Assembly: GCF_009831455.1 (NCBI RefSeq)
Contig: NZ_WOWO01000001.1
Location: 186,001 to 250,000 of the forward strand
DNA: 64,000 nucleotides
Reading direction: 5' to 3'
Source of the DNA: Salinirussus salinus
GTDB taxonomy: Archaea > Halobacteriota > Halobacteria > Halobacteriales > Haloarculaceae
The notes under the pieces were generated by a model. It did not search any database, was not told where the DNA came from, and saw nothing but the letters and a program-made list of their open reading frames with translations. The stretch's first letter is position 1. Each line of letters opens with the position of its first letter. The translations under genes were made by a program, and so were the position numbers. Of the stretch, positions 1 through 64,000 are shown piece after piece.

Positions 1-10
1 AGCTCCGGGT

Positions 11-442
11 ATGGTAGAGCGCGTGCTCGTTCCAGTGGACGGCTCGGAGCAAGGGCTGGAGGCGACGGAGTTCGTCGTCGAGGAGTTCCCGGAGGCGACG
101 ATGGTTCTGATCCACGTCATCGACCCCGCCAGGGAGACGAGCTACCCTAGCGCCACCCTGCCGAGTTTCTCGGAGGAGTGGTACGAACGCGAGAAGGCGC
201 GAGCCGAGGAGCTGTTCGAGGAGGTCGAGGAGGCGGTCGGGGAAGACGTCGCCATCGAGCGAGTCACCGAGGTCGGCAAACCCACGGACGTCATCGTCGA
301 CTTCGCCGGCGACGAGGACAACGCCATCGACCACGTCGTGATGGGTAGCCACGGCCGGAAGGGGGTCTCGCGGCTCCTGCTGGGCAGTGTCGCGGAGACA
401 GTCATCCGGCGCTCGCCGGTCCCCGTGACCGTGGTGCGCTAG
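11..442 (+). CDS. Universal stress protein (UspA family)
   Basis: A complete 143-residue single-domain Usp protein, the usual family length. It begins with the beta-strand VLVPVDGS. Its C-terminal part carries the ATP-binding signature G-2x-G-9x-G-S (GSHG then GS near residues 113-127), followed by the typical RRSPVPVTVVR end. Family members are cytoplasmic nucleotide-binding proteins linked to stress endurance; the partner or target cannot be told from sequence. The gene converges on the next gene, overlapping it by 4 bases at the stop codons. Only 10 bases upstream are visible, so its promoter is outside the window. Confidence 0.93.
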   Translation: MVERVLVPVDGSEQGLEATEFVVEEFPEATMVLIHVIDPARETSYPSATLPSFSEEWYEREKARAEELFEEVEEAVGEDVAIERVTEVGKPTDVIVDFAGDEDNAIDHVVMGSHGRKGVSRLLLGSVAETVIRRSPVPVTVVR

Positions 443-960
443 TACAGAAACCGGTGGGTACCGGGGATCTCGTCGGCGTCCTCGGGGAGTTCGGCGAACC
501 AGCCGGCCTCCTCGACGGGGTCGGTCGCCGCCGCGGTGTCGACCTCGTACGCTCCGTCGACCGGCGGGCCCTCGAAGACGGCGAAGGCCCGCGTGGCCGT
601 CCGGTCGCCGTCGGTGGCGGTCAGGTGGACCTCCCAGACGCCGGCGAGCGTCAGGTCGACCCGGAGGCCGAGCGTCTCGGGGACGTGCTCGCGGGCCGCC
701 GCGACGAAGTCCTCCCCGGGTGCGACCGACGCCGTCGGGAGTTTCCAGCGGCAGGTGTCGGTCAGCCGCCGGAGGAGCACCTCGTCGCGGTCGTTTCTGA
801 TCCCGACGGAGGCGAGGTCGGGTAGGTCGGCCACGTCGTCGACGACCGTCCCGGGGACGGTGTCCTCCTCGCGGTGGAACGGGACGTCGTCGCGGTCGCG
901 GAGCCGGTCGAGGTCGGTGAGCGGTTCGAGCGTGCCGACGGGAGGGGGAGTAGCTGTCAT
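439..960 (-). CDS. Nudix-fold protein with degenerate Nudix box
   Basis: A 173-residue acidic protein. The region around residues 70-160 looks like a Nudix fold: a strand with NDRDEVLLRR, then a GE..VAAAREHVPETLGL helix and later strands. In a canonical box (GX5EX7REUXEEXGU) the helix carries REUXEE. Here RE is followed by HVPETLGL, with an extra residue and only one of the two following glutamates, so metal-dependent hydrolysis may be lost or altered. I placed the start at the ATG at 960, because the 21 extra residues of the longer frame (to 1023) are Arg/Pro-rich and unlike the acidic body. The AT-rich promoter-like stretch at 1064-1082 would leave a leader. Function unknown. Confidence 0.8.
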   Translation of the reverse strand: MTATPPPVGTLEPLTDLDRLRDRDDVPFHREEDTVPGTVVDDVADLPDLASVGIRNDRDEVLLRRLTDTCRWKLPTASVAPGEDFVAAAREHVPETLGLRVDLTLAGVWEVHLTATDGDRTATRAFAVFEGPPVDGAYEVDTAAATDPVEEAGWFAELPEDADEIPGTHRFLY

Positions 961-1287
961 GTGGGGTCTGGCGGTCGGCCCGCGGTACACGCGCGGACGG
1001 AGTGGGTGGACGTCCCGGTGCACGCAGTCGGCGGACTGGGTTCCGATAGGACAGAACTGTGCCCGAATATAAAATAAAGTATCGCTTTTGCCGCGTGTTT
1101 TGTTTGCATGTAAAATTTGGTACGGAAGAGGAATAAAATCACCGGTCTCCGGTCGGCCGTTCTCGCCGCGCGAGCGTGCCCGAACGCGTCGGGAGCCACC
1201 GGCCGGGCGCGCGTCCCGTCGCGCGCCGCGGGGTGGGCCCCGACACGAACGGCGGCGCCGTGAGGGCGGGAAAAGCAGGCGGGCCCC
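961..1287. other. Intergenic region with AT-rich promoter segment
   Basis: No convincing gene is seen between the Nudix-like gene and the repeat at 1288. Bases 1064-1140 are unusually AT-rich for this genome (ATATAAAATAAAG at 1067-1079, plus further T-rich stretches). They may hold promoters for the minus-strand gene ending at 439. Bases 1141-1287 are GC-rich without a clear coding pattern. Small frames here are rich in Arg/Pro, unlike true proteins of this genome. Confidence 0.5.
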
Positions 1288-1427
1288 AGCATCCGCGCGC
1301 CGCAGGCGCGCGGTTCACTCCGACCGAGCGGAGCGAGGTCGGAGGTCTTTTTCGCCCACGTTTTTCAAGGAGCGGTTCCGCAGCGAGCCGGAGGCTCGCG
1401 AGGAAACCCGACGCAGAAAAAGGTGGT
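1288..1427 (-). repeat. 140-bp structured intergenic element, copy 1
   Basis: It lies directly after the stop codon of the minus-strand KaiC-like gene and reads ACCACCTTTTT on that strand. It contains three perfect palindromes: 1293-1301/1305-1313, 1318-1325/1337-1344, and a GCGAGCC/GGCTCGC stem near 1383-1399. The block CGCCCACGTTTTTCAAGGAG lies between the second and third. A second copy (51878-52015) sits in the same place relative to the S19e stop codon, and its stems differ in sequence but still pair. The T-run next to the stop may act as a terminator. Whether the element is mobile is inference. Confidence 0.85.
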
Positions 1428-2480
1428 CTAGAAGATGTTGGCCTGCTGGTAGACGGAGATCCCCTCGGCGGTGATCTCGTAGGGTTTGCGCTCGCGGGAG
1501 TGGTTGGCGTTGCGGATCTTCTGGATCTCCACCGCCAGCCGGGTCTCCTGGGACTCCCCGCGGATGTACTGGAGAAAGAGGACCGCGTCGGTCAGGTACT
1601 CGATGATACCGTGACGGGAGGCGTACTCGTTGTCCTCGCTGGCCTCGCTGGTGAGGAAGGTGGTGACGCCGGCCTCCTTCAGCGACCGCGTGAAGTCGAA
1701 CACCTCGGTCCGCCGGCGGGCGACGTCGTCGTACATCATCTCCAGCAGCGAGACGGAGTCGAGCACGAGCCGGTCGGCGCCGAAGTCCTCGACCAGTTCG
1801 GGGAGTTCCCCGCGGATGTTGTCGAGGCTGTTTGCCATCTCGACGGGGTCAAGATCGACGACCGCCAGCGCGCCCTCGCGCTCGTAGCGGTCGAACTCCC
1901 AGCCCCGGCCGTTGGCGGTGTCCATGATGTCCTCGTAGCTCTGTTCGAGCGTGATGAAGACGCCCTGTTCCCCGTTCTGCAGCCCGTGGTGGAGAAACTG
2001 CAGCCCGAAGGTGGTCTTGCCGCTGCCGGCCCCGCCGATACAGACGATCAGGTGACGTTCGGGGACTCCGCCGAGGATCATGTCGTCCAGCCCCTCGATC
2101 CCGAGGTCGATGCGTGGAACGTCGGACTCGAAGTCCTCCTCGGCGAAGTCGGTCTCGCCGCTGCCCCCGAAGGCAGTCTCGAAATCGTCGTCGAAGAGGC
2201 TCTCGCTCCCTGCGTCGCCGAAGGAGACGGCGTCGTCGAAGGGGTCCTCACCGCCCGCCTCGCCGAAGGGGTCGTCGTCAAAGGGGGTGTCGTTGTCGCC
2301 GTCGAAGGAGTCGCCGTCGAAGGGGACGCCGTCGGACTCGGCGCCCGTCTCACCGGCCTCGGCCGCGCCCGGCGTTCCGGGCGGTCCCTCCCCGTTCTCG
2401 TCTTCGTCCTCGCCGTCCGCTCCATCGGGCTCGTCCGCCTCCCGGAGGGCCCGCTCGAACCAGTCCTCGTCCCCGCTCAT
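1428..2480 (-). CDS. KaiC-like RecA-superfamily ATPase with acidic N-terminal extension
   Basis: 350 residues. Residues 1-120 are a low-complexity, highly acidic segment with recurring Phe-Asp patterns (FDGDSFDGD, PFDDDPF, LFDDDFETAF), probably disordered. Residues 121-350 form a single KaiC/RadA-like domain: Walker A GGAGSGKTT at 149-157, a strand with TLEQ at 178-181, and Walker B RLVLDSVS with Asp241. KaiC itself has two such domains and a clock partner KaiB; this protein has one, and no kaiB is near. Haloarchaeal one-domain KaiC-like proteins are often tied to signalling or taxis, but the role here is inference. The two HalX regulators lie 500 bases away on the other strand. Confidence 0.85.
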   Translation of the reverse strand: MSGDEDWFERALREADEPDGADGEDEDENGEGPPGTPGAAEAGETGAESDGVPFDGDSFDGDNDTPFDDDPFGEAGGEDPFDDAVSFGDAGSESLFDDDFETAFGGSGETDFAEEDFESDVPRIDLGIEGLDDMILGGVPERHLIVCIGGAGSGKTTFGLQFLHHGLQNGEQGVFITLEQSYEDIMDTANGRGWEFDRYEREGALAVVDLDPVEMANSLDNIRGELPELVEDFGADRLVLDSVSLLEMMYDDVARRRTEVFDFTRSLKEAGVTTFLTSEASEDNEYASRHGIIEYLTDAVLFLQYIRGESQETRLAVEIQKIRNANHSRERKPYEITAEGISVYQQANIF

Positions 2481-2597
2481 GGCTCTCCCGTGGCGACAGC
2501 AGCCATACAGGGCAGTCGCGGCGGGGACGGATTAACTTTGCCCGGGCACGGGGACGGACTCGCACCAGCCGGGGGAGGCAGACGGGGGAGAACGGGG

Positions 2598-2885
2598 CTA
2601 CCGCTTCGCGGTGGTGTAGAAGACCGGCCCGACGACCAGGAGGACGAGTCCGAGCATCTTGTACTGCAGGGGGCTTCCGAGGAGGTGTGTCGGGCCCTCG
2701 ACGCCCATCGCGCTGGAGGGGGTCAGGAGGAAGATGATCCCGAAGAGGATGATGTGGAGCGTGGTCACTTTCCGGGAGCGCAACGGGAGCGTCGCGAGCA
2801 GCCCGAGGGCGAACACCACGACGAACGCGTCCCCCACGTTGTAGTTGAGGAGGAAGCTGTCGACGAGCTGGAGTGGCGCGAGCAT
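2598..2885 (-). CDS. Small three-helix membrane protein, haloarchaeal, function unknown
   Basis: 95 residues, almost all hydrophobic. Predicted transmembrane segments are near residues 19-34, 43-57 and 75-90, with charged turns RSRK and a C-terminal TTAKR. The length and composition resemble conserved small haloarchaeal membrane proteins without known function. It is divergent from the first HalX regulator across a 115-base gap, which must hold both promoters. It does not appear to be co-transcribed with the KaiC-like gene, which has its own upstream gap of 117 bases. Confidence 0.75.
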   Translation of the reverse strand: MLAPLQLVDSFLLNYNVGDAFVVVFALGLLATLPLRSRKVTTLHIILFGIIFLLTPSSAMGVEGPTHLLGSPLQYKMLGLVLLVVGPVFYTTAKR

Positions 2886-2982
2886 CCGTGTCCGGAAGTC
2901 GCCCGCAGCCAGTCTTTAAACTTCCGCTACGCGGTCCAGCGGGACTGCCCCGGCAACCGGCGGACGGGGCGGATGACACACA

Positions 2983-2989
2983 CTTATTA
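2983..2989 (+). promoter_or_regulatory. TATA box of first HalX regulator
   Basis: CTTATTA at 2983-2989 is centred 27 bases upstream of the GTG at 3013. This is the spacing of a leaderless haloarchaeal transcript, and it favours 3013 over the in-frame GTG at 3001 as the start. Confidence 0.6.
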
Positions 2990-3012
2990 CCGGCGGTGTC
3001 GTGGGATCCGCT

Positions 3013-3585
3013 GTGTCGGAGAGTCCCCAGGCGACCGTGCTCGTCGTCGACGACGAGCCCGAGGTGGCCGACGTGTACGCGCTCCGCCTCGAGACGGAGT
3101 ACGAGACCCGCGTCGCCTACGGCGGGGAAGAGGCGCTGGAGGCCGTCGACGGGGACATCGACGTCGTCCTGCTCGACCGGCGGATGCCGACCCTCTCGGG
3201 CGACGAGGTCCTCGGGAAGCTCCGCGAGCGTGGCTACGAGACCCGGGTGATCATGCTCACGGCCGTCGACCCGGGGATGGACATCATCGACATGCCCTTC
3301 GACGACTACCTCTGCAAGCCCGTCGAGAAGGACGACCTGACGGCGGCCATCGGCCAGCAACTCCGCGCCAAGCGGTACGACGCCCGGCTCTCCGAGTACA
3401 TGGAAGTGACCTCGAAGCTCGCGTTGCTGGAGGCGGAGCTGTCCACCCAGGAAGTCAGCGAGAACGAGGACCTGCAGGAGCTCTCCCGGCGGGCCGACGA
3501 GCTCAAAGCCCAGATGGACGAGGCGCTCGAGGGCTTCGAGGACATCGACACCGCCTTCCAGGAGATCGGCCGGCACCACAGCTGA
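3013..3585 (+). CDS. Response regulator with receiver and HalX domains (first of tandem pair)
   Basis: 190 residues from the GTG at 3013. The N-terminal receiver domain (about residues 8-120) has the acidic pair VVDDE, phospho-acceptor Asp in VLLDRRMP, Thr in MLTAVDP and Lys in CKPV. The C-terminal 65 residues form a coiled-coil-like HalX domain (Glu/Leu-rich helices ending EIGRHHS). HalX has no known DNA-binding motif, so output may be by protein contact. A paralogue follows 72 bases downstream with its own promoter, and the two share a 58-base identical tract. No cognate histidine kinase is adjacent; one PAS kinase lies at 18 kb. Confidence 0.9.
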   Translation: MSESPQATVLVVDDEPEVADVYALRLETEYETRVAYGGEEALEAVDGDIDVVLLDRRMPTLSGDEVLGKLRERGYETRVIMLTAVDPGMDIIDMPFDDYLCKPVEKDDLTAAIGQQLRAKRYDARLSEYMEVTSKLALLEAELSTQEVSENEDLQELSRRADELKAQMDEALEGFEDIDTAFQEIGRHHS

Positions 3586-3630
3586 GCCGGAGCCGGGAGC
3601 GCGGGACGAAGCGCCGCGGGACAAAGGGTC

Positions 3631-3636
3631 TATACA
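3631..3636 (+). promoter_or_regulatory. TATA box of second HalX regulator
   Basis: TATACA at 3631-3636, preceded by GGGTC, lies about 25 bases upstream of the GTG at 3658. This fits a separate leaderless transcript for the second paralogue. Confidence 0.55.
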
Positions 3637-3657
3637 GTTGCTCTCCGAACTGTACCC

Positions 3658-4227
3658 GTGGCACCGAGTAGTCAGGTCGTCCTGGTCGTCGACGACGAAA
3701 CGGCCGTGGCGGACACCTACGCGCTCAGGCTGGAGACCCTGTACGAGACCCGCGTCGCCTACGGCGGGGAAGAGGCGCTGGAGGCCGTCGACGGGGACGT
3801 CGACGCCGTGTTGCTCGACCGCCGGATGCCGGGTATGTCCGGCGACGAGGTCCTCGAGACGCTCCGCGAACGCGGCTACGACGGTGTGGTCGTGATGACG
3901 ACCGCGGTCGACCCGGACCTGAACATCCTGGAGATGGACTTCGACGACTACCTCTGCAAGCCCGTCGACCGGGAGACGATCGTGGAGACGCTGGAACAGC
4001 ACCTCGGCACACCCGATACCGACGACCGCCTCGACGAGTTCTTCCGGGTCGTCTCGAAGCTCTCCGTGCTCAAAGAGGAGAAGACGCGGGCGGAACTCGA
4101 GGCGAACGCGGAGTTCCAGCGGCTCCAGGAGCGGGCCGACGAGCTCGCGGGGGAGCTCCGGGAGCGCGTCGACGAGTTCGACGACCTGATGGAGACCCAC
4201 CGGTCGATCAGCCGCGGGTCGTCGTAG
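3658..4227 (+). CDS. Response regulator with receiver and HalX domains (second of tandem pair)
   Basis: 189 residues with the same layout as its upstream neighbour: receiver (VVDDE, VLLDRRMP with phospho-acceptor Asp, MTTAVDP, CKPVD), then a HalX coiled-coil tail. The protein diverges in the tail and N-terminus, but bases 3741-3798 match 3099-3156 exactly, including wobble positions. This suggests gene conversion. The GTG start is placed by the TATA box at 3631. Kinase partner unknown. Confidence 0.9.
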   Translation: MAPSSQVVLVVDDETAVADTYALRLETLYETRVAYGGEEALEAVDGDVDAVLLDRRMPGMSGDEVLETLRERGYDGVVVMTTAVDPDLNILEMDFDDYLCKPVDRETIVETLEQHLGTPDTDDRLDEFFRVVSKLSVLKEEKTRAELEANAEFQRLQERADELAGELRERVDEFDDLMETHRSISRGSS

Positions 4228-4250
4228 TCCCGGGGCGCGAACCCGGCCCG

Positions 4251-4628
4251 TCAGACGACCGAAGAGGACCGGTCCTCGGCGGGCACCAGGTGGCGCTCGC
4301 CCCACTCCCGCATCGATTCGACCACCGGTTCGAGGTCAGCGCCGCGCTCGGTCAGCGAGTACTCCACCCGGAACGGCTTCTCGGAGATGATCGCCCGCTC
4401 GACCAGCCCCGCATCCTCGAGGTCGTCGAGGCTATCGGAGAGCACCTTGCTCGAGATGCCGTCGACGGACCCTTTCAGCGCGTTGAACCCCTGTGGCCCG
4501 CCCTCCAGCAGCCGGTGGACGATGACCGGGTGCCACTTGCGGCCGATCAGCGTCGCCGTCGTCGTGATGGGGCACCACTCGTCGCCCGCACACCAGACTG
4601 CGAGCCGGTCGCGGTCGCTGTCGTCCAT
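4251..4628 (-). CDS. HxlR-family winged-helix transcriptional regulator
   Basis: 125 residues, typical HxlR length. The N-terminus carries two cysteines (CAGDEWCP, residues 14 and 19). The winged helix follows: LIGRKWHPVIVHRLLEGG, then GISSKVLSDSLDDLEDAGLV as recognition helix, then the wing with VEYSLTERG. HxlR proteins often sense redox or electrophiles through an N-terminal cysteine. The TATA-like TTTTAAG at 4651-4658 (read on the minus strand) sits about 27 bases before the ATG, so the mRNA is likely leaderless. A CGGTTACCGG site directly upstream of the TATA box recurs at 4916. Confidence 0.9.
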   Translation of the reverse strand: MDDSDRDRLAVWCAGDEWCPITTTATLIGRKWHPVIVHRLLEGGPQGFNALKGSVDGISSKVLSDSLDDLEDAGLVERAIISEKPFRVEYSLTERGADLEPVVESMREWGERHLVPAEDRSSSVV

Positions 4629-4691
4629 GTCCGGCGGTACGGGGGACAGGCACTTAAAATCGGTTACCGGGTTGCTTCACGTAAGCTTAAC

Positions 4692-4862
4692 TCACGCCAT
4701 CGAGTCGGTGCTGACCGCGGCGTCGGACTGGACCCACGCCTGGTGGTTCTGCCGGTCGTAGATGACCACCTGGTCGCCGACTTCGAGCTGTGCGTACCGC
4801 TGGTCGGCAGAGGGCGGGTTGCCGGGGGCCTCGGAGGGGGACTGGCTGTCTGGTTCGCTCAC
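4692..4862 (-). CDS. Small DUF7331-like haloarchaeal protein
   Basis: A 56-residue acidic protein from a GTG start. It has a flexible Ser/Pro-rich N-terminus, then a compact core with YAQLEVGDQVVIYDR, QNHQAWVQSD and AAVSTDSMA. This core resembles the small haloarchaeal family I know as DUF7331; the family name is from memory. The start is supported by a TATA-like element (CTTAACAAT on the minus strand) at 4886-4894, 24-32 bases upstream, giving a leaderless message. Function unknown. Confidence 0.7.
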   Translation of the reverse strand: MSEPDSQSPSEAPGNPPSADQRYAQLEVGDQVVIYDRQNHQAWVQSDAAVSTDSMA

Positions 4863-5050
4863 ACAACGAGGTTACGTCCGGATATTGTTAAGAGTTACCA
4901 AACACTTCCCGTACCCGGTTACCGGCGCGTAACCACGACGGACGGAGCCGGAGGTGGTGTAAGTATTTTAGAACAAACAGCACTCCCGTTTTTCTCCGTT
5001 TCGGACAGGTATACCCGTTGGGCATCACAACAGGGGGGACAACTGACTCC

Positions 5051-6985
5051 ATGAGACACCTACGCCTGTTCGTCGCGGTGACGGTCGTCCTGTCGATGGC
5101 TGCCGTCCCCGCCCCGGCCGCTGCCGACGTGACCGGTGAGCCGGACCTGAGTGCCGTCTTCACCGACAACACCGTCACCCCCGGCGAGGAGAGACAGCTG
5201 CAGCTACAGCTGATCAACCGCGGCGACGTCGACGAAGGGTCGGCCCGGAACCCGCAGTGGACCGACCGGGTCACGACCGCGCGCGGGCTGACCGTCACCG
5301 TCCAGGACGACGACGTCCCCATCGACGTCAGGACCGGGACGCAGGCCGTCGGCTCGCTGCCCGAGGGAGCGGCCTCGCCGCTGTCGATCCCCGTCACCGT
5401 CGACGACGGCGCCAGCCCGGGGACCTACACCGTGGACGTGACCGTCGAGTACCGGTACACGAGCCGGATCGACGACAACGACGGCGACGAGACCGAGCGG
5501 ACCGTCCGCCGGACGCTCCCCGTCACCCTCGAAGTCGAAGACGACGCCTCGTTCGACGTGGTCGACGTCGACTCGGAGGTCCGGGCGGGCGCGACGGAGA
5601 CGGTCTCGCTGACCGTCGAGAACGGCGGCTCGGCGGCGGCGACCGACGCGACGCTCGCACTGGAGTCACCCAACGCCGACCTGACCGTCGGCGACGCGAC
5701 CTCGGCGACGCGGTCGGTCGGGACGCTCGAACCCGGGCAGCGGACCACGGTCGACTACGAGGTGACCGCCGCGCCCTCGGCCCGCAGCGGGAACTACGCC
5801 CTGACGCTGACCGCACAGTACGAGGCCGACGGCGTGAGCAGGAGTTCGGACCCCACGACAGTCAGCGTCGCGCCCGACCCACAGCAGGAGTTCGGCGTAA
5901 TGAACGCGACCAGCGCCGTGGCGGTCGGCGATACCGGGTCGGTGACAGTCCAGTTGCGTAACGACGGGCCCCTCGCGGTCGACGACGCCGAGGTCCGGCT
6001 GGAGTCGACGAGCGGGCAGCTCTCCTTCGGCGGGAGCGCGAGCGCCAGCCGCTTTGTCGGCTCGTGGGCCCCCAACGAGACCCGGACGGTGACCTACGAC
6101 CTCACGGCGACCGGGGAGGCCGAACCCCGGGAGTACACGCTGTCGGCGACGGTCACCTACCGCGACGACGAGGGCGACGTCGCAACCGCCCCGAGCAGGT
6201 CGCTGGGTGTCGCCCCCGCTCCCGAGCAGACCTTCGAGGTGTCGAACACCTCGGCGACGCTCGCGGTCGGCCAGGACGGTCAGCTGCGCGGGACCGTCAC
6301 CAACACCGGCGAGCGCCCGGCCGACAGCGCCGTCGTGGTCTTCACGAGCGAATCCGGGACGGTGACCGCCATCGAGACCGAGTCGCCGGTCGGGAACCTC
6401 GGCCCCGGCGAGTCGGCGAACTTCGCGATCCCGCTTGAGATCTCGAGCAGCGCCGAGCCCGGCCCCAAGCAGTTCTCGGTCGCGGTGCAGTACCGCAACG
6501 CCGACGACGAGCAGCGCCGGAGCGACGGCTTCGACGTCCGCGCCGACGTGGGGCCGGACACCGACACCTTCGGGCTCGACGTGACGGGCGCGTCGGTCCC
6601 CGCCGGCGAGTCGACGCAACTGGAGGTCGAGGTGACCAACAACGGCAACGAGGCGTACACCGACATCTCGGCGAAGCTGTTCGCCGAATCCCCTCTCTCG
6701 ACCGGTGACGACGAGGCCTTCATCGCCCGGCTCGAACCCGGAGAGTCCGAGACCGTGGTCTTCAACGTCGGCGCCGGCGGCGGGGCGCTCGCCAAGACCT
6801 ACCCGCTGTCGATGGACTTCCAGTACGACGACGAGGACGGCGACACCCTCACCTCCGACACGTACCGGCTCCCCCTGCAGGTGACCGAGAACTCCGACGA
6901 CGGGGGGCTGCCGACCCTCCCGCTCGTGGTCGGGCTCGTCGTGCTCGTCGCCGTCGGGGTGTACGCCTACCGCAGGTTCGCCTGA
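5051..6985 (+). CDS. Secreted CARDB-repeat (COG1361-type) membrane-anchored protein
   Basis: 644 residues from the ATG at 5051; the preceding in-frame residues are not needed. Residues 1-27 are a Sec signal peptide ending AAAD. The body holds repeated Ig-like CARDB/NEW3 domains: an N-terminal one (25-170), then copies starting near FDVVDVDSEV, FGVMNATSAV, FEVSNTSATL and FGLDVTGASV, each with a V.N.G motif. A single C-terminal helix (about 619-640) with YRRFA anchors it outside the cell. The RND permease follows after 3 bases, so the two are almost certainly one operon. In archaea this pairing suggests an extracellular accessory subunit of the permease. Substrate unknown. Confidence 0.88.
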   Translation: MRHLRLFVAVTVVLSMAAVPAPAAADVTGEPDLSAVFTDNTVTPGEERQLQLQLINRGDVDEGSARNPQWTDRVTTARGLTVTVQDDDVPIDVRTGTQAVGSLPEGAASPLSIPVTVDDGASPGTYTVDVTVEYRYTSRIDDNDGDETERTVRRTLPVTLEVEDDASFDVVDVDSEVRAGATETVSLTVENGGSAAATDATLALESPNADLTVGDATSATRSVGTLEPGQRTTVDYEVTAAPSARSGNYALTLTAQYEADGVSRSSDPTTVSVAPDPQQEFGVMNATSAVAVGDTGSVTVQLRNDGPLAVDDAEVRLESTSGQLSFGGSASASRFVGSWAPNETRTVTYDLTATGEAEPREYTLSATVTYRDDEGDVATAPSRSLGVAPAPEQTFEVSNTSATLAVGQDGQLRGTVTNTGERPADSAVVVFTSESGTVTAIETESPVGNLGPGESANFAIPLEISSSAEPGPKQFSVAVQYRNADDEQRRSDGFDVRADVGPDTDTFGLDVTGASVPAGESTQLEVEVTNNGNEAYTDISAKLFAESPLSTGDDEAFIARLEPGESETVVFNVGAGGGALAKTYPLSMDFQYDDEDGDTLTSDTYRLPLQVTENSDDGGLPTLPLVVGLVVLVAVGVYAYRRFA

Positions 6986-6988
6986 CCG

Positions 6989-9535
6989 ATGACCCGGATC
7001 CGCGACCGGCTGGCCGCCATCGACCACCAGCCGCTGGTCGACTGGGCCGACGACCGCATCGTCAACCAGTCCGGTCGGGTCGTGCTCGTCTTCCTGCTTC
7101 TCACCGGCGTGTTCGCGTTCGGTCTTGGCAACATCTCCACCGAAGCCGGCACCAGCCAGTTCACCACGGGTCTCCCCTCCGAGCAAGCCCTGGAGGACGT
7201 CAACCGCGAGTTCTCGCCGACGTTCTCCCCCGACACCGGCAGCACACAGCTGATCCAGCAGGAGCAAAACGTCCTCGCCAAGCCCGCACTGCTCCGGATG
7301 CTCCGCCTCCAGGAGCGGGTCGAGGACCGCGGGGAGTTCCGCGTGACCGGGACCGGCAGCGCCGCACAGCAGGTCGCCCGGCAGCTCGACCCGACAGCGG
7401 GGACCCTCGAGGAGCAGGTCACCGCCGTCGAGCGAGCCAGCCCGACCCAGATCGACCGCGCGGTCCGCGAGCTGTCCGACCAGGGGTCGTTCACAAACGT
7501 CCTGAGCACGGACTTCAACGCGCGGGCAGCCAGCGCGGGCGCGACGATCGGGACGGTCTCCCACGAGGTGCCCGCGGGGCTGTCGGCCGGCGCCGGTCAG
7601 GGCGGGTCGAGCCCGCTGACCCCGATCCAGCAGCGCATCGACCGGATGGCCGGCGCCTCCGTCACCGTCTTCGGCTCCGGGATCCTCGCCGACGAGTTCT
7701 CCACGGTGATCACGGACTCGCTGCTCATCGTCGTCCCCGCCGCGGTGCTTTTCATCTTCCTGTTTCTGGTCTTCGCCTACCGCGACCTGATGGACCTGCT
7801 GCTCGGGCTGGGAGCGTTGCTGATGGCGATCATCTGGACGTTCGGGTTCATGGGCCTGGCCGGGATCCCCTTCTCACAGCTGCTGATCGCCGTCCCGCCG
7901 CTGTTGCTCGCCGTCGGGATCGACTTCGGCATCCACGCGATCAACCGCTACCGCGAGGAACTCGCGCTCGGGGCCGACATCGGACCCGCGATGCGGACCA
8001 CCACCGACCAGCTACTCGTGGCCTTCTTCATCGTCACCGGGACGACCGTCATCGGCTTCGCCGCCAACTTCGTGAGCGACCTCCCCCCGGTACAGGACTT
8101 CGGGCTGGTCGCCTCCGTCGGTATCGTCTTCACGTTCCTGATCTTCGGGGTCTTCCTGCCCGCGGCGAAGGTCAAGCTCGACCGGGCTCGGCAGCGGTAC
8201 CCGATCCCCACGTTCTCCCGGTCGCCGCTCGGCTCCGAGGGCTCGCTGCTCTCGTCGGTCCTCCGGGTCGGCGTGGTCGTCGGGAAGCGCGCGCCCGCTA
8301 TCTTCCTGGCGCTCATGCTGTTGCTCTCGGTCGGTGCCGGCGTCTACGCCACCGGCGTCGACACCAGTTTCGCCCAGGAGGACTTCCTCCCGCCCGAGGA
8401 TGTCCCCGAAGTGCTCTATGAGCTGCCCGAGCCGTTCCGGCCGGGCAGCTACAGCGTGACCGGGACGCTGAACCTCCTCGAGGACCGCTTCGCGGCCGCC
8501 CAGCAGTCCTCCGCGACGGTGTTCATCGAGGCGCCGATGACACGCGACTCCAGCCTGGAGTCTATCCAGCGGGCCGGACAGAACCCGCCGGACTCCTTCG
8601 TCTCCGCGAACCGGGAGGCGGAGTACCAGTCGGTCATCACGGTCATTCGGTCGCAGGCGGCCCGCGACCCCGAGTTCCGGCAGCTGGTCGACCGCAACGA
8701 CCCCGACGGGGACGGGGTCCCCGAGGACAACCTCGGGGAGGTCTACGACGCCCTGCTCGACTCGCCGGCCCGGTCGCAGGCGCTGTCCTATCTCACGGAG
8801 GACTACCGCAGCACCCGGGTCGTCTACTCGATCGAGGCCGACGCCTCCCAGTCCGCGACCGAGCGCGACGCCCGACAGGTCGCCGACCGGTACCGCGCCT
8901 CGGCGACCCCCACCGGACAGACCATCGTCTTCCAGGCCGTCTCGGACCTGATCCTCGCCTCGGCGGTCACCAGCCTCGCCGTCGCGCTGGTCGGCGCGGC
9001 GCTGTTTCTGGTCTTCATCTACGCCGTGCTGGAGGGGTACGGCTCGCTCGGGATCGCCAACCTCATTCCGATCCTGGTGACCGTGGTCGCCGTCGCGGCC
9101 TCGATGCGCGCACTCGAGATCCCCTTCAACGCGATCACCGCCACCATCCTCGCGATCACCATCGGCCTGGGGATCGACTACTCGGTCCACGTCACCCACC
9201 GCTTCGCCGACGAGCGCGCCGAGCGGGAGCTGGTCCCGGCGCTCGACCGGACGGTCCGGGGGACCGGCGGCGCCCTGCTGGGGAGCATGCTCACCACGGT
9301 CTTCGGGATCGGCGTGCTCGCGCTCGCCCTGTTCCCCGCCATCGGCCAGTTCGGCGTCCTCACCGGCCTCTCGATCTTCTATGCGTTCATCGCCTCGGTG
9401 GTCGTCCTCCCCTCGGCGCTGGTGGTCTGGGACCAGTTCGTCAACGGCGACGGGGGTCTGGCGCCGCTGTTCGGGGTCGGCAGCCAGCCCTGGCGCGACG
9501 CCGGGGAGTTCCGGGTCGCCGAGCCCGAGGAGTGA
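6989..9535 (+). CDS. RND/MMPL-family permease
   Basis: 848 residues with the RND two-fold pattern. TM1 is at about 30-50, then a large extracytoplasmic loop to about 240 and TM2-6 to about 395. TM7 is at 430-450, followed by a second loop to about 650 and TM8-12 to about 830. Each half carries the membrane-buried acidic motif: GIDFGIH and GIDYSVH, the expected proton-relay aspartates. The size and sterol-sensing-like bundle fit the MMPL/hopanoid-exporter branch rather than tripartite drug pumps, which do not occur in cells lacking an outer membrane. It follows the CARDB gene by 3 bases. Likely exports a lipid or hydrophobic compound; this is inference. Confidence 0.9.
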   Translation: MTRIRDRLAAIDHQPLVDWADDRIVNQSGRVVLVFLLLTGVFAFGLGNISTEAGTSQFTTGLPSEQALEDVNREFSPTFSPDTGSTQLIQQEQNVLAKPALLRMLRLQERVEDRGEFRVTGTGSAAQQVARQLDPTAGTLEEQVTAVERASPTQIDRAVRELSDQGSFTNVLSTDFNARAASAGATIGTVSHEVPAGLSAGAGQGGSSPLTPIQQRIDRMAGASVTVFGSGILADEFSTVITDSLLIVVPAAVLFIFLFLVFAYRDLMDLLLGLGALLMAIIWTFGFMGLAGIPFSQLLIAVPPLLLAVGIDFGIHAINRYREELALGADIGPAMRTTTDQLLVAFFIVTGTTVIGFAANFVSDLPPVQDFGLVASVGIVFTFLIFGVFLPAAKVKLDRARQRYPIPTFSRSPLGSEGSLLSSVLRVGVVVGKRAPAIFLALMLLLSVGAGVYATGVDTSFAQEDFLPPEDVPEVLYELPEPFRPGSYSVTGTLNLLEDRFAAAQQSSATVFIEAPMTRDSSLESIQRAGQNPPDSFVSANREAEYQSVITVIRSQAARDPEFRQLVDRNDPDGDGVPEDNLGEVYDALLDSPARSQALSYLTEDYRSTRVVYSIEADASQSATERDARQVADRYRASATPTGQTIVFQAVSDLILASAVTSLAVALVGAALFLVFIYAVLEGYGSLGIANLIPILVTVVAVAASMRALEIPFNAITATILAITIGLGIDYSVHVTHRFADERAERELVPALDRTVRGTGGALLGSMLTTVFGIGVLALALFPAIGQFGVLTGLSIFYAFIASVVVLPSALVVWDQFVNGDGGLAPLFGVGSQPWRDAGEFRVAEPEE

Positions 9536-9572
9536 CCACAACCGCTAATCCCCCGCGGACCCTCGCCCGGAC

Positions 9573-11873
9573 GTGGACGACACCGTCGAGTGGCTCCGCG
9601 AGCGCCGCGCCGACCGCGAGCAGGTCAGAGACCACCGCGTGCTCGCGGGCCGGGACGCACGCACCCGCGCGGTCGACTTGGACTCCCGGCTGGCGTCGGC
9701 ACTCTCCGCCCGGGGAGTCGACGACCTCTACGGCCACCAGGCCGACGCCGTCGACGCGGTGCGGGCCGGCGAGAACGCCGTCCTCGCGACGCCGACCGCG
9801 AGCGGCAAGAGCCTCGCGTACACGATTCCGGCGTTCGAGCGGGCGATGGACCACCTCGGGACGACGCTCTATATCGCGCCGCAGGTCGCGCTGATAAACG
9901 ACCAGGCCGAGACTCTCGCCGACCTCGCTGGCGACCTCGGGTTCGGGTCGCGGGTCACCGTCGACCGCTACACCGGCCGGCTCTCCCGCGCGGAGAAGGA
10001 GGCCGTTCGCGACCGCCAGCCCACCGTGTTGCTGACGACGCCGGACATGCTCCACTACGGGATCCTGCCCCACGCTCACCGACTGTGGGACTGGTTCTTC
10101 CAGCGCCTGGAGACGGTCGCCGTCGACGAAATTCATGCCTACCGCGGCGTCTTCGGCAGCCACGTCGCGCTCCTGTTGCGCCGGCTCAACCGCGTCTGCG
10201 AGCGCTTCGACGCCGACCCGCAGTACGTCTGCTGTTCGGCGACCATCGGCAATCCCGTCGAGCACGCCGCGACCGTCACCGGCCAGCCGCCGGACAGTTA
10301 CCGCCTCGTCGACGAGGACACGAGCGCCACGGGGCCGACCCACTGGCTGTGCTGGAACCCCCCCGAGACCGACCGCGGGACCGGCCGGCGCCGGTCGAGT
10401 CACGCCGAGGCGAAGCGGCTGTTCGTCGACCTCCTCTCCCGGGGCCACCAGACCGTCGCCTTCGCCGCCTCCCGGCAGGGCGTCGAGCGGTACGCCAGCG
10501 AATCTGCCGACGCCCTCCGGGACCGGGGTCGGGACGACCTCGCAGCCTCGGTGGCGGCCTACCAGGCCGCGCTGCCCGACGAGCGCCGGGAGGCCATCGA
10601 GGCCGGACTCCGGTCCGGGGAGACCCGCGGGGCCTGGTCGACCTCCGCGCTCGAACTCGGGGTCGACGTCGGCGGGCTCGACGCCGTCGTGCTGGACGGT
10701 TACCCCGGCACCCGGATGCGGACCTTCCAGCAGGCCGGCCGGGCCGGCCGGGGGACCGACCCCAGCCTCGTCGTCCTCGTGGCGGGCGAGGACCAGCTCG
10801 ACCAGTACGTGATGCGCGAGCCGGGTACCCTGTTCGACGAGCCAACCGAGCGCGCCATCACCAACCCCGAAAACGACCAGATCCTCCCCGCACACGTCCG
10901 GGCGGCCGCCAGCGAGAACTGGCTGCGCCCCGGCGACGAGGCCCACTTCGGCACCTCCTTTCCCGATGTCGTTTCCGAGCTGACCGACGCGGGCGAGCTG
11001 GGTCGGCGCTCGACCGACGAGGGCATCCGGTGGCTCTACGACGGCGCCGGCAGCCCACAGCAGGAGACGAGCCTGCGGACCGCCGACGACCGGACGGTCC
11101 AGCTGCGGACGACCGGCGGCGACGACGTGGGGTCGCTGGGCTTTGCGGACGCCCTCCGGGACGCCCACCCGGGCGCCATCTACCACCACCAGGGCCGGAC
11201 CTACGAGGTGGTCGACCTGGACCTCTCCCATGGCGTGGCGACGCTCGACCGCACCTGGGCCGACTACTACACCCGCCCGCTCCACGAGAAGGAGATCACG
11301 GTCGAGCGGGACCTGCGGGAGGGGAGCTTCGGGGCCGCGCCGGCGGTGACCGTCCGCTTCGCCGAGGTGACGATGCGCAAGCGGGTGACGGGCTACGAGC
11401 GCCGGGAGGGCGGGGAGACGCTCGGGCGACGGGCGCTCGACCTGCCGGAGACGACCCTGGAGACGCGGGCGCTGTACTACGCCCTGCCCCCGGAACTCGA
11501 GACCCGGCTGCGCGGGGCCGGGGAGTTCAACGGCGGGATCCACGCCGCCGAGCACGCCATGATCGCCACCTTCCCGCTGCAGTTTCTCTGTGACCGCCGG
11601 GACGTCGGCGGGCTCTCGACGCCGGTCCACCCGCACACAGACCGCGCGACGGTGTTCGTCTACGACGGCCACCCGGGGGGTGTGGGACTGGCCCGGGCGG
11701 CCTTCGAGACCGTCGACGACCTCGCCGCCACGACCCGGAAGCTGGTGGCTGCCTGCGACTGCCGGGCGGGGTGTCCGGCCTGCGTCCAGTCCCCTCACTG
11801 TGGCAACGCCAACGACCCGCTGGACAAGGCGGTGGCGCTGGAGCTGCTGGAGACCGTGGCCGGCACGGACTGA
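9573..11873 (+). CDS. DEAD/DEAH-box helicase with DUF1998 domain (MrfA/Hrq1-like)
   Basis: 766 residues from GTG 9573. Helicase motifs: Walker A TPTASGKS, box II VDEIH, motif III CCSATIG, motif V GVDVGGLD, motif VI QQAGRAGRG. The C-terminal DUF1998 region ends with a four-cysteine zinc cluster (CDCRAGCPAC, then SPHCGN) near residues 728-748. This is the architecture of Bacillus MrfA and yeast Hrq1, 3'-5' DNA helicases for repair of crosslinks and mitomycin damage. No nuclease partner (MrfB) is adjacent. It lies 37 bases after the RND gene and converges on a DUF2237 gene. Confidence 0.92.
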   Translation: MDDTVEWLRERRADREQVRDHRVLAGRDARTRAVDLDSRLASALSARGVDDLYGHQADAVDAVRAGENAVLATPTASGKSLAYTIPAFERAMDHLGTTLYIAPQVALINDQAETLADLAGDLGFGSRVTVDRYTGRLSRAEKEAVRDRQPTVLLTTPDMLHYGILPHAHRLWDWFFQRLETVAVDEIHAYRGVFGSHVALLLRRLNRVCERFDADPQYVCCSATIGNPVEHAATVTGQPPDSYRLVDEDTSATGPTHWLCWNPPETDRGTGRRRSSHAEAKRLFVDLLSRGHQTVAFAASRQGVERYASESADALRDRGRDDLAASVAAYQAALPDERREAIEAGLRSGETRGAWSTSALELGVDVGGLDAVVLDGYPGTRMRTFQQAGRAGRGTDPSLVVLVAGEDQLDQYVMREPGTLFDEPTERAITNPENDQILPAHVRAAASENWLRPGDEAHFGTSFPDVVSELTDAGELGRRSTDEGIRWLYDGAGSPQQETSLRTADDRTVQLRTTGGDDVGSLGFADALRDAHPGAIYHHQGRTYEVVDLDLSHGVATLDRTWADYYTRPLHEKEITVERDLREGSFGAAPAVTVRFAEVTMRKRVTGYERREGGETLGRRALDLPETTLETRALYYALPPELETRLRGAGEFNGGIHAAEHAMIATFPLQFLCDRRDVGGLSTPVHPHTDRATVFVYDGHPGGVGLARAAFETVDDLAATTRKLVAACDCRAGCPACVQSPHCGNANDPLDKAVALELLETVAGTD

Positions 11874-11876
11874 GTG

Positions 11877-12290
11877 TCAGTCCTCGACGGCGTGGGCGCG
11901 CAGCGTCTCGCGGTCGACGTCGGGGTGGGCGAGTGCGGCCTCGTTGGTCGCCGGGAGGACGACCGGCGGCGCCCGGCCGACCTCCCGCGCCTCGACCCAC
12001 CGCCCGACGCAGAGACACCAGCGGTCCCCGGGCTCGAGTCCCGGGAAGTCGAACTCGGGCCGGGGCGTCACGAGGTCGTTTCCCATCGCCCGCGAGAACT
12101 CGAGAAAGTCCTCGGTGACCTCCGCACAGAGGTGGTGGCGGCCGCGGTCACCCTCGACGGCGGTACAGCAGCCGTCCCGGAGGTAGCCGGTTGCGGGCTC
12201 CTCGCTGCACGGTTCCAGGGAGCCGCCGAGGACGTTCCGCTGGCGGTCGGACGCGGGGGCGGGCTCCGGGTTCGAGCCTGGGTCGGACAC
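11877..12290 (-). CDS. DUF2237 family protein
   Basis: 137 residues. The family hallmarks are clear: RNVLGGSLEPCS, TGYLRDGCC, HHLCAEVTEDFLEFS, GNDLVTPRPEF, FPGLEPGDRWCLC, RW.EA and APPVVLPATNEAAL, with several conserved cysteines. Its biochemical role is not known. Longer upstream reading gives an Arg/Pro-rich stretch unlike the family, so I chose the GTG at 12290. A TATA-like TTTATCG lies about 27 bases upstream (12314-12320 on the minus strand), supporting a leaderless start. The gene is divergent from the one at 12353. Confidence 0.87.
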   Translation of the reverse strand: MSDPGSNPEPAPASDRQRNVLGGSLEPCSEEPATGYLRDGCCTAVEGDRGRHHLCAEVTEDFLEFSRAMGNDLVTPRPEFDFPGLEPGDRWCLCVGRWVEAREVGRAPPVVLPATNEAALAHPDVDRETLRAHAVED

Positions 12291-12352
12291 GCCGTCCGGT
12301 AGGGCCGGCGGGTCGATAAACGTTGGCAGGGATTCATAGTCCTCCGGCGACG

Positions 12353-12691
12353 ATGGGGAGTGTGACCGAGGACCCTCCGGCGGACGCGCTCGCGGTGCTC
12401 GCGCAGCTGTTCGCCGAGGGACAGGAAGCACTGGCCGACGGCGACGTCGACGCCGCCCGCGAGACCGTCACCAGCGCCGAGGAAGTCGCGACCAACAAGC
12501 TCCCGGAGGGCGACCTCCGCGGACAACTGCTGCACGGCTGCGCGCAGGCCCGGGGGCTACTCGACCCCGAGACCGGCGGCGGGGGCGCGGAGGGAGACGA
12601 CCCCGAAGGGACTGACCGGGTCGAACCCGACGCCGCCGCCGAGTACCTCGCGGCGATGGAGCGGCGACTCCCCGAGGCCGGCGGCGACTGA
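12353..12691 (+). CDS. Haloarchaeal hypothetical protein, helical and acidic
   Basis: 112 residues. I do not recognise a named family. Residues 8-65 are predicted helical with Ala/Glu-rich heptads (LAVLAQLFAEGQEALADG, ARETVTSAEEVATNKL), resembling a short two-helix bundle or TPR-like hairpin. A Gly-rich acidic linker (residues 74-90) leads to a last helix ending in MERRLPEAGGD. The ATG at 12353 is preferred over an in-frame ATG at 12323, whose extra residues would overlap the divergent promoter region. Coding bias (GC third positions) supports it as real. Confidence 0.65.
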   Translation: MGSVTEDPPADALAVLAQLFAEGQEALADGDVDAARETVTSAEEVATNKLPEGDLRGQLLHGCAQARGLLDPETGGGGAEGDDPEGTDRVEPDAAAEYLAAMERRLPEAGGD

Positions 12692-12721
12692 GGCATCGGA
12701 GCGGCCGGCGGAGGCGGTGCG

Positions 12722-13393
12722 CTACAGCTCCCAGTGCAGCCCCAGGTCCCGGAGCAGCCGGTCGACCGCGTCGCCGCCCCCGCCGCGGACGTCCTCGCCG
12801 TGGGTCAGCAGGATATCCTCGACGTCCAGTCCCGCGAGCGCGACCAGGTTGCGCCGGGCGCGCTCGGTGTCGCGGTTGAACATCTCGGCGGGCGGGGCGA
12901 GCGGCCCCGACCACCGCCGGTCGGGCGCGATGTCGCTGTCGGCCCGGACGACCGTGTCGCCCGCGACGAGCAATCCCCTGGATTCGTCGACGAAGGCCAT
13001 GTTTCCGTAGGTGTGCCCGCGCACCCGGATCGCCCGAAAGCCCGCGACCTCCTCGCCGCCCTCGACCAGCCGGTCGGCCTCGAGGTCGGCGTAGGTCCGC
13101 TGGAGGAAGGCGTGGTCGCCGTCGGGGACGACCACCTCGGGGTCGAACCGCTCGACAACGCCCGGGAGCGCGCCGTAGTGGTCGGTGTCCTCGTGCTCGA
13201 CGACCACGCGCTCGAGGCCCCCGGCGGCCTCCAGTTTGCGGAGGAGCTGGTCGGTGCTGAGCGCGTAGCCCGTCCCGAAGAGGGTGTCGTCGACGAGGTG
13301 ACAGCCGATGGGCTCGTCGGGCGAGGCGGTGAGGTAGGCCGGCAGGTCCGGCCTGGGCATGTCGAACCGGGTCACGTTGTCACGGTCTGGCAT
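12722..13393 (-). CDS. MBL-fold metallo-hydrolase with altered metal motif
   Basis: 223 residues, the length of a minimal metallo-beta-lactamase fold. Metal-ligand motifs can be followed: HEDTDHYG (canonical HxHxDH), GHTYGNM, AGDTVV and LTHGEDV. In the first motif the middle histidine is replaced by aspartate (H-E-D-T-D-H), so metal loading at site 1 may differ from the glyoxalase II type. The start is the ATG at 13393; the same frame stays open far upstream but only as shadow of other genes. It is divergent from the cupin gene. Substrate unknown. Confidence 0.85.
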   Translation of the reverse strand: MPDRDNVTRFDMPRPDLPAYLTASPDEPIGCHLVDDTLFGTGYALSTDQLLRKLEAAGGLERVVVEHEDTDHYGALPGVVERFDPEVVVPDGDHAFLQRTYADLEADRLVEGGEEVAGFRAIRVRGHTYGNMAFVDESRGLLVAGDTVVRADSDIAPDRRWSGPLAPPAEMFNRDTERARRNLVALAGLDVEDILLTHGEDVRGGGGDAVDRLLRDLGLHWEL

Positions 13394-13555
13394 GCGAGCG
13401 GTTTCGTCGGGGAGGCTCTTACTGGTTTGGGGCACGAGTGGTCCTGCCGGCGTCCGACGCGGCGTCGGGGCGCTGCCCGGGGACCGCCGTCGCTCAGTCG
13501 GCGTGGCGACCGAAGTGTTCATCGGACGGGGCACCTGTACTTCGAGTCGAGAACG

Positions 13556-13888
13556 ATGGCCCACGTCTCTACCGCTGAACTGGCCGACCGACTCGAGCAG
13601 GACGGGACGAGTTACGTCGAGGTGCTGAGCGAGGAGTCGATGCGCGTCGAACTCGCCCGCTACCCCAACCCGGAGCCGAAGACCCCCCACAGGGAAGACG
13701 AACTCTACGTCGTGCTCTCCGGCTCCGGGATGGTTCACGTCGGAACCGAGACGTACGGCGTCGAGGAGGGCGACGTCGTCTACGTCGAACAGGGCCTCGA
13801 ACACGACTTCTTCGACATCGACGAGGAGATCACCGCTCTGGTCGTCTTCACGGACTCGCAGGAATCCGTCCTCGACCGCCGCGAGTGA
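13556..13888 (+). CDS. Single-domain cupin
   Basis: 110 residues forming one small beta-barrel. Motif 1 is seen as PHREDELYVVLSGSG (His/Glu metal ligands) and motif 2 as VEEGDVVYVEQGLEHDFFD (last His ligand). The final strand contains ITALVVFTDS. Cupins of this size bind a metal and act as isomerases, dioxygenases or sensors; none can be chosen here. A FAH-family gene follows 63 bases downstream on the same strand, so a shared catabolic role is possible but not shown. Confidence 0.85.
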   Translation: MAHVSTAELADRLEQDGTSYVEVLSEESMRVELARYPNPEPKTPHREDELYVVLSGSGMVHVGTETYGVEEGDVVYVEQGLEHDFFDIDEEITALVVFTDSQESVLDRRE

Positions 13889-13951
13889 GGGGAGACTCGA
13901 CCCGGTAGCTCCCGTCGAACCTTTTTGTCGTCGCCGCGAGTCGTGGGGAGC

Positions 13952-14899
13952 ATGCGACTCGCCACGTTCACGGTCGGGACGACGGTCGGCCCCATCGACC
14001 GGGTCGGCGTCACGTACGGCGACAGCCTGGTGGACCTGACGGCCGGCTACGCGGCTCTCCTGGCCGCTGAGGGCCGGACCCGCCCGGTCGAGGCTGCGCG
14101 GGCGCTGGTCCCGCCGGACATGCTCGAACTGCTGCACAACGGCCCCGAGGCCATCGAGGCCGCCCGGGAGGTGCGCGTGGCCGCCGCCGACGGCGACCTC
14201 CCCGCGGAGGGACCGCGCGGCGGCCGGGTCGTCTACGGCGAGGAGGAGGTGTCCCTCCGGGCGCCGCTGCCCCGCCCGAACACCATCCGCGACTTCTCGG
14301 TCTTCGAGGACCACGGCACCGAGAAGCCCGACGCGTGGTACGACCTGCCGGCCTACTACAAGGGCAACCCCGACAGCACCGTCCCGCCGAACTCCGAGGT
14401 CGAGTGGCCCGACTACACCGACCGGCTGGACTTCGAACTCGAACTCGGCGTGGTGGTCGGTCGGGAGTGTCGCGATATCGACGCGAGCGAGGCCGGGGAG
14501 TACATCGCCGGCTACACAGTCTTCAACGACTTCAGTGCCCGCGATATCCAGAGCGAGGAGATGGAGATGGGTCTGGGCCCGGGCAAGGGGAAGGACTTCG
14601 CGAACGGCTTCGGCCCCTACCTCGTCACCGCCGATGCCTTCGACCCGGCCGACGCCCGGATGACCGCCCGGGTCAACGGCGAGGTCTGGAGCGAGGGCAA
14701 CAGCGGCGAGGCCCACCACTCCGTCGGCGACATGCTCGAACACGCGGCGATGGGCGAAACCCTCCATCCTGGTGACGTGCTGGGCACCGGCACCGTCGGC
14801 GGCGGCTGTGGCTACGACCTGGACCGGTGGATCGACCACGGCGACACTATCGAACTGGAGATCGAGGGGATCGGGACGCTGCGACACACCGTCAGCTGA
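13952..14899 (+). CDS. Fumarylacetoacetate hydrolase (FAH) family protein
   Basis: 315 residues. The C-terminal FAH fold is clear: DFSVFEDHG near residue 112, the metal ligands in LDFELELGVVVG, VFNDFSARDIQ, GKGKDFANGFGP and a final GTGTVGGGCG. The N-terminal 100 residues form the small domain common in this family. Members cleave or decarboxylate 2-oxo acids from aromatic catabolism with a bound divalent metal; the exact substrate cannot be set. The ATG at 13952 gives the expected family N-terminus (MRLATFTVG). It converges on an MFS gene. Confidence 0.9.
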   Translation: MRLATFTVGTTVGPIDRVGVTYGDSLVDLTAGYAALLAAEGRTRPVEAARALVPPDMLELLHNGPEAIEAAREVRVAAADGDLPAEGPRGGRVVYGEEEVSLRAPLPRPNTIRDFSVFEDHGTEKPDAWYDLPAYYKGNPDSTVPPNSEVEWPDYTDRLDFELELGVVVGRECRDIDASEAGEYIAGYTVFNDFSARDIQSEEMEMGLGPGKGKDFANGFGPYLVTADAFDPADARMTARVNGEVWSEGNSGEAHHSVGDMLEHAAMGETLHPGDVLGTGTVGGGCGYDLDRWIDHGDTIELEIEGIGTLRHTVS

Positions 14900-14933
14900 G
14901 ACGCGACGGGTCGGGAGAACCGGCCGCAGCCGG

Positions 14934-16253
14934 TCAGTCGTCGCCCGGCGTCGCCATTCCCTCGGAGCCTGCGAAGGTGGCCCCGTACCGCCGGAGCACC
15001 CACACGGTCAGCCCGAGCGCGAGAAGGGCGATGGCGGCGATCAACAGGAAGGCCGTCCGGTAGCCGGCGCGCTCGATGACGACGCCGAAGACCGTCGGGG
15101 CGACCGCGCTGCCGAGCATGATCCCGACCGTGATGGCCGCGAAGTTCTGGCCGAGGTCCGCGCGCCCGGAGATCCGGTCGGCCAGCGTCGACCGCGCGGG
15201 GGCGCTGGGGCTGCGGACCCCGCCTATCAGGACGACCGCGCCCACGGCCGCGAGCGCCGGCAGAATTCCAGAGGCGAGCACCCCGACGACGAGCGCCACG
15301 AGCGCGTAGCTGGCGACCATCACCGGCCCCGGCGCGACCACGTCCGCGAGCGTCCCGCCGACGAGGATCATGACCGCGCTGGCGACGAACATCCCCGTCA
15401 GTGCGAGGTTGGCGACGCTCTGGGAGACGCCGTAGCCGTTCTCCAGGAAGACCGCGGCGTAGGAGGTCACTCCCCACGCGGCCGTCGAGGAGACCAGCGC
15501 CAGCGCCGCCAGCGCGACGATCGCTGGCGAGTCCGTCAGTTCGCCGACCCGCTCGCGGAAGCTCGACAGGGCCGCCCGCGCGCGGTCAGCCGCGCCCGCG
15601 TCGGCCGCGCCCGCACCGCTCGCGCCCGCGGCCGGGGTATCGCCCTCGACCAGCGCCGGCCGAGTGACGGAGCCGTCGACGAGGAAGTGGAGCGCGAGGG
15701 TCGCGAGAAGCCCGTAGACCGCGCCGACGCCGGCGAGCAGGCCAAGTGCCACGCGCCAGGAGTAGCCCGCCGCGAGCACGCCCGTGATGACCGCGGGCGC
15801 CGCCGCGAATCCGAGGCTGCCGGCGAAGCCGTGCACCGAGAAGGCCCGCCCGCGGTAGGACTCGGGCGTGGCATCGGAGAGCAGCGGGAAGTGGACCGGG
15901 TGGTGGGCGGCGACCCCGAGGCCGACGACGGCCTGGCCGACCACCAGCCACGCGAAGGAGGGCGCGGCGGCGACGATAGCGACGCCGAGGGTGCCCAGGC
16001 CCAGACAGGCCGCGAGCACGAGCGTCCGCGAGCGGGTATCGGAGAGGTAGCCGTAGGGGAGCAGGCAGGCGGTGTTGACCAGCGACTGGACGCCCATCGC
16101 CACGCCGAGCGCGCCCAGCCCGACCGCAAACGAGCCGGTGAGGACGGTGAGGATGGGCGGCAGGATCACGAGGTACATGTGGTTGATGAAATGCGAGCCA
16201 CTGACCAGCGCGACCACCAGCCCGGACTCCCCGCTGACCTCCTCCGGTACCAT
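14934..16253 (-). CDS. MFS transporter, 12 TM
   Basis: 439 residues with twelve hydrophobic segments in two six-helix halves, joined by a cytoplasmic linker (about residues 195-235) with Ala/Gly repeats. Features seen: SHFINHMYLVILPPIL in TM1, a LPYGYLSDTRSR loop 2-3 motif, VAAHHPVHFPLLSD in TM4 and SPSAPARSTLAD in the second half. The HHP motif in TM4 resembles fosmidomycin-resistance (Fsr) type efflux proteins. The substrate is not predictable. It faces the 600-base repeat-rich gap at its 5' side. Confidence 0.88.
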   Translation of the reverse strand: MVPEEVSGESGLVVALVSGSHFINHMYLVILPPILTVLTGSFAVGLGALGVAMGVQSLVNTACLLPYGYLSDTRSRTLVLAACLGLGTLGVAIVAAAPSFAWLVVGQAVVGLGVAAHHPVHFPLLSDATPESYRGRAFSVHGFAGSLGFAAAPAVITGVLAAGYSWRVALGLLAGVGAVYGLLATLALHFLVDGSVTRPALVEGDTPAAGASGAGAADAGAADRARAALSSFRERVGELTDSPAIVALAALALVSSTAAWGVTSYAAVFLENGYGVSQSVANLALTGMFVASAVMILVGGTLADVVAPGPVMVASYALVALVVGVLASGILPALAAVGAVVLIGGVRSPSAPARSTLADRISGRADLGQNFAAITVGIMLGSAVAPTVFGVVIERAGYRTAFLLIAAIALLALGLTVWVLRRYGATFAGSEGMATPGDD

Positions 16254-16862
16254 CTATCGGGATGGCGGGCGCCTGGAGTAAAGTCGTTGCTACTGTCTCT
16301 CGCGGCACGCTCTCTGCATGGAGTACGGTCCGCGATTTGTGTGTAGCTGAATGAGTTCGCACTCGAGAAGACCGAGCAGCAAGAAAGCCCCCGGCGGCTG
16401 CGGTCCCGGGGCTCGCTGCGCTCCTCGCTTCGCTGCGGTGCTTACGTCGCCCGGGTTCCCCCAGCCGCCGGCCCCTTTCAGCCCCACCCGCGTGGAATGC
16501 CGGGCCAGCATTGGGCGCGCGCTGTCGCGGCTCCGGCCGCGACGACTGCCGTGCGAGGGATGAGCGACCGAGCGGAGCGAGGGAGCGAATCGGCTGGGGA
16601 GGTGTGTGGCAAGCGTTGCGCGAACGGAGTGAGCGCAACGGAGACGCGAGCGGCAACGCCGCGAGCGCGGGTGGGGCTGAAAGGGGCGAGCCGGTGGACG
16701 AGCGAGACGACGCAAGCACTACAGCGAACGCAGTGAGCGAAGCGCGCAGCGAGTCGTAGCCGTCCACCGGCTCGGGGCTTTCTTGCTGTTCCGAACGCAG
16801 TTCCAACTCTCACGGACACCACCCACCCCGAAGCTTATCCAGACCCGCCGCGACCAAACACC
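16254..16862. other. Gene-free 609-base gap dominated by composite palindrome
   Basis: No real gene seen; frames here are rich in Arg/Ser/Ala repeats. The region holds the composite inverted element at 16377-16788 (separate entry). Flanking it are a 5' segment for the MFS gene and, at 16789-16862, the promoter of the cyclase gene; GAAGCTTATCC at 16829-16839 is TATA-like. Confidence 0.6.
16377..16788. repeat. 412-bp symmetric composite palindromic element
   Basis: The outer ends are a perfect 15-bp inverted repeat (CAGCAAGAAAGCCCC at 16377-16391, complement at 16774-16788). Inside, each end holds its own perfect 10-bp hairpin stem: 16391-16400/16462-16471 and 16691-16700/16761-16770. The two stems have different sequences. 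A perfect 22-bp inverted repeat (16471-16492 and 16666-16687) closes the centre. The whole thing looks like two roughly 120-bp structured units facing each other around a 173-bp core. The core has GAACGGAGTGAGCGCAAC-type short palindromes common in haloarchaea. No transposase. Confidence 0.8.
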
Positions 16863-17531
16863 ATGGCCTGGTACGACCTCACACAGCCGTTCCACGCCGG
16901 GATGCCCGGCTCGAGTTCCCTGCCCGAACCCGAGGTAGAGACACTCTCGACCGTCGAGGAGGACGGCAGCCACGTCCAGCGCTACGCCGCCCCGACCCAC
17001 ATCGGGACCCACGTCGACGCCCCCCTCCACTTCGTCGCCGACGGCGACACTATCGACGACCTCCCGCTGGACCGCTTCGCCGGCCCGGCCGTTGTCCTCG
17101 ACCTGGACCGCGAGGAACCCGGCGAAGTCCCCCTCGAAGACATCGAGGCCGCGGCCGAGGCCGCCGGCGGCATCGAACCGGGCGATATCGTCCTCGTCCG
17201 CACGGGCTGGGGCGCGCACTTCGACGACGAGGAGACCTACCAGCGCTACCCCTGGCTCGCCCCCGACGCCGCGGAGTGGCTGCTCGACCGCGGGATACGG
17301 ATGCTCGCGGTCGACACCATCAGCCCCGACCGCGCCCGGGCGATGCGCCCCGAGGACTGGGACGACTACCCCCACCACCGGGCGCTCCTGCCGGAGGGCG
17401 TCCTGATCGCCGAGCACCTCTACCTCGAGGAGGTCGTCGACGCCGGCCGGGACCTGGAGGTGATGGGGTTCCCGCTGAAGCTCCAGGGTGGAGACGGCGC
17501 CCCCGCGCGCTTTGTGGCCCGCGAGCGGTAG
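16863..17531 (+). CDS. Cyclase / kynurenine formamidase-like hydrolase
   Basis: 222 residues. The family metal-binding motif HxGTHxDxPxHF is intact as HIGTHVDAPLHF near residues 46-57, with a later acidic/His cluster (DYPHHRALL, AEHLYLEEV). It opens with the family hallmark WYDLTQPFHAGMP. Members are metal-dependent amide hydrolases, including kynurenine formamidase of tryptophan breakdown; no other kynurenine gene is nearby, so the substrate is open. It converges with the next gene. Confidence 0.88.
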   Translation: MAWYDLTQPFHAGMPGSSSLPEPEVETLSTVEEDGSHVQRYAAPTHIGTHVDAPLHFVADGDTIDDLPLDRFAGPAVVLDLDREEPGEVPLEDIEAAAEAAGGIEPGDIVLVRTGWGAHFDDEETYQRYPWLAPDAAEWLLDRGIRMLAVDTISPDRARAMRPEDWDDYPHHRALLPEGVLIAEHLYLEEVVDAGRDLEVMGFPLKLQGGDGAPARFVARER

Positions 17532-17569
17532 ACTAACCGAAAGAAGGAGTCCTCGACCGCCGCACAGGC

Positions 17570-17827
17570 TCAGACCCCCGAGAGCTGGACCCCGCGGGCG
17601 ACGGCGTAGACCAGTACGACGCCGGCGCCGACGGCGAGTATCAGCTGTGACAGCAGGGTGGACAGCACACCCGCCAGCCCGCCGACGAACAGCGCGACCA
17701 GGAAGACCAGCAGCGCCAGCCCGCCGAACAGCACGACGAGTGCGAGCACGGGGAGTGACTCCCGGAGGATCTGTCGGAGGTCCAGTTCGCCCGAGACGGG
17801 GTCGATGAACGGGGCAGTGTCTCGCAT
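17570..17827 (-). CDS. Small two-helix membrane protein, function unknown
   Basis: 85 residues from the ATG at 17827; the longer frame adds only MTGRHVPT. It has a short polar head (MRDTAPFIDPVSGELDLRQILRE), then two hydrophobic helices at about 25-47 and 53-80 separated by a glycine-rich turn (FVGGLAGVL). Such proteins are common in haloarchaea without assigned role. The upstream region holds the perfect 15-base palindrome GTCCCTGACAGGGAC at 17871-17885, a possible operator. Confidence 0.65.
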   Translation of the reverse strand: MRDTAPFIDPVSGELDLRQILRESLPVLALVVLFGGLALLVFLVALFVGGLAGVLSTLLSQLILAVGAGVVLVYAVARGVQLSGV

Positions 17828-17870
17828 CGTCGGAACGTGTCGGCCCGTCAACCTGAATCTTCCCTCGCGC

Positions 17871-17885
17871 GTCCCTGACAGGGAC
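17871..17885. promoter_or_regulatory. 15-base palindrome upstream of small membrane protein gene
   Basis: GTCCCTG-A-CAGGGAC is a perfect inverted repeat 44 bases upstream of the ATG at 17827. The position is compatible with an operator, but no cognate regulator can be named. Confidence 0.35.
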
Positions 17886-18039
17886 AGCGACGCCCGCAGG
17901 CTGGCCGTGCTCGTGGCTCGCGAGGGGTCGGTGTGAGCAGCAGGATTTCTGCCGGGACGTGAGCAAGGAAAGAGTACTCCGAGACCGGACCGGCGAACAT
18001 CGAATGCAGACTTATGTGAGCAAACGGAGTAGAGGTTGT

Positions 18040-19437
18040 ATGTCGAGTGCGTTTCACCGGAAGCTGGTGGAAGAATCCACCGATATCGCGACGGTGATCG
18101 ACTCAGACGGCACCATCACGTACGCGAGCACGTCAGTTACGGAGACGCTCGGATACGAACCGGAGGAGCTGGTCGGCGAGGTCGGCTACGAGTACCAGCA
18201 TCCGGACGACCGGGAGGTCGTTGCCGACGCGATCGAGGCGGTCCAGACCGAGTCCGAGGGCGTTCAGGTAGTCGAGACGCGGTTTCGCCGGGCCGATGGC
18301 TCCTGGTGCTGGATCGAGGCGACGCTGCAGGACCGGAGAGACGACGAGGACATCGGGGGGATCCTGGTCAACAGCCGCGACATCTCCGAGCGAAAGCGCC
18401 GGGACGAACAGTACCGCGTGCTCGCAGAGGAGTACGAGACGCTCCTCGAGACGGTCGAGGACGGCATCTTCTTTCTTCGTGTGGAGTCGGACGGGTCGGA
18501 GTCCGTGTTCCGGTTCGAACGGGTCAACCAGGCCTACGAGGAACAGACCGGGATCACGACCGAGGAGATCAGCGGACAGACGCCGACCGACGTGTTCGGC
18601 GACGAACTCGGAGCGGAGCTCGAGGCGAACTACCGGCGGTGTGTCGCGGCCCGCGAGCCAGTGACCTACCAGGAGGAACTCCCTGTCGAAACGGGGGCGC
18701 GGTTCTGGCAGACGAGCCTCGCGCCGGTCGTCACGAACGGCGAGGTGAGCCGGATCATCGGCATCGCGCGAAACGTCACCGAACGTACCAGGCGGGAACG
18801 GCAGCTCCAGAGCCAGAAGGAACAGCTCGAGGAGTTCGCAGGGGTGGTGTCCCACGACCTGCGAAACCCGCTCAACGTCGCACAGGCGCGGGCGGAACTG
18901 CTCGGCGAGGACTGCGAGAGCGAGCACCTCCCTCCTATCGTGCAGGCACTGGACCGGATGGAAGAGCTCATCTCGGACACGCTCACACTCGCCAGACAGG
19001 GGCAGGTCGTCGCGGACATGGAGCCGGTCAGTGCGACCGAGCTGGTCGAGGGTTCCTGGGAGGCCGTGTCGACGGGCGAGGCCACCGTCCAGATCGAGGA
19101 CGAGGTCACGATACACGGCGACCGGAGTCGACTCCAGCACGTGTTCGAGAATCTCTTTACGAACGCGGTCGAACACGGCGGGCCGACGGTGACCGTCCGG
19201 GTCGGACAGTTCGCCGAGGACGGTATTTACGTCGAGGACACCGGTCCGGGGATCCCCGAAGAGCGGGGAGCGGTCGTGTTCGAGCCCGGGCACTCCTCGG
19301 CGAGTGGCGGGACCGGGTTCGGGTTGACGATCGTCAAACGGATCGCCGAGGCACACGGCTGGGAAGTCGAGGTTGGCCGCGGGCGGGACGGGGGCGCCCG
19401 CTTCGAATTCACCGGACTCACGCTCGGCCAGCAGTGA
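18040..19437 (+). CDS. PAS-domain sensor histidine kinase
   Basis: 465 residues from ATG 18040. Residues 1-120 are a PAS domain with PAC (VNSRDISERKRR), and about 130-255 a second PAS (ARNVTERTRRER). The HisKA helix follows with phospho-acceptor His272 in VSHDLRNPLN. The HATPase has the N-box LQHVFENLFTNAVEHGG, G1 DTGPGIPEE and G2 GGTGFGLTIVKRIAEAHG. There is no transmembrane segment, so it senses a cytoplasmic signal. The ACTTATG at 18010-18016 lies 27 bases before ATG 18040, which favours that start over GTG 17959. No response regulator is adjacent; the HalX pair at 3 kb are possible partners only by inference. Confidence 0.92.
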   Translation: MSSAFHRKLVEESTDIATVIDSDGTITYASTSVTETLGYEPEELVGEVGYEYQHPDDREVVADAIEAVQTESEGVQVVETRFRRADGSWCWIEATLQDRRDDEDIGGILVNSRDISERKRRDEQYRVLAEEYETLLETVEDGIFFLRVESDGSESVFRFERVNQAYEEQTGITTEEISGQTPTDVFGDELGAELEANYRRCVAAREPVTYQEELPVETGARFWQTSLAPVVTNGEVSRIIGIARNVTERTRRERQLQSQKEQLEEFAGVVSHDLRNPLNVAQARAELLGEDCESEHLPPIVQALDRMEELISDTLTLARQGQVVADMEPVSATELVEGSWEAVSTGEATVQIEDEVTIHGDRSRLQHVFENLFTNAVEHGGPTVTVRVGQFAEDGIYVEDTGPGIPEERGAVVFEPGHSSASGGTGFGLTIVKRIAEAHGWEVEVGRGRDGGARFEFTGLTLGQQ

Positions 19438-19480
19438 CCACGGGCCTGCCCCCGGCACGGCCAGTGGCTCCCGGCGCCCG

Positions 19481-20449
19481 CTACTCGTGGCCCGCCACCG
19501 GCAGCGGCTCGTACGGTTCCTCGAGGTACTCTTGGTCCGAGTCCGACAGCGAGAGTTCGGTCGCCTCGACGGCCTCCTCCAAGTGCTCGATGCTCGTGAC
19601 CCCGACGATGGGCGCGTCGACGGTCTCCTGCTCCAAGAGCCAGGCCAGCGCGACCTGGGCCATCGTCACGCCCATCTCCTCTGCCAACTCCTGGAGGCGC
19701 TCGTTGATCTCCTCGCCGCCGCCCTGGAGGTAGGGCATCATCTCCAGATACTGGTCGGTCTCGCCACGCGTGGTCGCCTCGACCTCCTCGTGGGGGCGGG
19801 CGGCGACCCCGCGGGCAAGCGGGCTCCACGGGATGACGCCCACGCCTTCCTGTTCACAGAGCGGCAACATCTCGCGTTCCTCCTCGCGGTAGAGGACGTT
19901 GTAGTGGTTCTGCATCGTCGCGAACCGCTCGAGGCCGAGTCGGTCGCTCGCGTGCAGCGCCTCGGCGAACTGGTAGGCCCACATCGAGGAGGTGCCGATG
20001 TACCGGACCTTCTCCCGGCGGACGGCGTCGTCGAGCGCTCCCAGCGTCTCCTCGATTGGCGTGTCGTAGTCCCAGCGGTGGGTCTGGTAGAGGTCGACGG
20101 TTTCCATCCCCAGCCGCTCCAGGGAGTCGTCCAGCTCCTGCTCGATGGCCTTCCGGGAGAGCCCGGAGGCGTTGGGGTGGTCGGCCATCTCCCCGAAGAC
20201 CTTGGTGGCGACGACCTGCTCGTCGCGGTCGTACTCCGCGAGTGCGTCGCCGAGGATCGCCTCGCTCTCGCCCGTCGAGTAGACGTTGGCGGTGTCGAAG
20301 AAGTTCACCCCGAGCTCGATGGCGCGGTCGATCAGCTCCTGGCTCTGTTCGGGGTCGAGCATCCACTCCCGGCCGGTCCCGAAGCTCATGCAGCCGAGAC
20401 AGACCTGGCTGACGGTCATCCCTGTGTCGCCGAGTGTCGTGTACTCCAT
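19481..20449 (-). CDS. Aldo/keto reductase
   Basis: 322 residues forming a TIM barrel. The catalytic tetrad can be seen: Asp in FFDTANVYS, Tyr in NVYSTGES, Lys in VATKVFG and His in LYQTHRWD. The NADPH site appears as GTSSMWAYQ and later IVGVTSIEHLEEAVEA. It starts MEYTTLGDTGMTVSQVCLG, typical of the family. The substrate is unknown. The frame stays open upstream of the ATG at 20449, but that part falls in the repeat-rich gap. Confidence 0.92.
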   Translation of the reverse strand: MEYTTLGDTGMTVSQVCLGCMSFGTGREWMLDPEQSQELIDRAIELGVNFFDTANVYSTGESEAILGDALAEYDRDEQVVATKVFGEMADHPNASGLSRKAIEQELDDSLERLGMETVDLYQTHRWDYDTPIEETLGALDDAVRREKVRYIGTSSMWAYQFAEALHASDRLGLERFATMQNHYNVLYREEEREMLPLCEQEGVGVIPWSPLARGVAARPHEEVEATTRGETDQYLEMMPYLQGGGEEINERLQELAEEMGVTMAQVALAWLLEQETVDAPIVGVTSIEHLEEAVEATELSLSDSDQEYLEEPYEPLPVAGHE

Positions 20450-20896
20450 GGGCCGAGAGGGAGCGCCGGCCACAAAACTCCCGGGGGCGCGGCGACGGTC
20501 GTGTTTGTTTCTGTAGTCGTGCTGGCAGGGATCCCGGGACCAGCAGGCAAGCCCCGAAATGTTCGACTCGGGAGACTCGCTGCGCTCCTCGTCCACCGGA
20601 AGACTCGCTTCGCTCGCCTTCCGAGCCTTCCCTCGTTGCACTCGGGAAGACCTCGCACGGTGCTGTCGCGTGGGCGGGAACGAGTTCCCGCTCGCTCCCG
20701 TTCGCTTCACTCACGGGAACGGCACGAGGCCGCGACAGCGCGCGCCACATGCTAATTTCACATGGGCGGGACTGAACCGCCATCCCGCCAAACGAAACAC
20801 CACCGCAGCGACCGGTTCCTGCCGGCCGTCCGCGGCCGCTCCCCCCGACCGGCCCGACTCCGTCACCCCTATGTCCGGTGCCGGGAAACGGGGGGT
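20450..20896. other. Gene-free 447-base gap with nested hairpins
   Basis: No convincing gene; open frames are Ser/Arg-rich shadows. It contains several short GC-rich palindromes and a long inverted repeat: GCTGTCGCG at 20662-20670 pairs with CGCGACAGC at 20731-20739, with inner hairpins such as CGGGAACGAGTTCCCG. The last 150 bases before ArgS look unstructured, and CTATGT near 20870 could be a weak TATA element for argS. Confidence 0.5.
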
Positions 20897-22678
20897 ATGC
20901 TCCGCGCGCTCCGTTCGGAGGTCGAGACGGCCATCGAGGAGACGCTGGCCGACCTGGGCTTCCCGACCGACGACCTCGGCATCGAGCGGCCGCCGGCCGA
21001 CGTCGACGCCGTCCTCGCGACGAGCGTCGCCTACCGGCTGGCCGGCGAGGCCGGCGCCCCCCCGCCGGAGGTCGCCGCCGACATCGCCGCCGCGCTCCGC
21101 GAGCGCGACCTGGCCTACGCCGGCGCCATCGAGGCCGAGGGGGCCTACGTCAACGTCCTCCCCGGCGAGCGCTACTACGCCGACACGCTCGAGGCCGCCC
21201 AGGCAGAGGACTATGGCCGGCTGCCCGACCGCGGGGTCGACCTTGTGCTCGAACACACCTCCGCGAACCCGACCGGGCCCGTGCACGTCGGCCGGGCGCG
21301 CAACCCCATCATCGGCGACGCGCTCCGGCGGCTGCTCGATTTCGCGGGCTACGATGTCGAGACTCACTACTACGTCAACGACGCCGGCCGGCAAATCGCC
21401 GTGTTCACCTGGGCCTACGGGACCTTCGAGGAGGGCGACCTGCCGGAGCCGGAACGCGACTCGCCGGAGTACGAGATGGTCCGGTACTACCGGAAGGGCA
21501 ACGAGTACCTCGAGGAGGCAGACCCCGCGGACGTCGAGGAGGCCGAAGCCGAGATCCAGGCCATCCTCCAGGGACTAGAGGCCGGCGACGAGGGAACCTA
21601 CGAGCGCGTCGCCGAGGTCGTCGACACCGTCCTCGCGGGGATGCGCGGGACGCTCGACCGCCTGCCCGCCCCCTTCGACGAATTCGTCCGCGAGACCCGG
21701 TTCATGCGCGACGGCTCGACCGACGACGTGGTCGCCCGACTGAAGGACACCGACTACGCCGTGAAGGAGGAGGGCGCCTGGCAACTGGAGTTCGAGGACA
21801 TCGGGAAGAACCTCGTCTTCCTGCGCGGGGACGGCACCTCGCTGTACACGACCCGCGATATCGCCCACCACGAGTGGAAACTGGAACACTTCGACGAGGC
21901 CGTCACCGTGCTGGGCGAGGACCACAAACTCCAGGCCAGGCAGCTCGAGGCCACGCTGGACCTGCTTGGCCACGACACCGACCGGATCCGGACGGTCCAC
22001 TACTCATGGGTGAACCTCCCCGAGGGCGGGATGAGCACCCGCGAGGGGACGGGGATCGACCTCGACGACCTGCTCGACGAGGCCGAAGAGCGCGCCCGCG
22101 CCGAGGTCGAAGACCGGATCGACGACCGGGTCCGCAACGACGAGCTCACGGAGGCGGACGTCGACCGGATCGCCCGCCAAGTCGGGATCGGCGCCGTCCG
22201 CTACGACATCGTCGCCAAACAGCCCACGAAGGGGATCACCTTCGAGTGGGAACGGGCGCTGGATTTCGAAGCCCAGAGCGCTCCCTACGTCCAGTACGTC
22301 CACGCGCGGGCCTGCGGGATCCTCGCGGAGGCCGAGGCTGCGGGATTCCCGGCAGCGAACGGGGCGGGAGCCGCCACGGGCACCGACGAGCCGGCCGACC
22401 CCGACCTCCTCGCGGAGCCGACCGAGCGCGCCCTCTTGGAGACCATCGCCCGATTCCCCGCGGTCGTCGAGGAGAGCGCCGCGGACCTCGAACCCCACGC
22501 GGTCGCGACCTACACCCGCGACCTCGCGGAGGCGTTCAACGCCTTCTACCGGGAGTGTCCGGTGCTCGACGCCGACCCAGACCTCCGGAACGCGCGGCTG
22601 GCGCTGGTGCGGGCTGCCCGGACCGCGACGGCCAACGCCCTGTTCGTGCTCGGCGTCGAAGCCCCCGAGTCGATGTAG
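20897..22678 (+). CDS. argS: Arginyl-tRNA synthetase
   Basis: 593 residues, class I synthetase charging tRNA-Arg. The N-terminal additional domain (1-95) precedes the catalytic core. The HIGH-type signature is seen in [13 protein letters not shown], and the KMSKS-like loop as [11 protein letters not shown] helical anticodon-binding domain ends the protein ([15 protein letters not shown] and the last [11 protein letters not shown]). The ATG at 20897 gives the family N-terminus; the upstream extension is Arg/Pro-rich. It ends 3 bases from the convergent MinD-like gene. Confidence 0.97.
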
Positions 22679-22681
22679 GAG

Positions 22682-23512
22682 TCAGCCGAACAGCCCGCCG
22701 AAGCGACCGCCGGAGTCCCCGTCGTCCTCTTCGTCTTCGCCGTCTGCCGCCCCGCTGTCGGCGTCAGCGTCCTCGAACCAGGAGTCGTCGAGGGCCGCGT
22801 CGACATCTGCCGGGTCGCCTCCCTCGAAGAAGACCCCGGCGAGTCGCTCGGTGAGCGCCCGGTACGCCGCGGAGACGGGGCTGTCCGGGTCCTCCGAGAC
22901 TACCGGTTCCGCCCCGGCCGCGGGCTGGTCGGGGACCGCACCCAGAACCGGGACGCCCAGCCGCGACTCGATGTCGGCCAGGTCGGTGTCGGCGGCGGCC
23001 CGGAGGACGACGGCCCCGACGACCTCGCCGTCGAGGCGGTCGACGAGGTCGGCGGTCTTGACCGCGTCGGCGAGAGCCACCTCCTCGGGCGTCGTTACCA
23101 GCACGACGCCGTCGGCGAGGCCCAGCGGGACCGCCATCTCGTGACTCACCCCCGAACCCGTGTCGACGACGACGACGTCGTACGACTCCCGGAGCTGGTC
23201 GAGCACCGCTCTGAGTCCGGCAGGGTCGGCGTCGGCGAAGGCGTCGAGGCTCTGCTCGCCCGGGAGGGCGGTCAGCCCCCCGCCGGCGTCGGTCAGCGTC
23301 TCCTCGACAGTTGCCTCGCCCGCGAGCACCCGGTGGATGCCGCTGTCGTACTCGACGCCGAGCATCTCGCCGAGGTTGGCCATCCCCAGGTCGGCGTCCA
23401 CGACGACGGCGTCGTGTCCGCGCGCCTCGAGTGCGGCCGCGACGTTGACTGCCGTGGTCGTCTTCCCGACGCCGCCTTTGCCTCCCGCGACCGTGCAGAC
23501 GTACCCCGCCAT
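22682..23512 (-). CDS. MinD/ParA-family P-loop ATPase
   Basis: 276 residues. Deviant Walker A KGGVGKTTTA at 12-21, switch I VVDADLGMANL, Walker B VVVDTGSGV. The C-terminal 40 residues are acidic and disordered and end in a short Gly/Phe motif (GGRFGGLFG) instead of the amphipathic membrane helix of bacterial MinD. Haloarchaea carry several MinD paralogues that position surface machines rather than the division ring; this one is not next to such genes. A TATA-like TTATATAA at 23542-23549 gives a leader of a few bases. Confidence 0.88.
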   Translation of the reverse strand: MAGYVCTVAGGKGGVGKTTTAVNVAAALEARGHDAVVVDADLGMANLGEMLGVEYDSGIHRVLAGEATVEETLTDAGGGLTALPGEQSLDAFADADPAGLRAVLDQLRESYDVVVVDTGSGVSHEMAVPLGLADGVVLVTTPEEVALADAVKTADLVDRLDGEVVGAVVLRAAADTDLADIESRLGVPVLGAVPDQPAAGAEPVVSEDPDSPVSAAYRALTERLAGVFFEGGDPADVDAALDDSWFEDADADSGAADGEDEEDDGDSGGRFGGLFG

Positions 23513-23540
23513 CGTCCTGTGGTGTCACCAAGCGAGGGCG

Positions 23541-23549
23541 GTTATATAA
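23541..23549 (-). promoter_or_regulatory. TATA box of minD-like gene
   Basis: GTTATATAA (plus strand) is the clearest AT-rich box in the 158-base divergent region between the MinD-like gene and prf1. It is centred about 33 bases before the MinD-like start. Confidence 0.55.
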
Positions 23550-23671
23550 AGGCGCCGTCCGACTGGCGGGGGTCGGCCCCGGCAGGGGGGCCACAGCGCC
23601 ACGAGCGTGTGGACCTGCCCCGGCCGGACGTGTCCAACAGGTACTTACAGCACTCGGACCAACTGACAGTA

Positions 23672-24910
23672 ATGAGCGAGTCGACGGCCGAGCGGAGTGA
23701 CAAACAAAAATACGAGTACCGGAAGGTCATCGAGGAGCTGGATGACTACCGGGGCTCGGGCACGCAGCTCGTCACCATCTACGTGCCCCCGGACAAGCAG
23801 ATAAGCGACGTGGTCGCCCACGTCACCCAGGAGCACTCCGAGGCGTCGAACATCAAGTCCAAGGACACCCGCACGAACGTTCAGGACGCACTCAAGAGCA
23901 TCAAGGACCGCCTGAAGTACTACCAGAACCCCCCGGAGAACGGGATGGTTCTCTTTTCGGGGGCGGTCGACACCGGCGGCGGTCGGACGGACATGGTCAC
24001 CAAGGTGCTGGAGGACCCCCCCGAGCCGATCCAGTCGTTCCGGTATCACTGTGACTCGGAGTTTCTGACCGAGCCGCTGGCGGAGATGCTCGGCGACAAG
24101 GGCCTGTTCGGGCTCATCGTCCTCGACCGCCGGGAGGCAAACGTCGGCTGGCTCCGCGGAAAGCGCGTCGAGCCCGTCAAGTCGACGACGTCGCTGGTGC
24201 CGGGCAAACAGAAGAAAGGGGGGCAGTCACAGGCCCGCTTCGAGCGGCTCCGGCTGGAGGCCATCGACAACCACTACCAGGAGGTCGCGGAGATGGCCAA
24301 CGAACTGTTCGTCCCCAAGCGCCACGAGATCGACGGCATCCTCGTCGGCGGCCCTTCCCCCACCAAAGACGAGTTCCTCAGCGAGGGGTATCTCCACCAC
24401 GAGATCCAGGACAACGTCATCGGGAAGTTCGACGTCGCCTACACCGACGAGTCCGGGCTCTACGACCTCGTCGACGCCGCCGGCGAGGTGCTCGCCGAGC
24501 GGGAAGTGCTCCAGGACAAGCAGTTCATGGAGCGGTTCTTCAAGGAACTGCACGACGGCGACCTCGCGACCTACGGCTTCGGCCCGACCCGCGAGAACCT
24601 CATGATGGGCGCGGTCGAGACTCTGCTCATCAGCGAGGACCTGCGCAAGGAGGTACTCACCCACGAGTGCCCCAACGGGCACACCGAACACGAACTGGTC
24701 GACCCCGGGAAGGGCGGGGACCACGAGTGCTCGCGGTGTGGCGAGCCCACCGAGACCGAACGCGAGGACGCCATCGACCACCTGATGGAGCTGGCCGAGC
24801 AGCGCGGGACGGAGACGCAGTTCATCTCCACCGACTTCGAGAAGGGCGAGCAACTGCTCGCGGCCTTCGGCGGAGTCGCCGGGCTGTTGCGATATTCGAC
24901 GGGCGTCTAA
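23672..24910 (+). CDS. prf1: Peptide chain release factor aRF1
   Basis: 412 residues, full aRF1/eRF1 length. It decodes all three stop codons and triggers peptide release. The stop-recognition motifs NIKS (60-63) and YHCDSEF (125-131, the YxCxxxF element) lie in domain 1. The catalytic GGQ is at 183-185 in KKGGQSQARF. Domain 3 has four cysteines in ECPNGHTEHE and ECSRCGEP, a likely zinc site. A TACTTACA box around 23645 lies 27 bases before the ATG, fitting a leaderless mRNA. Confidence 0.97.
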   Translation: MSESTAERSDKQKYEYRKVIEELDDYRGSGTQLVTIYVPPDKQISDVVAHVTQEHSEASNIKSKDTRTNVQDALKSIKDRLKYYQNPPENGMVLFSGAVDTGGGRTDMVTKVLEDPPEPIQSFRYHCDSEFLTEPLAEMLGDKGLFGLIVLDRREANVGWLRGKRVEPVKSTTSLVPGKQKKGGQSQARFERLRLEAIDNHYQEVAEMANELFVPKRHEIDGILVGGPSPTKDEFLSEGYLHHEIQDNVIGKFDVAYTDESGLYDLVDAAGEVLAEREVLQDKQFMERFFKELHDGDLATYGFGPTRENLMMGAVETLLISEDLRKEVLTHECPNGHTEHELVDPGKGGDHECSRCGEPTETEREDAIDHLMELAEQRGTETQFISTDFEKGEQLLAAFGGVAGLLRYSTGV

Positions 24911-24937
24911 CGTCGCTGCCGGCCGCCTGTGGTGAGC

Positions 24938-25357
24938 TCAGAGTAACTGTTCGAGCTGTTTCCGTCGGCCCGCCAGGTCGACCTCCGTCTCGATCTCCTC
25001 GTCTGCGGCGAGTCGGTCCAACACGAGCAGCGGGTCCGTCCCCGCGCGCTCGACCGCGCCGAGCAGGTCGGCGATCTCCGCGCGGTACAGCGCGAGATTC
25101 TCCAGGAGCCCGACCAGCAGCGCGAGCGGCACGGCCGCCGCCGGGTCGGCCGGGAAGGCGTCGCTCACGCGCTGGAAATCCGGGGAGTCCGCGGGCGGGT
25201 CCGCGACCGGGTGGAGGGCGAGACAGCGCGTACACAGCGCGACGCCTGTCCCCGCACCGTCTCCGCCGCTCTCGCCGCGACCCCCGCCGGGCAGGGCGTC
25301 GGCGTACTCGCCGGCCTCGAAGGCAACCGTCGGGCTCCCGCAGTCCGGGCAGTCCAT
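24938..25357 (-). CDS. Zinc-ribbon haloarchaeal protein (DUF6276-like)
   Basis: 139 residues. The N-terminus has two CxxC pairs (CPDCG at 3-7 and CTRC at 42-45), predicting one zinc site. The rest is helical: VPLALLVGLLENLALYR, GAVERAGTDPLLVLDRLAADEE. It resembles a haloarchaeal family I recall as DUF6276, which is often found next to atpD; the family name is from memory. It lies 79 bases downstream of atpD on the same strand, at the end of the ATP synthase/rhodopsin array. Function unknown. Confidence 0.75.
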   Translation of the reverse strand: MDCPDCGSPTVAFEAGEYADALPGGGRGESGGDGAGTGVALCTRCLALHPVADPPADSPDFQRVSDAFPADPAAAVPLALLVGLLENLALYRAEIADLLGAVERAGTDPLLVLDRLAADEEIETEVDLAGRRKQLEQLL

Positions 25358-25436
25358 GGTCGCCGTCAGGACGGGGAGACAAAAACAGGTGTCGACAGGA
25401 AGGACAGGCGAGGGGTGCGGTCGGGCGTGAGAGCGG

Positions 25437-26126
25437 TCAGTCGTCGGCTGTGACCTGCTCGCGTTCCCGCTCGGCCTCGGCGGCGGCCTCCTCCTTTTCC
25501 TCTTCTTCCTTCTTTGCCTTGATCTTCTTCATCCGGAAGATCTCCTCGCGCTCCTGCTCTTCGAGCTTCTGCTCGATGTACTCCTGGTTCTCCCGGAGTT
25601 CGGGCAGCAGCTTGAATTCGAGGGCGTTGACCCGCCGCTTCGTGGTCTCGATCTCCTCGAGCATCTTCTTCATCGCCGTCTCGACCTCGGCGGCGAGGAT
25701 GATCTGCTCGAGCAGCTCCTCGTAGGCCTCGGCGGCCTCGTCGATGCGTGCGCTGGTCCCCATCACGCCGTAGCCGCGCTCGTCCAGCGTCTTGCGGACC
25801 TTCGATGACTCGATCTCGGGCACGACCACGCCCATGATGTTCTTGGACTGGGTGGTCAGTTCGGGGTGTTCCTTCAGCGCGGCCGCCGCCCCCCGGACCG
25901 CGACGTCGCCGTCCATCGCCCGCGCCATGTCGATGGCGTGCTGGGCGTCCTCGTAGGTCGCCTCCAGGTCCGACCGGACGTCCTGGGCCTGGTCGAGGAT
26001 GTCCATGAACTCCATGATGAGCCCGTCACGCTTCTTCTCGAGCGTGTCGTGGCCCCGCTCGGAGAGTTCGATGCGCTCCTCGATGGCCATCAGGTTCTTC
26101 CGGGTCGGCTTGACGTCGTTACTCAT
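25437..26126 (-). CDS. atpD: A-type ATP synthase subunit D
   Basis: 229 residues of long coiled-coil helices, beginning with [16 protein letters not shown] and ending in a Lys/Glu-rich helix ([14 protein letters not shown]). Subunit D forms the central stalk that rotates inside A3B3. In most archaea it follows atpB directly; here bop, crtY and brp separate them by 2.9 kb. GGTTAACC around 26153 lies about 27 bases before the ATG, so it probably has its own promoter instead of depending on the atpH promoter. Confidence 0.95.
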
Positions 26127-26186
26127 TGTCGGGACATGTACGGGCGGCGGTTAACCGTTTTCGGTCCCTGGCAGGGCAGGCCCTTC

Positions 26187-27266
26187 TCAGCCGCGTGCGG
26201 GCGACCAGAGGCCCTGAGCGCGGTCCATCCAGAGCACGACCAGCACGTGGGGCAGCGTGAGGATGGCGATGAAGACCAGATACAGCCCCGTCGCCTCCCG
26301 CAGCGTGGGCTCGACGGGCACCGCGAGCCACAGCCCCGCGAACAGCACCAGCGCGAGCGCGGTCAGCGGCAGCGCCTCCTTCAGAAAGCGGGCGAGCGCA
26401 CTCCACACGTCCCCGGCACGGAGGCTGTCGGCGGCCCGCCGGTCGACACCCACGGCACGGGCGATGTGCCGGACGGCGTGCCACAGACAGAAGTAGACCC
26501 CGATGGCGAACACCGGCGGGACGGTCAGGAAGTAGACCCACAGGAGGACGGTCTCGCCGGCGTCGACGAGCCACGGCCGGCCGCCGCCCGGGCCGTTGTC
26601 GCCGCCACCGGGGGGGCCGACGGCGAGCAAGTACCCGCGGGCGAGGACGGCGGCAGTCAGGAGGCCGAAGCCGAGCCCGAGCGCCAGCCGCGTCTCCCCG
26701 GCGAACAGCCACGCCAGGTCGGCGGCGGTCCCGCCGAAGGGGGTGACGAAGGAGTCGACGACCGCGCGGTAGACCTCCGGAAAGCCAAGGAGCGGGACGA
26801 GCATCGGCAGGCCGCCACGGACGAGGGCCGTCGCCAATCGGCCCGGGCGGTCGAGGTGGTCGGCCCCGAGCAGCCCGACGAGGGGGTACAGCTCCCCTTG
26901 GCCCCAGTGGAACCACGTCACGAGGATGAACAGGACGGCGGCGGGGACGGGGGCGAGAAACCACAGCAGCGTGTAGGCAGCCCCGGCGACCGCGTACAGA
27001 AGCGAGACGGCAGCGACCAGACCGAGGGTCACCTCGCCGGCGACCGCCCGCGGCAGGGCGACGTAGTCGATGGCGCCGTGCGGGAGGCCGAAGGCGACAA
27101 CGCTCGCGAGAAGCGGGGCGTATCGCCAGGTCTCCGGAACCCGCACGCCCGCGGCGCCCGCGAGCGCGAGCGCCCCGAGCACGAGCCAGGGGCCGTAGAA
27201 GACCGGCCACCGAAGCGACGCCCGCGCCCGCCCGTCGGCGACCACGTGGTCGGCGGCTACCGCCAC
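26187..27266 (-). CDS. brp: Brp/Blh-type beta-carotene 15,15'-dioxygenase
   Basis: About 359 residues, polytopic membrane enzyme that splits beta-carotene into two retinals, the chromophore of the rhodopsin next door. The four conserved histidines that hold the iron are visible: GLPHGAIDY, TWFHWGQGE, and CLWHAVRHIAR (two). About eight to ten hydrophobic helices. Candidate GTG starts are at 27281, 27266 and 27245; 27266 overlaps the crtY stop by 10 bases and fits a coupled operon. The order bop-crtY-brp supplies pump, carotenoid cyclase and cleavage enzyme in one transcriptional direction. Confidence 0.9.
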   Translation of the reverse strand: MAVAADHVVADGRARASLRWPVFYGPWLVLGALALAGAAGVRVPETWRYAPLLASVVAFGLPHGAIDYVALPRAVAGEVTLGLVAAVSLLYAVAGAAYTLLWFLAPVPAAVLFILVTWFHWGQGELYPLVGLLGADHLDRPGRLATALVRGGLPMLVPLLGFPEVYRAVVDSFVTPFGGTAADLAWLFAGETRLALGLGFGLLTAAVLARGYLLAVGPPGGGDNGPGGGRPWLVDAGETVLLWVYFLTVPPVFAIGVYFCLWHAVRHIARAVGVDRRAADSLRAGDVWSALARFLKEALPLTALALVLFAGLWLAVPVEPTLREATGLYLVFIAILTLPHVLVVLWMDRAQGLWSPARG

Positions 27267-27970
27267 CGTCTCACCACCCACGGGAGCAGGACCAGCCCCT
27301 GGACCACGAAGAGGTTCGTCGTCAGGAAGAAGGTCATCTCCTCGACCGGGAGCCCCGGCAGGCCCAGTCCGGTCGTGTACCGGTCGGAGATCAGCCAGAC
27401 TCCCTCGCGGAGCGCGACCCAGTCGGCGACCCACAGGTACAGCGTCGGGACGCCGACCGCGAGCGCGACGTGCCGGCGGACGGCGACCAGATAGCGCCAG
27501 CCGACCGCCCACTGCAGCGCCAGTACCGGCCCGCCCCACGCCAGGATCGCACCCAGGTAGAAGGTCGCGTCCGTCGTGAGCAGCGCCGCGCCGACCGCGG
27601 TCACCACCCCGCCGGCGGCCAGTCCGACCAGCCAGTCACGGCGGCTCATCCCGACCTCGACGGCCGGGGCGCGGAGGTGAAACAGCCAGAACGCCGCCAC
27701 GACCGGCTGGAGGAGGATGAACAGATACTCGCCGATGGGAGCCAGCCATATCCGACCGGCGACCCGCCCCTCGCCGTAGGCCCAGACGCCCTGCGCGATG
27801 AGGTAGTTGTCCCAGGGGGTCGTGTACAGAACTGCCAGGGCCACGATGACGGCCAGCCCGCCCAGCTGCAGCCGCCAGTGGTCGACTCTGCGGGCGAGCA
27901 ACGAGAGCGACAGCACGGACAGCACCGGGAGGAGAAAGAGGAGGTGAAACTCCAGGTAGGTGAGGTCCAT
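27257..27970 (-). CDS. crtY: Lycopene beta-cyclase (CrtY, archaeal membrane type)
   Basis: 237 residues, about seven transmembrane helices in two related halves, the archaeal fused form of the CrtYc/CrtYd cyclase. Typical motifs are YTTPWDNYLIAQGVWAY in the first half and PVEEMTFFLTTNLFV in the second. It converts lycopene to beta-carotene, the substrate of the next gene, brp. It starts 53 bases after the bop stop; between them lies a T-run on the coding strand. The 3' end overlaps brp. Confidence 0.93.
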   Translation of the reverse strand: MDLTYLEFHLLFLLPVLSVLSLSLLARRVDHWRLQLGGLAVIVALAVLYTTPWDNYLIAQGVWAYGEGRVAGRIWLAPIGEYLFILLQPVVAAFWLFHLRAPAVEVGMSRRDWLVGLAAGGVVTAVGAALLTTDATFYLGAILAWGGPVLALQWAVGWRYLVAVRRHVALAVGVPTLYLWVADWVALREGVWLISDRYTTGLGLPGLPVEEMTFFLTTNLFVVQGLVLLPWVVRRWR

Positions 27971-27998
27971 CAGCTACTCGTCAGTCGGGCGCTCGCAT

Positions 27999-28008
27999 CA
28001 AAAAAGAC
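27999..28008 (-). terminator. T-run after bop
   Basis: Six A on the plus strand (28000-28005) read as a T6 run on the coding strand, 18 bases after the bop stop. A T-tract without a strong hairpin is a usual archaeal termination signal. It may let bop be transcribed in excess over crtY and brp. Confidence 0.45.
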
Positions 28009-28022
28009 GCGGTAATCCGGCG

Positions 28023-28829
28023 TCAGTCGGCGGCCTCGGCCGCGGCTGCGGAGCCGGCCTGGTCCAGCGCCTCGCGGCTGGACAGCAGGATGATACCGAA
28101 GCCGATCTTCGCTGTCACGTCGAGCACCATGAACCCGGCCGTCTCGATGCCGAGTCCGACGGCGCCGATGCCCTCGGTGCCGATCAGCCACCAGACCGGG
28201 TAGACCAGCCAGAGGACGACGACCACGTTCCGCAGGGTGGTGAACGTCGACCGCGCCTGGCCGCCCAGCCGCTGGGCCTTCTGGGTCAGCGTGCCGAAGA
28301 GCATGTACAACAACACCAGCAGGAACGCAGTGCTGATGCCCCACCAGATGAGCCGGTAGGCGCCCGTCTCAAGCCCGAGCAGGTTGAGCTCCCCGGCGGC
28401 GAAGATGATGTTGTCGTGGGTCAGCGTTGCCAGCGCGCCGGTACCGATCATCGCGGCGTCGAGACCGACCAGCGCGGCCAGCTCGTTGCGGGTCGCCCCG
28501 GCCAGCAGGCCGAGGTCGAGCAACAGCAGCGGCGTGGTGAAGAACCAGTCGGTGTACCGCGCCCAGTAGATGGGCGTGGCCTCACCGCCGACTTCCAGCA
28601 CCGCCACGCCGAAGCCGAGCAGCATTGCCAGGTAGTTCACGAACGCGATGGCCGCGATGAAGATCGTGATGATGTAGAACTCCTGGCGCTTCTCGTCGGT
28701 CTCGCCCCAGCCCGAGGCGATGAAGTACAGCATCCCCAGGAACATCAGGGCGGTACCCGCCGCCAGCGAGAGGTTCGTTAGCGAACTGACACTGACGTCG
28801 CCTGCCTGTAGTAGTACTGATCCTGCCAT
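28023..28829 (-). CDS. bop: Bacteriorhodopsin (light-driven outward proton pump)
   Basis: 268 residues, seven transmembrane helices. All key residues of Halobacterium bR are present: Arg91 and Asp94 in ARYTDW (R82, D85), Asp105 in LLLLD (proton donor D96), Asp124 (D115), Glu219 and Glu229 (release group E194, E204), Asp237 (D212) and Schiff-base Lys241 (K216). It is therefore a proton pump, not a halorhodopsin or sensor. Against bR there are 16 extra residues in the D-E loop (about 132-157), on the extracellular side. It lies between atpB and atpD, on the same strand as the ATP synthase that uses the proton gradient it makes. Confidence 0.95.
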
Positions 28830-29037
28830 GGTCCATCTGTCTCTTGGGGAAGCGCTATATTAATACGCATGCCAAATATTTTGGGCACGCCCGGGATACA
28901 CCCCGGAATCGCCCCAGTCCGGACTGGCGACCGGGTTCGGGTCCGGCGGGTCTAGAACGTGACAGATACGGAGAACGTACGTGACAGCGGACAGCGAGTG
29001 ACAGCGAACGGAAACGGCGTGCCGGTGTATGGCGACG
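28830..29037 (-). promoter_or_regulatory. bop promoter and upstream region between atpB and bop
   Basis: The TATA box is the TATATTAATA stretch at 28856-28865, about 27-30 bases before the ATG. Directly upstream, CCAAA-TAT-TTTGG at 28872-28884 is a near-palindrome, placed like the activator site of Halobacterium bop. Further up is a perfect 14-base palindrome CCAGTCCGGACTGG (28914-28927), a possible atpB terminator hairpin. Then three direct GTGACAG repeats start at 28959, 28981 and 28998. No bat-type regulator gene is in the window. Confidence 0.65.
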
Positions 29038-30459
29038 TTACGCTTCGGCTTCGACCTCGGCGCGCTCGTCCTCGCGGTAGTAGGTCTCGATGAACTCCTC
29101 GTCGACCCGGTTCAGTTCCTCCGGCGGGAGCATCGACAGCAGGTCCCAGCCGATCGACAGCGTCTCCTCGATGGTCCGGTTGGTGTCGAAGCCCTGCTGG
29201 ATGAACTCCTCCTCGAAGCGGTCCGCGAAGTCCAGATAGCGGTTGTCCCGCTCGGAGAGGGCCTCGCGGCCGACGATGTTCACCAGGTCGCGCAGGTCGT
29301 TACCTTCCGCGTAGGCGGCGTAGAGCTGGTCGGCGACGTCCCCGTGGTCCTCCCGGGTGAAGCCCTCGCCGATGCCGTCGTCCATCAGCCGCGACAGCGA
29401 GGGGAGCACGTCCACCGGCGGCTCGACCCCCTGGCTGTTGAGGTCGCCGTCGACGATGATCTGCCCCTCCGTGATGTAGCCCGTCAGGTCCGGGATCGGG
29501 TGGGTGATGTCCTCGCTGGGCATCGTCAGGATGGGCAGCTGGGTGATCGAGCCCTCCTGGCCCTTGATCCGGCCGGCCCGCTCGTAGAGGCTCGCGAGGT
29601 CGGTGTACATGTAGCCGGGGTAGCCACGCCGGCCGGGCACCTCCTCGCGGGCGGCCCCGATCTCCCGCAGGGCCTCGCAGTAGTTGGTCATGTCCGTCAT
29701 GATCGTCAGCACGTGGTAGCCGTGCTCGAAGGCCAGATACTCCGAGGTCGTCAGCGCCAGCCGCGGCGTGACGATCCGCTCGACCGCGGGGTCGTCGGCC
29801 AGGTTCATGAAGACGACCGACCGCTCCAGCGCGCCCGTGCGCTCGAAGTCGTCCATGAACTCGTTTGCCTCCTCCTGGGTGATCCCCATGGCGGCGAAGA
29901 TGACCGCGAACTCCGTGCCCTCGTCGTCGCCCTCGCCGCTCTCTTCCTCGGGGACGGTCGCCTGCCGGGCGACCTGCAGCGCCAGCTCGTTGTGGGGCAG
30001 CCCCGACGCCGAGAACAGCGGGAGCTTCTGGCCGCGGATGAGGGTGTTCATCCCGTCGACCGCCGACACGCCCGTCTGGATGAACTCCTGGGGGTACTCC
30101 CGGGCGTAGGGGTTGATCGCCGACCCGACGATCGGCCGCTGCTCCTCGGGCTCGATCGGCGGGCCGCCGTCGATCGGGTCGCCCGCCCCGCTGAGAACCC
30201 GCCCGAGCAGGTCCTCGGTCAGGTCCATCTGCAGGGTCTCGCCCAGGAAACGGACCGAGGAGTCCTTGTCGATCCCCGAGGTCCCCTCGAACACCTGGAT
30301 GGCGACGGCGCTACTCGAGGTCTCGAGGATCTGGCCGCGTCGGATGCTGCCGTCTGGGGTCTCGATCTCGACGATCTCGTCGTAGCCGATCGGCTCGTCG
30401 ACCTCGGCGAACACCAGTGGTCCGCTGATCTCCGTGATTGTCTTGTATTCCTTTTGCAT
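29038..30459 (-). CDS. atpB: A-type ATP synthase subunit B
   Basis: 473 residues, the non-catalytic nucleotide-binding subunit of the A3B3 head. Beta-barrel N-terminus ([12 protein letters not shown]), then a nucleotide-binding domain without an intact Walker A ([10 protein letters not shown] in place of GxxxxGKT, as is normal for B). The signature [14 protein letters not shown] is near the C-terminal part. It is 2 bases from atpA. It is the last gene of the HIKECFAB block, before bop. Confidence 0.97.
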
Positions 30460-30461
30460 CG

Positions 30462-32222
30462 TTAGTACAGCTCCCGGGCCTGTTCGGTGATCTCCGCTTC
30501 CAGTTCCTCGATGTAGGCCTCCCACTCGTCCTGGACGGCGATCCGGTTGAGCCGTGGGAGCGCCTCGATCGAGGTGATCTCCTCGACGGGGACGCCGGCG
30601 TCGAGCGCGTCGAAGGCCTCGTCGTTGAACGTCTTGATCGCCGAGACGATCCCGTAGGTCTTGGCCGGTTCGCAGTAGGTGTCCACGTCGTGGAAGGCGT
30701 CCTGCTGGAGCCAGGCCTCCCGCAGGTAGCGGGCGACCTCCAGGGTCAGCTGCTGGTCCTCCGGCAGGGCGTCCTTGCCGACCAGCTGGACGATCTCCTG
30801 GAGCTCGTCCTCCTCGTCGAGGGTGTCGATCGCCCACTGCCGGGTGGCCGACCAGTCCTCGTCGACGTTCTCCTCGAACCACGGGTCGAGCTGGTCCCGG
30901 TACAGCGAGTAGGACTCGTTCCAGTTGATCGCCGGGAAGTGCCGGCGCTCGGCGAGGTCGGCGTCCAGCGCCCAGAAGGTCTTGACGATCCGCAGGGTGT
31001 TCTGGGTCACCGGCTCCGAGAAGTCACCGCCCGGCGGCGAGACGGCGCCGATGACCGACACCGACCCCTCGGTGCCGTTGGTGTTCCGGAAGTAGCCCGA
31101 CCGCTCGTAGAACTCCGAGAGCCGCGCGGCCAGGTAGGCGGGGTACCCCTCCTCGCCGGGCATCTCCTCCAGCCGGGCGGAGATCTCCCGCATGGCCTCG
31201 GCCCACCGCGAGGTGGAGTCGGCCATCAGCGCCACGTCGTAGCCCATGTCGCGGAAGTACTCCGCGATGGTGATCCCCGTGTACACGCAGGATTCGCGGG
31301 CCGCGACGGGCATGTTCGAGGTGTTGGCGATGAGGCAGGTCCGGTCCATCAGCGCGTTGCCGGTGGTCGGGTCCTCCAGCTCGGGGAAGTCGTCGATGAC
31401 CTCGGTCATCTCGTTGCCCCGCTCGCCACAGCCGACGTAGATGACGATGTCGGCGTCGGCCCACTTGGCGAGCTGTTGCTGGGTGACGGTCTTGCCCGAC
31501 CCGAAGGGACCGGGGATGGCCGCCGCCCCGCCTTTCGCCAGCGGGAACAGCCCGTCGAGGATGCGCTGGCCGGAGACCAGCGGCGTGGTCGGCGTCTGCT
31601 TCTCCGCCGCCGGCCGGGCCTCCCGGACCGGCCACTCCTGGCGCATCGCGATCTCCTCGCCGGTGTCGAGTTCGACGACCGTCTCCTCGACGGTGAACTC
31701 GCCGGACTCGACGCCGACCACCTCGCCGCCCTCGGAGTCGGGCGGAACCATCACCTTGTGGTCGATACTGGGCGTCTCGGGGACGGTGCCGACGATGTCG
31801 CCGGCCTCGACCTCGTCGCCTTCCTCGACTTCCGGGGTGAACTCCCAGGTCTCCTCCAGGTCGATGCCCGGGGCGTCGACCCCGCGGTCGAGGAACGCGG
31901 AGTTCATCTGTTCCTCCAGCACGTCCAGCGGGCGCTGGACGCCGTCGTAGATGGTGTCCAGCATGCCCGGTCCGAGGTCGACCGACAGGGGAGCGCCGGT
32001 CGACTCGACGGGCTGGCCCGGCGAGATGCCGGAGGTCTCCTCGTAGACCTGGATGGTCGTCTCGTTACCCTCGATCTCGATCACTTCGCCCATCAGCCCC
32101 TCGTTGCCGACGTACACCACGTCGTTCATCCGCGCGTCGAGGTCCGTCGCCGTCACGACGGGGCCGGATACGCTCTCGATGACACCGTCCTCGCGGACGT
32201 CTGTGTCTGTTGCTTGACTCAT
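30462..32222 (-). CDS. atpA: A-type ATP synthase catalytic subunit A
   Basis: 586 residues. Catalytic subunit with Walker A GPFGSGKT, the subunit-A-specific bulge region (residues about 120-200), the catalytic [12 protein letters not shown] and [24 protein letters not shown]. No intein is present, unlike some archaeal atpA genes. Start ATG lies 2 bases after the atpF stop. Confidence 0.98.
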
Positions 32223-32224
32223 AG

Positions 32225-32548
32225 TTATTGGTCGTCCATCAGGTCGATACCGATGGCTCGTTTGATCTGCTCGCGCAGGCCGCTGCTTCCCGCCTCCCCG
32301 CCGAGCGTCACCAGCACCGGGTCGACGCTCGTCTGGACCTCCTCCCGGACGCCCCGGGAGAGGTGCTCCAGGTCCTCGTCGTGCATCACGACGATCCCGA
32401 CCTCGTCGTCGGTTAACAGCCCGTCGACGGCACCGTCGAGTGCCTCGTCTTTGTCCTCGTCGGGGACCTCTTCGAACTTCCTGACGCCGGCCAGCCGGAA
32501 TCCAGTAGTGAACTCCGGGCTGCCGACGACGGCGATCTCCTGGCTCAT
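32225..32548 (-). CDS. atpF: A-type ATP synthase subunit F
   Basis: 107 residues, Rossmann-like small subunit of the central stalk. It starts [20 protein letters not shown], the usual subunit F N-terminus, and has a C-terminal amphipathic helix ([14 protein letters not shown]). It overlaps atpC by 4 bases (ATGA-type junction), consistent with translational coupling. Confidence 0.95.
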
Positions 32549-33612
32549 AGCATCACCAGTTCCTCCTGGATCTCCTCCGGGGAGAGGCCCGCCTCGCGGC
32601 CGCGGGCCACCGCCCGGATGTTGTCGACCTCCCGCTCCTTGGCGAGGACGTAGGCCAGCACCGGACAGACCGACAGCGGGTACCGGCTCGACAGCTGTTC
32701 GGAGTACTCGAGCAGCGCCCTGTCGAGCGCGTGCTCGAACTCGATGATGCTGTCCGCCTCCTCGAGGACGTCGAGCGCCTCCTGGAGGTCGTCGCCGTAG
32801 CTGCTCTCGCGGACGAACGTCACGAGCTGCTGGGTGTTCTCGGCAACCTGGCGGACCTCGCTTTCGTCGAACAGCTGTCCGCCCTCGATGTAGTACTCCG
32901 TCGGGTCGATGTCCGCGCCGCTGCGGGCGATCCGGAGGACGTTCATCAGGTTCCGGAAGTCGATCTCCGCCCGCAGGAACTCGATGTAGAGCCCGACCGG
33001 GGAGTCGCCCTCGGGAGCGTCGGGCAGGCCGGCGAGTAGCGTCTCGTAGAAGGCGCGGTCGACGGCGTTCTCCAGCGGCACCAGCAGCCCGGTGTCCTCG
33101 TAGTCCGCCAGCGCCGTCTCCAGCCCGTCGCCGAAGACGGTCCGGTCCAGCGCCTCCACGGCCTCCTCGACCGACTCTGCGGCCAGCAGCGCCTGGAGGT
33201 CGTCGGCGGAGAGTTCGCCGGCACGGATGAGGTCGTCCTCGACCTCTTCGGGGTCGGCCCCGGAGTAGAGCCCGCGCAGCACCGTCTTGACGTTCCAGGC
33301 GTCGAACTTCCGGAGGTACCTGGCGACGTAGTCGTACAGGGCGCCCTCCGACCAGCGCAACAGGTCCTCGAAGTGTTTCGCGAGGTTCCGGTTGAGCGCG
33401 TACTCGATGAGGTCCACGCCGGCGTACCGCGAACCCAGCGCGTTCATCTCAGCCTCGTACTCGCTGTCCTCCATGAACCGGGCGATCTCGCCGGTCCCCA
33501 TCCGCACCAGCTTCCGGTAGTCGTCGTCGTCGAAAAGCGCCGCCCGGCGCGACCGGACGCGGGAGGTCACGTACTCGTAGTTGCCGCCGGTACGCTGCTG
33601 TTCGGTGCTCAT
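32545..33612 (-). CDS. atpC: A-type ATP synthase subunit C
   Basis: 355 residues, all-helical funnel-shaped subunit that couples the central stalk to the membrane ring. Recognised by [18 protein letters not shown] at the start and by the repeated acidic three-helix units (about 110 residues each). It overlaps atpE by 4 bases and atpF by 4 bases. Confidence 0.95.
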
Positions 33613-34187
33613 TGCTCGAACAGACGGTCGCTGACCGCTTTGAGGTTGTCCTCCCAGACCTCATCGAGCACGGAGTCGAAGGTGTTCTTGACGCGGACCC
33701 GCGACCCCGCGCTCTCGGCGACGACCCCGCCGAGGCAGTCGAACTCGCCGGCGTACTCGTAGCCGTCGTAGTCCTCCAGTATCGACTCGAGGAGTTCCTG
33801 GTCGTCGGCCCGGCCGTACACCTCGACGGTGTCGTCGTCGTCGAACTCCGCGGCGGCGTCCTCGAGCAGCGCCCGGGTCAGCTCCTCGCGACCGTCCTCC
33901 AGGCCGGCGATGGCCTGCTCGACCTCGTCGCGGACGTCCTGGAGGACCTCCCGGCGGGCCTCGAGGCGAGCCTGCTTTGCCTCCAGCTTCGCGCTGGAGA
34001 GTTTCTGTTCGCGTTCCTGCTCGACCTGTCGCGTGGCCTCGCGTTCGCGCTCCTCGCGGATGCGCTCGGCCTCCGCTTCGGCCTCGGCGACGACCTCGTC
34101 GGCTCGCTCCTCGGCCTCCGCGCGGATCTCCTCGGCCTGCGCGCGCGCTTCGTCTCGGATGTCCTCTACGACTGTATCGAGGCTCAT
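33609..34187 (-). CDS. atpE: A-type ATP synthase subunit E
   Basis: 192 residues. The N-terminal half is a long Ala/Glu/Arg helix (ARAQAEEIRAEAEERADEVV) that forms the peripheral stalk coiled coil with subunit H. The C-terminal half is a globular domain. It is separated by 20 bases from atpK upstream and overlaps atpC downstream. Confidence 0.95.
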   Translation of the reverse strand: MSLDTVVEDIRDEARAQAEEIRAEAEERADEVVAEAEAEAERIREEREREATRQVEQEREQKLSSAKLEAKQARLEARREVLQDVRDEVEQAIAGLEDGREELTRALLEDAAAEFDDDDTVEVYGRADDQELLESILEDYDGYEYAGEFDCLGGVVAESAGSRVRVKNTFDSVLDEVWEDNLKAVSDRLFEQ

Positions 34188-34207
34188 GAGTGGTTCAGAA
34201 GACGGCG

Positions 34208-34453
34208 TTACAGTGTGAGGAACACGACGACCAGCGCGAGGATGACCAGCGTCTCCGGCAGGACCGTGAAGATGAGCGCACGGCCGAACATGTCGTCGTC
34301 CTCGGCGACCGCACCGACGGCCGCCGCGCCGATGCCCCGCTCGGCGAACCCGGCGCCAAGCGCCGCGAGCCCGACCGCGAGGGCAGCACCGGTTGTCGGA
34401 CCGAACGGGACCTGAAGTACGACTGTCGCAAGCGCGAGTGCTGTCTCGATCAT
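34208..34453 (-). CDS. atpK: A-type ATP synthase subunit K (rotor c-ring)
   Basis: 81 residues, two transmembrane helices. The ion-binding Glu67 is in VLPETLVIL of the second helix. The first helix carries the GLAALGAGFAERGIG glycine motif. One hairpin with one acidic residue fits a proton-binding ring. The 143-base gap upstream, unlike the tight joints elsewhere, contains GCTTAAAAC at 34492-34500 and could supply a separate promoter for higher c-subunit output. Confidence 0.95.
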   Translation of the reverse strand: MIETALALATVVLQVPFGPTTGAALAVGLAALGAGFAERGIGAAAVGAVAEDDDMFGRALIFTVLPETLVILALVVVFLTL

Positions 34454-34596
34454 GGTTGTGTCTTAGGCAGTTATAGCGTCCCCCACCACATGCTTAAAAC
34501 TTCTCAAACGGCCCGGAGGCCGGCCTCTCCCGGAGGTACGCGCCAGCGGTCGCTCCGGGAACCGGGGCGGGAGAGCGGCTGGCCGCGAGGACGCGG
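34454..34596 (-). promoter_or_regulatory. atpI-atpK spacer with likely internal promoter
   Basis: The only sizeable gap inside the H-to-B block. The minus strand reads GGCCGGCCTCCGGGCCG-type hairpin sequence near the atpI end, then GTTTTAAGC (34492-34500), about 43 bases before the atpK ATG, and a second AT-rich site GCTATAA at 34471-34477. Hairpin plus TATA suggests partial termination and a new start for atpK. Confidence 0.45.
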
Positions 34597-36870
34597 TCAG
34601 TCGGCCGTATGCTCGCGGTCGTGGCCGAATGGGAGGTAGGCCTTGCCGCCACCCTCGTAGAACTTCCCGAAGAACTCGACGTACTCGAGGCGGATCCCCT
34701 GGAGCCCGGCGGACGTGATGCCGAGCACGAGCACCAGCAGGTGACCGAGCACGAGCACGACGAGCCCGGCGAGCGCGCCGACCAGCAGCATGACCGCGCC
34801 CTCGCCGTTGACCAGCCCAGAGAAGACGATGGCTTCGGGGTCGGCGACCTCGTCCATGAAGAAGATGAAGTGGAACTCGCCCTCGGAGAGGGTCGCGCCG
34901 AAGACCAGCAGGTTCACCGCGAGCGCCATCCCCGCCTTCGCCAGCAGCACGGCCGCGATCCGTGTGTAGGAGACGACGTGACCGAAGGTCTCGGTGATCG
35001 ACTCGATGATCCCGATGGCACCCTCGGCGACGGCGACCATGACGAGCCCGACGATGAGCAGGAGGAGCGTCGGGTCCATGACCAGCCCCAGCCCGGGGAT
35101 CGTGAACAGCTCGATGAAGGGGAAGCCGGTGAACCCGAGCGGGACCGCGACGTTCTCGATGGCCGCGCCGGTGACGGGGTTGGTCGCACCCTCGGTGGCG
35201 AACACCTCCCACATGAAGTTGGGCTTGGCGTTAGTCGCCGTCCGGGTGAACACCCATCCCCACAGGCCGACGGTCGCGATGATCCAGGAGAAGCTCTCCA
35301 GGAACGCCTCGCCGACCCCGTGTTCGAGGTTGTTCACGAAGTCGAAGAGACGGCCGACGACGATGTGGGCGACGCCGGCGATGCCGCTGAGCAGCAGCCA
35401 CGCGTAGGCGTAGTAGACGTAGTGGGGCTGTAGCCCCTTGTGGATTGGCGGGGCGCCGCTGGGGTACAGCTGGTACAGCGGCAGGCCGAACAGCTCGCCG
35501 TACAGGAACCCGAACAGGGTGGTGAAGCCGCCGGCCCAGGCAGCGATACCGCCCAGACTCTTCACCACGTCGCTGTCGAACGAACGCATGAGCCAGAACC
35601 CGAGTCCCGTGTAGAGCAGCCCGTAGCCGACGTCGCCGATCATGAACCCGAAAAACAGCGGGAAGGTCAGAAAGAGGATGACCGTCGGGTCCAGCTCGGA
35701 GTACTTCGGGCGGTTGATGATCTCGACCAGTGACTCGAAGGGCTTGACTCCGCCGGGATTGTTCTGTACGACCGGCGGGTCGCTTGCGCCCATCGTGACG
35801 GTGCCGCCGTCCGCGGCGGCCTCCCGGTCGTCCGCGCTCCCGGCGTCACCACCGTCGGTCGCGACGTCGCCGCCGTCGGCGGCGGCCGTCGGTTCCGGCG
35901 AGCCCGCGCCGCCGGCCGGCTCGCGGTCGGTGACGTGGCCGTCGTCGTCGTACTCCGCCTGCTCGAGTTCGGAGATCTCGACGTGCTCGCCGACCGCCTC
36001 GTGGAGCGTCGCGACGAACTCGTCGTACTCCGCGGTCGGGATCCACCCTTCCGCGACGAAGGCGTTCTCCGTCGTCGCGAAGGAAAGCGGCGCCTCGCGG
36101 CGCTGGACCTCGATCGTCAGTTCCTCCTCGGCCGCAAGCAGGAACGCGCCGACCTCCTCGGCGGTCTCGTCGAGCTCCCCCTCGACGGCCTCGAGGTCGG
36201 CCTCGAGGTCGGCCTTGCGCTGCTGGAGGGTCTCGAGGTGTTCCTCCGGGCTCCCCTCGCCGTCGGGGACCTCGAGTTCGGTGAACGTCGCCTCGACCAG
36301 CGTGCTCTGCAGCGTCGCCTCGTCGGTGTACGCGAACACGCCGACGACCTCCTCGCCGGCGAAGACCTCGTAGGCGTCGACGTCGGAGCCTGCCAGGGCG
36401 GCCTCGACTGATTCGGGGTCGGCCTGGCCGACGCTGACCGCGAGGCTGTCGTAGCCCGACAGGAGGTCGATGTCGATACCGAGGTCGACGAACGGTTCCA
36501 TGGCGTCGACCTGCTCTTCGACGCCCCGGAGCTCGTCGCGGAGCTCGTCGCGGCGGTCGTCGAGTTCGTTGACCTCCTGGCGGACCTCCTCGAGTTCCCT
36601 CTCGAGGCCCTCCTCCGTGACGACCTGGTTTGCCGCCTCGACGTCGTCCTCGTCGACGTCGAGGATGGTCTTCAGCGACCGGACCGTGACGAGCTTCTCT
36701 GCGGCCTCGTCGGCGCCCTCGACCGGGTCGCCGGGCGCGAAGCCCTCCCAGGAACCGTCGTACTCGGTGAGGTGCAGGAGGTGCAGGTCGTGGACGGTCC
36801 CGATGACCTCGTCCATGACGGGTTTGGAGCCGGTCACCGAGACCCGGCTCATCCGCTCAGGTCTGAGCAT
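34597..36870 (-). CDS. atpI: A-type ATP synthase subunit I (a-subunit)
   Basis: 757 residues. N-terminal cytoplasmic arm (1-about 390) with coiled coils, containing an Asp/Ala/Gly-rich acidic loop near 320-370. C-terminal membrane domain of about eight helices. The essential arginine of the proton half-channel is in HVVSYTRIAAVLLAKAG. The ATG at 36870 overlaps atpH by 14 bases; MSRVSVTGSK at 36852 is an alternative start 4 bases after the atpH stop. Confidence 0.95.
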   Translation of the reverse strand: MLRPERMSRVSVTGSKPVMDEVIGTVHDLHLLHLTEYDGSWEGFAPGDPVEGADEAAEKLVTVRSLKTILDVDEDDVEAANQVVTEEGLERELEEVRQEVNELDDRRDELRDELRGVEEQVDAMEPFVDLGIDIDLLSGYDSLAVSVGQADPESVEAALAGSDVDAYEVFAGEEVVGVFAYTDEATLQSTLVEATFTELEVPDGEGSPEEHLETLQQRKADLEADLEAVEGELDETAEEVGAFLLAAEEELTIEVQRREAPLSFATTENAFVAEGWIPTAEYDEFVATLHEAVGEHVEISELEQAEYDDDGHVTDREPAGGAGSPEPTAAADGGDVATDGGDAGSADDREAAADGGTVTMGASDPPVVQNNPGGVKPFESLVEIINRPKYSELDPTVILFLTFPLFFGFMIGDVGYGLLYTGLGFWLMRSFDSDVVKSLGGIAAWAGGFTTLFGFLYGELFGLPLYQLYPSGAPPIHKGLQPHYVYYAYAWLLLSGIAGVAHIVVGRLFDFVNNLEHGVGEAFLESFSWIIATVGLWGWVFTRTATNAKPNFMWEVFATEGATNPVTGAAIENVAVPLGFTGFPFIELFTIPGLGLVMDPTLLLLIVGLVMVAVAEGAIGIIESITETFGHVVSYTRIAAVLLAKAGMALAVNLLVFGATLSEGEFHFIFFMDEVADPEAIVFSGLVNGEGAVMLLVGALAGLVVLVLGHLLVLVLGITSAGLQGIRLEYVEFFGKFYEGGGKAYLPFGHDREHTAD

Positions 36871-37189
36871 GCACCGCCTCCTCGAACAGGTCGACGACGT
36901 GCTCGACCACCTCGTCCGTGCGCTCCTGTGCGGCCGCGGTCAGTTGCTCGCGCTCCTCGCGACCCTCCTCGAGGATGCGCTCGCGCTCGGTCTCGACTTC
37001 CTCGCGGGCCTCCGCGACCCGCTCCTCCGCGGCCGACTGGGCCTCCTCGCGGGCCGTCTGGCGTATCTCGTCGGCCTCGGCACGGGCCTCTTCGACGCGC
37101 TCGTCGGCCTCCTCGCGGGCCTGTTCGACGATCTCGTCGGCCTCCCGCTCCGCCTCTTTGATGCGCTCGAGAACCTGTGTCTGTGGCAT
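36857..37189 (-). CDS. atpH: A-type ATP synthase subunit H
   Basis: 110 residues, one long Ala/Glu coiled coil (QVLERIKEAEREADEIVEQ) that pairs with subunit E in the peripheral stalk. It is the first gene of the operon. An AT-rich box on the minus strand (CCAAATAGG, 37222-37230) lies about 38 bases upstream, giving a leader of around 10 bases. Divergent from the methyltransferase. Confidence 0.93.
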   Translation of the reverse strand: MPQTQVLERIKEAEREADEIVEQAREEADERVEEARAEADEIRQTAREEAQSAAEERVAEAREEVETERERILEEGREEREQLTAAAQERTDEVVEHVVDLFEEAVHAQT

Positions 37190-37292
37190 TCCTCAATCAC
37201 CCGAATGTACTGGGAGTCCCTATTTGGTAGTTGCGAAAGTGTGCGAGCGGAAAGCAGGGGGATTATGCCGGTCGCTTCCCTACCTACTCCCG

Positions 37293-37913
37293 ATGGGCGT
37301 CCTCGAGAACAAGGCGCGTGCCCGAACGTTCTACAAGTACCTCTCGAAGGTGTACGACCGCATCAACCCCTTCATCTGGAACGCGGAGATGCGCGACGAG
37401 GCCATCGCGATGCTCGACATCGAGCCCGGCGACCACGTGCTCGACGTGGGCTGTGGGACCGGCTTCGCCACCGAGGCGCTCCTCGAGCGCACCGAGAACG
37501 TCCACGGGCTCGACCAGAGCGCCCACCAGCTACAGCGGGCCTACGCGAAGTTCGGCAAGCGCGGCCCCGTCCGCTTCTACCGCGGTGACGCCGAACGGCT
37601 GCCCTTCGCGGACGACGCCTTCGACGTTGTCTGGTCGTCGGGGTCGATCGAGTACTGGCCCAACCCCGTCGACGCCCTGGAGGAGTTCCGCCGGGTTACC
37701 AGACCCGGCGGCCAGGTGCTCGTCGTCGGCCCGGACTACCCCGACAACACCGTCTTCCAGAAGGTCGCCGACGCGATCATGCTCTTCTACGACGAGGAGG
37801 AGGCCGACCGGATGTTCGCCGAGGCCGGCTACCCCGACTTCGAGCACCACATCCAGCAGGCCCGGCCGGGCAGCCCCCGCGCCATCACGACCGTGGCCTC
37901 TATCCCGAAATAG
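37293..37913 (+). CDS. SAM-dependent methyltransferase (MPBQ/MSBQ-methyltransferase-like)
   Basis: 206 residues from ATG 37293. Class I methyltransferase: motif I VLDVGCGTG, motif II near VHGLDQS, post-motif SSGSIEYWPNPVDALEEFRRVTRPGG. The opening RARTFYKYLSKVYDRINPFIWN matches the quinone methyltransferases (VTE3/MPBQ type) known in plants and also found in archaea, which suggests a role in menaquinone or related quinone methylation. A partial copy of its 3' end lies 172 bases downstream (38028-38092). Confidence 0.85.
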   Translation: MGVLENKARARTFYKYLSKVYDRINPFIWNAEMRDEAIAMLDIEPGDHVLDVGCGTGFATEALLERTENVHGLDQSAHQLQRAYAKFGKRGPVRFYRGDAERLPFADDAFDVVWSSGSIEYWPNPVDALEEFRRVTRPGGQVLVVGPDYPDNTVFQKVADAIMLFYDEEEADRMFAEAGYPDFEHHIQQARPGSPRAITTVASIPK

Positions 37914-37920
37914 CGGCGAC
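37856..37920 (+). repeat. Methyltransferase tail, copy A of direct repeat
   Basis: These 65 bases are the last codons, stop and 8-base trailer of the methyltransferase. The first 42 bases match 38028-38069 exactly; after that the codons differ but encode ASIPK here against ASLPE in copy B. Both are followed by GCGGCGAC (the stop codon differs, TAG versus TGA). Confidence 0.85.
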
Positions 37921-37953
37921 ACAACCCACCTACCTCAGCCGGGACGAACCGTC

Positions 37954-38023
37954 GGTTTTTCGCCCACGTTTTTGCCGTGAGGCGTCCGCAGCGAGCGAGG
38001 AACGCCGAGCGGCAAAAAGGTGG
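37954..38023 (-). repeat. Shortened relative of the 140-bp element, copy 3
   Basis: Shares GGTTTTTCGCCCACGTTTTT at one end and AAAAAGGTGG at the other with copies 1 and 2. The middle forms two nested stems (TTTTTGCCG with CGGCAAAAA; GGCGT with ACGCC) around CCGCAGCGAG. It sits between the two methyltransferase tail copies. Confidence 0.75.
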
Positions 38024-38027
38024 TTCG

Positions 38028-38092
38028 GCAGGCCCGGCCGGGCAGCCCCCGCGCCATCACGACCGTGGCTTCCCTCCCGGAGTGAGCGGCGA
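38028..38092 (+). pseudogene. Truncated duplicate of methyltransferase 3' end (copy B)
   Basis: Reads in the same frame as the parent gene (QARPGSPRAITTV, then ASLPE and TGA), but nothing upstream continues the protein. Forty-two bases are identical to copy A. It is a remnant of a tandem paralogue, or the old gene end displaced by insertion of the 70-base element between the copies. Confidence 0.7.
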
Positions 38093-38124
38093 CCCGGACG
38101 GCTCGCCGGTCGCACCCGCCTCGT

Positions 38125-38574
38125 TCAGGCAGTCGTCTCCAGGCGCGCGACCACCCCCGCGTCGGTCCGGACCGTCACGGAGACGCTGTCCCCGGGGTCG
38201 AGTCGCGTGTTCGTCGACGCCAGTGCGAAGGCGGCGGTCTCCCCGGCGCGCCACTGACCGTCGTGAGCGCTGTTGAACGGACCGGTCGGGCCGCTCTCGA
38301 AGCCCGTCGCGGCGAAAAACGGCACCGGGGGCTGGTGGGCGACCGGCTCACCCCCGACGTGGACGGTCACGTCCAGGGCAGCGGCCCGGAGCGTGTCCCC
38401 GCCCTCGTGAGTGAGCGCGACCCGGTCCGGGCCGGCCTCGGCTGTCAGGCTCAGGCGCGCGGTCGGGACCGTCGCCGGCTCGCCGGCGGGGACGGCTGCG
38501 AACACTGCCGTCCCGGCGACGACCACGACCCCCAGCAGGACGACGGTGCCGACGACGGAACTGACCGCGCGCAT
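38125..38574 (-). CDS. Type IV pilin-like (archaellin/pilin N-terminal) protein
   Basis: 149 residues. The N-terminus MRAVSSVVGTVVLLGVVVVAG has the short basic head and hydrophobic helix of a class III signal peptide cut by PibD. A beta-rich domain with Asp, Thr and Gly follows. Haloarchaea use many such pilin-like proteins for pili or as minor subunits. No pilB/pilC genes are near. It ends close to the duplicated methyltransferase tail. Confidence 0.8.
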   Translation of the reverse strand: MRAVSSVVGTVVLLGVVVVAGTAVFAAVPAGEPATVPTARLSLTAEAGPDRVALTHEGGDTLRAAALDVTVHVGGEPVAHQPPVPFFAATGFESGPTGPFNSAHDGQWRAGETAAFALASTNTRLDPGDSVSVTVRTDAGVVARLETTA

Positions 38575-38642
38575 GCGGGGGGTGGCCGCGGCTTCCTACT
38601 TGAAGGCTGGCCACGGGCCGGCACGCGGAGCGTCGGCGGTGA

Positions 38643-39878
38643 CTACGGCCCCGACAGCGTCACGTTCGCGGGCCCGGCCGTGGCGTTCACCCGGAAGCTA
38701 CCGGCGGGCTGGAGCGTCAGGAGGCGGCCGTCCGAACCGGTGGTGCCGACGCGCTGCCCGTCGATACGGACCGTCGCGTCCACCGCGGTGGCGTTCGCTC
38801 CGCCGGGGCGCGTGACGGTGACCCACATCGGCCCCGTCGGGTGGGTCGCGTTGACCCGGAGCCGGAGGTCGTCGCCGCTCGCGGTCCGCGTCAGCGACAC
38901 CGGCATGGCCTCCGGCGCGTTCGCCTGGGTCTCGTGGAAGACGTTCCGGGTCGCGCCGTCGAGATACGCGCGGAGGTCACCCTGCGGGTGGGAGGCCTCG
39001 ACGAGATAGACCGACGAGTCCCCGAACCCGCTCAGGCTCGGGCTGCCGATAGCGTTCTCGAACACCCACGGGTAGAGCTCGCCCGCGCGGTCGTAGGCGC
39101 GGGTGATGCTGGTGAACTGGTTTGGCTCGCCGGGGGAGCGGTCCGCCCGGAGCGTCGCCTGCCGGAGGTAGGTCCCGTCCTCGACGGTCGCGGCCACGAG
39201 CCCGTCGCTGGCGGCCTGGAGGTAGACCGTCCCCGGGTCGTCGACGCCGGTCGTGCCGTCGACGACCTGGTCGACGACGGGGGTGGGGAGAGCGACGAGC
39301 GTCCCGCGGAGGCGGGCGACACGGGTCTGTGTCTCGACCGGAAGCGAGAGGCTTGTCGACCCCGCGGTCCGCTCGCTCACGTGCTCCAGAAGCGCGCGTT
39401 CCTGCGCGGCGGCGACCCGGACCATCCCCAGCCGGCGGAGGAACGTCCGGGTGGAGACCTCGTCCTCGCCGTAGGCGGTCAGCAGCTGTCGCTGGCGGTC
39501 GTCGAGCCGGTCGAGCCGGTCCTCGATACCGGTCAGCGTGTCGGTGACCACGCCGAGCTGTCCCGGGCCCGGGCCGGCGCCTTCGAGCCGTTCGTCGAGG
39601 GTGAGCTCCGCGTGCCGACCGCCGATCCGGGCCGCGCCGACCGAGACCGCGCTCGCGACGTCGAGGTCGGCCTGCGCGTATGTCCGCCGCGTGACGCCGC
39701 CGGGTGTCGCCTGGTTCGGCGTGTCGGTGAGCGTCACGACCGCGCCGGCTCCCTCGGCGGGGTCGAGCGCGGCCCGGTCAGGGGGGGCGACCGCGCCGGC
39801 TCCGGCGCCCGCGGCGAGGAGGCCGACGGCGAGGAGACCGACGAGAGCGAGCAACCGGGGACCTGGGAGGGCGCTCAT
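38643..39878 (-). CDS. Secreted helical protein, DUF7096-like
   Basis: 411 residues from ATG 39878; upstream in-frame residues lack a signal peptide and overlap the divergent gene. Residues 1-30 are a signal peptide (LLALVGLLAVGLLAAGAGAGAVA). Then a largely helical domain (about 85-200, with LTGIEDRLDRLDDRQRQLL) and C-terminal beta-rich segments (DLRLRVNATHPTGPMWVTV). It resembles a haloarchaeal family I recall as DUF7096, usually divergent from the membrane-anchored winged-helix gene beside it. Function unknown. Confidence 0.7.
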   Translation of the reverse strand: MSALPGPRLLALVGLLAVGLLAAGAGAGAVAPPDRAALDPAEGAGAVVTLTDTPNQATPGGVTRRTYAQADLDVASAVSVGAARIGGRHAELTLDERLEGAGPGPGQLGVVTDTLTGIEDRLDRLDDRQRQLLTAYGEDEVSTRTFLRRLGMVRVAAAQERALLEHVSERTAGSTSLSLPVETQTRVARLRGTLVALPTPVVDQVVDGTTGVDDPGTVYLQAASDGLVAATVEDGTYLRQATLRADRSPGEPNQFTSITRAYDRAGELYPWVFENAIGSPSLSGFGDSSVYLVEASHPQGDLRAYLDGATRNVFHETQANAPEAMPVSLTRTASGDDLRLRVNATHPTGPMWVTVTRPGGANATAVDATVRIDGQRVGTTGSDGRLLTLQPAGSFRVNATAGPANVTLSGP

Positions 39879-40031
39879 CGCCACGGTGTACCCGCCGCTT
39901 ACACAAAAAGGGTTAGCCTTCCTCTGGAGAGGCGTAACGCCACGAGCGGGCCGCAGACAGTTTATGCGCTCGTCTGATGTTTTATTCTCCGATGGAAAGC
40001 GTTTTGCCGCCGCAGGGTCCACGTGGGAGGT

Positions 40032-41177
40032 ATGTCATCGGGGTTTCGCCTCGCCCTGATAGCCCTCCTCATCCCCCTCGTCGCATCAGCGGGCGTGGTC
40101 GGACAGGCCGGCGGCCAGTCCGGCGCCGCCACCCCGTGGGTCGAGAACACGACCCTCGAGGTACAGCTCCAGCCCGACGGCGACGCCCGCTGGTCGGTCT
40201 CGGCGTCGTACGACCTCTCGACGCCGAACCGGACGGCCGCGTTCCGGACGCTGGCCGAGGAGTTCACCGCCGGCGAGACCGACGAACTCGGACTGTCGGC
40301 GTTCGAGCGGGCGGCGAACGCCTCCGCCGCGGTGACGGACCGCGAGATGGAGGTTACCGACGTCGACCGGGCCGCCTCGCCGGAGTCGGCCATCGAGAAC
40401 GGGACCGGGCGGCTGACTCTCTCGTTCACCTGGACGAACTTCGCCCGGGTCGAGCGCGACAGGCTGACCGTCGGGGACGTCTTCGAGACGCCCGGCGGGA
40501 CCTGGCTCCCCGGAATCGACGACGGGCAGCGGCTCGTGCTCCGTCCGCCTGCCGGCTACGCCGTCTTCAGTGCCAGCCCCAACGTCCCCGCTCCACAGAA
40601 CGGCACGCTCGTCTGGACCGGGCCAGCGACCTTCGGGGAGGACAGCTTCTCGGTGACGTTCACCGGGAACCCCGGGACGTCGTCACCGACCGACACGCCG
40701 GGCGGGCCCGGCGGGCCGGGCCCGCAGGGAAGCGGTGACCTGTTCTGGGTGCTCGTTGCCACGCTGACCCTCGGGGCGGGCGCTGCGGTGGTCTACGTCG
40801 TCGTTCAGCGCAACGGCGGCGAGCACGGACCCGGGCCGGTGGCGGCCGACGACAGCGGCGACGGCGCAACAGCCGCGTCGGCGGGCGGCGACGACGGCGG
40901 GGCGGGCGCGGGGGCGGCGACCGATGACGCGGACGGGGAGGAACTCGACGAGGAGCTGCTGAGCGACGAGGAGCGCGTCGAGCGGCTGCTCGAGCGAAAC
41001 GGCGGCCGGATGAAACAGGCCACCATCGTCAAGGAGACCGGCTGGTCGAACGCGAAGGTCTCGCAGCTACTCTCTGCCATGGAGGAGGAGGGACGGGTCG
41101 ACAAGCTCCGGATCGGGCGGGAGAACCTCATCTCTTTCCCCGACGAGGACGTGACCGACCTCGACGACCGGGGGTAG
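40032..41177 (+). CDS. Membrane-anchored winged-helix protein (DUF7345/DUF7343-like)
   Basis: 381 residues from ATG 40032. Signal peptide (1-25), extracellular beta-domain (about 30-220), Pro/Gly/Thr-rich stalk, one transmembrane helix (LFWVLVATLTLGAGAAVVYVVV, about 236-257), an acidic Ala/Gly linker, then a C-terminal winged helix (LLERNGGRMKQATIVKETGWSNAKVSQLLSAMEEEG). Topology puts a sensor outside and the DNA-binding domain inside, so it could signal across the membrane without a kinase. The exact family name is from memory. It is divergent from the secreted helical gene. Confidence 0.82.
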   Translation: MSSGFRLALIALLIPLVASAGVVGQAGGQSGAATPWVENTTLEVQLQPDGDARWSVSASYDLSTPNRTAAFRTLAEEFTAGETDELGLSAFERAANASAAVTDREMEVTDVDRAASPESAIENGTGRLTLSFTWTNFARVERDRLTVGDVFETPGGTWLPGIDDGQRLVLRPPAGYAVFSASPNVPAPQNGTLVWTGPATFGEDSFSVTFTGNPGTSSPTDTPGGPGGPGPQGSGDLFWVLVATLTLGAGAAVVYVVVQRNGGEHGPGPVAADDSGDGATAASAGGDDGGAGAGAATDDADGEELDEELLSDEERVERLLERNGGRMKQATIVKETGWSNAKVSQLLSAMEEEGRVDKLRIGRENLISFPDEDVTDLDDRG

Positions 41178-41206
41178 ACCGCGGGTGGTGCCGGTCGCCG
41201 ACCGCC

Positions 41207-43198
41207 TCAGGCCAGAAATACGTGCCGGGGCCGGTCCGCGAGGACGTCGCGACCCCAGTCCAGCGTCTCGGCGAACTTCTCGGAGCGGAAAAAGCCCATC
41301 GCGTCCTCCCGGGAGTCCCACCGGCTGGCGATGAACATGTCGTTGTCGTCCTCGCGGTTGACCAGCAGGCTCGTCTCGCGGTGGCCGTCCATCTCGGTCA
41401 GCAGGTCACCGACCGACTCGAAGGTCTCGGCGAACTCCTCGCGGTACTCCGGCTTGACCGTGTAGAACATCCCCATCGTCCCGAAACCCTCGCCCTCGTC
41501 GGCCCAGCCGACGACCCCGGGGAGGTCAGTCAGGAAACCGCTGGCAGTGTCGGCGGCGTCGGCGGTCTCCCAGAGGCTGACGACCGCCGAGGCGCCCCCG
41601 TCGTGGTCCTCGTAGACGTGGGTCCCCTCGTGGGTATCGTAGCGGTCGAAGCCCTCGCGGAGGTCGGTCACCTCCTCGAGGAGCGTCCCGGGGTCGGCCT
41701 CCGAGTACAGCACCAGCGCGTAGACGTCCTCGCCGTGGGGGGTGCCGGCGTAGACGTCCATCTCCGCGAGCTCCTCGCGGATGCTCGTGGCGTCCTCGTC
41801 GCCGGTGTGGGCGCCCTCAGTGTCTTCCGCACCGCCATCCGCTCCGGCACCCTCCTCCCGGTCGGGTGCGTCATCGACTGGCCCGCGGAGGACCTCCCCG
41901 ACGCCGGGAAGGTCGGTCAGGAAGCCCTCTGCGGTGTCGGCGGCGCGCTCGGCGTTCCAGACGCTGGCGACCACGGCCTCGCCGTCGGCCGCCCGGACAG
42001 CGGTCCCGACGTGGGAGTCGTAGTGGTCGAAGTTCGACCGCAGCCCGTCGACCTCCGCCGCCAGTTCCTGGGCGTCGGCCTCCGAACGGAGGAGGACGGC
42101 GTAGTCGCCGGCCCCGAAGTCCGAGCCGGCCTGGAGGCCGAGTTGGCCGAGCCGGGCTGCCATGTCGGTGACCTCCTCGCTCTCGCCGTGTGGGTGGTCG
42201 CCCTCGGCGGCGCTGCCGGGGTGTGCGCCACCGCGGCCGTCCGCGTCGCCCGCGGCCTCGCCGTGACCGGGACCCCCGTCCTCAGCGCGCCCGTGACCCC
42301 CTTCGCCGGCGTGGCTGCCGTCGTCGCCGTGACCGCCGGCCGTCGCGTCCGCGGGGTGGACCGGCGCCGCGTCGGCGTCACCGGCGTCTGCTGTCTCCCC
42401 GTCGTCGGTTGGAACGCGTTCGCCGGCCAGAAGCGCCGGCAGGTCCGCCGGCGGGAACCGCCGGCCGACGTAGAAGGACCCGAAGTCGGCGTACTGCGAG
42501 GTCGAAGGGTCGAAACGCATCTCGTAGAGGAGGTCCTTCATGTCGGTGAGGTCGTCGCCCCACAAGGTGACGCCCCACTCCCAGTCGTCGATGGCGATGG
42601 CCCCGGTGATCATCTGCTGGACCTGGCCCGCGTGATCGCGGCCGATGTCGCCGTGGGCGTCCATGTGCTCGGCGCGTTCCTCGAAGGACAGGTCGTACCA
42701 GTTCTGGTCGGGCTGGCGGCGCTTGTCCATCGGGTAGAAACAGACGTGCGTCGCGTCCGGCACGGCGGGTTTCAGCCGGGTCTGGATGTAGTTGTACAGC
42801 CCGGAGTCCTCGTCGAGGTCGCCGGTGAAGTAGTCCCGTGCGCGCTCGGAGTAGCCCGAGGCCTCCGTGACGGAGACGAAAGAGGTCGCGCGCTCCGTGA
42901 ACTCGGCGAAGTCCGTCGCCTCGAATCGCCGTTCGAGGGCGCCGATGTCGGCCGTCGAGGGCCGCATGTGGAGCAGGAGGAGGTCGGCCTTGTGGCCGAG
43001 CACGGAGTACACCGCCGAAGCACCGTCCTCGGCGTCCTCGACGGCCGCCGTCGACTGGAGGTGGTCGACGGCCTCCTCGACGGCCCGGCGGCGGTCGCGC
43101 TCGGGCGTCGAGCGCCAGGCGTCCCAGTCGACGGTCCGGAAGTCGTGGAGCACGTACCAGCCCTCGTCGGTGGGCGGCGGGTCGCGTCTGTCGGGCAT
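41207..43198 (-). CDS. PitA-type chlorite-dismutase-like/ABM fusion with His-rich linker
   Basis: 663 residues. Residues 1-250 are a Cld/HemQ-family heme-binding fold (FYPMDKRR at 154-161, YEMRFD, DFGSFYVG). A linker rich in His and Gly follows (280-340). The C-terminal 570-663 is an ABM (monooxygenase-like) domain. Between them are two related segments (about 343-434 and 472-563), each ending in FLTDLPGV. Haloferax PitA has Cld plus ABM with a His-rich linker; this protein is longer. Such proteins may act in heme synthesis or heme handling. It is a convergent neighbour of the winged-helix gene. Confidence 0.88.
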   Translation of the reverse strand: MPDRRDPPPTDEGWYVLHDFRTVDWDAWRSTPERDRRRAVEEAVDHLQSTAAVEDAEDGASAVYSVLGHKADLLLLHMRPSTADIGALERRFEATDFAEFTERATSFVSVTEASGYSERARDYFTGDLDEDSGLYNYIQTRLKPAVPDATHVCFYPMDKRRQPDQNWYDLSFEERAEHMDAHGDIGRDHAGQVQQMITGAIAIDDWEWGVTLWGDDLTDMKDLLYEMRFDPSTSQYADFGSFYVGRRFPPADLPALLAGERVPTDDGETADAGDADAAPVHPADATAGGHGDDGSHAGEGGHGRAEDGGPGHGEAAGDADGRGGAHPGSAAEGDHPHGESEEVTDMAARLGQLGLQAGSDFGAGDYAVLLRSEADAQELAAEVDGLRSNFDHYDSHVGTAVRAADGEAVVASVWNAERAADTAEGFLTDLPGVGEVLRGPVDDAPDREEGAGADGGAEDTEGAHTGDEDATSIREELAEMDVYAGTPHGEDVYALVLYSEADPGTLLEEVTDLREGFDRYDTHEGTHVYEDHDGGASAVVSLWETADAADTASGFLTDLPGVVGWADEGEGFGTMGMFYTVKPEYREEFAETFESVGDLLTEMDGHRETSLLVNREDDNDMFIASRWDSREDAMGFFRSEKFAETLDWGRDVLADRPRHVFLA

Positions 43199-43270
43199 AC
43201 CGCTGCGTTCGGCCCGGACGGTAAGGAACCTTGCCTTATCGTCGCCCGCGGACGGACAGCGGGCGGCCGG

Positions 43271-45031
43271 TCACGCGAGCAACTGCGGGCCGACGAACAT
43301 CATGACGAGCGCGCCGAGCATGGTCAGCGAGACGACGGTCGTGACGGCGGAGGTCAGCTGCCGGCGGTTGGGCAGCGGCAGCCGGGAGACGACCGCCTCC
43401 GTGCTGGTCCGAGTGAGGTGGCCGCCGTCCAGCGGGAACGCGGGGATACAGTTGAAGATGCCGAGGTTGAGGTTGATCCACCCCGTCCAGAACAGCAGGT
43501 TCGCGAGCAGGAACACGCCGCCGCCGAGCCCGGCCAGCGGCCCCTGGACCACGTAGAAGTCCGCGACCCCGCCGGTGAAGCCGGCGAAGTTGAACGGCGA
43601 GCCCGCAAGCGACGCGATCGGCAGCCCCAGCAGCCAGCCCAGGTGGACGATGATCGACGCGAACAGGCCGCTCTGGCCCTGGATCTGCGGGTGTGACCCG
43701 TCAAGCAGCGCGAGGAAGCCCGCAGCGGGGTACTCCCGGACCCCGAAGTCGTCCGGGACGACCCCCGACACGCCGGGGGCGACGCCCGCGACCCCGAGCA
43801 CGCCGTCCTCGAGTGTCACGTCGACGGTCCGGCGCTGGCCGTCGACGAAGAGCGTGACCGATGTCGACCCGCCGGCCCCCACGGCGTCGAGTGCCTCCCG
43901 CAGGTCGGCGGCGGTCCGGACGCGGGTGTCACCGACCCCCGTGATGACGGCGGAGGCGTTCTCCGGGACGCCCTCGTCGACGAGCGGGCTGTCGGGGGTC
44001 ACCCGCGCGGAGTAGGCCCCGAGCGGGACCGTGACGGACCCCCGGCTGGTCTCGAGGGTCGCGACGGTCCGGTTCTCGACCGCCGCGGCGAACTCGGCCT
44101 CGGTGCGGACCGGCGTGCCGTTGACCGCCTCGATGACCGGCGCTTCGCCGCTGCTGACGTTCAGTACCTCGGGGACGAACTCGACGGCGAGGACGCGGCG
44201 CTGGACGGTGACCGTCGAGCCGTCGTGCAGGTCGACCTCGACGGCCGCGCTCTCGACGTCGGCCAGCGCCGCTTCGAGTTCCGTCCGGTTCTCGACGTCG
44301 GTCCCGTTGACGGCGGTGATGACGTCGCTGTGGCCCAGGCCGGCGTCGGCGGCCGCCGAACCCGGGTAGGCACCGCCGACCGCGACCCCCGGGGCGACCG
44401 CGATGGCGCCCGCGACCGGGCCGGCCAGCAGCGCGAAGGCGAGCGCGGTGACGACGAAGTTGTTCGTGACGCCGGCGGCGAACATCCGGCTCTGGGCGCC
44501 GCGGTCGGCTTTCACCCGGCTCTCCTCGTCGGGCTCGACGAACGCACCCAGCGGGATGAACCCGAGCAGCGCGACGCCCATCGAGTCGATGTCGATATCC
44601 TCGACGCGACAGAGCAGGCCGTGGCCGCCCTCGTGGACGACCATCCCGACCAGCAGGCCGAAGACGATGTCGGGGGCGGCCGACAGCGGGAGGAAGTCGT
44701 TGACGCCAGGTATCACGAGGGCGTTCTGTGGCTCGACGGCCCGGGTCTGTTCGGGTGCGGAGAGCACGAGATACGCCGAGAGCACCAGGAAGACCGCGGC
44801 AAACAGCATGACGACGACGGTGATCCCGAGCCCGACGTTCCCCCAGGCCCGCCAGAAGCGGCGCCGTTTCGCGAGCCGGTCGAGGAAGGCTTTCCCCCGG
44901 CCGGTGTGCAGCGTCACGAGCGGGCCGGAGACACGGACGTAATCCGGGAGGACGCCGCGGGCCTGCAGCGCCAGGAGGGCGAGTACGTAGACCCCGAATC
45001 CGATGAGGACCAGCTCGAGCGTACCGACCAT
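43271..45031 (-). CDS. Site-2-type membrane metalloprotease (M50) with PDZ domains
   Basis: 586 residues from ATG 45031. Zinc motif HEGGH at 133-137 within a membrane helix, and the second ligand region FPLDGGH near the C-terminus. The middle holds PDZ-like domains (ITAVNGTDVENRTELEAAL, IEAVNGTPVRTEAEFAAAV and ITGVGDTRVRTAADLREAL). Six to eight transmembrane helices. S2P enzymes cut membrane-bound substrates such as anti-sigma factors; in archaea the substrate is not known. A second, PDZ-free M50 protease lies at 48 kb. Confidence 0.9.
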   Translation of the reverse strand: MVGTLELVLIGFGVYVLALLALQARGVLPDYVRVSGPLVTLHTGRGKAFLDRLAKRRRFWRAWGNVGLGITVVVMLFAAVFLVLSAYLVLSAPEQTRAVEPQNALVIPGVNDFLPLSAAPDIVFGLLVGMVVHEGGHGLLCRVEDIDIDSMGVALLGFIPLGAFVEPDEESRVKADRGAQSRMFAAGVTNNFVVTALAFALLAGPVAGAIAVAPGVAVGGAYPGSAAADAGLGHSDVITAVNGTDVENRTELEAALADVESAAVEVDLHDGSTVTVQRRVLAVEFVPEVLNVSSGEAPVIEAVNGTPVRTEAEFAAAVENRTVATLETSRGSVTVPLGAYSARVTPDSPLVDEGVPENASAVITGVGDTRVRTAADLREALDAVGAGGSTSVTLFVDGQRRTVDVTLEDGVLGVAGVAPGVSGVVPDDFGVREYPAAGFLALLDGSHPQIQGQSGLFASIIVHLGWLLGLPIASLAGSPFNFAGFTGGVADFYVVQGPLAGLGGGVFLLANLLFWTGWINLNLGIFNCIPAFPLDGGHLTRTSTEAVVSRLPLPNRRQLTSAVTTVVSLTMLGALVMMFVGPQLLA

Positions 45032-45141
45032 TGGTTGCCAGTAGTCGGGTACGGCAAAGAGGGTTTTCCTACGGGACGGCGGGCTGGGGTCGGGGTGGGG
45101 CGTCGGCACCGTCTGCGGCGGTCATTTCCGGTTGCGACCGG

Positions 45142-46791
45142 TCACCGATCCCGTCGCAGCCGGTCGACGACGAACTCCCGGTCGAGCTTCGCGAGGAACG
45201 GGCCCAGCTGTGGCCCCTTGTCGTCGTCGAAAAAGAGGCGGTAGCCGGCCGAGAAGAACTCGCCGATGTCGAGGTCGTGGCGCTTGGCCGTCTCGTAGAT
45301 CTCACCCTGGATCGTCTCGCCGTCGTGGCCCTCGGCGACGAAGTCAGCCAGCTCGTCGAGCGCCCGCTCGGTCTCGGGGTCGAAGTCCACCTCCGGCAAC
45401 TCGGTGCGCTTGAGCTCGTAGTCGAAGGCGTTGCCGGTCCGGCGGGCCCACTCCCGGGCGCGCTCGACGCGGGCGAGCGCCGCCTCGACGGCCCACTCCG
45501 GGGCGTCCTCGGGGACGTGTCCCTCCTTGCGGGCGATCTCCTCGCGTACGGCGGGGTCGTCGGTCATCCCCAGCACCGCGGCGAAGGTGTAGGGGATCCG
45601 CACCCGCTCGGCGCGTGGCTCGTCGACGACCATCGGATAGGCGCGCTCGGCGCGGGCCCGCTCCTCCTCACCGGCCTCGAGTTCCCCGAAGTAGACCCGC
45701 TCGAAGCGGTCGAACTCGTCGACCAGCTGGTCGACGCCCTCGACGCTGAAATCGCGCTGTTTCAGCGGCTCCTTCGTGAAGAAGTACTTCAGGACCTCGG
45801 GCTCGAGGAAGGTCAGCGCCTCGTCGACGGTGAGGACGTTCCCCGCGGAGGAGGAGAGCGGCTCGCCGTCCAGCGTGAACCACTCGTAGACCATCGGCAC
45901 GGGCGGCTCGACGTCGAGCACCTCCCGGGCGATGGCGACGCCGCTCGGCCAGGAGCCCTCGGCGTGGTCCTTCCCGAAGGGCTCGAAATCCACGCCCAGC
46001 AGCTTCCACTGGGCGGGCCACTCGAACCGCCAGGGGAGTTTGCCTTCCCGCAGCGTGGCCGTCCCCTCGTGGCCACACCCCTCGATGACGTCGCCGTCGG
46101 CCTCGCTGTCCGTGCACCGGTAGGCGACCGTCCCCGCCTCGAGGTCGACGCCGGTGATGGTCTCGGTGAGCTGGCCACACTCGCTACACTCCGCGAAGAA
46201 GGGGACGTAGTCGTCGTCGACCTTCTCCTGGAAGTCGGCGAGGACCTCCCGGGCGCGCTCGCGGTTCGCGAGCACGTGACGGGTGACGGCCTCGAACTCG
46301 CCGGTCCCGTAGAGCTCGGTGTTCGATACCATGTCGACCTCGACGCCCAGCCGGTCGGCGCTGTCCTGGAGCAGCCGGGTGAAGTGTGCCCCGTAGGAGT
46401 CACAGCAGCCGAAGGGGTCGGGGATCGCGGTGTAGGGCTTGCCGAGGTTGCGCCCGAGCGCGCCCGCGTCGACTTCCCCCAGGCCGACGACGTTCCAGTC
46501 CAGGTCCGCCAGGCGGCGGGGGACGGCGCGCAGGCGGTCCTTGTCGTCGGCGGTGAAGACCTGGCGGACCTCGTACCCGCGGTCCCGGAGTGACTCCGCG
46601 ACGAAGTAGCCCCGGAGGATCTCGTTGAAGTGGCCGATGTGCGGGACGCCGGAGGGCGAGACGCCGCCCTTGATTACGACCGGCTCCTCGGGCTCGCGGG
46701 CCTCGATGACGTCGGCGACGGCGTCGGCCCAGAAGGGGCGGTCGGTGCTGCTGGCGGTCCCGTACGGGTCGGGGAGGTCGTCGTCGGTCAT
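45142..46791 (-). CDS. lysS: Lysyl-tRNA synthetase, class I
   Basis: 549 residues. It is the archaeal class I enzyme, not class II: HIGH motif as PHIGHFNEI (50-58) and KMSKS-type loop as LSSSAGN. Extra Cys pairs (CSECG, and CTDSEADGDVIEGCGH) make a zinc-finger insert. Charges tRNA-Lys. It overlaps pyrH by 4 bases, so the two are co-translated. Confidence 0.97.
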   Translation of the reverse strand: MTDDDLPDPYGTASSTDRPFWADAVADVIEAREPEEPVVIKGGVSPSGVPHIGHFNEILRGYFVAESLRDRGYEVRQVFTADDKDRLRAVPRRLADLDWNVVGLGEVDAGALGRNLGKPYTAIPDPFGCCDSYGAHFTRLLQDSADRLGVEVDMVSNTELYGTGEFEAVTRHVLANRERAREVLADFQEKVDDDYVPFFAECSECGQLTETITGVDLEAGTVAYRCTDSEADGDVIEGCGHEGTATLREGKLPWRFEWPAQWKLLGVDFEPFGKDHAEGSWPSGVAIAREVLDVEPPVPMVYEWFTLDGEPLSSSAGNVLTVDEALTFLEPEVLKYFFTKEPLKQRDFSVEGVDQLVDEFDRFERVYFGELEAGEEERARAERAYPMVVDEPRAERVRIPYTFAAVLGMTDDPAVREEIARKEGHVPEDAPEWAVEAALARVERAREWARRTGNAFDYELKRTELPEVDFDPETERALDELADFVAEGHDGETIQGEIYETAKRHDLDIGEFFSAGYRLFFDDDKGPQLGPFLAKLDREFVVDRLRRDR

Positions 46792-47468
46792 CGTGGTTCG
46801 ATGTCGGTTCCGTCGTGGTCGCCGTCGACGGCCGCGACGACGGCCTCGGGGTCGCTTCCGTCGAGCACGACCGCACGGAGGCCGGCGCGCTGGAGGAGTT
46901 TCGTCGCCAGCAAGTCGACGGGCGCGTTGCTCCCGGCGTCGATGTCCATCTCGGCGACTAGCGCCACCAGGTCGTCGACGCCGATCCGGCTGTACTTCGT
47001 CGCCTCGGGGTCGGCCTCGGGGTCGGCGTCGAACACGCCGGGGACGCTGGTCGCGTAGACGAGCAGGTCGGCGTCGACGTACTCCGCCAGCGCGGTGGCG
47101 ACGGCGTCGGTCGTGTGGCCGGCCTCGGTGCCGCCCATCACGGGGACATCGCCCCGGCGGAGCGCGGTCCGGGCCGCCCCGTGGTCGGTCGCGGGCGCCG
47201 AGACGGCCCGCTCGTCGAGGGCGGCGATCAGCAGCCGGGCGTTGAGCCGCGTCACCGCGATGCCGAGGTGGTCGAGTTCGGTCTCGTTGGCTCCGAGTTC
47301 GCGCGCGGCGCCGATGTATTCGCGGGCCGTCGCCCCCCCGCCGACCACCACGCACACCTCGTGACCCGCGTCCAGCAGCTGCTCGACGGCCGCGGCGTAG
47401 CCGGCGACGCGCGAGGAATCCAGGTCCGGCACGAGAACGCTCCCGCCGACGGAGACGACCACTCTCAT
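46788..47468 (-). CDS. pyrH: UMP kinase (archaeal type)
   Basis: 226 residues, amino-acid-kinase fold. Phosphate-binding VVSVGGSVLVP at the start, VVVGGGATAREYI, and the C-terminal acidic loop ATSVPGVFDADPE. Converts UMP to UDP for pyrimidine nucleotide synthesis. It is the first gene of a two-gene operon with lysS, and its promoter region lies in the low-GC gap upstream. Confidence 0.95.
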   Translation of the reverse strand: MRVVVSVGGSVLVPDLDSSRVAGYAAAVEQLLDAGHEVCVVVGGGATAREYIGAARELGANETELDHLGIAVTRLNARLLIAALDERAVSAPATDHGAARTALRRGDVPVMGGTEAGHTTDAVATALAEYVDADLLVYATSVPGVFDADPEADPEATKYSRIGVDDLVALVAEMDIDAGSNAPVDLLATKLLQRAGLRAVVLDGSDPEAVVAAVDGDHDGTDIEPR

Positions 47469-47818
47469 CGTCCCGCCGTAACCCCGAGGCAGGCTTAAGG
47501 GTTGTCAAGCCGCCCACCGAGCACCCGCCGACGGGGAGAGAGACGGCTCGCACGGCCAGCCGGAGAGTCGAGAAAAGAACAGGCAACAAATTCCTATTTT
47601 TGCGCGGGAATCACCCGGTCTTACCGTCCCGACAGGGCCGGCCTACCAGCCTGGTGTGGCTCATCTCTCACTCTCTTAGAACTGATTGTAAAATGTCTAT
47701 CGGGGTTTCAGGCGTTCGTGAAAGGTCGTTTTACGCCCCACGATCCCTGAAAGCGACCGAAGCTACCCGAAGGTTCGTTTCTTTATATGGGGTCGGGGGC
47801 GGTATCAGTAGATGAGCC
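47469..47818. other. Gene-free 350-base gap with low-GC core
   Basis: No gene seen. Bases 47570-47790 are clearly poorer in G+C than the surrounding genes (CAACAAATTCCTATTTTTG at 47584-47602, ATTGTAAAATGTCT). TTTATATG at 47782-47789 is the TATA box of the DUF7123-like gene. The segment 47600-47770 has no visible long hairpin; it could hold an unannotated small RNA or be a remnant. Confidence 0.5.
47782..47789 (+). promoter_or_regulatory. TATA box of DUF7123-like gene
   Basis: TTTATATG is centred about 33 bases before the ATG at 47819. It gives a leader of about 7 bases, with another ATG (47812, different frame) at its start. Confidence 0.6.
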
Positions 47819-48061
47819 ATGAGCGCAACGACGACGCCCTCCCAGGAAAGCTCGAAGGAGGAACGGCTGCGCGCGTTCCTCGAGCGCAAGGCCACCGACG
47901 GCGAGATGTACTTCAAGAGCAAGTTCATCGCGGACGAGGTCGGGCTCTCGCCCAAGGAGATCGGCGCCCTGATGGTCAAGCTGAAAGAGTCCGCGCCGGG
48001 ACTGGAGATCGAGAAGTGGTCGTACACGAGCGCGACCACCTGGCGCGTCGAGCCCGCCTGA
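47819..48061 (+). CDS. Small winged-helix-like DUF7123 protein
   Basis: 80 residues: a Ser/Thr-rich tail, then LRAFLERKATDGEMYFKSKFIADEVG and LSPKEIGALMVKLKESAPGLEIEKWSYTSATTWRV. The second part looks like a recognition helix and wing of a winged helix. Family name is from memory (DUF7123, haloarchaeal). Possibly a DNA-binding protein; not shown. It precedes an M50 protease gene on the same strand, with a separate promoter there. Confidence 0.75.
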   Translation: MSATTTPSQESSKEERLRAFLERKATDGEMYFKSKFIADEVGLSPKEIGALMVKLKESAPGLEIEKWSYTSATTWRVEPA

Positions 48062-48158
48062 GGACCCGACCCGCACTCCGCTGGTCCCCGTGCGCTTCCT
48101 CGGCTGACCGCCGGCGGGTCCCGGTCTTTTAACCGCGTCGGGCGCGAACCACGAGGCG

Positions 48159-49313
48159 ATGGAGCGCAGCGAGTGGCCGACGGCGGGCCCTTCGGCCGCC
48201 GACGTCGCGCCGGTTTTCGCGGTCTACGACGTCCGCGAGGATGGCGACCGGCTGGTCTACGTCGGCCAGCCCCGCGCTCCGCCCGGCCGCGTCGAGCGCG
48301 AACTCTGGCCGCGCTTCCGGGAGTGTGGCTACGAGGTGCAACTCAGGCAGGGGTATCCCGACGGCGGCGAGGGGGACATCCCCATCTCCGCCGGGGAGTA
48401 CGTCCTCGTCGCCAGGCCCCGGTTGGTCGGGGTCGACGGGGTCCCGTGGACGAACGTCGCCCTCCTCGTCGCGACGGTGTTCTCGACGCTTCTCGTGGGA
48501 GCGACGACGTGGTACCGGATCCCGCTGTCTGCGGGGCCGGTCGCGATGCTCGAGGCCTGGCCCTTCGTCGTCGCCATCCTCGGGGTCCTGGGGATCCACG
48601 AACTCGGCCACTACGTCATGAGCAGGTACCACGAGGTCGACGCGACGCTGCCCTATTTCATCCCGTTCCCATCGGTCATCGGCTCGATGGGCGCGGTCAT
48701 CCGGATGAAAGGGCGGATCCCCGACCGGGAGGCGCTGTTCGACATCGGCGTCGCCGGGCCGCTGGCGGGACTGGCGGCGACGGTCGTCGTGACCGCCGTC
48801 GGCCTCCAGCTCGACCCCCTCCCCGTCCAGGAGGCCGCGAGTCGGGAGGCCGGCACGTTCATCCGGTTCAACAACCCCGCGCTGCTCGTGCTCGTCGCCG
48901 AGCTGACGGGCACGGCAGGAAAACTCGCGGCCAACGGCTCGGTCCACCCGGTCGTGTTCGGCGGGTGGGTCGGGATGCTCGTCACCGTGCTCAATCTCCT
49001 CCCGGTCGGGCAGCTCGACGGCGGCCACATCCTCCGTGCGGTGCTCGGACCCCGTCAGGAGACTCTCTCGGCCGCCGTCCCCGCCCTGCTGTTCGCGCTC
49101 GCCGCCTACCTCTACGTCGTCGAGGGGACCGTCAACTCCGTCGCTATCTGGGTCTTCTGGGGGCTGTTCGCGCTCGGACTGGCCTACGCCGGCGCGGCCG
49201 AGCCGGTCTACGACGAGCCGCTCGACCGGCGCCGGGTCGCGGTCGGCCTCCTCACGTTCGTCCTCGGTGCGCTCTGTTTCACGCCTGTTCCGATCGAGAT
49301 CGTGACGGTCTGA
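48159..49313 (+). CDS. Site-2-type membrane metalloprotease (M50), no PDZ
   Basis: 384 residues. The N-terminal 90 residues are a soluble cap. HELGH motif at 147-151 in TM2, and the second metal site in LNLLPVGQLDGGHIL near residue 290. About seven transmembrane helices; the last is at VGLLTFVLGALCF. It is the second M50 protease of the window. TCTTTTAAC at 48124-48132 is 27-30 bases before the ATG, so the message is leaderless. Confidence 0.9.
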   Translation: MERSEWPTAGPSAADVAPVFAVYDVREDGDRLVYVGQPRAPPGRVERELWPRFRECGYEVQLRQGYPDGGEGDIPISAGEYVLVARPRLVGVDGVPWTNVALLVATVFSTLLVGATTWYRIPLSAGPVAMLEAWPFVVAILGVLGIHELGHYVMSRYHEVDATLPYFIPFPSVIGSMGAVIRMKGRIPDREALFDIGVAGPLAGLAATVVVTAVGLQLDPLPVQEAASREAGTFIRFNNPALLVLVAELTGTAGKLAANGSVHPVVFGGWVGMLVTVLNLLPVGQLDGGHILRAVLGPRQETLSAAVPALLFALAAYLYVVEGTVNSVAIWVFWGLFALGLAYAGAAEPVYDEPLDRRRVAVGLLTFVLGALCFTPVPIEIVTV

Positions 49314-49350
49314 GCCCGGCCGGGCGACTGCGAGTTGCCCGCCCACGCCG

Positions 49351-50217
49351 TCAGTGGGTGTACCCCCGGTCAGGCAGCGGCTCGCCGTCCAGCGTCACGC
49401 CGGAATCGGTGGCCGTCCCGACTCTTGTCAGCGGGACTGACAGCGCCTCGCGGGCAGCCTCTACCTCTGCCTCCGGCAGCGTACAGACGAGTTCGAAGTC
49501 CTCGCCGAAGAACGCGCCCAACTCCAGATACTCCTCGCCGGTCCTGGCCACCTCGTCGACGGCGTCGTCGACCGGCAGCGGCGTCTCGACGGCGAAGCCA
49601 CAGTCGCTGGCCTCGGCGAGCTGGTGTAGCGAGCGGGCCAGCCCGTCGCTGGAATCCATCATCGCCGTCGCGTGGGGGGCCAGCGCCCGCCCGGCCGCGA
49701 CCCGTGGCTCGAACCGGAAGAGGCCGTTCGCCCGTTCGACGTCGCCGCGCTCGAACAGCCTCAGCGCGGCGCCGCTGCGGCCGAGCGTCCCGGTCACGCA
49801 GACCGCTTCGCCGGGGCTGGCGCCCGACCGGCGGACCGGGTCCGGCGCCCGGCCGAGCGCGGTCGTGGCGACGGTGAACTCGTCGTGGCCGTCGAGGTCG
49901 CCCCCGACGTAGGCGCCGCCGGTCAGCTCACAGACCTCGCGTGCGCCTGCGACGAAAGCCGCGATCTCCTCCCACTCGAAGGTCGGCGCGCCGTAGACGG
50001 CGACGGCGGCCACCGCCTCGGCACCCATCGCCGCCAGATCCGACAGCGACGCGCCGACCGCCCGCCAGCCCGCCGTGTACCGGGTCGTCCCCGCCGGGAA
50101 GTCGGTGCGGTCGTGGAGCATGTCGGTCGTCAGCGCGAGCCCGTCCACGACGGCGGCGTCGTCGCCGGCCGCCGGGAGCGTGTCGGCGAGGTGGCGGAGC
50201 GCGGCCCGTTCGTCCAT
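49351..50217 (-). CDS. thiL: Thiamine-monophosphate kinase
   Basis: 288 residues, PurM-like fold. Motifs: GDDAAVV (residues 18-24), TTDMLHDRTDF, MMDSSDGLARSL and FGEDFELVCTLPEAE. Phosphorylates thiamine monophosphate to the pyrophosphate cofactor. The ATG at 50217 gives the usual N-terminus (MDERAALRHLAD). No other thi gene is adjacent. It is divergent from a YbhN-type membrane protein. Confidence 0.95.
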   Translation of the reverse strand: MDERAALRHLADTLPAAGDDAAVVDGLALTTDMLHDRTDFPAGTTRYTAGWRAVGASLSDLAAMGAEAVAAVAVYGAPTFEWEEIAAFVAGAREVCELTGGAYVGGDLDGHDEFTVATTALGRAPDPVRRSGASPGEAVCVTGTLGRSGAALRLFERGDVERANGLFRFEPRVAAGRALAPHATAMMDSSDGLARSLHQLAEASDCGFAVETPLPVDDAVDEVARTGEEYLELGAFFGEDFELVCTLPEAEVEAAREALSVPLTRVGTATDSGVTLDGEPLPDRGYTH

Positions 50218-50347
50218 GGGGCGGGTTCGTCCGCCGGGCCCAAAGGCACGTCGCACGCGGGGCGGACCGGCTCGGTCGGCCGTCGGACGGCCCGGGCGAC
50301 AGCGGGCATCCGGAGGCTTGAAGCCCGGGCCGTCCCACGGCCGGGGT

Positions 50348-51376
50348 ATGGACGGCGACCGCCTCAAGACAGCCGCCGGGTTCGTCGCGGCGGTCGCGCT
50401 GCTCGTCGTCATCGTCTGGTACATCGGCTTCGACGAGGTCGTCGCGGCGCTGCTGCGTGGCGACCCCGGGATCGCCGCCCTGACCCTCCCCGTCGCCGTC
50501 GTCTGGCTCTCCGCGTGGGGGCTGTCGCTGTACACGGTCCTCGGGGCGCTCGGCGCGCCGATCAGGCCCCACAAGGCGGTCTTCGTGTTCACCGCCGCGG
50601 TGTTTTCGAACAACATCACGCCGTTCGGGCAGGCCGGCGGGGAGCCGGTGAGCGCGATGTTCATCTCCTCGGCCTCGGACAGCGAGTACGAGACCGGGCT
50701 GGCGGCCATCGCCAGCGTCGACACGCTGCATTTCATCCCGTCGCTGGCGGTCGCGACCGTCGGGCTGGGCTACGTCGCGGTCACGGCCGCGGAGTTCACC
50801 CAGGACCTGGTCTTCGCGGTGGCGGCGGCGGCGGCGCTCGCGGCGGTCGTCCCGACGGTCGGCTACCTGGTCTGGCGCTTCCGCGAGCGGCTCAAGCGCG
50901 TGGTCGTCGACCGACTGGGGCCCGGCATTCAGTTCCTGGGTCGGGTCGTCCCGATCGCCTCGGCGCCCTCCCGTTCGGTCATCGAGAAGCGCGTCGAGGG
51001 CTTCTTTTCCTCGGTCGGCCGCGTCGCCTCGAACCGGCGGGCGCTGGTGACCGCCATGTCGCTGTCGGCGCTGGGATGGGTCTGTCTCTCGACCTCGCTG
51101 TGGCTCTCGCTGGCCGCCCTGGGCCACGTCATCCCCTTCCTGTCGATCCTCTTCGTGGTCCCCATCGGGAGCATCGCCGGGGTGACCCCGTTCCCCGGCG
51201 GGCTCGGCGGGATCGAGGCCGCCTTCGTCACGCTGCTCCTGCCGCTGGGCGTCCCTGCCGAGGTCGCGACCGCGGCGGTACTCATCCACCGGGGGGCGAC
51301 CTACTGGCTCCCGACAGCCTTCGGCGGCGGCGCGGCGTTCGTCCTCAGCGCCGAGGCCCGCCGCGCCCGGCAGTAA
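50348..51376 (+). CDS. Lysylphosphatidylglycerol-synthase-TM / UPF0104 (YbhN) family membrane protein
   Basis: 342 residues, about eight transmembrane helices. Family features: FVFTAAVFSNNITPFGQAGGEP and PIGSIAGVTPFPGGLGGIEAAF, both glycine-rich re-entrant-like segments. In bacteria the fold is the flippase half of MprF; archaeal members may flip lipids or glycolipids. No catalytic partner is near. It lies 39 bases upstream of the S19e gene. Confidence 0.87.
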   Translation: MDGDRLKTAAGFVAAVALLVVIVWYIGFDEVVAALLRGDPGIAALTLPVAVVWLSAWGLSLYTVLGALGAPIRPHKAVFVFTAAVFSNNITPFGQAGGEPVSAMFISSASDSEYETGLAAIASVDTLHFIPSLAVATVGLGYVAVTAAEFTQDLVFAVAAAAALAAVVPTVGYLVWRFRERLKRVVVDRLGPGIQFLGRVVPIASAPSRSVIEKRVEGFFSSVGRVASNRRALVTAMSLSALGWVCLSTSLWLSLAALGHVIPFLSILFVVPIGSIAGVTPFPGGLGGIEAAFVTLLLPLGVPAEVATAAVLIHRGATYWLPTAFGGGAAFVLSAEARRARQ

Positions 51377-51415
51377 ACGACGTGCTTAAATGACGGCGTC
51401 CGGAAAGAGCGTGCA

Positions 51416-51877
51416 ATGACGACGCTCTACGACGTCCCCACCGAGGAGCTGATCGAGGCGGTCGCCGACCGCCTCGCCGAGGAAGACGAGGTCGAGGAAC
51501 CCGACTGGCTCCAGTTCGTCAAGACCGGCGTGGACCGCGAGCTCCCGCCCGAGCAGGAGGACTTCTGGGTCCGCCGGGCCGCCAGCCTGCTCCGGAAGGT
51601 CGCCGTCGACGGACCCGTCGGCGTCGGCAGCCTCCGCACCGAGTACGGCTCCACGAAGCAGGGCTCGACCCGCTACCGGGTCCGTCCCCGCCGACAGTCC
51701 CAGTCTTCCGGGAAGATCATCCGGACCGCCCTCCAGCAACTCGAGGAGGCCGGCTACGTCGCGACCGCCGAGGGCGAGGGCCGAACCGTGACTCCCGAAG
51801 GCCAGGGCTTCCTCGACGACACCGCCGCCGAAGTGCTCGAAGAGCTGGACGACCCCGCGCTCGAGCGGTACGCCTGA
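51416..51877 (+). CDS. rps19e: 30S ribosomal protein S19e
   Basis: 153 residues, archaeal/eukaryotic S19e. MTTLYDVPTEELIEAVADRL at the start, FWVRRAASLLRKVAVDGPVG and IIRTALQQLEEAGYV later. Needed for small-subunit assembly. Its stop codon is directly followed by copy 2 of the 140-bp element. PDCD5 and a PP-loop protein follow it in many archaea; here a DUF998 gene is inserted between. Confidence 0.97.
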   Translation: MTTLYDVPTEELIEAVADRLAEEDEVEEPDWLQFVKTGVDRELPPEQEDFWVRRAASLLRKVAVDGPVGVGSLRTEYGSTKQGSTRYRVRPRRQSQSSGKIIRTALQQLEEAGYVATAEGEGRTVTPEGQGFLDDTAAEVLEELDDPALERYA

Positions 51878-52015
51878 CCACCTTTTTTTGCGTCGGGTTT
51901 CCTCGCGAGCCGGAGGCTCGCTGCGGAACCACTCCTTGAAAAACGTGGGCGAAAAGACCTCGCCGCTCCCTCCGGTCGCGGCGAGTGAACCGCGGCACAG
52001 AGCGCCGCGGATGCT
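51878..52015 (+). repeat. 140-bp structured intergenic element, copy 2
   Basis: Begins CCACCTTTTTTTGCG at the S19e stop and continues as the reverse complement of copy 1 (1288-1427). Read in copy 1 direction, stem P1 is CCGCGGC/GCCGCGG and P2 is CTCGCCGC/GCGGCGAG. P3 has the same stem as copy 1 with a complementary loop. The linkers (CGCCCACGTTTTTCAAGGAG, GAGGAAACCCGACGC) are nearly unchanged. Confidence 0.85.
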
Positions 52016-52171
52016 ACTTTTCACATTGAGCTAACGTTCGGTCTCGCCGTGGGATTGTTCGCACTCCCCCAGCTGCCACAGCCGAGTTGTTATCCCCAGA
52101 GGAGGTATATGGGAGAACCGGTATCTATTAAATAAACAACTACTTTTCCCTTTCGTACGAACGCTCGGTTG
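52016..52171. other. AT-rich spacer before the DUF998 gene
   Basis: Contains CTATTAAATAAACAACT at 52125-52141, the probable promoter of the DUF998 gene. The base composition shifts from GC-rich to AT-rich at about 52015, the end of the repeat. Confidence 0.5.
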
Positions 52172-52834
52172 ATGAGCCAACCTACCTCTCTTCACTCCCG
52201 ACTCGGACTCTCGGAGCGGTCGATAGCGGGCTTCGGCCTCACGGTGTCAGGCTTCCTCGGATTCATGGGGATAATCACGGCCGAGGTCCTCTATCCGAAC
52301 TACTCGACGCGACAGGATATCAGCGACCTGGGGTCGACACGCCCGCCCGACCCAGTGATACACGAGCCCTCAGCGACGGTCTTCAATTCGACGATGCTCC
52401 TGACGGGAGCGATAGTAGTCATCTCGGCATACCTGCTTTACCGGGTGATGGACCGCCGCGGGTTCCCGATTACGCTCGCCGTCTTTGGACTCGGCGCGTT
52501 TGGTGTCGGCGTCTTTCCGGGAAACGTGACTCCGTGGCATGGACTATTCGCGCTCCTCACGTTTCTTACGGGGGGTATCACAGTCCTCCTTTCCGCTCGG
52601 GTCGTTTCCCGTCCGTTTTCGCTTCTCTGTGGACTCTTCGGTGCGGTCTCCTTTCTCACTCTCGTCAGTGTCTTCTTTTTCGGACTGGTCGTCGGTGGTC
52701 CCCATCCGCTCGAATTTCTCGGGGGCGGCGGAATCGAGCGGTGGGTCGTCTATCCGCTCATCCTCTGGTTGCTCGCGTTTGGTGGCTATCTCCTGGCGAA
52801 AGCTGAGGAGACGACGAGGGATACTACGGCGTAG
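52172..52834 (+). CDS. DUF998 family membrane protein, atypical composition
   Basis: 220 residues, six hydrophobic helices. It fits DUF998: ITAEVLYPNYSTRQDISDLG, a large membrane bundle and WVVYPLILWLLAFGGYLL. The codons use A/T in third positions much more than the neighbours, and the flanks are AT-rich, which suggests recent transfer. It interrupts the rps19e-pdcd5 neighbourhood. ATG 52172 is preferred to TTG 52169. Function unknown. Confidence 0.85.
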   Translation: MSQPTSLHSRLGLSERSIAGFGLTVSGFLGFMGIITAEVLYPNYSTRQDISDLGSTRPPDPVIHEPSATVFNSTMLLTGAIVVISAYLLYRVMDRRGFPITLAVFGLGAFGVGVFPGNVTPWHGLFALLTFLTGGITVLLSARVVSRPFSLLCGLFGAVSFLTLVSVFFFGLVVGGPHPLEFLGGGGIERWVVYPLILWLLAFGGYLLAKAEETTRDTTA

Positions 52835-52965
52835 CCGGCGCGTCTTGATACTCCACCGGTTTTCGGACTACGTTATAGTAGGGCCCGAGCGACACCTCGT
52901 GTCTAGCTTCGTGACACCCTGGGTGCTCCGTAATGGTTTTGCGGGCGAGCCGACAAACGGGAGGT

Positions 52966-53313
52966 ATGAGTGGCGACCCCAGCGACGAGGAACTCGAGAA
53001 GCTCCGCCAGGAGAAGATGGAACAGCTCAAAGAACAGCAGGGCGGCGCCGACGAGGAAGCCATGGAACAGCAGCGCCAGCAGGCCGAGGCCCAGCGCAAG
53101 GCCATCCTCCGGCAGAGCCTGACCGACGGCGCGCGCAAGCGGCTCAACACTGTCAAGATGTCCAAGCCGGAGGTCGGCGAGCAGGTCGAACAACAGATCG
53201 TCGCGCTCGCCCAGAGCGGCCGCATCCAGGGGAAGATAGACGAGGAGAAGATGAAACAGCTCCTCCAGGAGCTGACCCCCGACTCCAAGAGCTTCGACAT
53301 CCAGCGGCGGTAA
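52966..53313 (+). CDS. PDCD5-family DNA-binding protein
   Basis: 115 residues from ATG 52966. A long Glu/Gln/Lys helix ([19 protein letters not shown]), then the compact triple-helix core with [20 protein letters not shown] and the tail [13 protein letters not shown]. Archaeal homologues of human PDCD5 (TFAR19) bind nucleic acid; the role is not settled. It leads a tight group with the PP-loop gene 7 bases downstream. Confidence 0.93.
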
Positions 53314-53320
53314 CACGGGA

Positions 53321-53935
53321 ATGGAGGTCGGTCTGCTGTACAGCGGCGGGAAAGACTCGACGCTCGCGGCCTGTCTGCTCGACGGGCTCTGTGACGTCAC
53401 CCTTTGCTGTGGCACCTTCGGCGTGACCGACGATCACTACCAGGCCAGCGAAGCCGGCCGCCGGCTCGGCTTCGAGACCGCCCGGCTGGACCTGGACCCC
53501 GAGGTCGCTCGCGAAGCTGTCGAGGAGATGGTTGCGAACGGCTACCCCCGCGAGGGTATCCAGCAGGCCCACGAGCACGCCCTTGAGCGGGCCGCCGGGG
53601 AGTGGCCGGCCGTCGCCGACGGCACCCGGCGTGACGACCGCGCCCCGACGGTCGACCGGCCGCTCGCACAGAGCCTTGAGGACCGGTTCGGCGTCTCGCA
53701 CCTCGCGCCGCTCGCGGGCGTCGGCCGAAACGCGGTCGACCGGCTGGCCGACGCCCACCTCGCCGTCGAGACCGGTCCCAGTGAGGAACTCGCGACGGGC
53801 GACTACGAGACCGAACTCCGGGCGCTGATGCGCCGCGAGCACGGCCAGGAGACCGTCGAAGCGGTGTTTCCCGAACACGTCCAGTCGCGGGTGACCGGGC
53901 GGCGCGGTCGCGGGAGCGGCGCGGACTCCGAGTAG
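53321..53935 (+). CDS. PP-loop adenine nucleotide alpha hydrolase-like protein
   Basis: 204 residues. The PP-loop motif SGGKDS is at residues 8-13, binding ATP for substrate adenylation. Later TFGVTDDHYQASEAGRRLGF resembles the ATP-sulfurylase-like fold. Members of this superfamily thiolate or amidate tRNA or small molecules. The short length and the family's usual place after pdcd5 do not settle the substrate. Seven bases from pdcd5, so co-transcribed. Confidence 0.85.
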   Translation: MEVGLLYSGGKDSTLAACLLDGLCDVTLCCGTFGVTDDHYQASEAGRRLGFETARLDLDPEVAREAVEEMVANGYPREGIQQAHEHALERAAGEWPAVADGTRRDDRAPTVDRPLAQSLEDRFGVSHLAPLAGVGRNAVDRLADAHLAVETGPSEELATGDYETELRALMRREHGQETVEAVFPEHVQSRVTGRRGRGSGADSE

Positions 53936-53969
53936 TCACTTTCAAACGCGCCGTCGCCGAAGACGGGGT

Positions 53970-55274
53970 ATGTACGACCGGATCAAGGGCTTTCGTGACT
54001 TCTACCCCGGGGAGATGGCGGCCCGCCGCGAGGTCATGGACACCGTCGAGGGGGCGGCCCGCCGCTACGGCTTCCGGGAGGTCGGCACGCCCGCCCTGGA
54101 GCCCGCCGAGATGTACGCCGACAAGTCCGGCGAGGAGATCCTGGAGGAGCTGTACGCCTTCGAGGACAAGGGCGGTCGGGAGGTCGCGCTCACGCCCGAA
54201 CTCACCCCGACCGTCGCGCGGATGGTCGTCGCCAAACAGCAGGCACTCTCGAAGCCGATCAAGTGGGTCTCGACCCGGCCGTTCTGGCGGTACGAGCAGG
54301 TCCAACAGGGCCGATTCCGGGAGTTCTACCAGACCAACGTCGACATCTTCGGCACGAGCGACCCCGCCGCCGACGCCGAGGTTCTGGCGGTGGCCGCCGA
54401 CGCGCTGACCGGCCTGGGGCTCACGGCCGACGACTTCGACTTCAGGGTCTCCCACCGCGACATCCTCGGCGGCCTGCTGGAATCGATGGACGCCGGCGTC
54501 GACACCCGGGAGGCCATCCGGGCGGTCGACAAGCGCCGGAAGGTCGAGCGCGCGGAGTACATGCGCCTGCTGGAGGACGCGGGGCTGGACGGCCGGCAGG
54601 CCGAGGCCTTCGACGACCTCCTCTCGACCCCCGAAGACCGGCTCGGCGAGCTCGTCGAGTTCGCGGGCACCGACCGCGTCGAGGCGGCCGTCGAGAACCT
54701 CCAGGCGGTCCTCGAGGCGGCCGCCGACTTCGGCGTCCGGGAGTACTGTACCCTCTCGCTGACCACGGCGCGGGGACTCGATTACTACACCGGCGTCGTC
54801 TTCGAGTGTTTCGACTCCACGGGCGAGGTCTCCCGGTCGGTGTTCGGCGGCGGCCGCTACGACGACCTCATCGAGGGCTTCGGCGGTCAGCCCACGCCTG
54901 CGGTCGGCTTCGCGCCCGGCTACGCCACCCTCTCGCTGCTCTGCCAGCGTGCCGGCGTCTGGCCCGCCGAGGAACTGACGACGGACTACTACGTCCTCCA
55001 GGTCGGTGACACCCGCTCCGTCGCGGCACGCGTCGCCCGCGACCTCCGCGAGCGCGGCCACGTCGTCGAGTCCGACGTCGCCGGCCGGAGCTTCGGCGCG
55101 CAACTGGACTACGCCGACTCCATCGGCGCCGAGACCGTGGTGATCGTCGGCGAGCAGGACCTGGAGAACGACGAGGTGACGGTCAAGGACATGGAAACGG
55201 GCGACCAGACGACCGCTCCGGTCGACGACTTCCCCGGCGACCGCGGCCGGCCGACCTACGACGACTTCGCGTAG
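53970..55274 (+). CDS. hisS: Histidyl-tRNA synthetase
   Basis: 434 residues, class II synthetase. Motif 1 near VGTPALEPAEMY, motif 2 FRYE-type (TRPFWRYEQVQQGRFREFYQ), the His-specific RGLDYYTGVVFE, motif 3 GGGRYDDLIEGFGG, and an anticodon domain from about 330. Start ATG 53970 lies 34 bases after the PP-loop gene stop. Confidence 0.97.
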   Translation: MYDRIKGFRDFYPGEMAARREVMDTVEGAARRYGFREVGTPALEPAEMYADKSGEEILEELYAFEDKGGREVALTPELTPTVARMVVAKQQALSKPIKWVSTRPFWRYEQVQQGRFREFYQTNVDIFGTSDPAADAEVLAVAADALTGLGLTADDFDFRVSHRDILGGLLESMDAGVDTREAIRAVDKRRKVERAEYMRLLEDAGLDGRQAEAFDDLLSTPEDRLGELVEFAGTDRVEAAVENLQAVLEAAADFGVREYCTLSLTTARGLDYYTGVVFECFDSTGEVSRSVFGGGRYDDLIEGFGGQPTPAVGFAPGYATLSLLCQRAGVWPAEELTTDYYVLQVGDTRSVAARVARDLRERGHVVESDVAGRSFGAQLDYADSIGAETVVIVGEQDLENDEVTVKDMETGDQTTAPVDDFPGDRGRPTYDDFA

Positions 55275-55308
55275 CAAGGCTCAACTGGGTCCCGGGAAAC
55301 CTTCACAC

Positions 55309-56097
55309 ATGGTCCCCGACAGCGAGGACAGCGGCAGCGAGAGCGACCTCCTCGGGCGTGGCTGGACCCCCTCCAGACGGACCCGGGCCCTCGTGTTCGT
55401 CGGCGTCGGTCTCCTGCTCGTCGTCCACGCCGCCGTCGGCGGGCTGCCGGCAGCGCTCGGGCTCACGGGTACCGTCGAGTATCACGCCCTGAGTGTCGAG
55501 GCGGACCCCGACGGCGACCGGCTCCTGTTCTCCGGCGGCGTCGACGGGCGACCCGGAACCTCGGACCTCGCCGTCCGCGGTGGGCTCCGCGACGTCGACT
55601 GCTATCTCGACGTCGCGGTCCGGGGCTCGGCCGCGTGTGCGCTGGAACGGCCGCTGGTCGAGGCCGACCTCACGCTCCCCGACGACGACGCCCCCGAGGA
55701 CTGGCGGGGCTACACCTACCACGGGCGGTTCTACGAGCGCGTCTCGGAGCGGACGAACGGAACCGTGACCCTCGGCCTCCGGCCCGTCCCAGCCGGGGAC
55801 GTGCTGGCGGACGCCGCGGTTCCGGTCGAGTCTGTCCCCGAGGTCTCGGGCGGGGACGCGGTCCGGCGGGCCGTCGAGACCGGGAGCGTCCGGGTCGACC
55901 CGCCCTTCGCATACGCGCGGGAGGTCCTGCGGAGCGACGGGGGCTACTACGTGCTCGTCGCCGAGGACTTCCCGTCGGAGGACGACGGCCAGCATCCGGT
56001 GACGACAACGCTGTCGGCGGCGCTGGGTGTCTTGCTGCTCCAGCGCGGCAGGCGTCGCTACGGACAGTGGCGGGCGGAAAACGGCGGGGCGGGGTAG
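55309..56097 (+). CDS. Haloarchaeal membrane-anchored protein, function unknown
   Basis: 262 residues; no family recognised. One N-terminal transmembrane helix (about 26-50, RTRALVFVGVGLLLVVHAAVGG) follows a short acidic head. An extracytoplasmic beta-rich domain comes next (55-235), with VDCYLDVAVRGSAACALER, a WRGYTYHGRFYERV motif and two cysteines that could pair. A second weak hydrophobic stretch near 236-248 has a basic tail (QRGRRRYGQWRAE). Clear GC3 codon bias supports it as real. It is convergent with nadC. Confidence 0.65.
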   Translation: MVPDSEDSGSESDLLGRGWTPSRRTRALVFVGVGLLLVVHAAVGGLPAALGLTGTVEYHALSVEADPDGDRLLFSGGVDGRPGTSDLAVRGGLRDVDCYLDVAVRGSAACALERPLVEADLTLPDDDAPEDWRGYTYHGRFYERVSERTNGTVTLGLRPVPAGDVLADAAVPVESVPEVSGGDAVRRAVETGSVRVDPPFAYAREVLRSDGGYYVLVAEDFPSEDDGQHPVTTTLSAALGVLLLQRGRRRYGQWRAENGGAG

Positions 56098-56115
56098 GCC
56101 CTCGCCGCCCCTTTG

Positions 56116-56928
56116 CTACCCCGTCCGGAAGGACAGGTCCAGCGCGGGCGCCGAGTGGGTCAAAGATCCCATCGAGACCACGTCGACGCCGGTCGCCGCG
56201 TACGCCGGCACGTCGTCGACGGTGATCCCGCCCGAGGCCTCCGCGAGCGTGTCCTCGGGCAGGAGGTCGACTCCGCGCCCGACCTCGGCGGGTGAGAGGT
56301 TGTCGAAGAGGACGACGTCCGCGCCCGCGTCGGCGGCGACCGGACCATCCTCGGGCGTCTCGACCTCGGCCTCGACCTTGGTGGCGAAAGAGGCCTTCTC
56401 CCGGAAGTGTTCGACAGCACCCTCGAGACCCATTTCGGCGACGTGGTTGTCCTTGACCATGACCATATGAGAGAGGTCGAGACGGTGGGTGTCACCGCCT
56501 CCGGCCGCGACGGCGCGCTTCTCGACGCCCCGGAGGCCGGGCGTCGTCTTGCGGGTGCCCGCGACCGCGACGTCGTCGCTGACCGACCGGGCGGCGTCGA
56601 CGGCCTCCCGCGTCCGGGTCGCGACCCCGCAGGCGTGACCGGCGACGTTGACGGCCACGCGTTCGCCCCGCAGGACGTCGCGGGCCGGCCCCTCGACGCG
56701 GAGGAGCGCGTCGCCGGCCGAGACGCGGTCGCCGGCCTCGACTGCCGGCTCGGCCGCCACGTCCATGTACTCGAAGACGGCGACCGCGGCGTCGATGCCC
56801 GCCGCCACCCCTGCCTCCTTGGCGACGAGCCGCCCCACCGTGTCGCCGGCGACGTGGTTGGTCACGTCGTGGTGGCCGAGGTCCTCGCGGAGCCAGGCCT
56901 CGACCTGTCTGTCCGTGACGAGGCTCAT
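56116..56928 (-). CDS. nadC: Nicotinate-nucleotide pyrophosphorylase
   Basis: 270 residues, quinolinate phosphoribosyltransferase. Motifs: EDLGHHDVT, LRGERVAVNVAGHACGVATRT, GTRKTTPGLRGVEKRAV (PRPP/quinolinate contact), LSHMVMVKDNH and ASGGITVDDVPAYAATGVDVVS. Makes nicotinate mononucleotide from quinolinate. It is the last gene of nadA-nadB-nadC and overlaps nadB by 4 bases. Confidence 0.97.
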   Translation of the reverse strand: MSLVTDRQVEAWLREDLGHHDVTNHVAGDTVGRLVAKEAGVAAGIDAAVAVFEYMDVAAEPAVEAGDRVSAGDALLRVEGPARDVLRGERVAVNVAGHACGVATRTREAVDAARSVSDDVAVAGTRKTTPGLRGVEKRAVAAGGGDTHRLDLSHMVMVKDNHVAEMGLEGAVEHFREKASFATKVEAEVETPEDGPVAADAGADVVLFDNLSPAEVGRGVDLLPEDTLAEASGGITVDDVPAYAATGVDVVSMGSLTHSAPALDLSFRTG

Positions 56929-58448
56929 GCCGTATCCACGGTCGCGCCCGGCCGTTCGGTCCCGTCGTCCGCTCCGTCGACCAGGTAGTGACAGCCAACC
57001 GACTCCCGGTTCTCGGCGGCCGCCCGGGCGACCAGCAGCGCGACGACCGAGGCCGCGCGGAGTTCGTACAGCGACCGCGAGGTGCGGGTGCGGGCGTAGG
57101 CGTCGACCTCGCCCTTGAGCCGCCGGAGGACCGCTTGGGCCCGGCTCAGCCCGTCGGTCGTCCGCTCGATGCCGACCTGCTCGGCCATCACGCGGCGCAG
57201 GCGGCGGAACTTCCCGGCGGCGAAGTTGTCCGGAAGTTCCGGATCCCGGTCCAGCAGCTCCGGCGGCTCGACGGTCCGGATATCGTTGCCGACGGCGTCC
57301 TCGCCGGCGCGCAGCCCCCAGACCAGCCCCTCGAGCAGGGAGGTGGAGGCCAGCCGGTTCGCCCCGTGGACGCCGGTGCGGGCACACTCCCCGACCGCGT
57401 AGAGCCGGCCCAGCGAACTCCGGCCCCGGTCGTCGACGTCGACCCCGCCACAGAGGAAGTGCTCGGCGGGCGCGACCGGGACCGTCGGGAGGTCGACGCC
57501 GGCGTCCTGGCACTTCCCGGCGAGCGAGGGGAACTCGCCCTCGAAGTCGAGCGGGGAGACGTCGAGCACCACCTCGCCGGTGGCCTCGCGCTCGGCTTCG
57601 ACCGCGCGGGCGACCACGTCCCGGGGCGCGAGGTCGGCGTCCTCGTGGTAGTCGGGCATGAACCGCTCGCCGTCGCCGTTTCGGAGGATGGCGCCCTCCC
57701 CGCGGACGGCCTCGCTGACGAGAAAGCTCTCGCCTGCCTCGTCGCCGACGTAGGCTGTCGGGTGGAACTGGACGTACTCCATGTCGGCGACGTCCGCCCC
57801 CGCGAGTGCGGCCATCGCGATGCCGTCACCGGTGGCGTCGGCGGGGTTCGTCGACCGGGGGTAGAGTGCCCCGATCCCGCCCGTGGCGAGGACAGTCGCG
57901 CCGGCGTAGGTGGGGGTAATCCCGCCGTCGCGTTCGAGCATCGCGCCGTAGACCGCCCCCTCGTGACCCAGCAGTTCGAGGGCGGCGGTGTCCTCCAGCA
58001 CCCTGACGTCGGTTTCATCGGCCACGTAGTTCAGGAAGGGCACGTGGACGTGCTTCCCCGTGGCGGCCTCGACGTGGAGGATGCGGGGTTCGTCGTGGGC
58101 GGCCTCCTGGCCGTAGTCGAACCCCTCGCCGTTCGTGTCGAAGTCCACCCCGATAGTGTCGACGAGCACGTCGCGGACCGCGCTGTCGGCGTTGTCGACG
58201 AGCACGTCGACAGCACCGGGGTCGGCGGTGCCGGCCGAGGCGTCGACGATGTCCCGCTTGAACTGGGCGGGGTCGTCGCGGCTGACCGCGATCCCACCCT
58301 GCGCCCACCAGGTCGAGGCCGATTCCGGACGGGTGGCTTTCGTCGCGAGCGTCACGTCTGCCCCCTCGCGGTCGGCAGCCAAGGCGGCCGAGAGGCCGGC
58401 GATCCCAGCGCCGACGACGAGGACGTCGGTGTCGCGTGGTCCCGGCAT
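56925..58448 (-). CDS. nadB: L-aspartate oxidase
   Basis: 507 residues, FAD flavoprotein. Dinucleotide fold VVGAGIAGLSAALAA at the start, then SASTWWAQGGIAV, HVEAATGKHVH, QFHPTAY, GGVDVDDRGRSSLGRLYAVGE and ANRLASTSLLEGLVWG. Converts aspartate to iminoaspartate, the substrate of NadA. ATG 58448 lies 2 bases after the nadA stop; GTG 58454 would overlap it. Part of nadA-B-C. Confidence 0.97.
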   Translation of the reverse strand: MPGPRDTDVLVVGAGIAGLSAALAADREGADVTLATKATRPESASTWWAQGGIAVSRDDPAQFKRDIVDASAGTADPGAVDVLVDNADSAVRDVLVDTIGVDFDTNGEGFDYGQEAAHDEPRILHVEAATGKHVHVPFLNYVADETDVRVLEDTAALELLGHEGAVYGAMLERDGGITPTYAGATVLATGGIGALYPRSTNPADATGDGIAMAALAGADVADMEYVQFHPTAYVGDEAGESFLVSEAVRGEGAILRNGDGERFMPDYHEDADLAPRDVVARAVEAEREATGEVVLDVSPLDFEGEFPSLAGKCQDAGVDLPTVPVAPAEHFLCGGVDVDDRGRSSLGRLYAVGECARTGVHGANRLASTSLLEGLVWGLRAGEDAVGNDIRTVEPPELLDRDPELPDNFAAGKFRRLRRVMAEQVGIERTTDGLSRAQAVLRRLKGEVDAYARTRTSRSLYELRAASVVALLVARAAAENRESVGCHYLVDGADDGTERPGATVDTA

Positions 58449-58450
58449 GG

Positions 58451-59581
58451 TCACAGCTCCATCATCCGGTCCATCGCCACGCCAGCGCGTTCCTTGGTCT
58501 CGGGGTCGACCTCGATGACGTTGCGCTCCCGGCCCTCGAGGAGTTCCTCAAGCACCCACGTCAGGTAGTTGGGGTCGATCTGGCGCATGGCGTTGCAGTC
58601 CATGCATGCGTCCCCACACAGCGGTAGTACCTCCACCTCGGGGTTCCAGCGGTCGAGGTGGTTGGCGAGGTGGATCTCGGTGCCGATAGCCCAGGTCTCA
58701 CCGGGGTCGGCGTTCTCGACGGTCTCGGTGATCGTCGCCGTCGACCCCACGACGTCGGCAGCCTCAACGACCTCCCGGCGACACTCGGGGTGGACGACCA
58801 CGTTCGCCTCGGGGTGGTCGCTGCGGACCTGTTCGACGTGGTGCTCCCGGAACCGCTCGTGGACCTGGCAGTACCCCTCCCAGAGGATGATGTCGTTGTC
58901 GACGGCTTTGATTGCGTCTTTCGACTCGGGGTCCCAGGGGTCCCACTCGACGGTCTCCTCGGCCATCCCCAGCTCGTGGGCGGTGTTGGTGCCGAGGTAC
59001 TTGTCGGGCAGAAAGAGCACCTTCTCGCCCCGGTCGAAGGCCCACTCGAAGGCGTCGGCGGCGTTCGAGGACGTGCAGACGAGGCCGCCCTGCTCGGCAC
59101 AGAAGGCCTTCAGGTCCGCATACGAGTTCATGTAGGTGATGGGAATGACCTCCTCGTCGGTGGCGGCCGTCAGCTCGGCCCAGGCGGCGTCGACCTGCAG
59201 CGCCTCGGCCATCCCCGCCATCGGGCAGGAGGCCTCCATCGAGGGGAGGATCACCGACTGGCTGGCGTCGGTGATGATGTCGGCCGACTCGGCCATGAAC
59301 GTCACCCCGCCGAAGATGACGTAGTCGGCGTCGGTCGCCGCGGCCTCTCTCGAGAGGCCGTAGGAGTCGCCGACGAAGTCGGCGTGCTCGACGATCTCCC
59401 GGCGCTGGTAGTTGTGCCCCAGGATCACGACGTCGTCGCCCAGTTCGTCGAGTGCGGCCTCGATGCGCTCGGTCCGCTCACCTTCACTCAGGTCGCGGTA
59501 GGCCGGCGGCAACTGCTCCAGATTGTCGTACTTGAAGAGGCTCAGGTCCGTCTCGAACGCCGCGGTTTCCATCTCGGGCAT
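58451..59581 (-). CDS. nadA: Quinolinate synthase A
   Basis: 376 residues from ATG 59581 (GTG 59590 and ATG 59572 are alternatives). Iron-sulfur enzyme condensing iminoaspartate and DHAP. Three cluster cysteines are expected in archaeal NadA, and Cys residues appear in MEASCPMAG, VVHPECRREV, LPLCGDACMDCNAM and TSSNAADAFEWA context. First gene of the NAD operon. The promoter carries three symmetric half-sites at 59601-59642. Confidence 0.95.
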   Translation of the reverse strand: MPEMETAAFETDLSLFKYDNLEQLPPAYRDLSEGERTERIEAALDELGDDVVILGHNYQRREIVEHADFVGDSYGLSREAAATDADYVIFGGVTFMAESADIITDASQSVILPSMEASCPMAGMAEALQVDAAWAELTAATDEEVIPITYMNSYADLKAFCAEQGGLVCTSSNAADAFEWAFDRGEKVLFLPDKYLGTNTAHELGMAEETVEWDPWDPESKDAIKAVDNDIILWEGYCQVHERFREHHVEQVRSDHPEANVVVHPECRREVVEAADVVGSTATITETVENADPGETWAIGTEIHLANHLDRWNPEVEVLPLCGDACMDCNAMRQIDPNYLTWVLEELLEGRERNVIEVDPETKERAGVAMDRMMEL

Positions 59582-59600
59582 GTGTACCACTCGGATGAAG

Positions 59601-59642
59601 TTTCAATCGGAACGCCGTATTGAAAACATTTTCTCTTCAATA
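59601..59642. promoter_or_regulatory. Three half-site operator at the nadA promoter
   Basis: TTTCAAT (59601-59607), ATTGAAA (59619-59625) and TTCAATA (59636-59642) alternate in orientation with about 17-18 bases between centres. Neighbouring pairs form two overlapping inverted repeats with 11-base spacers. They overlap the likely TATA region of nadA, so a repressor bound here could block it, perhaps in response to NAD status. No regulator gene is adjacent. Confidence 0.5.
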
Positions 59643-59784
59643 ACGCCGTCCAGACCGATATTGGCTCCCTATCTATCGGTAGAACAGCGAAAGTTGTACG
59701 TGCCCGCGAGCCGGACGAGAGTGGTCCGAACGTGGTGGAGGTGAACGCCAGCCGGTCGGCCGCGGGGCTCCGGCCTGAACCGGC

Positions 59785-60519
59785 TCACGCCGAGCGGAGC
59801 GACCGGGAGAACGCGACCCACGCCACGGCGGCGACGACCGCGAGGTAGACGAGGCCCCAGGCGACAGTCGCGAGGTCGACGCCGGCGGTGAACGCGGCGT
59901 CGAAGGCCATCTCGACGGTGTAGTGGCCCGGCAGGTAGGGCGCGACGGCGGGCGCCCCCTCCGCAAGCGGGCTCTGTGCCAGGAAAATGTCCAGGAACGG
60001 CCCGAACATCAGGACGTAGATGCCGGCGAGCCGGTTCGACACCAGCCCGACGAGGGCCCCGATGGCGCCGTAGGTCAGCCCCGAGACGACCGTCGCGAGG
60101 ACGAACCACGCGAGCTGGTCGGGGACGTAGGTGAGGGACATGACGGTGACCGCCACGGCGCTCGCGAGCAGCGTCGCGAACCCGAGCAGGCCAAAGCGGG
60201 CGAGCAGGATGGTCCGCGGAGCAGCCCCGACGACGACCAGCCGGCTGTCGACGTCGCGGGCGGACTGCATCAGGAACAGCCCCGCGACCCCGCCGATGAG
60301 CGCGGCGACCATCGGCGTCATCAGCACCGCGACCATCGGCTTCAGGCCGACGGGCGTCAGCCCCGCGCCGGGGAGGTCGACCGGGACGGTCCGCTCGGGC
60401 ATGACCCGCGTGAAGAAGACGATGACGTACGCGGGCAGGAAGACCAGCAAGGCGAGCAGGACGGGCGTCCGGGCGTACTCGCGCAGCCCCATCTCGAAGG
60501 TGGTCCGCGTCTGACTCAT
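59785..60519 (-). CDS. ABC transporter permease (second of pair)
   Basis: 244 residues, six hydrophobic helices. It resembles ABC-2 type permeases: an N-terminal helix (VLLALLVFLPAYVIVFF), then VAVLMTPMVAALIGGVAGLFLM and four more. It overlaps the first permease by 4 bases (ATGA), so it is the third gene of an ATPase-permease-permease export operon. It ends about 200 bases upstream of nadA. Confidence 0.88.
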   Translation of the reverse strand: MSQTRTTFEMGLREYARTPVLLALLVFLPAYVIVFFTRVMPERTVPVDLPGAGLTPVGLKPMVAVLMTPMVAALIGGVAGLFLMQSARDVDSRLVVVGAAPRTILLARFGLLGFATLLASAVAVTVMSLTYVPDQLAWFVLATVVSGLTYGAIGALVGLVSNRLAGIYVLMFGPFLDIFLAQSPLAEGAPAVAPYLPGHYTVEMAFDAAFTAGVDLATVAWGLVYLAVVAAVAWVAFSRSLRSA

Positions 60520-61256
60520 CCCAGGACACCCCCCTCACCGGTGACCAGCGTGTAGACGCCCAGCGCGAGCGCGAACAGGGCCGCGACGTAAACGAACGAG
60601 GCGACGATGTTGCCGCTCGCGAGGGCGTCCCCACCGACCGCGCTCTGGAACAGCTTGTGCGGGTAGTGCATCGGCAGAAGCGTCACGAGGACCGAATCGA
60701 CCTCGAACAGCCCGCTCGACAGCAGTTCGTCGACGTCGGCGAGGAAGATGAGCACCAGCGACCCCTCCAGCTCGCGCGGGAGGACAGCGCCGATGAGCAT
60801 CCCGACGAGCCCGTAGAGCACGCCGACGAAGGCCAGGACGGCGAACCCGACGCCGGGGTCGGCCACGTCGGTCCGGGTGGTCAGCACGGCCAGCGAGACG
60901 GCAGCGGTCAGCAGGCTCGCGGCCACGACCGCGAGCAGCCGGCTCGTGAACAGGACCGAACGGTGAAAGCCACAGACCGCCAGCCGCTCGTCGGCGCTCC
61001 TGGCGCTTATCACCTGGAAGAGCCCGATGACCCCCGGCAGGAAGGTGGCGACGAACAGCGTCCCGTTGAGCGCACCCAGCGTCCCCGGCGCGGCGTCCAT
61101 GTAGGGCAGCCGCGGAAAGGCCCCCATCATCGACCCGTAGCTCGTGACGACGACCGGCGGGAGCACGACCAGCAGCGCGAGGTTGAGCGGCTCCCGGACG
61201 AACTCCCGCAGCGTCGCGGAGAGCCCGACCCGCAGGCGGCGGGAGGCGGTCGACAT
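60516..61256 (-). CDS. ABC transporter permease (first of pair)
   Basis: 246 residues, six helices, ABC-2 type. It starts MSTASRRLRVGLSATLREFVREP, then LALLVVLPPVVVTSYG. Only 1 base overlaps the ATPase gene stop. It and its neighbour probably form a heterodimeric exporter channel. The substrate is not visible; the presence of a GbsR/MarR regulator suggests a drug, lipid or osmolyte-related export. Confidence 0.88.
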   Translation of the reverse strand: MSTASRRLRVGLSATLREFVREPLNLALLVVLPPVVVTSYGSMMGAFPRLPYMDAAPGTLGALNGTLFVATFLPGVIGLFQVISARSADERLAVCGFHRSVLFTSRLLAVVAASLLTAAVSLAVLTTRTDVADPGVGFAVLAFVGVLYGLVGMLIGAVLPRELEGSLVLIFLADVDELLSSGLFEVDSVLVTLLPMHYPHKLFQSAVGGDALASGNIVASFVYVAALFALALGVYTLVTGEGGVLG

Positions 61257-62035
61257 CACCTCACCCCCGCCTCGCCGGCTTGCGTCGAGCCCTCCTCGGT
61301 GACGTCTTCGAGGGTGCCGTCGGCGAGTTCGAAGATGCGGTCGAACCGCTCGCGCTCGTTGATCAGGTGGGAGATGATCGCCACCGACGTCCCTCGCTCT
61401 TTGAGCTGCTCGGTGAGCTCCCAGAACGCGAGGTAGGTGTCCCAGTCGAAGCCGGTGTAGGGCTCGTCGAGCAGGAGCACGTCGGGGTCGTGCATCAGCG
61501 CGACCGCGAGGTTGACCTTCTGGCGGTTCCCGCCGGAGAGGTGGTCGACCCGGTAGTCCAGAAACTCCTCGAACCCGAGCTGGTCGGCCAGGCGGTCCCG
61601 GGCGTCCGCGACGGCCTCCCGGTCCATCCCGTAGGCCTCGCCGAACAGCCGGAACGTCTCCCGGACGGTGAGCCGGTCGTACAGGAGTTCCTCCTGTGGA
61701 CACCAGCCGACCCGCCCGCTCGACTCGACGGTCCCGGCGTCGGCCTCGAGCGCGCCGACGAGGATCTTCATCAGCGTCGACTTCCCCGAGCCGTTCGCGC
61801 CCACGATGCCGACCACCTCGCCCGCGCGAACTTCGATGTCGGCGCCGGTCAGCACCTCCACGCGCCGGCGGAAGGGAAGCCGGGAGCCGTAGGCCTTCTC
61901 CACCCCCGTCGCCCGCAACACCACTTCGCCGCCCGTCTCGCCGTCGCGGGCCGTCTCCTCTGGGCGGGATGTCCCGTCGGGGCGTTCGTCGGCGATACCA
62001 CCGTCGGCCGCGACCTCTGATCTAATATTCGGCAT
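61256..62035 (-). CDS. ABC transporter ATP-binding protein
   Basis: 259 residues. Walker A GANGSGKST, Q-loop WCPQEE, signature LSGGNRQK, Walker B VLLLDEPYTG, H-loop IISHLIN. A 38-residue acidic N-terminal tail precedes the domain. First gene of the export operon. The symmetric operator ATATTCGG-N6-CCGAATAT (62025-62046) covers its start codon, suggesting direct repression by the divergent GbsR-type regulator. Confidence 0.95.
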   Translation of the reverse strand: MPNIRSEVAADGGIADERPDGTSRPEETARDGETGGEVVLRATGVEKAYGSRLPFRRRVEVLTGADIEVRAGEVVGIVGANGSGKSTLMKILVGALEADAGTVESSGRVGWCPQEELLYDRLTVRETFRLFGEAYGMDREAVADARDRLADQLGFEEFLDYRVDHLSGGNRQKVNLAVALMHDPDVLLLDEPYTGFDWDTYLAFWELTEQLKERGTSVAIISHLINERERFDRIFELADGTLEDVTEEGSTQAGEAGVR

Positions 62036-62046
62036 TTACCGAATAT
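62025..62046. promoter_or_regulatory. Operator 1, at ABC transporter start
   Basis: Perfect 8-base arms ATATTCGG and CCGAATAT with a 6-base spacer. It overlaps the ATG of the ABC ATPase gene at 62033-62035. Confidence 0.65.
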
Positions 62047-62060
62047 TCTGAACACAATGA

Positions 62061-62068
62061 TTTATTAC
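62061..62068. promoter_or_regulatory. Shared AT-rich core promoter of gbsR-like and ABC genes
   Basis: TTTATTAC, about 27 bases from each start codon (62092 on plus, 62035 on minus), so both divergent promoters use the same AT-rich block. Confidence 0.5.
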
Positions 62069-62088
62069 TTTCGGCACGTACCGAATAT
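62067..62088. promoter_or_regulatory. Operator 2, at gbsR-like gene start
   Basis: TTCGG-CACGTA-CCGAA with outer arms matching operator 1 at 6 of 8 positions. It lies between the shared TATA block and the regulator's ATG, as expected for autorepression. Confidence 0.65.
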
Positions 62089-62091
62089 ACG

Positions 62092-62646
62092 ATGACCACG
62101 GACGACGACCGCGAGAACGAGACCGGCGAGCCGGAGGAGGTCGCGGCCGCCCGGGAGGAGGTGGTCGAGGCGATGGCCCGGGGCGCGGAAGTCTACGGGA
62201 TCAAGAGCAGCTACGGCCGGCTCTACGGCACGCTGTACTTCGCGGACGGGCCGCTCTCGCTCGACGACCTCGTGGAGCGCAGCGGGTACGCGAAGTCGAC
62301 GGTGAGCACCGCGATGAGCGCCATGGAGCGGTTCCACCTCGTGCGCCGGCGGTCGATCCCCGGCGAGGGCAAGAAGGCCTACTTCGAGGTCGAGCGGGAC
62401 CTGTGGTACGCCTTCCAGCAGTTTCTCGACGGGCAGGTCCGCCGCGAGGTCGACGTGATGACCCGGGCGCTGGAGGACGCCGAATCCCGGCTCGAGGCGG
62501 CCGAGGGCGAGGCCGCGGAGCACGCCCTCGAGCGGGTCCGCGAACTCCGGGGCGTCTACCGCCGCGGCGAGCAGGCGATCGACCTCCTGACGAGCCAGCG
62601 TCTGGAGCGGCTGTCGGAACTGGTCGGGCGGCTCCGGGACGAGTGA
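62092..62646 (+). CDS. GbsR/MarR-family winged-helix regulator
   Basis: 184 residues. Acidic N-terminal tail, then winged helix YGRLYGTLYFADGPLSLDDL, recognition helix GYAKSTVSTAMSAMERFHL, wing RRRSIPGEGKKAYFEVERD, and a C-terminal dimerisation helix (DAESRLEAAEGEAAEHAL). GbsR-type proteins repress transport or osmolyte genes. It is divergent from the ABC operon, with operators at both starts. Its stop codon's last base is the first base of a palindromic element. Confidence 0.92.
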   Translation: MTTDDDRENETGEPEEVAAAREEVVEAMARGAEVYGIKSSYGRLYGTLYFADGPLSLDDLVERSGYAKSTVSTAMSAMERFHLVRRRSIPGEGKKAYFEVERDLWYAFQQFLDGQVRREVDVMTRALEDAESRLEAAEGEAAEHALERVRELRGVYRRGEQAIDLLTSQRLERLSELVGRLRDE

Positions 62647-62727
62647 TACGGATTGCTGTGAGCCAGTACCGGATCGAGCGCACGACAGCGTGCGGCCGTC
62701 TCGGTACACAGTCACAGCAACCCGTAT
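62646..62727. repeat. 82-bp cruciform element between gbsR-like gene and hmgA
   Basis: 26-base ends 62646-62671 and 62702-62727 are inverted repeats with 21 of 26 positions complementary (ends ATACGG and CCGTAT, inner GTACCG and CGGTAC). Between them is a perfect hairpin CGCACG-ACAG-CGTGCG (62679-62694). Small size, inverted ends and lack of genes resemble a MITE, but the class is not proven. Confidence 0.75.
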
Positions 62728-62765
62728 GAGAAACTGTTAGGGGGGTGGGCCGCCAGCCGGTGGGT

Positions 62766-63998
62766 ATGACCGACGGTACCGGCGGCGCGGCCGACCCGCA
62801 GCGACTCGCCGACCGCGTCCGCGAGGGCGACCTGCGGCTCCACGAACTCGAGGACCACGCCGACCCCGGGACGGCGGCGACGGCCCGCCGCCGGCTGGTC
62901 GAGGCCGAGACCGGCGCCGACCTCTCGGCGGTCGGCGAGTACAGCTTCGACCCGGCGGCGACCGAGGGCAACGTCGAGAACCTGATGGGCGGGGCGGGGG
63001 TCCCGATGGGGGTCGCCGGCCCCGTTCCCGTCGACGGCGGCGCCGCCGACGGCGAGTACTACCTCCCGATGGCCACCACCGAGGGCGCGCTCGTCGCCAG
63101 CGTCAACCGCGGGCTCGGGACCATCCGCGCCGCCGGGGGCGCGACCGCCCGCGTGACCGACTCGGGGATGACCCGCGCGCCCGCCTTCCGGGTCGAGGGC
63201 GTCGCCGAGGCTGCCGAGGTCGTCGAGTGGGTCGAGGCAAACGAGGACCGGCTCCGGGAGGCCGCCGAGGCGACCACCAGCCACGGCGAACTGCTGGAGG
63301 TGAGTCCCTACGTCGTCGGCGACTCGGTCTTCCTGCGGTTCGTCTACGACACAAAGGACGCGATGGGGATGAACATGGCCACCATCGCGACCCGCGAGGC
63401 CGCCGACGTGCTCGAGGCGGAGACGCCCGCCGAACTCGTGGCGCTGTCGGGGAACCTCTGCTCGGACAAGAAACCCGCCGCGGTCAACGCCATCGAGGGC
63501 CGGGGCCGGACGGTCACCGCCGACGTCCTCATTCCCCGCGACCTCGTCGAGGAGCGACTGGGGACGACCCCGGAGGCGATGGCCGAAGGAAACTCGCGGA
63601 AGAACCACGTCGGCTCGCTGAAGGCCGTCACCCTTGGGGGCAACGCCCACGCCGCCAACACCGTCGCCGCGGTCTTCCTCGCCACCGGCCAGGACGCCGC
63701 CCAGGTCGTCGAGGGGGCAAACGCCATCACCACCATGGAGGTCCGCGAGGAGGGGCTGTACGCCAGCATCTCGTTTGCCTCTCTTGAGGTCGGTACGGTC
63801 GGCGGCGGGACCGACCTCGCCACCCAGGCCGAGGGGCTCGAGGTCCTGGGGCTGGCCGGCGGCGGCGACCCGCCGGGGAGCAACGCCGACGCGCTCGCAG
63901 AGGTGATCGCAGTGGGGGCGCTCGCCGGCGAGATATCGCTGATCGCCGCCTTCTGCTCGCGTCACCTCGCCTCCGCTCACGAGGAACTCGGGCGGTAG
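62766..63998 (+). CDS. hmgA: 3-hydroxy-3-methylglutaryl-CoA reductase (class I)
   Basis: 410 residues from ATG 62766. Catalytic residues seen: Glu106 in ATTEGALVASV, Lys235/236 in SDKKPAAVN, Asp310 in TGQDAAQ and His405 in LASAH. NADPH motif DAMGMNM at 198-204. It is the rate-limiting step of the archaeal mevalonate pathway to membrane lipids and carotenoids, so it feeds the bop chromophore route. ACTGTTAGG around 62733-62741 lies about 27 bases upstream. The stop is 2 bases before the window end. Confidence 0.97.
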   Translation: MTDGTGGAADPQRLADRVREGDLRLHELEDHADPGTAATARRRLVEAETGADLSAVGEYSFDPAATEGNVENLMGGAGVPMGVAGPVPVDGGAADGEYYLPMATTEGALVASVNRGLGTIRAAGGATARVTDSGMTRAPAFRVEGVAEAAEVVEWVEANEDRLREAAEATTSHGELLEVSPYVVGDSVFLRFVYDTKDAMGMNMATIATREAADVLEAETPAELVALSGNLCSDKKPAAVNAIEGRGRTVTADVLIPRDLVEERLGTTPEAMAEGNSRKNHVGSLKAVTLGGNAHAANTVAAVFLATGQDAAQVVEGANAITTMEVREEGLYASISFASLEVGTVGGGTDLATQAEGLEVLGLAGGGDPPGSNADALAEVIAVGALAGEISLIAAFCSRHLASAHEELGR

Positions 63999-64000
63999 CG

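Follow-up and report, generated by a model that had tools for sequence, protein, structure and literature searches.

How haloarchaeal repeats without a transposase move is a long-open question. SMR-A and SMR-B of Haloquadratum walsbyi are non-coding, ~80–110 bp long and present in many copies; their terminal inverted repeats show no relation to those of known transposons, and they insert mostly into other mobile elements, without duplicating the target (PMC3119063). The palindrome-associated transposable elements (PATEs) share their ends with IS605-type transposons and also lack a target duplication (PMC3119063). Among transcription signals, the closest counterpart to the element described here is the intergenic T5C terminator of Haloferax volcanii, which, inserted into a reporter, terminated 95% of transcripts (PMC7237163). 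In a stretch of 64,000 nucleotides from the genome of Salinirussus salinus (hereafter the window, to which all plain coordinates refer), we found copies of a real and unusual family whose broad kind is that of transposase-less small mobile repeats, and of which we found no description in the open-access literature.

Like the SMRs, the element is short, non-coding, haloarchaeal and present in many copies, and its mobilisation is unexplained; it is also insertion-polymorphic, and it differs from them in its 31–161 bp duplications, gene-edge sites and three covarying hairpins. It shares with the PATEs near-terminal palindromes, heterogeneous copies, haloarchaeal hosts and the lack of a transposase gene, but one of its insertions carries a ~67-bp target duplication, and neither a parent of that kind nor a Y1 transposase was found in the genomes searched (see below). 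Because the lack of duplication typical of SMRs and PATEs does not hold here, we file the element as neither. MITEs are likewise short, palindromic, interspersed and insertion-polymorphic, but their duplications are short and fixed by the parent transposase, whereas the duplications seen here vary from 31 to 161 bp and the parent transposon is not known. Bacterial REP/BIME and pneumococcal BOX/RUP repeats are comparable as interspersed intergenic hairpin repeats whose stems vary and which are frequently located close to transcript ends; REPs rely on RAYT, a Y1 protein, whereas the S. salinus genome contains no Y1 protein, and we know of no long target duplications in either group. To our knowledge, duplications of 30–160 bp are far outside the range of known DNA transposases, and the usual source of long, variable target duplications is reverse transcription. 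Reverse transcription is apparently absent from Haloarculaceae, which makes the movement of transposase-less haloarchaeal repeats directly testable.

Two full copies were already recognized in a sequence-only reading of the window, which placed them at 1288–1427 and 51878–52015, each directly after a stop codon and in the direction of the gene that it follows; both are real and the description holds. Copy 1 (1288–1427, minus strand) begins 1 nt past the TAG of a gene for a KaiC-like RecA-fold ATPase (1428–2480, minus strand), and copy 2 (51878–52015, plus strand) starts without a gap behind the TGA of rps19e, encoding ribosomal protein S19e (51416–51877, plus strand). On the strand of the followed gene, both read stop, CCACC, T5, hairpin P1, A5, the core CGTGGGCGAAAAA, P2, GTGAACC, P3 and GGATGCT, the string in copy 1 opening with ACCACC. 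In copy 1, the long hairpin P1 (1356–1426, minus strand) has the closing stem CCACCTTTTT/AAAAACGTGG and a conserved internal loop (TCG/ACTC), and is followed by P2 (1318–1344) and P3 (1293–1313), both on the minus strand; the core, TTTTTCGCCCACGTTTTT on the plus strand (1348–1365), presents a T5C tract in the plus direction with a second T5 after it. The corresponding hairpins of copy 2 are P1 (51878–51948), P2 (51959–51985) and P3 (51990–52010), all on the plus strand. Hairpins are numbered here from the CCACC end, so that P1, P2 and P3 of the sequence-only reading are our P3, P2 and P1; the loop inversion that it reported for its P3 is present (TCC against GGA) and lies in the inner loop of our P1. 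The two copies are 94% reverse-complementary over 80 nt, and as single strands they fold better than shuffled sequences, with z scores of −3.7 and −2.2 as RNA and −4.2 and −2.4 as DNA. Elsewhere in the window, neighbouring response-regulator paralogues (3001–3585 and 3658–4227) contain a 291-nt repeat that is 81% identical.

With copy 1 as a DNA query, the 3.4-Mb S. salinus genome yielded ~30 copies (30 matches, a few of them overlapping), and a pattern for the 18-nt core matched 18 times genome-wide compared to none for the reversed control pattern; the number of elements is thus far above chance. Across 292 genomes of the class, the exact core was found in 42 of 58 sampled members of the same family, identified as Haloarculaceae from the named hits, and in only 13 of the 234 others; the named hits are Haloarcula, Halorientalis, Halosimplex, Halomicrobium, Halomicroarcula, Halorhabdus and Salinibaculum. 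Our collection comprised 191 core-bearing places, 174 of which have the CCACC end. BLAST searches against phage and plasmid collections did not find the element and a single viral contig carries the core, and we rejected a virus-borne repeat on these grounds. The same 18-nt core occurs twice, 71 bp apart, with a shortened P1-like arm, in a Thermoplasmata MAG (L084), a distant archaeon in which it may reflect either chance or transfer. Contigs C3 (10–38) and C4 (221–249) of the S. salinus assembly (G000) start inside element copies, which probably caused the assembly to break there.

A third window copy (37923–38027, minus strand; core at 37956–37973, plus strand) escaped the sequence-only reading; it consists of P1, the core and a degenerate P2, without P3, and is the one insertion resolved against an empty site. 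In G292, from the same genus, the site is uninterrupted, with the gene and its downstream region intact. Window positions 37300–37907 and 38028–38300 map to G292 stretches that overlap by 52 bp, and full alignment shows a ~67-bp duplication plus an insert of ~105 bp. Copy A of the duplication (37856–37922, plus strand) now provides the functional 3′ end of a methyltransferase-like gene, including its stop codon, and copy B (38028–38094, plus strand) is the displaced original gene end. The two share 7 substitutions that are not in G292, and B, not A, runs on into the G292 downstream region; the insertion itself thus produced the repeat in this lineage, which makes it a true target duplication. 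The same site is also empty in a more distant relative (G297). A corresponding search at L018 gave no usable empty site, and an all-against-all search for empty sites over the fetched loci returned mainly self matches.

Long direct repeats are not confined to this site. Direct repeats of 31–161 bp enclose 54 of the 166 copies whose flanks are known, compared to 1 of 166 in a control that combined flanks from different copies. The repeat ends 0–8 nt from CCACC in 51 of the 54, often at exactly 4 nt, and P3 is missing from nearly all repeat-flanked copies. In the cases inspected, the repeated stretch usually corresponds to the 3′ end of whichever gene lies on the P2 side and, a few times, to a gene start. 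At citrate synthase, the same junction is present in several genera, with the element missing in close relatives, and in L210 the two repeat copies differ mainly at third codon positions (mostly synonymous), a pattern suggestive of later between-species exchange in which the repeats may have served as arms for homologous recombination; these loci were located by a protein query in an unchecked frame, which served for locating alone. Allele mixing, considered because of citrate synthase as a source of the direct repeats, was rejected since it leaves the lineage-specific changes of A and B at the third copy unexplained, and an adjacent-deletion ratchet for flush placement was set aside since the same repeat junction persists across genera. 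Tandem amplification of a gene end together with the element also occurs: an array in G297 (L313, C1:2703300–2705900) has 10.5 repeats of a 171-bp unit at 99% identity, the unit combining a gene 3′ end with the element, and G041 has four cores spaced 151 bp. If the terminator role discussed below holds, such arrays offer the element a route for reshaping gene 3′ regions.

Across copies, one end is constant, (A)CCACC-T5-P1-A5-GTGG, and the other varies, stopping after the core, after core and P2, or after core, P2 and P3-GGATGCT. Thus, P1 alone is bounded by CCAC.TTTTT/AAAAA.GTGG, and the full element ends in GGATGCT; P3, with 27 occurrences in the fetched loci, has the core upstream every time and never stands alone. 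The closing T5/A5 stem itself exists in covarying versions within one genome, namely CCAC.TTTTT/AAAAA.GTGG, ACTA.TTTTT/AAAAA..TAGT and a perfect ACTAAATTTTT/AAAAATTTAGT. In a few copies, repeat copy B holds just the 3′ arm of P2; in L024, the A loop and the B flank are reverse complements of each other. Both are hints of fold-back copying. A further module, approximately GGCCTGCCTTTCCCCG followed by a GC-rich hairpin, lies just 3′ of P3 in L001, L002, L014, L016, L020, L293, L294, L296 and L197, being shared by many copies of this genome and L197. In six copies (L006, L014, L019, L021, L041, and L042), P1 is longer and comprises three hairpins (GTGGCGGC..GCCGCCAC, GGCATG, TTGCGGGCC..GGCCCGCAA).

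The paired stem changes that the sequence-only reading saw between its two copies recur strongly in the wide copy set. With arms anchored on the conserved linkers and with re-paired or slid arms as controls, P1, P2 and P3 all covary. Pairs 2–4 of the P1 upper stem are Watson–Crick in 77–95% of 65 copies, against 35–45% when arms are re-paired between copies; for pairs 2–7 of P3, the values are 61–83% and 35–48%, and at least 7 of the 8 P2 pairs form in 77% of copies against 8%. Sliding one arm by a single base lowers P1 pairing from 0.85 to 0.18–0.28. A MAFFT/RNAalifold consensus shows almost no covariation because the stems misalign. The further inference, that structure is kept at the RNA or single-strand level, is not supported as regards RNA. 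Mismatches in 1,698 stem pairs comprise 2 G-T, 1 A-C and 21 others, G-T being no commoner than A-C; the stem finder penalised every mismatch equally, which makes mismatch types, not absolute rates, fairly comparable, and a tRNA control for G-U content, with 10 tRNAs only, is weak. An Rfam scan of the window matched no family. Of the features expected of a structured RNA, covariation is present, whereas G-U tolerance and one consistent strand and context are absent; since G-U pairs are not favoured, RNA-level selection is unsupported. We read the stems as probable palindromic DNA rather than selected RNA, for which a single-stranded DNA function is possible.

The element brings transcription signals with it. 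A T5 lies within 14 nt of CCACC in 165 of the 174 copies and T5C is on the opposite strand of the core in 168, and 5 of the 11 T5C tracts in the window fall in element copies. T-tracts are found just downstream of genes, as in intrinsic archaeal terminators. In view of these tracts in both orientations and of the Haloferax reporter result, the element carries the known haloarchaeal terminator, T5 then C, in both directions; the Haloferax terminators are single local motifs, whereas here the signal belongs to a dispersed element. A role as a portable bidirectional terminator is therefore probable on this analysis and, if true, would mean that transcript ends across a whole archaeal family have been rewired time and again by a mobile element.

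Copies rarely lie in coding regions and are often flush with gene edges. Only 2 of 174 lie within called genes (calls from a small purpose-made codon model, checked against the window alone), which disposes of the concern that copies might occur inside genes as often as after stops. Of 59 same-strand cases, 39 have the stop codon no more than 8 nt from CCACC (39/120 repeat-free copies), and a promoter edge adjoins CCACC in 23 of 46 divergent cases. In 26/120 repeat-free copies, a divergent start codon is 25–46 nt away, with a peak at 38–40 nt, a spacing that puts CCACC right at the edge of a leaderless gene's core promoter. A tRNA 3′ end adjoins 5/120 repeat-free copies, and the other 50/120 belong to no such class; at the P3 end, flush placement is limited to 2 of 45. 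The label of an element after stop codons consequently suits both of the copies for which it was coined but is too narrow for the family, whose members also abut promoters or tRNA ends or are enclosed by long direct repeats.

We are highly confident that the element is a non-coding, transposase-less, palindrome-built mobile DNA repeat of Haloarculaceae. The fuller account, of a mobile repeat that acts as a portable terminator or insulator and spreads by copying-in, we favour by a little over an even chance. Once in place, the element would serve as a bidirectional terminator or insulator at transcription-unit edges, and copies flush with stops, tRNA 3′ ends and leaderless promoters would persist owing to this role. 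To spread, a nascent DNA end may switch templates, entering an element copy at its P1 end, with copying running until hairpin P2 or P3 halts it and the end returns to the original template. Return 30–160 nt upstream would leave a long duplication, and return downstream a deletion with no repeat; the stems would be kept paired, as DNA palindromes, by re-copying or conversion. Copying-in by template switching is proposed because it would explain the constant and variable ends, the long duplications and the arrays. Template switching is insufficient by itself to account for flush placement at stop codons, and the insulator role required for promoter-edge copies is only assumed.

Two alternatives centre on the transcript. 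A structured RNA motif of 3′ untranslated regions under RNA-level selection would fit the strong covariation, the stable predicted folds and the many copies in sense right after stops, but G-U pairs are not enriched, copies also lie antisense, upstream of promoters and after tRNAs, the T5 tracts would stop transcripts ahead of the structure, and long direct repeats with an empty site denote insertion; we consider it very improbable. Ordinary, non-mobile intrinsic terminators, homogenised and spread between species by homologous recombination, are suggested by T5C in both directions and by the citrate synthase junction common to several genera, where A and B copies resemble separate alleles. 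That the third copy entered an intact site and brought about a lineage-specific duplication largely refutes this for that copy, and dozens of unrelated loci, within-genome similarity and tandem arrays speak against it generally, leaving it improbable.

The remaining alternatives concern the machinery. No reverse transcriptase (PF00078), which a SINE-like non-LTR retroelement would require in the genome, was detected in any of 55 Haloarculaceae genomes, the positive controls being detected. A MITE- or PATE-like IS200/IS605 derivative, whose palindromes a Y1 (HUH) transposase would recognise in trans in single-stranded form, would account for near-terminal palindromes with internal mismatches and for full copies without short target duplications, and such elements are plentiful in Haloquadratum (PMC3119063). 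However, Y1 transposase (PF01797) is missing from G000 and from five core-rich carriers (G041, G086, G016, G055, and G083; 8–18 exact cores each), PATEs lack a target duplication like the ~67-bp one here, a parent transposon sharing these ends did not turn up and P3 always has the core upstream, so that we judge this origin improbable. A dedicated recombinase acting in trans on the P1 end, targeting transcription-unit edges and making long staggered cuts, is a more serious contender, though still on the unlikely side: the constant end in 174 copies would fit a specific enzyme as well, as would the flush positions beside stop codons, promoters and tRNA ends, but there is no candidate gene and no autonomous copy, and staggers of 31–161 bp far exceed those of known DNA transposases. 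That a template switch, rather than such a trans-acting recombinase, moves the element has in our estimation slightly less than an even chance, a specific enzyme being nearly as likely. The most specific version, a transposase- and reverse transcriptase-free element with hairpin-guided template switching, 30–160 bp duplications and a bidirectional terminator at exact transcription-unit edges, is offered tentatively and is doubtful as a whole.

Occupancy at the genes next to the full window copies differs among relatives. KaiC-like orthologues carry the element at the stop in G314, G274 and G058, and most others are without it, in a comparison that left out several wrongly oriented loci. The rps19e gene of G292 is followed by no element; homology to the window breaks off at the stop codon and is regained at 52926, immediately upstream of the next gene's promoter, after 110 bp in G292 compared to ~1 kb here. 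The window has a membrane-protein gene at 52169–52834, between rps19e and the next gene, which is not in the ~110-bp G292 stretch. Three other copies (L089, L101, and L132) lie beside extra tRNA-Arg 3′ fragments or repeated tRNA-Arg genes.

Follow-up and report, generated by a model that had tools for sequence, protein, structure and literature searches.

What kind of element is the 412-bp nested palindrome at positions 16377–16788 of the window, the 64,000-nt stretch of the Salinirussus salinus genome that was analysed? A sequence-only reading had seen in it two facing structured units enclosed by inverted repeats, and had proposed two opposed copies of a mobile or structural unit. The repeats were recovered as described: the outer one (CAGCAAGAAAGCCCC, 16377–16391) recurred inverted at 16774–16788 as a perfect 15-bp match, and the inner one (GCCCCTTTCAGCCCCACCCGCG, about 16471–16492) had a perfect 22-bp inverted copy at about 16666–16687, lying within a 32-nt pair designated I1. 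The proposed borders fit the core and not the whole element, since terminal repeats common to the copies lie outside them; the palindrome is the core of an element of approximately 490 bp (about 16335–16823) with the order terminal repeat, arm 1, centre (here plus module M), arm 2, terminal repeat. Both facing units are present, as hairpin modules of 113–120 nt, and a third module, M (16514–16610), lies between them. The stems of the two hairpins (16377–16489 and 16669–16788) are unlike each other, as had been claimed, and near-perfect rather than perfect. The element sits between two divergent genes, whose names were read from the translations. The features are as follows.

14934–16253, minus strand: MFS-type transporter gene
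16335–16376, plus strand: left terminal repeat, type T3, resembling the T3 ends of L021 and L043 (start approximate)
16377–16391, plus strand: A motif, outer inverted repeat of the core, read from the sequence
16377–16489, minus strand: arm 1, a structured hairpin module matched by R1 at 112.6 bits (E = 7e-23)
about 16391–16401, paired with 16461–16471: variable stem of arm 1
16470–16489, plus strand: B motif, inner inverted repeat, equal to the 5′ end of the putative arm 1 RNA (minus strand)
16490–16513: centre spacer separating the facing units, placed by comparison with dimers lacking M (centre 15–28 bp)
16514–16610, minus strand: module M (GCCACACACCTCCCCAGCC...GCCGCGACAGCGCGCGCC), which is dispersed as a repeat in its own right and here separates the centre from arm 2
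16611–16668: two simple hairpins that bridge M and the arm 2 inner repeat, arranged as in L003–L006, L008 and L011
16669–16688, minus strand: B motif of arm 2, inverted
16669–16788, plus strand: arm 2, a structured hairpin module matched by R1 at 116.2 bits (E = 1.1e-23)
16774–16788, minus strand: A motif of arm 2, inverted
16789–16823, minus strand: right terminal repeat, type T2, resembling the T2 ends of L021, L043 and L045 (end approximate)
16863–17531, plus strand: cyclase-like gene
20504–20804: second, degraded copy with T1 and T2 ends, M and a one-arm remnant

The right T2 end of the window copy also resembles that of L176, from the same genus. In the degraded copy, R1 matched 20541–20643 on the minus strand (25.6 bits, E = 8e-4), and the flanks, GCGGCGAC and GCAGCGAC, were identical at 7 of 8 positions as read by eye.

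The structure exceeds chance: folding of the window element gave z scores of −8.1 and −7.8 on the two strands, with none of 100 shuffles as good. Both arms matched one covariance model, and its stems covary across 47 sequences, in agreement with a structural unit present in two opposed copies. Distinct arm candidates numbered 318; a cut-off of at least 8/12 stem matches retained 295 of them and removed 23. The 295 arms carried 214 different 5′ stems, and 94% of their stem cells were Watson-Crick pairs, compared with 49% after shuffling (maximum 51%). Because the stem filter itself raises the figure of 94%, the test on an alignment of 47 arms matters more; these were picked for diversity and stem quality (at least 11/12), and include arm 2 of the window as one row, arm 1 being absent. 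Of 30 predicted pairs, 20 showed compensatory change; paired cells amounted to 96.6% versus 74.6% in shuffles, and the covariation score was 0.549 versus 0.156 when shuffled and at most 0.076 when partners were slid, phylogenetic non-independence being handled only in part. The apical part has a conserved sequence (GNCGAYGYAAGCACYGCA...GMGCGCAGCGAGYC) and likewise covaries, at positions not included in the stem by which the arms were chosen: columns 53/99 were CG in 37 arms and GC in 6, and columns 49/104 were CG in 28, UG in 14 and UA in 4, with no CA. By the standard applied to structured RNAs, compensatory changes exceeded the alignment controls.

The G-rich strand of an arm reads 5′ GGGYGGGACUGAAAGGGGC-stem...stem-GGGGCUUUC 3′. 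Mismatches at stem positions 2–10 on this strand were G·T in 48 cases versus A·C in 15 (p = 4e-5), with G·T in the majority in 19 genomes versus A·C in 4. Equal numbers would be expected from a double-stranded cruciform; the bias therefore indicates that pairing is selected on one single strand, and the arms are read as RNA or single-stranded DNA. The two arms carry their G-rich sequence on different strands, a layout better explained by RNA read from the centre outward than by a common single-stranded DNA intermediate. G·U intermediates were few at most pairs, a scarcity that is unusual for RNA evolution and is also compatible with copying between the stem strands. The strand bias of the mismatches is the one observation that points to transcription of the arms, which, we infer, may act as RNA. 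A search of Rfam 15 gave no match in the window at gathering score, for which reason a known Rfam family was rejected, and no match below E = 0.9 in the three stretches tested. The conserved loops were also considered by eye as a kink-turn or a CRISPR repeat, and both ideas were dropped, either for misfit with the covariation or because the likeness was visual only.

A bias of G·T over A·C would likewise be expected if the arms were DNA hairpins recognised in single-stranded form by a Y1 (HUH) transposase, as are REPINs and the ends of IS200/IS605, and the paired inverted hairpins match the REPIN layout. We regard this as very improbable. Neither the S. salinus genome, despite its 50 B motifs, nor its congener has a Y1 transposase gene (PF01797), and genome G016 gave 0 matches versus 36 B motifs; the 8-bp duplications and terminal inverted repeats described below are not expected of Y1 transposition; and each arm measures about 120 nt instead of 20–40 nt and has internal loops that are conserved. 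A Y1/REPIN system was rejected on the lack of the transposase in the own genome.

The copies follow a common plan: A, variable stem, apical part, stem, B, centre, and then the mirrored order to an inverted A. The centre was 15–28 bp in exact pairs; the cores were 259–543 bp, to which the ends are added, and no conserved ORF was noted. Further copies of M were found throughout the S. salinus genome, M occurring also alone (for example L021 at 1887, L030, L034 and L039). M has a near-terminal palindrome, lacks inverted repeats and always ends in GACAGCGYGCGCC; it looks PATE-like. One-arm forms with M on the opposite side also exist and stop exactly at the GCGCGCC end of M. Small perfect hairpins, such as CGGGAGAGCGAAGCTCTCCCG, were seen inserted within arms and M (L005, L010, L025, L033 and L037), which suggests that the element grows by insertion of hairpin into hairpin. 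In L067, L154, L094 and L096, the 30-bp flank adjoining A was tandemly duplicated together with A, and at G023:C1:1097497-1097691 flank and A were repeated up to five times with a period of 45.

Within a pair, the arms resemble each other less than chance would predict. A G-type stem was combined with a non-G-type stem in 99 of 127 pairs, half being expected, and stem identity within pairs was 4.46/12 versus 5.37 ± 0.15 in shuffled pairs. Identical arms would form long perfect palindromes, which cells would lose, and this probably explains why unlike arms persist; such loss would also account for the stems having been described as perfect but unlike.

The sequence-only reading had proposed a search for single units in haloarchaeal genomes, and the covariance model R1 matched 82 of 117 genomes of the order, covering 37 of 49 genera and 11 families. 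The S. salinus genome itself gave about 100 local BLAST matches to the window copy, and these together with the B-motif matches grouped into 45 clusters; with up to 3 mismatches, B occurred 27 times in forward and 28 times in reverse orientation (reversed control, 0 and 1). Among the 146 genomes of the family, the A motif CAGCAAGAAAGCCCC was present with at most 1 mismatch in 66, and B with at most 2 mismatches in 98 genomes and 21 of 22 genera, at up to 180 copies per genome (reversed control, 0–3). The exact facing-pair centre was found in 107 stretches among 84,980 species genomes, and the matches listed were all haloarchaeal by title. The window copy matched 36 plasmid records. The exact B motif was not found in viral contigs, nor did phage records match the element, and a viral origin was rejected on both counts. 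On a plasmid of DL31 (CP002989.1), the annotated hypothetical protein Halar_0093 overlies an arm (L247, 1009–1542); ORFs like this one in haloarchaeal annotations may be spurious.

Mobility was examined at the ends of the copies. Alignment of the flanks outside A exposed terminal repeats, starting GGTACTGTTCAGAGTAGTG and GGTCGTGTTCAGATAAGCTG in Halonotius roseus, where copies are about 340 bp long, and GGTCGTGTTTAGTTAGG and GGTGGTGTTTxGTTTAGCAG in the S. salinus genome. For the count of target duplications, 69 of 100 two-ended elements had both termini under a loose rule, the other 31 having been dropped beforehand. Perfect 8-bp duplications were found in 12 of the 69 (0.01 expected) and matches of at least 7/8 in 17 (0.32 expected), the expectation being taken from all cross-pairings of flanks with the same slack. 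Perfect duplications included L036 and L045 in the own genome and L176 in the same genus. When the flanks of 10 H. roseus insertions were joined with the element and one target copy removed and compared with two sister species, 8 had an uninterrupted empty site in a sister species (L062, L110, L121, L126, L127, L128, L139 and L145), that of L128 being empty in one sister and occupied in the other; L108 and L140 were without a clear empty site. The family is mobile, as shown by these copies from the family and close kin, not by the window copy. Its members are short and transposase-free, with terminal inverted repeats, target duplications and precise empty sites, as in MITEs.

The mobile nature proposed earlier was thus upheld, and what moves is mostly the whole pair, not a single unit. 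The check for target-site duplications that had been suggested succeeded at other copies of the family and gave none at the flanks of the window copy. An unaltered region at one and the same locus across many genomes was to have argued for a fixed local feature; instead, 39 relatives searched with the window locus lacked an intact orthologous neighbourhood, and homologues of the flanking genes (L157, L158, L160 and L171) were without a B motif. With no target duplication and a gene pair that is not conserved, insertion of the window copy itself is not established.

A fixed host feature, such as a terminator, an insulator or a regulatory RNA of neighbouring genes whose mobility is historical, would agree with the intergenic position of the copies, the conserved structure and the occupation of some orthologous sites in both genomes. 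We hold it to be quite improbable, because the element is missing from sister species at 8 of 10 sites and species of one genus range from 0 to more than 70 copies (G059–G065; in genus g8, 0 versus 73 B motifs). Gene context, obtained with a simple codon-usage gene caller, placed the clusters of the own genome in 14 divergent, 14 tandem and 7 convergent intergenic spacers, with 4 inside called ORFs. The excess of divergent over convergent spacers is opposite to what terminators would give, and a simple gene terminator was rejected on this context (14 versus 7). Some elements adjoin homologous genes across genera (L047 with L126, L103 and L063; L015 with L085; L019 with L110), among loci that had been selected for containing an element; chance, hot spots or old common insertions could explain this.

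Not all copies have the same kind of end. CTAG occurred on at least one side in 35 of 92 elements and on both sides in 8, compared with about 0.03 expected per side. The two-sided cases, with CTAG 30–55 bp outside A, were L058, L079, L096, L099, L117, L129, L132 and L167; these ends are unlike IS6 and occur in Haloarcula rara and others. They possibly derive from another transposase family. Ends that are IS6-like in some clades and CTAG-containing in others speak for a core or single arm that is itself the mobile unit, landed in or bounded by differing transposon ends, as do the one-arm forms with M on the other side and the precedent of the small mobile repeats (SMRs) of Haloquadratum described in PMC3119063. 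Against this reading, which we judge unlikely, the 8-bp duplications lie beyond the terminal repeats and enclose the complete element, the complete element is also what the empty sites lack, and terminus and A are separated by a narrow range of distances (31–48 bp in most clear cases).

We conclude that the window palindrome is probably the core of a dispersed, non-autonomous, MITE-like element carrying a head-to-head, structured-RNA-like cargo. The cargo would be the pair of hairpin modules, and many copies would be moved in trans by an IS6-type transposase. Genes for IS6-family transposases (PF13610) were present in 8 of 10 host genomes examined. Several resident IS6-family elements have the ends GGTAGTGTTCAGATAAGCTG / GGCGGTGTTCAGATAAGG, or GGTCGTGTTTAGTTAAGA in H. 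terrestris, with 8-bp duplications such as TGTCACAC (L219); the family elements compared with them end in GGTCGTGTTCAGATAAGCTG and GGTCGTGTTTAGTTAAGA. The ends of the H. roseus elements match the IS6 element of that species (L204), and the single IS6-like element of the S. salinus genome (L209) has related, not identical, ends (GGCACTGTCTAGTTGAG). We infer that an IS6-family transposase, present now or formerly, moves the copies with IS6-like ends. Haloarcula rara gave no PF13610 match and no IS6 element with matching ends, 4 of the 17 genomes with at least 20 B motifs had no detected IS6 transposase, and transposase number showed no correlation with copy number (Spearman rho −0.04, 68/146 genomes). 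Given this lack of a copy-number link, the CTAG class of ends and the absence of Y1 from the own genome, the interior is what stays constant, with a vehicle that seems to vary.

The core was inverted relative to flanks and ends in 3 of 6 ortholog pairs (L252/L259, L254/L288 and L074/L152), L252 and L259 being identical at 153 of 156 positions only when inverted; it was not inverted in L099/L132, L061/L128 and L255/L265. Among 14 Halonotius copies (H. roseus, n = 12; H. terrestris, n = 1; H. pteroides, n = 1), the core lay one way relative to the end types in 8 and the other way in 4, and 2 were unclassifiable; in these Halonotius copies the orientation of the centre with respect to the arms varies as well. 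In L099/L132 and L061/L128, one site differs in the length class of the centre (23 vs 16 bp) and the other has the centre alone inverted, which suggests that the centre, bounded by the B repeats, can be swapped or turned round. Recombination between the inverted A or B repeats, or template switching, would yield core inversion.

Both arms face away from the centre, and any transcript that comes in from the left or the right therefore has one arm in sense; the same would hold for a transcript crossing the element in either landing orientation or after a flip of the core. Haloferax volcanii can terminate transcripts at RNA hairpins, at 59% in one case tested (PMC7237163). With these two points, a two-way transcription stop or RNA-end protector is the simplest function to envisage: the pair would be an orientation-independent RNA hairpin that makes insertion harmless to the host, a model that we put forward as tentative and somewhat doubtful. 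Alternatively, the arms may work in trans as small RNAs or may bind a protein as RNA. The centres, at 15–28 bp, are too short for two obvious promoters. A broader proposal, for which the case is a little stronger but still short of even, is that the arms are new functional, order-wide small structured RNAs of about 120 nt, kept at tens to more than 100 copies per genome as head-to-head pairs, with transposon-end vehicles exchanged between lineages, heterotypic pairs and a two-way invertible core. On this proposal heterotypy would keep the pair from ever turning into a single long perfect palindrome, and the entire core would serve as a cassette that can invert and works either way round.

Among known systems, the REPINs/BIMEs and BOX elements of bacteria are modular, intergenic inverted pairs of hairpins that are shorter, use a Y1-type helper and make no 8-bp duplication. 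The present family shares with REPINs and BOX the hairpin pairing, modularity and intergenic location, and differs in its longer arms and 8-bp duplications. With Rfam families it shares structured RNA with covariation, and no family matched. The criteria for PATEs or IS200/IS605 derivatives do not fit dimer elements that have terminal inverted repeats and target duplications. As described in PMC3119063, the SMRs of Haloquadratum are of approximately 110 bp, have inverted repeats, make no target duplication and are moved by unknown means; the SMR/PATE/MITE repeats of Haloquadratum walsbyi are similarly transposase-free units of about 110 bp in many copies. The lack of target duplication given there for SMRs and PATEs sets them apart from the present family, which does make one and so departs from the SMR definition.

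IS6-family elements come closest at the ends. According to PMC7986276, the family is marked by GG tips, cTGTt and 8-bp repeats and has a haloarchaeal clade A, and two IS6-type MITEs measure 227 and 336 bp; PMC6807381 names the IS6-type MITEs MITEHarch3 and MITEBth2 and lists ISH14, ISH29 and others as haloarchaeal members. The present elements are alike in GG tips, TGTT in the terminal repeat and the 8-bp target duplication, and in Halonotius and L176 the first 18–20 bases are near-identical to those of IS6 elements. Unlike them, the family has no transposase gene and a structured non-coding interior, and the ends in the S. salinus genome are only loosely alike. MITEHarch3 and MITEBth2, compared by description and not by sequence, are also non-autonomous with IS6-type ends; the text on them mentions no structured or duplicated interior. 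No description of the present element was found in the literature, most subscription journals and ISfinder lying outside the scope of the search, and the hairpin repeat family appears to be unnamed so far.

The covariation signal is among the clearest obtainable from sequence alone, and it marks a hairpin family that is widespread in haloarchaeal spacers. If the arms are RNAs, a many-copy class of non-coding RNA has been overlooked; if they act only as DNA, the family is a natural laboratory for palindromes, with perfect stems, unlike arms and nested flips. Either way, the element would explain a class of spurious annotated ORFs such as Halar_0093 and provides a ready insertion marker for haloarchaeal strains.
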